Shown here piece by piece: positions 1 through 11,972 of a DNA stretch of 11,972 bases. The notes under the pieces were generated by a model. That model did no database searches. It saw only the letters and a list, made by a program, of their open reading frames with translations, and had not been told where the DNA came from. A program made the translations under genes and the position numbers. Origin of the DNA: Halanaerobiales bacterium (lineage in GTDB: Bacteria; Bacillota_F; Halanaerobiia; DY22613); NCBI GenBank assembly GCA_023128035.1, contig JAGMES010000124.1, positions 1 through 11,972 of the forward strand, read 5' to 3'. Numbering within the stretch: the first letter of the stretch is position 1; each line of letters starts with the position of its first letter.

Positions 1-1077
1 CGTCTCGAGTCGTGAAAAGATTTGATTAATGCCTGGCATAATATCATTGTTCGCTGCTTGCGTACGTATACCCTCACTATTAAGCTTCGCTATGTAACGT
101 GGTTCACTTGGATCAGCATAACAACAATCAACTCCAGTCACTCCATTATCGTGATACTTTTTTGTGAAGCTTGCATTAATACTTTTCACTACATCAATGA
201 ACTGAGTCATTTGTATTTGACTCTCATAAAACTCTTTTAGCACGCAAACTCTATCGTCGGAATCAACACCGCACAACAAGTAAACTTGTGGATTGGTAAA
301 CCCCCAGTCAATTCCGGCAACGAGTCTTACTGGATGAAAGTCTTTGCTATCGATTATGTGAACGTCTGCACTAAAATTCTTGTACACTAGTCCTTCGAAT
401 CCAATGAACGATCCTTCAAGTTCTTGTTTCGCAAAAGCCCCAACATACAAACTTTCCATTGCTTTCTTGTACTCTTTAGGAGTGTAAGGATTATCACGTG
501 TCTTGCCGCCAAAGATCTCGTAATCGTGTGGATCATCTAAGTAAGTGTTATCTTTTCGCTTTTTCTCAAAGAATAATCTATATAGCCAGTTAAAGCCTTT
601 AGGTGTTGTAGTGTACCAAAGTTTTAATGATCCTCGTGCATCTCTTAAACGTGCTACTAATATATCATGTAAGTACTCTGGACAAAGTGCCACTTCATCT
701 CCATAAGCTCCTCCGATGTTAAGACCACGAATACGATCCAGGTCTCTTTCATTATCACCAGACAAACAAATTATTTCAGTATCGTTAATAAGTTGGATTG
801 TATTATCACTACGATTATACTTTTTAACTAATTCGTGAGGACAGAACTTAAAGAACTCTCTTAGTGTAGCATTCTTGAGCATACGAAAAGTTGGGGCGAT
901 CATAACAAACTGACATCCTGCTTTAGCACTCATTGCTTGAATAATAAGCTCATTAACACCAGCTGCAGACTTACCAAAACCTACACCAGTACATATTAAT
1001 CGAAACTTAGCTTTAGAACTATGAAAATCTTTTTGCTTATGATGCGGGAAATATTCCACGCTAAGCGTATCACCCAT
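1..1077 (-). CDS. terL: Terminase large subunit, C-terminal part cut by window edge
   Basis: DNA-packaging motor: an ATPase that pumps viral DNA into the prohead plus an RNase H-fold nuclease that cuts concatemers. The frame is open for 359 codons from ATG at 1077 and runs off base 1. The ATPase shows a variant Walker A, TGVGFGKSA (residues 30-38, with Thr where Gly/Ala is usual), Walker B GGAYGDEV with D127-E128, and a TTTP coupling motif at 156-159. The nuclease shows GIDWG (D257), an acidic residue in KEFYES (E282) and YADPSEP (D322); the last catalytic Asp would lie beyond the edge. The start is supported by GAGGTGA at 1086-1092, 8 bases upstream. It is the last visible gene of the leftward packaging unit, preceded by a terminator-like hairpin. 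G+C is near 40% and Arg codons are often CGT/CGA, unlike the AT-rich neighbours, which hints at a separate history. The identification is secure. Confidence 0.94.
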   Translation of the reverse strand, partial: MGDTLSVEYFPHHKQKDFHSSKAKFRLICTGVGFGKSAAGVNELIIQAMSAKAGCQFVMIAPTFRMLKNATLREFFKFCPHELVKKYNRSDNTIQLINDTEIICLSGDNERDLDRIRGLNIGGAYGDEVALCPEYLHDILVARLRDARGSLKLWYTTTPKGFNWLYRLFFEKKRKDNTYLDDPHDYEIFGGKTRDNPYTPKEYKKAMESLYVGAFAKQELEGSFIGFEGLVYKNFSADVHIIDSKDFHPVRLVAGIDWGFTNPQVYLLCGVDSDDRVCVLKEFYESQIQMTQFIDVVKSINASFTKKYHDNGVTGVDCCYADPSEPRYIAKLNSEGIRTQAANNDIMPGINQIFSRLET

Positions 1078-1119
1078 TAACTATTCACCTCAATAATTAT
1101 AAATTAAATCTAAAATCTT

Positions 1120-1167
1120 GCAAAAGAAAACAAAAACAATTTAATCGTATGAAAGAAAAAAATTGTT
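1120..1167 (-). terminator. Hairpin plus T-rich tail, possible terminator
   Basis: On the leftward strand, AACAATTT (1167-1160) pairs perfectly with AAATTGTT (1142-1135) across a 17-base loop. It is followed by a T-rich run with only a few G/C (1134-1120). Archaeal termination mainly needs T-rich tracts, so the hairpin may be incidental. It lies between the 130-residue gene and the large terminase, so it could separate or attenuate terminase transcription. Confidence 0.4.
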
Positions 1168-1214
1168 AGTTTATCTTTTTTGCATTTCAAATTTAATTTT
1201 ATCACCTATTTTTA

Positions 1215-1607
1215 TTAAACTTTTCTGTCCGTCTCTTTTTGATTTTTATTTTTATATTCTATTGCAATTCCAACAGAAGCACTAAAACCTTTTCTTATTT
1301 TATCAAAACAACATTCTCTCTCTATAATTAATATTTTTCTATATGGGTTTTCAATATATTTAGAAGTTTCTTTAAATAATTTTTCAATTTCTTTTATAAT
1401 TTCTCCATATGTATCTTTAAAAAAACATGTTGGAGTTACTACATATGAATCTCCAGAAAATATTTCATCATTATCTGTTCTTGCCCAAAAATTTTTAAAT
1501 AATGGAAATTTTATTGCACCACAATTTCTCTTACTATTATTATGATATAAAGTTAAATCAATACAATCAAACATTTTTAAAATTTTTTTATTTTCTAATA
1601 TTTTCAT
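1215..1607 (-). CDS. Hypothetical protein, 130 residues
   Basis: I do not recognise this protein. It starts at ATG 1607 with GAGGTAA just upstream and overlaps the end of the Cys-rich gene before it by 20 bases, which suggests coupled translation. It has no clear membrane segment or signal peptide. It carries scattered Cys residues (RNCGA, PTCFF, ERECCFD) and a charged amphipathic stretch around residues 67-85. The C-terminus is Lys/Asn/Gln-rich. Its place between the small proteins and the large terminase suggests a packaging- or virion-related accessory role, but that rests on position only. Codon use (AAA, ATT, AAT) matches the AT-rich bulk of the window and not the terminase. Confidence 0.68.
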   Translation of the reverse strand: MKILENKKILKMFDCIDLTLYHNNSKRNCGAIKFPLFKNFWARTDNDEIFSGDSYVVTPTCFFKDTYGEIIKEIEKLFKETSKYIENPYRKILIIERECCFDKIRKGFSASVGIAIEYKNKNQKETDRKV

Positions 1608-1791
1608 TTTTTACCTCATTAAATCTTTTTTCCTGTCTCTTTTTTTGATTAAACAATTTACTTTTAATAGCATGCACTTTTCTTGCACAACTTTTACAAT
1701 ATTTTCTTTGACAATGACGTACTGAATAATCACTCAACGGAATCAATATTTTACACTCTTGACATTGAGTCTGTCTTGCATTTCTCTTCAC
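1588..1791 (-). CDS. Small Cys-rich, putative zinc-binding protein
   Basis: A 67-residue basic protein with CQEC at residues 10-13, Cys 27, and CKSC at 32-35. This spacing fits a four-Cys treble-clef or zinc-ribbon-like knuckle with one spare Cys. A Lys/Arg-rich tail follows, as expected for a nucleic-acid binder. The start is a choice between TTG at 1794 and GTG at 1791. The binding site AGGTGA lies 6 bases before the GTG and only 3 before the TTG, so I prefer GTG. The gene lies immediately downstream of the GC-rich folded RNA, so its leader would contain that structure, and control of this gene through the RNA is a reasonable inference. It overlaps the next gene by 20 bases. Molecular function is unknown. 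Confidence 0.7.
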   Translation of the reverse strand: MKRNARQTQCQECKILIPLSDYSVRHCQRKYCKSCARKVHAIKSKLFNQKKRQEKRFNEVKNENIRK

Positions 1792-1813
1792 CAATCTTCA
1801 CCTCTTTTCCCAC

Positions 1814-1926
1814 GGGACAAAAACCAAACTATGTTGAGAGTCGAACTCACCCACTCTCGGTGGGACATAATGAGAGTTCAGTTGCTTTACTTGACGGAAA
1901 CCGCTAAGTCCCTGTTAACAAGTGTC
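1814..1926 (-). ncRNA. Candidate structured RNA with three-way junction
   Basis: This stretch is roughly half G+C inside a region near 20%, and it has no convincing coding frame. Read leftward it folds by hand into: P1, GGGAC (1912-1908) with GTCCC (1818-1814); P2, a hairpin with CGG/CCG core at 1903-1895; and P3, ATTATG (1871-1866) with CATAGT (1833-1828). P3 encloses P4 (CCCAC/GTGGG, 1864-1850) and P5 (TGAG/CTCA, 1849-1835). P5 has the heptaloop TTCGACT, which matches a tRNA T-loop. P3-P4-P5 form a junction with linkers of only 0-1 base. P3 contains a G-U pair that would be an A-C mismatch on the opposite strand, favouring leftward transcription. It ends 8 bases before the ribosome binding site of the Cys-rich gene. 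I could not fit an intact tRNA. It could be a cis-regulatory leader, a tRNA-derived remnant or a free viral RNA. Confidence 0.5.
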
Positions 1927-2055
1927 CTATCGTGAAAAAATTAAAAATAAATTTAAAACAAAAAATATTATATTTATTAAACACAACCACCAATTACAAG
2001 TTATAGCAGACACTATTGTTAATGTACCAAACCAAATTAATAAAATATAATTCAT
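1927..2055 (-). CDS. Small hydrophobic membrane protein, 42 residues
   Basis: This short gene reads from ATG 2055 to TAG at 1927. The product is almost wholly hydrophobic, with two likely membrane segments (residues 3-17 and 23-40) around a short polar Cys/Asn/Trp turn (ITCNWWLCL). GAAGG stands 6 bases before the start, and the stop of the upstream gene lies 2 bases before it; an in-frame ATG at 2061 would overlap that stop. Size and topology resemble small phage membrane proteins such as holin-like or accessory lysis proteins, but no family is recognised and archaeal lysis systems differ. The folded RNA begins just after the stop codon. Confidence 0.6.
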   Translation of the reverse strand: MNYILLIWFGTLTIVSAITCNWWLCLINIIFFVLNLFLIFSR

Positions 2056-2057
2056 AT

Positions 2058-2330
2058 TCATCCTTCTACCTGTGCAGAACCACGATACATATGACAAGGA
2101 ATATAATTTCCATTTAAATTTTTAATATAACAGTCTTTAACGTTAATATTAAATAATTTGTAATTAACCATTTTTACATCATTACCTTCTTCCATTAAAT
2201 TATTACATTTAATAACTTCTTTATAAGAAATTATTTTTGAAACACTAAACATTATTAAACAAACAACTAAAACTCCTATTAAAAACATAATACAAACATC
2301 TCTAATTATTTCTTTTGTATATTCATTCAT
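2058..2330 (-). CDS. Single-pass membrane protein, 90 residues
   Basis: The product has a short charged N-terminus (MNEYTKEIIRD), one strong membrane helix at about residues 12-34, and a soluble domain of about 55 residues with Cys residues that could pair (IKCNN, KDCYI, IPCHM). The frame is open further upstream to 2405. ATG 2330 is chosen because GAGGCGA stands 6 bases before it and because the start overlaps the stop of the putative small terminase gene in ATGAATGA, a typical coupled junction. The upstream extension would only repeat terminase sequence in another frame. No family is recognised. A role in host membrane interaction or exit is possible but unproven. Confidence 0.66.
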   Translation of the reverse strand: MNEYTKEIIRDVCIMFLIGVLVVCLIMFSVSKIISYKEVIKCNNLMEEGNDVKMVNYKLFNINVKDCYIKNLNGNYIPCHMYRGSAQVEG

Positions 2331-3069
2331 TTTCTTTCGCCTCATTATCTTCAACAATCTCAATATCAATAATTTTGTGCTCAACAACTTTATTATCAAC
2401 AACATCTTCTTTTACTGCATCAGCATCAATCATAAACTTTGGTTTAACCCACTGCACAACAATTTTCTTGTCAACATTTTCAATCTGTACACTAGTTTTT
2501 GGATTACCAAACTTTCTATCAAACACTGCTAACTGTAATCGTGCCAAACTTTCCAATTCTTTCTTCAATCTTGTTTCATCTTTTTCTTTCTGAGCAATTA
2601 AACATTTGATTGTTAAGTCATGCATAACTTTCACAACAGATTCAATAGCTTCAATTTGAACCACTGCTTTTTTTGCACCATAGAACTTACGCATATTTTG
2701 TATTTGTTTTATTTTATCTTCTTTAGTTATTCCAGCAAGTTTTTCTAAAGCATTCGGAGTGATAAGTTTTAATACTTCAGGATTATTAGATCTTCTACCA
2801 TGCTTCAATCCATTCAATCTAACTGCTTTTGCTTTCTTCTTCGTCTTTACTAATCCTCCTTGCCTGGCAGTCTCTTGATTCCATTTCATTCCTCTTTGCC
2901 ATTTTAACTTACTGCCTTCCTGATTATTAGATTGATTGTCTAGTTGATTGCTCGATCGATCCTTTATCTCCTTTGTCTTCTTTGTCTTCTCTATCTTCTC
3001 TATCTTCTCTATCTTCTCTAGGTTGATTTTTTCTATCATTTTGAATTGACACAATGTTAAACTCTTCAT
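2323..3069 (-). CDS. Putative terminase small subunit; N-terminus uncertain
   Basis: A leftward 248-residue basic protein with an acidic tail. After a low-complexity N-terminus (EKI repeats, about residues 16-30) comes KWNQETARQGG and a Lys-rich stretch, a mostly helical middle, then FDRKFGNPKTSVQIENVDKKI near residues 184-205. That last stretch has the look of C-terminal parts of phage small terminase or related DNA-binding packaging proteins. Position supports this, since it precedes the large terminase in the same unit. The start is unsettled. ATG 3069 has no ribosome binding site and the first 143 bases overlap the 87-residue gene in another frame; an internal ATG at 2889 would give 188 residues. 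Family assignment is by resemblance and context, not by a diagnostic motif. Confidence 0.6.
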   Translation of the reverse strand: MKSLTLCQFKMIEKINLEKIEKIEKIEKTKKTKEIKDRSSNQLDNQSNNQEGSKLKWQRGMKWNQETARQGGLVKTKKKAKAVRLNGLKHGRRSNNPEVLKLITPNALEKLAGITKEDKIKQIQNMRKFYGAKKAVVQIEAIESVVKVMHDLTIKCLIAQKEKDETRLKKELESLARLQLAVFDRKFGNPKTSVQIENVDKKIVVQWVKPKFMIDADAVKEDVVDNKVVEHKIIDIEIVEDNEAKENE

Positions 3070-3190
3070 TGAGTTTTATTGATAAATATTTTTTTATGAA
3101 TAATTTTTTATCTTTAAAATGATATATGGCTTTAGCTATTTCTACCAATTTATTAAGTTCATCATCCATATCGAATTGTATTAAAACCAT
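2927..3190 (-). CDS. Possible ribbon-helix-helix protein with RED-repeat tail
   Basis: This 87-residue product has an N-terminal half (IQFDMDDELNKLVEIAKAI, then a second amphipathic helix KKLFIKKYLSIKLNEEF). That matches the strand-helix-helix pattern of CopG/Arc-type DNA-binding proteins. The C-terminal half is a highly charged tail with RED/KED/GDK repeats (about residues 58-77), encoded by a 9-base tandem repeat. ATG 3190 stands 42 bases downstream of a strong BRE-TATA element, so the transcript should begin a few bases before the start (nearly leaderless). The tail overlaps the start of the putative small terminase frame. A DNA-binding or operon-regulating role is likely, but the fold is inferred from pattern only. 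Confidence 0.6.
   Translation of the reverse strand: MVLIQFDMDDELNKLVEIAKAIYHFKDKKLFIKKYLSIKLNEEFNIVSIQNDRKNQPREDREDREDREDKEDKGDKGSIEQSTRQSI
2961..3023 (+). repeat. Seven degenerate 9-bp tandem units
   Basis: The units read cctttatct, cctttgtct, tctttgtct, three identical tctctatct, then tctctaggt. Because the unit is three codons long, it keeps both leftward frames open: it encodes RED-type repeats in the 87-residue gene and EKI-type repeats in the small terminase frame. Copy number probably varies by slippage without disrupting either frame. Confidence 0.85.
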
Positions 3191-3216
3191 TTATATTATT
3201 TAATATTATTTAAATA

Positions 3217-3232
3217 CTATATATATCTTTCT
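3217..3232 (-). promoter_or_regulatory. BRE/TATA promoter for leftward packaging unit
   Basis: Read leftward it is AGAAAG followed by ATATATATAG, an archaeal BRE plus TATA box. It is followed by an AT-rich stretch also seen at the promoters at 7540 and 10511. ATG 3190 begins 42 bases after the start of the BRE, so transcription should begin at about 3196 to 3190, giving an almost leaderless message. Confidence 0.7.
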
Positions 3233-3347
3233 ATTTTATAATATTATATACCACATAAATAACACCACATACTAACACCACAATACACCTCAAAAATCCA
3301 TGGATCACACCTGAAACACTTTATGTCCCATTAAGTAGAAACATATA

Positions 3348-3509
3348 TCAATGTGTATATTGAAACTTCTTGTCCTTGTATGCTTCCCATGCTTGATTAA
3401 AAAATTTAGTTATACTAATTCCTCTATCTTGCATTTCATTCAAATCTGCAGCTGAAAGATAAATGCTTCTTTGAACCCTTTCATCTTCATAAAATTTTTT
3501 TCTTGCCAT
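3348..3509 (-). CDS. Ribbon-helix-helix-like regulator, 53 residues
   Basis: A short gene from ATG 3509 to TGA at 3348. The product has a basic N-terminus (MARKKF), a strand VQRSIYLS (residues 12-19), helix 1 AADLNEMQDRG (20-30) and helix 2 ITKFFNQAWEAYKDKK (33-48). This is the classic strand-helix-helix order of Arc/CopG-type repressors common in archaeal viruses, which bind operators as dimers through the paired strands. GAGGT lies 9 bases before the start, and a BRE-TATA element (3577-3561) stands about 60 bases upstream. It borders the non-coding centre, so regulation of the divergent promoters there, or of itself, is plausible. Confidence 0.75.
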   Translation of the reverse strand: MARKKFYEDERVQRSIYLSAADLNEMQDRGISITKFFNQAWEAYKDKKFQYTH

Positions 3510-3560
3510 TTATTAGGTACCTCAGTAATTATTATAATTATTAATATAAATAATATAATT

Positions 3561-3577
3561 AATATTTAAATGTTTCC
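3561..3577 (-). promoter_or_regulatory. BRE/TATA promoter for the 53-residue gene
   Basis: Read leftward it is GGAAACA followed by TTTAAATATT. This matches the GAAACA plus TTTATATATA element of the divergent rightward promoter near 4095. Transcription would start near 3540, giving a leader of about 30 bases that contains the GAGGT ribosome binding site. Confidence 0.55.
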
Positions 3578-3772
3578 ATTTTATTTTAATCAAAAAGAGT
3601 CAAATTTTTAGTCAAACTTGGACAAAACGCTCGTATGCTTGGTTCTATAACATTAATATTTTAATACTATTAATACTATTAATTTCCTATTTATAAAGTT
3701 TTATCAAGTATTATAAAGAAATATCATCATTTTCGCAATCTCAAAATTAAGGTATAATAAAACATATATATA

Positions 3773-3788
3773 TGGACAAAACTGGACA
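3773..3788 (+). repeat. Two TGGACA sites, 10 bp apart
   Basis: TGGACAAAAC is followed directly by TGGACAAAAA, so both hexamers face the same side of the helix. A further single copy, TTGGACAAAA, lies at 3618-3627. The spacing suggests cooperative binding of a dimer or array-forming protein. Confidence 0.55.
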
Positions 3789-3834
3789 AAAATTCTTATA
3801 AATTTGTATAAATAACTAAAAATATTCTCTGTCC

Positions 3835-3855
3835 AAAAAAAAAAAAAAAAAAAAA
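3835..3855 (+). repeat. Run of 21 adenines
   Basis: An uninterrupted A tract directly follows a TGTCC site. It may act as a rigid or easily melted element beside the repeats. On the opposite strand it is a T tract that could also stop leftward transcription. Its length may be affected by sequencing error. Confidence 0.7.
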
Positions 3856-3935
3856 TACATACCATTATATAGAATTTATTTACTTTCTATATACTTTTCT
3901 TTTTAAATCTAACTATTGTTATATAAACATCTTAG

Positions 3936-3965
3936 TATTACTAATATTATTAATATTACTAATAT
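3936..3965 (+). repeat. 12-bp direct repeat TATTACTAATAT, period 18
   Basis: The 12-mer TATTACTAATAT occurs at 3936-3947 and again at 3954-3965, separated by TATTAA. It abuts the long inverted repeat that starts at 3961. In DNA this AT-rich, such repeats can arise easily, so weight is modest. Confidence 0.5.
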
Positions 3966-4014
3966 CTTTTCGACTAGACTGGGCGACTTATGTCCAGACG
4001 AATTTTAAGATATT
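3961..4014. repeat. 54-bp imperfect inverted repeat
   Basis: AATATCTT (3961-3968) pairs with AAGATATT (4007-4014), TTCG (3969-3972) with CGAA (3999-4002), and CTGG (3979-3982) with CCAG (3994-3997). The interruptions are a TTTT bulge and an internal loop. The centre is notably GC-richer than its surroundings and contains one TGTCCA site. It could form a cruciform at an origin, bind a dimeric protein, or fold as RNA. Confidence 0.55.
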
Positions 4015-4041
4015 AATTGATACAATTTAATACACATTTTG

Positions 4042-4057
4042 TGTCCAACTTCGTCCA
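4042..4057 (-). repeat. TGTCCA/CGTCCA pair, 10 bp apart, inverse sites
   Basis: TGTCCAACTT is followed by CGTCCAAAAA. These are inverse copies of the TGGACA element with the same 10-bp period as the pair at 3773-3788. They lie about 40 bases upstream of the rightward TATA box, so they could serve as operator as well as origin sites. Confidence 0.5.
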
Positions 4058-4086
4058 AAAACTTATATTTTACAAAATTATAAAAA

Positions 4087-4105
4087 TAGAAACATTTATA
4101 TATAT
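4087..4105 (+). promoter_or_regulatory. BRE/TATA promoter for regulator-helicase-primase unit
   Basis: ATAGAAACA is followed by TTTATATATAT, an archaeal BRE and TATA box. The expected transcription start is near 4125-4130, leaving a leader of about 15-20 bases that holds the AGGTGGT ribosome binding site. It is the only strong promoter seen before the three overlapping or closely packed genes that follow. Confidence 0.68.
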
Positions 4106-4144
4106 GTTATACATTATATAATAAAAATTGAAAAGGTGGTAAAA

Positions 4145-4360
4145 TTGACAGAAGAAAACAAAAAAACAAACGAAAAAGAAAATTTCGACACAAGTAAATT
4201 TGTTGTCGAAAAAACATTAAAAGCATGGGGAAATTCATCCGCTATTATTCTAACAAAAGATTTAGCAAAATTTCTAGAAGTAAAAATAAATGATACTATA
4301 TGTATAGTTCCTGAAACAGGAAAACATGGCAAATTTTTAGCATTATATAAAAAAAAATAA
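4145..4360 (+). CDS. AbrB/SpoVT-type DNA-binding regulator
   Basis: A 71-residue protein. An N-terminal polar tail (about 19 residues, Glu/Lys/Asn-rich) precedes an AbrB-type swapped-hairpin domain: VEKTLKAWGNSSAIILTKDLAKFLEVKINDTICIV. The WGNSSAI turn and the LEVKINDTI segment are the family hallmarks. These proteins dimerise through interlocked beta hairpins and bind DNA, often as transition regulators or antitoxin-like repressors. TTG 4145 is preferred because AGGTGGT (4134-4140) stands just upstream; the frame stays open to a GTG at 4136 that lies inside that binding site. It is first in the unit, so self-regulation at the promoter above or binding to the neighbouring repeats is a sensible guess. 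Confidence 0.82.
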   Translation: MTEENKKTNEKENFDTSKFVVEKTLKAWGNSSAIILTKDLAKFLEVKINDTICIVPETGKHGKFLALYKKK

Positions 4361-4381
4361 TTATCTTTGGTAATAAATCAA

Positions 4382-6493
4382 ATGATAGTTAATAAGCTCA
4401 GTAAAACAGAAATTGAAAAATATAAACTCATTTTTGAGACTTCTTTTGGAGAATTAAAATATACAAGTGTTGAAGTTAAAAGTTTTATAATAAACAAATT
4501 AAAAGAATCTAGTCCTAAAATTAATTTCAATGAAATAATTAAGAGTGATAATAAATTCACAATAAGAAATAGATTTTTCTTAACCAATATGATATTAAAT
4601 GAAGATTTTCATAAAGAACTTTATGATAATTTTTTAGTCGCAAAAATAACTAATAAAATAACTGAAGAAAAAAATGATGATATAGATGATGATATCTTTG
4701 AAATGCAAGATAATACATATATTTTAAATAAGGAATTCACAAACAAAGAAATACAAGAGATTTATTATAGATCAGCTGGATTCTTCAAGATGAAATATGA
4801 TTTTAATAAGAGCAAACTTAAAACATATGAACTCGACACAAATATAAATTCTTTACAACGAGTTAACATAACAATACTACAGAATTTTGGCACATTCAAT
4901 GAATTTGCTAGATTAGAATACAGATGTCCTAAATGTGGAAAAGAATTCTTAAAGGGAAAGAATGATATTGAATCTAATGATCTTGTGAAGTGTCCATTCA
5001 AAAATGTAATGTCTAATAAGATGTGTAACGGTTCATGTAAAACACCAACAAATAATTCAGATAAATTTAATATGTATATTTATCAAGGAATTTTCACTTC
5101 AAAAGATCTAATTACTAAAAAAGAAAAAGATAATCACATAATTATTTTCTCTCATCTTGAATTAAATTCAATAGAATATGATTCAATTGTACTTTCATTA
5201 TCATCTAATCAAAAACAATATCTACAAATACTAGATGCTAAGCCAATAATAAATAACATCTTAGATTTTACAGAATTATATGAATTAAAACCTGAAGAAG
5301 ACAAAGATCTTGTTTATGATACTGTAAAATTTTTTGATTCAGTTATTAAAAAACTATCACGTAAAGAAATACATGGTATAATGGATATTAAATTTGCATT
5401 GCTTCGACAAAAATTAGCTAAATATAATGGTCTACCATTACATCAAAATATCGCATTGAGAGGAGACAAGGGAACAGGAAAAACTATGATTGTAGATAAG
5501 TATTGTATATTATTATATAACAATTTATATAAATCTACCAAAGGAACAAACACAAGTGTCCCAGCACTAAGAGGTAGTGCAATAGATTCAATATCACATA
5601 ACGATACACAACTCCAACCACCTGGATTACTAAGTATTTACCATGCAATAACAATAGATGAAGCGAATAGTGATCCATTTATTGTGAAATATTTAAGAGG
5701 AATGTTATTATCATCAGAAATATCAAATGACAAAGCGGGTGGCAGTAAAATAATATATTCTAGAACAGCACACGTTAATATTACAGAAAACGTTTCTTCT
5801 ACTCATCAATCAAAATATAAAGCAATTGTTAAGAAAGAATTTGACAAAATTTCTAACGCAAAAGAAGTGAATATTGGTGAAAGTATTTTTAATCAACTTA
5901 GTGATTGGAAAAATGATTGGGATTTGATGCAACCATTATCAAATTATACTAATAAAAAATTAAGAGAATCACTGAAAGAAGCACGTAAACATTCAGTCTT
6001 TGCAGACATTCATTGGTTATATGGCTGTGATATGCCAGACCTTGACAGATTTTGTGTAAATTTTTATATAAGAAACACACATAATGAGAAACTTAAAGAA
6101 ATAATAGGAATATCAACGATTAAAGATTACTATAGTAAAAAGAACAAAAAAAACTTATTTGTAGGAAACATCGATGAAATATTTGAATATTACAAACAAT
6201 TTAACAGAAAAAAAACAGATGTTCAAACAATAAATAAGATAAGAAAAATACTATTGAATTTCTTTGAAGGTGATATTAATAGCAGATTAGAATTAAATTG
6301 TTATTTTATAGCAGATTGCAGTAGAATATTCAATAAGAGAATGCATTTTAATGAAATAGATATAGGTCATGTTAAACGATTTATTAGTTTAACAAATAGA
6401 GCTATAGATTTAGAGGAAATGAACAGTTTTATTTATCCTAAAACAATGGATGAAGGTATTAATATTAATAAAAAAGGTATACAACTTGATTGA
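4382..6493 (+). CDS. MCM-like replicative helicase (AAA+)
   Basis: Probable ring helicase that unwinds DNA at the viral fork. Numbering from ATG 4382 (703 residues): a long N-terminal region holds a zinc knuckle, CPKC at 182-185 with Cys 204, 215 and 219. The AAA+ domain shows Walker A GDKGTGKT (361-368) and Walker B ITIDEAN (D426-E427). Next comes SSEISNDKAGGSK at the place of the MCM pre-sensor hairpin, then VNITEN as sensor 1 and DLDRFCVNF as the arginine-finger segment (LSRFD in cellular MCM). Length is close to cellular archaeal MCM but the sequence is divergent. The frame opens at TTG 4367, 6 bases after the previous stop; neither start has a clear ribosome binding site. The end overlaps the next gene. 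MCM is the best fit; another AAA+ helicase is less likely. Confidence 0.82.
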   Translation: MIVNKLSKTEIEKYKLIFETSFGELKYTSVEVKSFIINKLKESSPKINFNEIIKSDNKFTIRNRFFLTNMILNEDFHKELYDNFLVAKITNKITEEKNDDIDDDIFEMQDNTYILNKEFTNKEIQEIYYRSAGFFKMKYDFNKSKLKTYELDTNINSLQRVNITILQNFGTFNEFARLEYRCPKCGKEFLKGKNDIESNDLVKCPFKNVMSNKMCNGSCKTPTNNSDKFNMYIYQGIFTSKDLITKKEKDNHIIIFSHLELNSIEYDSIVLSLSSNQKQYLQILDAKPIINNILDFTELYELKPEEDKDLVYDTVKFFDSVIKKLSRKEIHGIMDIKFALLRQKLAKYNGLPLHQNIALRGDKGTGKTMIVDKYCILLYNNLYKSTKGTNTSVPALRGSAIDSISHNDTQLQPPGLLSIYHAITIDEANSDPFIVKYLRGMLLSSEISNDKAGGSKIIYSRTAHVNITENVSSTHQSKYKAIVKKEFDKISNAKEVNIGESIFNQLSDWKNDWDLMQPLSNYTNKKLRESLKEARKHSVFADIHWLYGCDMPDLDRFCVNFYIRNTHNEKLKEIIGISTIKDYYSKKNKKNLFVGNIDEIFEYYKQFNRKKTDVQTINKIRKILLNFFEGDINSRLELNCYFIADCSRIFNKRMHFNEIDIGHVKRFISLTNRAIDLEEMNSFIYPKTMDEGININKKGIQLD

Positions 6494-7541
6494 TGAAAAA
6501 TTATTATATAAATTTTGGTCGTATTTAACAAGCGATTATAGAATATTAATAGAATATTGTGAAATACGTGTTTTACCAACCGATAAAAGATTATATAATA
6601 TAATGTATATTTGGGCTAAAGAGAACAACGTGTACATAAAAAACAAATCACAACTATTCTTTAGAAAACGAGACTTTAATTTATTATATAAATTCCTTAG
6701 TCATAAAAATTATGTTGTGGTAAAAAATGCTAAAGTTTGTTACACTTTAAATCCTAGGGTAATGGTGAATGGTGAAATAATAAAGAGCGGATACGATAAC
6801 ATGCGTAGTGTTTATATGGTATTCTTAGATATTGAAATGGTTAATCATAAAGTAATGAACATATTTGAAAAGAAATTATTAAAAGCACAAATAATAAAAA
6901 AAATAATTAATCCTTTAAAAAATTCTAAATTAAAACACCATATATTAATAGACAGTGGGAACGGCTATCATCTACTATATAAAATTAAGAGATCAGATAT
7001 TTCTAAATCAAGAAAAGCTTGGTTTAAAAAATTTATTAATTATATGATAGAATCTTTTAACGACACAAATTATCGTATTGATCCTCTTAAAGACTTTACA
7101 CGTATATTTGCATTACCGTATACTATCAATCAAAAACATAACAGAGTAGTACAAGTTATCAATCCTAAATATCAAAGAAATGAGATAACAATGCCATTTG
7201 TACGGCTTAAAAAAAAACTAAAATACAATATGTTTATGCCAATCGGCTCAACAGTAGAAAAATCATTAGTATGGAACTTATTACAACAAGATATCCCACA
7301 AGGAGAAATACATTTAACATTAATTTTTGCACTTAAATTATTATTAAAATCATTGAATTTAAATTATAGTATTTATGAAGATAAATTAAATATAATAAGA
7401 GATAGTAGTCATTCACTAAATTATAACACAGGTTGTGATGGAAAACATTACAATAAGGGAATTGTTATTAATTGGTGTAAACGAAATATTGAATGGTGTG
7501 ATAAAAATTTTAAAGATTGGAAAGATAACAAGTATATTTAG
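6486..7541 (+). CDS. Primase-polymerase-like protein (AEP fold)
   Basis: Probable enzyme that starts DNA chains on the viral template. From TTG 6486 (351 residues), three archaeo-eukaryotic primase features appear in order. VFLDIEM carries the metal-binding pair D115/E117 (D-x-E rather than the usual D-x-D). DSGNGYHLLYKI supplies the Gly-x-His nucleotide site (H162). DPLKDFTRIFALPYTIN gives a third acidic site (D199 and/or D203) with Arg 206 and Pro 211, as in replication-type PrimPols. No zinc knuckle or helicase is fused to it. TTG 6486 is chosen because AAAGGTAT lies just upstream and it overlaps the helicase stop by only 8 bases; ATG 6450 in the same frame would overlap by 44. Placement directly after an MCM-like helicase fits a helicase-primase pair. 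Confidence 0.75.
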   Translation: MIDEKLLYKFWSYLTSDYRILIEYCEIRVLPTDKRLYNIMYIWAKENNVYIKNKSQLFFRKRDFNLLYKFLSHKNYVVVKNAKVCYTLNPRVMVNGEIIKSGYDNMRSVYMVFLDIEMVNHKVMNIFEKKLLKAQIIKKIINPLKNSKLKHHILIDSGNGYHLLYKIKRSDISKSRKAWFKKFINYMIESFNDTNYRIDPLKDFTRIFALPYTINQKHNRVVQVINPKYQRNEITMPFVRLKKKLKYNMFMPIGSTVEKSLVWNLLQQDIPQGEIHLTLIFALKLLLKSLNLNYSIYEDKLNIIRDSSHSLNYNTGCDGKHYNKGIVINWCKRNIEWCDKNFKDWKDNKYI

Positions 7542-7556
7542 AAAGATTTATATATA
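7540..7556 (+). promoter_or_regulatory. BRE/TATA promoter for the acidic-protein gene
   Basis: AGAAAG and ATTTATATATA form BRE and TATA and overlap the stop codon of the primase gene. They are followed by GTAGTATTAATAATATTA, shared with the promoter near 10511. Transcription probably starts near 7575-7580, giving a leader of about 45 bases. Confidence 0.7.
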
Positions 7557-7592
7557 AGTAGTATTAATAATATTAATATTACAAAACAAAGA

Positions 7593-7611
7593 GCTCGTAT
7601 GAGCACGGAGG
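7593..7611 (+). promoter_or_regulatory. Leader hairpin and strong ribosome binding site
   Basis: GCTC-GTAT-GAGC forms a 4-bp hairpin at 7593-7604, followed at once by GGAGG at 7607-7611, 9 bases before ATG 7621. This is the strongest ribosome binding site on the rightward strand and implies high expression, as expected for a protein needed in bulk. Confidence 0.5.
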
Positions 7612-7620
7612 AATTAGAAA

Positions 7621-8247
7621 ATGGAAGAAGAAAAAAAAAGTGTATTTGAGGAAACAGCAGCAAAAGAAATAATGCCCGGTGCAACAATTAATCCGGAAGA
7701 AGACAAAGAAGTTCTATCATCTACTGAAAAAGAAGATGATTTCATTATTGGTGAATTGCAAGAGACAGAAATCAAATTGTTTATCTTAAGTGATGAAGAT
7801 GATAATGAAGACAATAAAAAAGAATTTGTAATTGAAAGCGTTGAATTAATGAAGCCAATTACAAAGAATGTAGATGGAGTTATTGAACCATTAAAAAGTA
7901 ATGGGAAAAAATATTATCAAACAAAACTAAAAATATTGTATAAAGACACAGACTATGCATCATATATTCCAAACATTAAGTGGTATTTGGGATTAGATAA
8001 AGAGGGAAAGAAGACTTTAACTCCGTGGTTTAGGTTGAAATGCGTAGAAGAAGATTTGAAAGATAACTTTACACCAGAAATAACCAAAATGTATTATAGG
8101 TTTTGTAATAAATTCGATATTGAAGTTGGAAAACTAACAAGAAATGAATTTGTTGATCAACTTGTAGGAAAGAAAGTTATTTTAAAGAACACAAGCGGAA
8201 AATATAATGGAAAAACCTGGAATAGAATAGATATAAAATCTTTCTAA
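7621..8247 (+). CDS. Acidic protein, possible single-stranded DNA-binding protein
   Basis: The 208-residue product has a strongly acidic, low-complexity N-terminal quarter (Glu/Asp-rich to about residue 70). A compact domain of alternating strands follows: EFVIESVELMKPI, YQTKLKILYKDTDYASYIPNIKWYLG, and a C-terminal GKKVILKNTSGKYNGKTWNRIDIKSF. The beta-rich pattern, the closing Tyr-x-Gly-x-x-Trp-x-x-Ile stretch and the position between primase and nuclease-helicase resemble phage OB-fold ssDNA-binding proteins. I saw no diagnostic motif, so this is context plus pattern. An acidic tail at the N-terminus would be unusual, since SSBs normally carry it at the C-terminus. The gene has its own promoter and strong ribosome binding site, and a T-rich tract follows it. 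Confidence 0.7.
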   Translation: MEEEKKSVFEETAAKEIMPGATINPEEDKEVLSSTEKEDDFIIGELQETEIKLFILSDEDDNEDNKKEFVIESVELMKPITKNVDGVIEPLKSNGKKYYQTKLKILYKDTDYASYIPNIKWYLGLDKEGKKTLTPWFRLKCVEEDLKDNFTPEITKMYYRFCNKFDIEVGKLTRNEFVDQLVGKKVILKNTSGKYNGKTWNRIDIKSF

Positions 8248-8259
8248 TGAAAGATGATA

Positions 8260-8281
8260 TTTTTATTTTTATTTTTATTTT
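8260..8281 (+). terminator. T-rich tract, likely transcription terminator
   Basis: Four near-repeats of TTTTTA follow the stop codon at 8247 by 12 bases. Archaeal RNA polymerase terminates on such T-rich runs. A new promoter begins directly after, so the acidic-protein gene is probably a single-gene transcript. Confidence 0.55.
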
Positions 8282-8286
8282 ATAAA

Positions 8287-8302
8287 GCGAAATATATAAA
8301 AT
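8287..8302 (+). promoter_or_regulatory. BRE/TATA promoter for nuclease-helicase gene
   Basis: GCGAAA is followed by TATATAAAATAT. The expected start near 8320-8325 gives a leader of about 35-40 bases, with AGAGGAT at 8344-8350, 10 bases before ATG 8361. It lacks the downstream AT module seen at the other promoters. Confidence 0.5.
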
Positions 8303-8360
8303 ATACTAATGAATTTATTATTGAAGTTGATAATCAGATAGAAAGAGGATTGATGAAAGA

Positions 8361-10526
8361 ATGAAATGGAATTTTGATTTAAGTTATTCAAGTTATTCAA
8401 CTTATAAAGAATCACAATTAATTTTTTATTTTAATAAAATTGCAAAGTTACCTATAGATACAAAAGTACCAGAAGTTTATGGTAATGTAGGTAATATTTG
8501 TCATACAATCGCAGAAAAATATATAGAAAATAAAAATATAAATCTTTTAAATGAATTTAATATATTATGGGATAAATATAAAATAAATAGTAAGCGAGGT
8601 CTTAATGGTAAAATATTACCTAAACCATTATGGTTAAATCAAATATTAATTATTAAAAAATATATTGATTTTAATTTTAAAAATAAAAATATAATTACAG
8701 AAAAATATCTTGAATATTTAGGAGATGAATTTAATGGATTAAAAATAAAAGGATATGTTGATATTTTTATTAAAAATAATAATAAAATAATTTTATATGA
8801 TTGGAAAACTAATTCTTCTCATAATTATAATACACATAAATTACAACGAAAATTTTATTCTTGGTTATGTTATAAAATATATAATATTATTCCAGAATGT
8901 ATTTGGTATTATACTAGAAAAACAAAAGAAGAAAAAGATATTTTTACAAAAAAAGAATTAGATGATTTTACAAAAGAACTTATTGAATTTAAAAATAATA
9001 TAATTAACAAAGGAAAAAATATAGATAATTATGATACAGGAAAATTTGATGGTATATTTAATAGTCATTATAAAAAATGCAGAGAAGAAAATCAAAGAAG
9101 ATTAAATATCAATAATATTATGTGCACTATAAAAAATAATACTATATATATACACACAAAATTAAGTAAAGAATTACTAAACACATTAGATAATGAATAT
9201 TCATACAATATAGAAGGTGCGATTTGGAGTAATCTATACAAGAGAGGAATTTGGGATGGAAAAAAACACCTTTTTATTAGAGGAAAACAAACTTTACCAT
9301 TAGGATTATTTTTTAGTTTATTAGATTTACTAAAAAAATATAACGCATATTATAAAACAGAACTTAAAATTAAAGTGATTGATGATAGAAACAAAGAAAT
9401 CATGTTTAAGAAATTTAATAAAGTATATAAGAAATCATTATTAAATTTACATTATTATCAAAAAGATGCTATTAATATTGCAATAAAGAAAGAAATGGGT
9501 ATAATATACATAGGAACAGGTGGCGGTAAAACAGAAATCGCCAAGGAAATAATAAGAAGGGTTGATGGTCGTAGTTTATTTGTTGTAAATAGAATTGAAT
9601 TAGCAAATCAAACAGTAGACGAATTTAAGAAAGATCTTACCAATAATGTAGGAGTATTAATTGAAGGTAATTTAGATATTTATAATAAAGTTACTATTGC
9701 ATCTATTCAAACAATAGCAGCAATATTGAAACGTAAAGATGAAACAACAGAAAAACTAAAAATATTTTTAAGTAATATTAATGTATGTTTTTGGGATGAA
9801 TGTCAGAATATAAAATCAACTGGCATGTATGGTGTGTTTAGTACTAATTTAATAAATTGTAGATATTTATTTGGTCTAACAGGCACACCATTTAGAGCAG
9901 ATGAAAATACATTGATGATGAATGGTGTTGTTGGATTTTCTATTTATATTAAAACTACTGAAGAATTACAAGACGAAAATTTCATTTGCAAAAGTAGATG
10001 TTTATTTATTGATAATAAAAAAACAAAACAAGATGTATACGAAAAATTTACTGAAAAATATAATGAATTTATTGTGAAAAACGAAGATAGAAATTCCTAC
10101 ATAAAAGATATAGTAGATAAAAATCCTGATAAGAAAATTCTAATTGTCACAAAAATAATAAAACATGGAGAAATGTTAAGCAAAATGTGTGACGGATATT
10201 TGATAACAGGCACAACTAATAGGAATTTGAGGAAAGATTATTTTGATGAGTTTAAAAACAGCGGTAAAAATGTATTAGTTGGTAGTGTTAAAATATTTTC
10301 ATCTGGCATTAATATTCCTAATCTTGATATAATTATCAATGCTTGTGCAAACAAGTCTGATGTAGACACGATACAAACTATTGGTCGTGTATTGAGAAAG
10401 AATACTAATAAAACTGAAGGATTATATATAGATTTTTACGATAATGATACATACTTCAAAAAATTCAGTGATGAAAGAATAAAAATATTAGAAAAATACG
10501 GTCATAAAATAGAAAGATTTAAATAG
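8361..10526 (+). CDS. RecB/Cas4-type nuclease fused to UvsW-like SF2 helicase
   Basis: A 721-residue two-enzyme protein. Residues 1-240 are a PD-(D/E)xK nuclease: GNICHTIAEKY (H48), GYVDIF (D134), LYDWKTN (D147, K149) and QRKFY (Q162, Y166). The four-Cys iron-sulphur set of Cas4 and many RecB-type exonucleases is not evident. Residues about 250-350 resemble the N-terminal DNA-binding domain of T4 UvsW (KRGIWDGKKHLF, W298-G300, then LPLGLF). Residues about 365-710 form an SF2 helicase: Walker A GTGGGKT (385-391), DECQ (479-482), LTGTP (506-510) and QTIGRVLR (672-679). Expected roles are end processing and remodelling of branched DNA or R-loops during recombination-dependent replication. The nuclease-coding DNA is much richer in A/T than the helicase part, hinting at a recent fusion. 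Start supported by AGAGGAT upstream. Confidence 0.9.
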   Translation: MKWNFDLSYSSYSTYKESQLIFYFNKIAKLPIDTKVPEVYGNVGNICHTIAEKYIENKNINLLNEFNILWDKYKINSKRGLNGKILPKPLWLNQILIIKKYIDFNFKNKNIITEKYLEYLGDEFNGLKIKGYVDIFIKNNNKIILYDWKTNSSHNYNTHKLQRKFYSWLCYKIYNIIPECIWYYTRKTKEEKDIFTKKELDDFTKELIEFKNNIINKGKNIDNYDTGKFDGIFNSHYKKCREENQRRLNINNIMCTIKNNTIYIHTKLSKELLNTLDNEYSYNIEGAIWSNLYKRGIWDGKKHLFIRGKQTLPLGLFFSLLDLLKKYNAYYKTELKIKVIDDRNKEIMFKKFNKVYKKSLLNLHYYQKDAINIAIKKEMGIIYIGTGGGKTEIAKEIIRRVDGRSLFVVNRIELANQTVDEFKKDLTNNVGVLIEGNLDIYNKVTIASIQTIAAILKRKDETTEKLKIFLSNINVCFWDECQNIKSTGMYGVFSTNLINCRYLFGLTGTPFRADENTLMMNGVVGFSIYIKTTEELQDENFICKSRCLFIDNKKTKQDVYEKFTEKYNEFIVKNEDRNSYIKDIVDKNPDKKILIVTKIIKHGEMLSKMCDGYLITGTTNRNLRKDYFDEFKNSGKNVLVGSVKIFSSGINIPNLDIIINACANKSDVDTIQTIGRVLRKNTNKTEGLYIDFYDNDTYFKKFSDERIKILEKYGHKIERFK
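10511..10525 (+). promoter_or_regulatory. BRE/TATA promoter inside the end of the helicase gene
   Basis: AGAAAG plus ATTTAAATA lies over the last codons of the helicase gene, followed by GTATTAATAATATTAATA. ATG 10552 is 41 bases from the BRE start, almost the same distance as at the leftward promoter (42), so a nearly leaderless message is expected. It would drive the 169-residue gene and the DNA polymerase. Confidence 0.6.
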
Positions 10527-10551
10527 TATTAATAATATTAATAATAATATA

Positions 10552-11061
10552 ATGGTAGATGAAAAATATGTGGAACGTGTAAAATTACATCAAAATAATT
10601 TAAATAAAATAAAACATGATATTATAAGATCTTTAGAAACTTTGAAAGGTGATGAAAAACTTTATGAACAAAAAAAATTAGTAACAATAAATGAAGGAAT
10701 TTCATATAATAATGATAAAATAATTTTACTATTAGATCAAAAACAAAAAGAAAAAAGAATAAACGAGGTAAAAAACATGAGTGTCAAAGAAATAAGAAAA
10801 AATTATAAGAAAAAATACATAGAATTTATTGAAGAAAGAAGAGCAACAGCTGCAAAACTAAGAGGTATGGTTAAAATTGGCAAAGAAATGAGATTGAAAA
10901 TAGATAATTTAAATGTTTTAATTAAGCAAGATAAATTATCTCCAGAAGATCAAACATTTTTAAATAGCATAAATGATTTAGTTCCTTCAGAACCTGTAAA
11001 AACAGATGAAGAAGAAGTAGAAACAAAATCTAATAATAAATGTGGGTGTGGAAATAATTAA
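10552..11061 (+). CDS. Hypothetical protein, 169 residues, largely helical
   Basis: I do not recognise this product. It is Lys/Glu/Asn-rich and probably mostly helical, with heptad-like stretches around residues 5-35 and 60-125 that could form coiled coils. An acidic segment (about 150-161, TDEEEVETKS) and a short Cys-Gly-Cys-Gly end (KCGCGNN) follow. Two Cys alone cannot hold a metal in a monomer, but could in a multimer. There is no ribosome binding site, in line with the nearly leaderless promoter just upstream. The stop lies 1 base before the DNA polymerase start, so the pair is probably co-translated. This makes a polymerase accessory or structural role conceivable, but nothing in the protein shows it. 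Confidence 0.66.
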   Translation: MVDEKYVERVKLHQNNLNKIKHDIIRSLETLKGDEKLYEQKKLVTINEGISYNNDKIILLLDQKQKEKRINEVKNMSVKEIRKNYKKKYIEFIEERRATAAKLRGMVKIGKEMRLKIDNLNVLIKQDKLSPEDQTFLNSINDLVPSEPVKTDEEEVETKSNNKCGCGNN

Positions 11062-11062
11062 A

Positions 11063-11972
11063 ATGTTTACTTTATGTAAAATTGAAGAAAAACCAGAAAG
11101 TATTATTTGTAAGTTAAGAAAAGATAACAAAATAATATTTAAAGAGTTTCCCTTCAATAATTTTTTTTATATTGAAGAGAAAGATTATGATGAAATAGAG
11201 TATTTATTAAATAGAAATGTATTAAGAACAGAAATTATAAAAGATAAATACAAAACATTTGTAAAATTATATTTAAAAAATAATTATCATAGAAATATAA
11301 TTAAAAATAAATTAGAAGATGATTTTAATATTAAAACATATGAAGCAGATATTCCTAGTGGAAAACGATTCTTATTATTAAATAATAAAGAAGATTTGAA
11401 TCAAGATAAATTAGAAGTAGCGTTTATAGATATTGAAACATTTGATTTGAATTCATTGCAGAAAGATTTTGATGGCAAAGTTATCGCAGTTGATCCAATA
11501 CTTTGTGTTGCTATAAAAGACACGAAGGGCAAAATACATTTTGTAAAAAATAAAGGTTTAGAAGGAAAAGAAGAATATTATAAAGCTAATTGGAATAAAA
11601 TAAAAGAACTAAAAAATGAAGTAATAGAATTATTATTCAAAGGCGAAAAACAAATGCTAATAGAATTAAGTTCTATCATTAAAAATTATGATGTTATGTT
11701 AGCATGGAATGGTAATAGATTTGATTTTCCATACTTACAACAAAGATTTCAAAAACATGGATTAAACTATAAAGATTTATTTCTTGTGGATATGGATTAT
11801 ATGGAAGTATATAAGAAAAATCAATGGGTAAGTCTTAGAAGTTATAGTTTGAATTTTGTAAGTGAATATGAATTCAAAGATGAAATTAAAAAAGAAGTAA
11901 GTGTGTTTAAAAATTTAACTGAAGTTACTAAAATTGATTGGAAAGAAAAAACAGGTTGCAAGAAATTTTTTG
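11063..11972 (+). CDS. polB: Family B DNA polymerase, N-terminal part, cut by window edge
   Basis: Replicative DNA polymerase with 3'-5' proofreading. The visible 303 residues hold the N-terminal domain and the start of the exonuclease. TYEADIPSGKRFLL is the conserved lead-in to the exonuclease of archaeal family B enzymes. FIDIETF carries the Exo I pair (D123, E125), and AWNGNRFDFPYL carries Exo II (N216, F220, D221). Exo III and all polymerase motifs lie beyond the window. ATG 11063 begins 1 base after the previous stop. GGTGTGG (11044-11050) is the only candidate ribosome binding site and sits rather far away, so coupling to the upstream gene is likely. The proofreading residues present are intact. 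The assignment is firm. Confidence 0.94.
   Translation, partial: MFTLCKIEEKPESIICKLRKDNKIIFKEFPFNNFFYIEEKDYDEIEYLLNRNVLRTEIIKDKYKTFVKLYLKNNYHRNIIKNKLEDDFNIKTYEADIPSGKRFLLLNNKEDLNQDKLEVAFIDIETFDLNSLQKDFDGKVIAVDPILCVAIKDTKGKIHFVKNKGLEGKEEYYKANWNKIKELKNEVIELLFKGEKQMLIELSSIIKNYDVMLAWNGNRFDFPYLQQRFQKHGLNYKDLFLVDMDYMEVYKKNQWVSLRSYSLNFVSEYEFKDEIKKEVSVFKNLTEVTKIDWKEKTGCKKFF

What the first reader, a model, noticed from the sequence alone, without database searches (positions are those of the whole stretch)
1814..1926. GC-rich RNA with near-perfect three-way junction and T-loop inside the packaging operon
In an AT-rich viral operon this ~110-base stretch stands out in base composition and lacks a coding frame. 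On the leftward strand it folds into five helices. P3 encloses hairpins P4 and P5 with linkers of 0-1 base; P5 has loop TTCGACT like a tRNA T-loop; P1 (GGGAC/GTCCC) closes the whole domain. A G-U pair in P3 favours the leftward strand. In AT-rich archaea, GC-rich islands are a known sign of structured RNA. I could not complete a tRNA. It may be a tRNA-derived element, a leader switch, or a free RNA.
Basis: partly seen in the sequence, partly recalled or inferred. Interest (0 to 1): 0.78.

Follow-up and report, generated by a model that had tools for sequence, protein, structure and literature searches.

The report
GC-rich spacer with tRNA-like hairpin
Between two genes of an AT-rich, probably archaeal virus lies a short GC-rich non-coding stretch with a hairpin that looks like one arm of a transfer RNA, but its proposed fold is no more stable than chance and no relative was found to test it.

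Summary
The composition anomaly is real. The 132 bases between the stop of a small hydrophobic ORF (1927) and the start of a small cysteine-rich ORF (1794) are 46% G+C, against 25.5% for the window and 18-24% for three other intergenic gaps.

The rest weakens. Stretches of 99 bases or more fold no better than shuffles (z -0.73 to +0.74, leftward strand). The drawn junction lies 0.6 kcal/mol above a competing hairpin. A tight three-way junction of this size occurs in 82 of 2000 shuffles, though none of 2000 also has the T-loop. Rfam and ARAGORN at default find no known RNA, nor does a home-made cloverleaf test beat shuffles. No second copy of the element was found, so the covariation test could not be made.

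I cannot separate an ordinary cis-acting intercistronic leader from a GC-rich spacer without a selected fold. A viral tRNA mimic is possible but unproven.

The parts
1795..1926 (-). GC-rich intercistronic stretch, 132 bases
   Evidence: 46.2% G+C, no leftward frame, between ORF 1927-2061 and ORF 1588-1794
1814..1912 (-). domain closed by P1 (GGGAC 1912-1908 with GTCCC 1818-1814)
   Evidence: complementarity; pair probability 0.98 for three pairs, 0.51-0.54 for two; z -0.73
1889..1909 (-). P2 hairpin ACTTAGCGGTTTCCGTCAAGT
   Evidence: in the minimum-energy fold; z -4.3 for 1888-1909
1823..1882 (-). further helix ACTGAAC 1882-1876 with GTTTGGT 1829-1823, overlapping the end of P3
   Evidence: complementarity; partly used by the minimum-energy fold
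1828..1871 (-). P3-P4-P5 three-way junction, 7+5+4 pairs, no linkers
   Evidence: 0.6 kcal/mol above the best fold
1835..1849 (-). P5, T-arm-like hairpin TGAG-TTCGACT-CTCA
   Evidence: only T-arm in the window; 15 of 5000 shuffles of the stretch have one
1798..1805 (-). presumed ribosome-binding site AGAGGTGA of the cysteine-rich ORF
   Evidence: read from sequence; bases 1803-1799 predicted paired with 1924-1920, but 14.7% of 300 shuffles hide it as well
1588..1794 (-). 68-aa cysteine-rich ORF downstream of the stretch
   Evidence: no Pfam match above cut-off
1927..2061 (-). small hydrophobic ORF upstream, stop codon at 1929-1927

Best explanation
It is an intercistronic stretch of the leftward packaging mRNA that acts in cis. 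Inferred mechanism: the GC-rich RNA folds into a compact domain, closed by P1 and by outer pairing of the end of the previous ORF with the ribosome-binding site and the GTG start of the cysteine-rich ORF. That ORF is poorly translated until ribosomes finishing the upstream ORF open the helix (translational coupling). Shown: the gap, its composition, the complementarities, and the absence on this strand, upstream of it as far as 3218, of a promoter motif like those elsewhere in the window. Inferred: transcription, folding in the cell, any effect on translation.
For: Position exactly between two co-directional ORFs, 132 bases, while two of the neighbouring ORF junctions overlap. No leftward match to the promoter-like motif AGAAASATTTATATA (up to 3 mismatches) between 1372 and 3217, so it is probably co-transcribed. 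In the fold of 1770-1945 bases 1803-1799 (ribosome-binding site) and 1791-1789 (GTG) are paired with probability about 0.8 or more with 1924-1920 and 1934-1932 at the end of the upstream ORF.
Against: The hiding of the site is not unusual: 14.7% of 300 shuffles hide the ribosome-binding site as well, 60.7% the start, 9.3% both. Fold stability equals that of shuffles. No relative with a conserved element was found.
Confidence: 0.3

Rival explanations
1. A GC-rich spacer without a selected fold, for example a remnant of acquired DNA; the helices are what 46% G+C sequence gives by chance.
For: z-scores near zero; tight three-way junctions in 82 of 2000 shuffles; the large terminase gene nearby also departs from the window's composition, 38% G+C.
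Against: The T-arm hairpin is unlikely in shuffles of the stretch (15 of 5000) and the junction plus T-loop more so (0 of 2000), although both were chosen after the fact. Other gaps measured are AT-rich.
Confidence: 0.3
2. A DNA site: the cos/pac packaging start or an operator between the terminase genes, its inverted repeats being protein-binding sites.
For: It lies in the terminase region. ACTCTC occurs there three times in alternating orientation (1836, 1853, 1872), against two other places in the window, 220 and 855.
Against: P3, P2 and the further helix contain G-U pairs that would be mismatches in a DNA cruciform or on the other strand (read from sequence). No packaging-site data exist for this virus; the small-terminase assignment is a guess.
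Confidence: 0.2
3. A tRNA mimic: P3 as acceptor-like stem, P4 as variable-arm-like stem and P5 as T-arm, without D and anticodon arms, cut by host RNase P or RNase Z to split the polycistronic message.
For: T-arm sequence; a 20-base pattern around it matches one place in the viral contigs, a tRNA-Trp in L088; seven-pair P3 abuts P5 without linker.
Against: No CCA follows P3. Passages of PMC5723415 say E. coli RNase P wants a T-stem beside an acceptor stem ending in CCA and human RNase P at least one base between the two stems; neither holds. T-stem of four pairs only. P5 has ensemble probability 0.21-0.26. The review has no word on archaea.
Confidence: 0.1
4. A real tRNA gene, intron-bearing or otherwise odd.
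For: T-arm; ARAGORN with a lowered threshold and introns allowed proposes a tRNA-Cys with a 90-base intron.
Against: Nothing at default; no tRNA match in Rfam up to E 10. Own cloverleaf score 19 with one segment removed (25 shuffles: 17-20) and 14 without (25 shuffles: 10-17). The 5' half of the ARAGORN candidate lies in the upstream ORF.
Confidence: 0.03

Closest known systems
tRNA T-arm, e.g. of the tRNA-Trp in L088 (594-670)
   Same: Shares GGGTGAGTTCGANTCTCAAC
   Different: No D-arm, anticodon arm or 5' acceptor strand found here
Viral and cellular tRNA-like structures (review PMC5723415, passages seen)
   Same: Would place a T-arm-like hairpin beside an acceptor-like stem within an mRNA
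   Different: No CCA, no linker base, four-pair T-stem; processing untested
Intercistronic translational-coupling helices (recalled)
   Same: End of one gene can pair with the ribosome-binding site and start of the next
   Different: Pairing not beyond chance; no test of translation
Packaging RNA (pRNA) of phi29-like phages (recalled)
   Same: A three-way junction RNA close to packaging genes
   Different: No Rfam match of any kind; the terminase here matches Terminase_6N and Terminase_3

Membership tests
tRNA | T-arm with TTCRANN loop | tested here: met
   1849-1835, four-pair stem
tRNA | Cloverleaf scored as tRNA by a family model or tRNA finder | tested here: not met
   ARAGORN default 0 genes; no tRNA in Rfam search up to E 10; relaxed cloverleaf score within shuffles
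tRNA-like structure processed by RNase P/RNase Z | T-arm beside an acceptor-like stem | tested here: inconclusive
   can be drawn but ensemble probability 0.21-0.26 for P5
tRNA-like structure processed by RNase P/RNase Z | Cleavage by the processing enzyme | not testable with these tools
   needs biochemistry
Any RNA family of Rfam 15 | Covariance-model match | tested here: not met
   0 matches up to E 1 in the window; only GlsR9 at E 5.9, far below its gathering score and on the other strand
Translational-coupling leader | Next gene's ribosome-binding site hidden by pairing with the upstream gene | tested here: inconclusive
   predicted, but as in 14.7% of 300 shuffles
Conserved structured RNA | Compensatory base changes among relatives | not testable with these tools
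   no second copy found

The most novel reading that the evidence does not exclude
A virus of an archaeon carries, inside its packaging operon, a minimal tRNA mimic (acceptor-like stem, variable-arm-like stem and T-arm, without D and anticodon arms) that draws the host's tRNA-processing enzymes to cut the message and set the amounts of the genes on either side.
Probability: 0.08. Interest if true: 0.7.

Novelty: new member of a known kind. Interest (0 to 1): 0.25.

Why it matters
If the tRNA-mimic reading held, it would show how small a tRNA-like substrate archaeal RNase P or RNase Z accepts, and give an example of RNA-level control in an archaeal virus. As it stands it is mainly a caution: a striking hand-drawn fold in a GC-rich island gets no support from stability statistics, and only relatives or an experiment can settle it.

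Tried and rejected
Rfam: whole window, the stretch with loose limits, 14 terminase-bearing loci at gathering scores: no usable match. ARAGORN: window 0 genes; of 26 terminase-bearing loci only L019 has tRNAs; relaxed settings on the region give mutually inconsistent weak candidates, among them a permuted-tmRNA one on the other strand.

Relatives: terminase homologues exist (87 proteins including the window's own; 80 viral and 6 genome loci kept). blastn of the stretch against the 87 loci held then gave nothing better than E 5.4. tblastn of ten other window proteins found none at 1e-3 there; repeated on 93 loci with the terminase as control, the terminase matched in 88 and the ten in none. Viral-contig scans with the helicase alignment and with the Cas4/UvsW-like, cysteine-rich and primase-like ORFs gave no relative. 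blastn against phage records: none for the stretch; plasmids: none for 4136-8300.

A covariance model from this one sequence was run on the window and all 89 loci then held: besides itself only L088 (a tRNA, E 0.089), L031 (E 2) and L020 (E 4.6), taken as noise. Ten genomes or records: none. blastn of 128 bases in 398 genomes of one archaeal phylum: 21 places in 20 genomes, 17-27 bases, best E 9e-4; the four loci looked at (L090-L093) have no ARAGORN tRNA and were taken as chance, the other 17 places were not looked at. The helicase alignment in 300 genomes of that phylum: none. That was the only archaeal phylum I reached and need not be the host's.

Dropped: group I intron or known ribozyme (no Rfam match); attP remnant of a tRNA (no integrase recognised in the window, host tRNAs unknown).

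Full report
What is there. The window is an AT-rich (25.5% G+C) virus contig. Leftward ORFs run from 3509 down to a large terminase at 1077-1; rightward ORFs hold an AbrB-like protein (by eye), a helicase-like protein with weak MCM similarity, a primase-like protein (by eye), a PD-(D/E)XK nuclease/UvsW-type helicase fusion and a family B polymerase exonuclease domain. Copies of AGAAASATTTATATA with up to 3 mismatches are enriched (20, against a mean of 8.1; 0 of 200 shuffles reach 20), and the four best (0 or 1 mismatch) lie just upstream of gene starts. They look like archaeal BRE/TATA promoters (label recalled; an abstract seen in a listing, PMC5316973, names an A-rich BRE and TATA box in an archaeon). 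I therefore take the virus to be archaeal; no host was identified.

The stretch. 1926-1795 lies between the stop codon of a small hydrophobic ORF and the start of a 68-aa cysteine-rich ORF, with AGAGGTGA at 1805-1798 as the likely ribosome-binding site. It is 46% G+C; gaps 1078-1214, 3191-3347 and 3510-4135 are 18%, 24% and 19%. It has no leftward reading frame.

The fold. The claimed helices can be written. A further one, ACTGAAC/GTTTGGT, overlaps the end of P3 by two bases. The minimum-energy fold of 1813-1920 is -26.5 kcal/mol; forcing P4 and P5 gives -25.9. P4 and P5 compete with pairing of GAGAGT (1858-1853) to a copy of ACTCTC (1841-1836); a second copy lies at 1877-1872. Leftward z-scores for stretches of 99 bases or more lie between -0.73 and +0.74; the rightward strand is similar. 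Energy thus supports neither a selected structure nor a strand. Two short hairpins, P2 and 1833-1860, do better than their shuffles.

The T-arm. TGAGTTCGACTCTCA is the only T-arm-like hairpin in the window by my definition. At least one occurs in 28 of 300 whole-window shuffles and in 15 of 5000 shuffles of the stretch. In 861,427 bases of 89 loci there are 19; eight lie in tRNAs called by ARAGORN (three in L088, three in L019, two in L036) and eleven do not. So the hairpin is suggestive in this place, not proof. A 20-base pattern around it has one match in the viral contigs, a tRNA-Trp in L088.

Relatives. No second copy of the element was found. The closest terminases are 59% identical or less; those whose DNA I held reach 45% and share no other tested window protein. 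The comparative test is open, not failed.

Reading. I give equal weight (0.3 each) to a cis-acting leader and to a spacer without selected fold, 0.2 to a DNA site, 0.1 to a tRNA mimic and 0.03 to a true tRNA. For the leader, predicted pairing hides the ribosome-binding site and the GTG start, but 14.7% of 300 shuffles hide the former as well and 9.3% both. For the mimic, the T-arm speaks in favour; the missing CCA, the missing linker base and the low probability of P5 speak against.

Literature. Six searches of the paper library listed no report of such an element in an archaeal virus among the titles and abstract starts that I saw; passages of one review were read (PMC5723415). That GC-rich islands mark structured RNAs in AT-rich hyperthermophiles is recalled; whether this host is one is unknown.

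Noticed in passing
window 3324-4056: GGACA-type words cluster in the gap between the divergent operons, several as TGGACAAAA or its complement. GGACA occurs 17 times in the window against a mean of 8.1 in shuffles (0 of 200 reach 17), eight of them in 3324-4046. Possibly operators or a replication origin beside the AbrB-like gene.
   Followed up: partly
window 4088-4102 +, 7540-7554 +, 3218-3232 -, 10511-10525 +: Promoter-like motif AGAAASATTTATATA before gene starts, suggesting an archaeal host.
   Followed up: partly
window 1-1077: The large terminase gene is 38% G+C, the richest ORF of those measured, in a 25.5% window.
   Followed up: no
window 2965-3020: Nine-base tandem repeat of about six copies, read as EDR/EDK repeats in the leftward 87-aa ORF and overlapping the long form of the ORF 2323-3069.
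   Followed up: no
window 4367-6493: Helicase-like ORF with only three homologues found among the 7987 candidates scored (100%, 59%, 31% identity) and no match in the phage records.
   Followed up: partly
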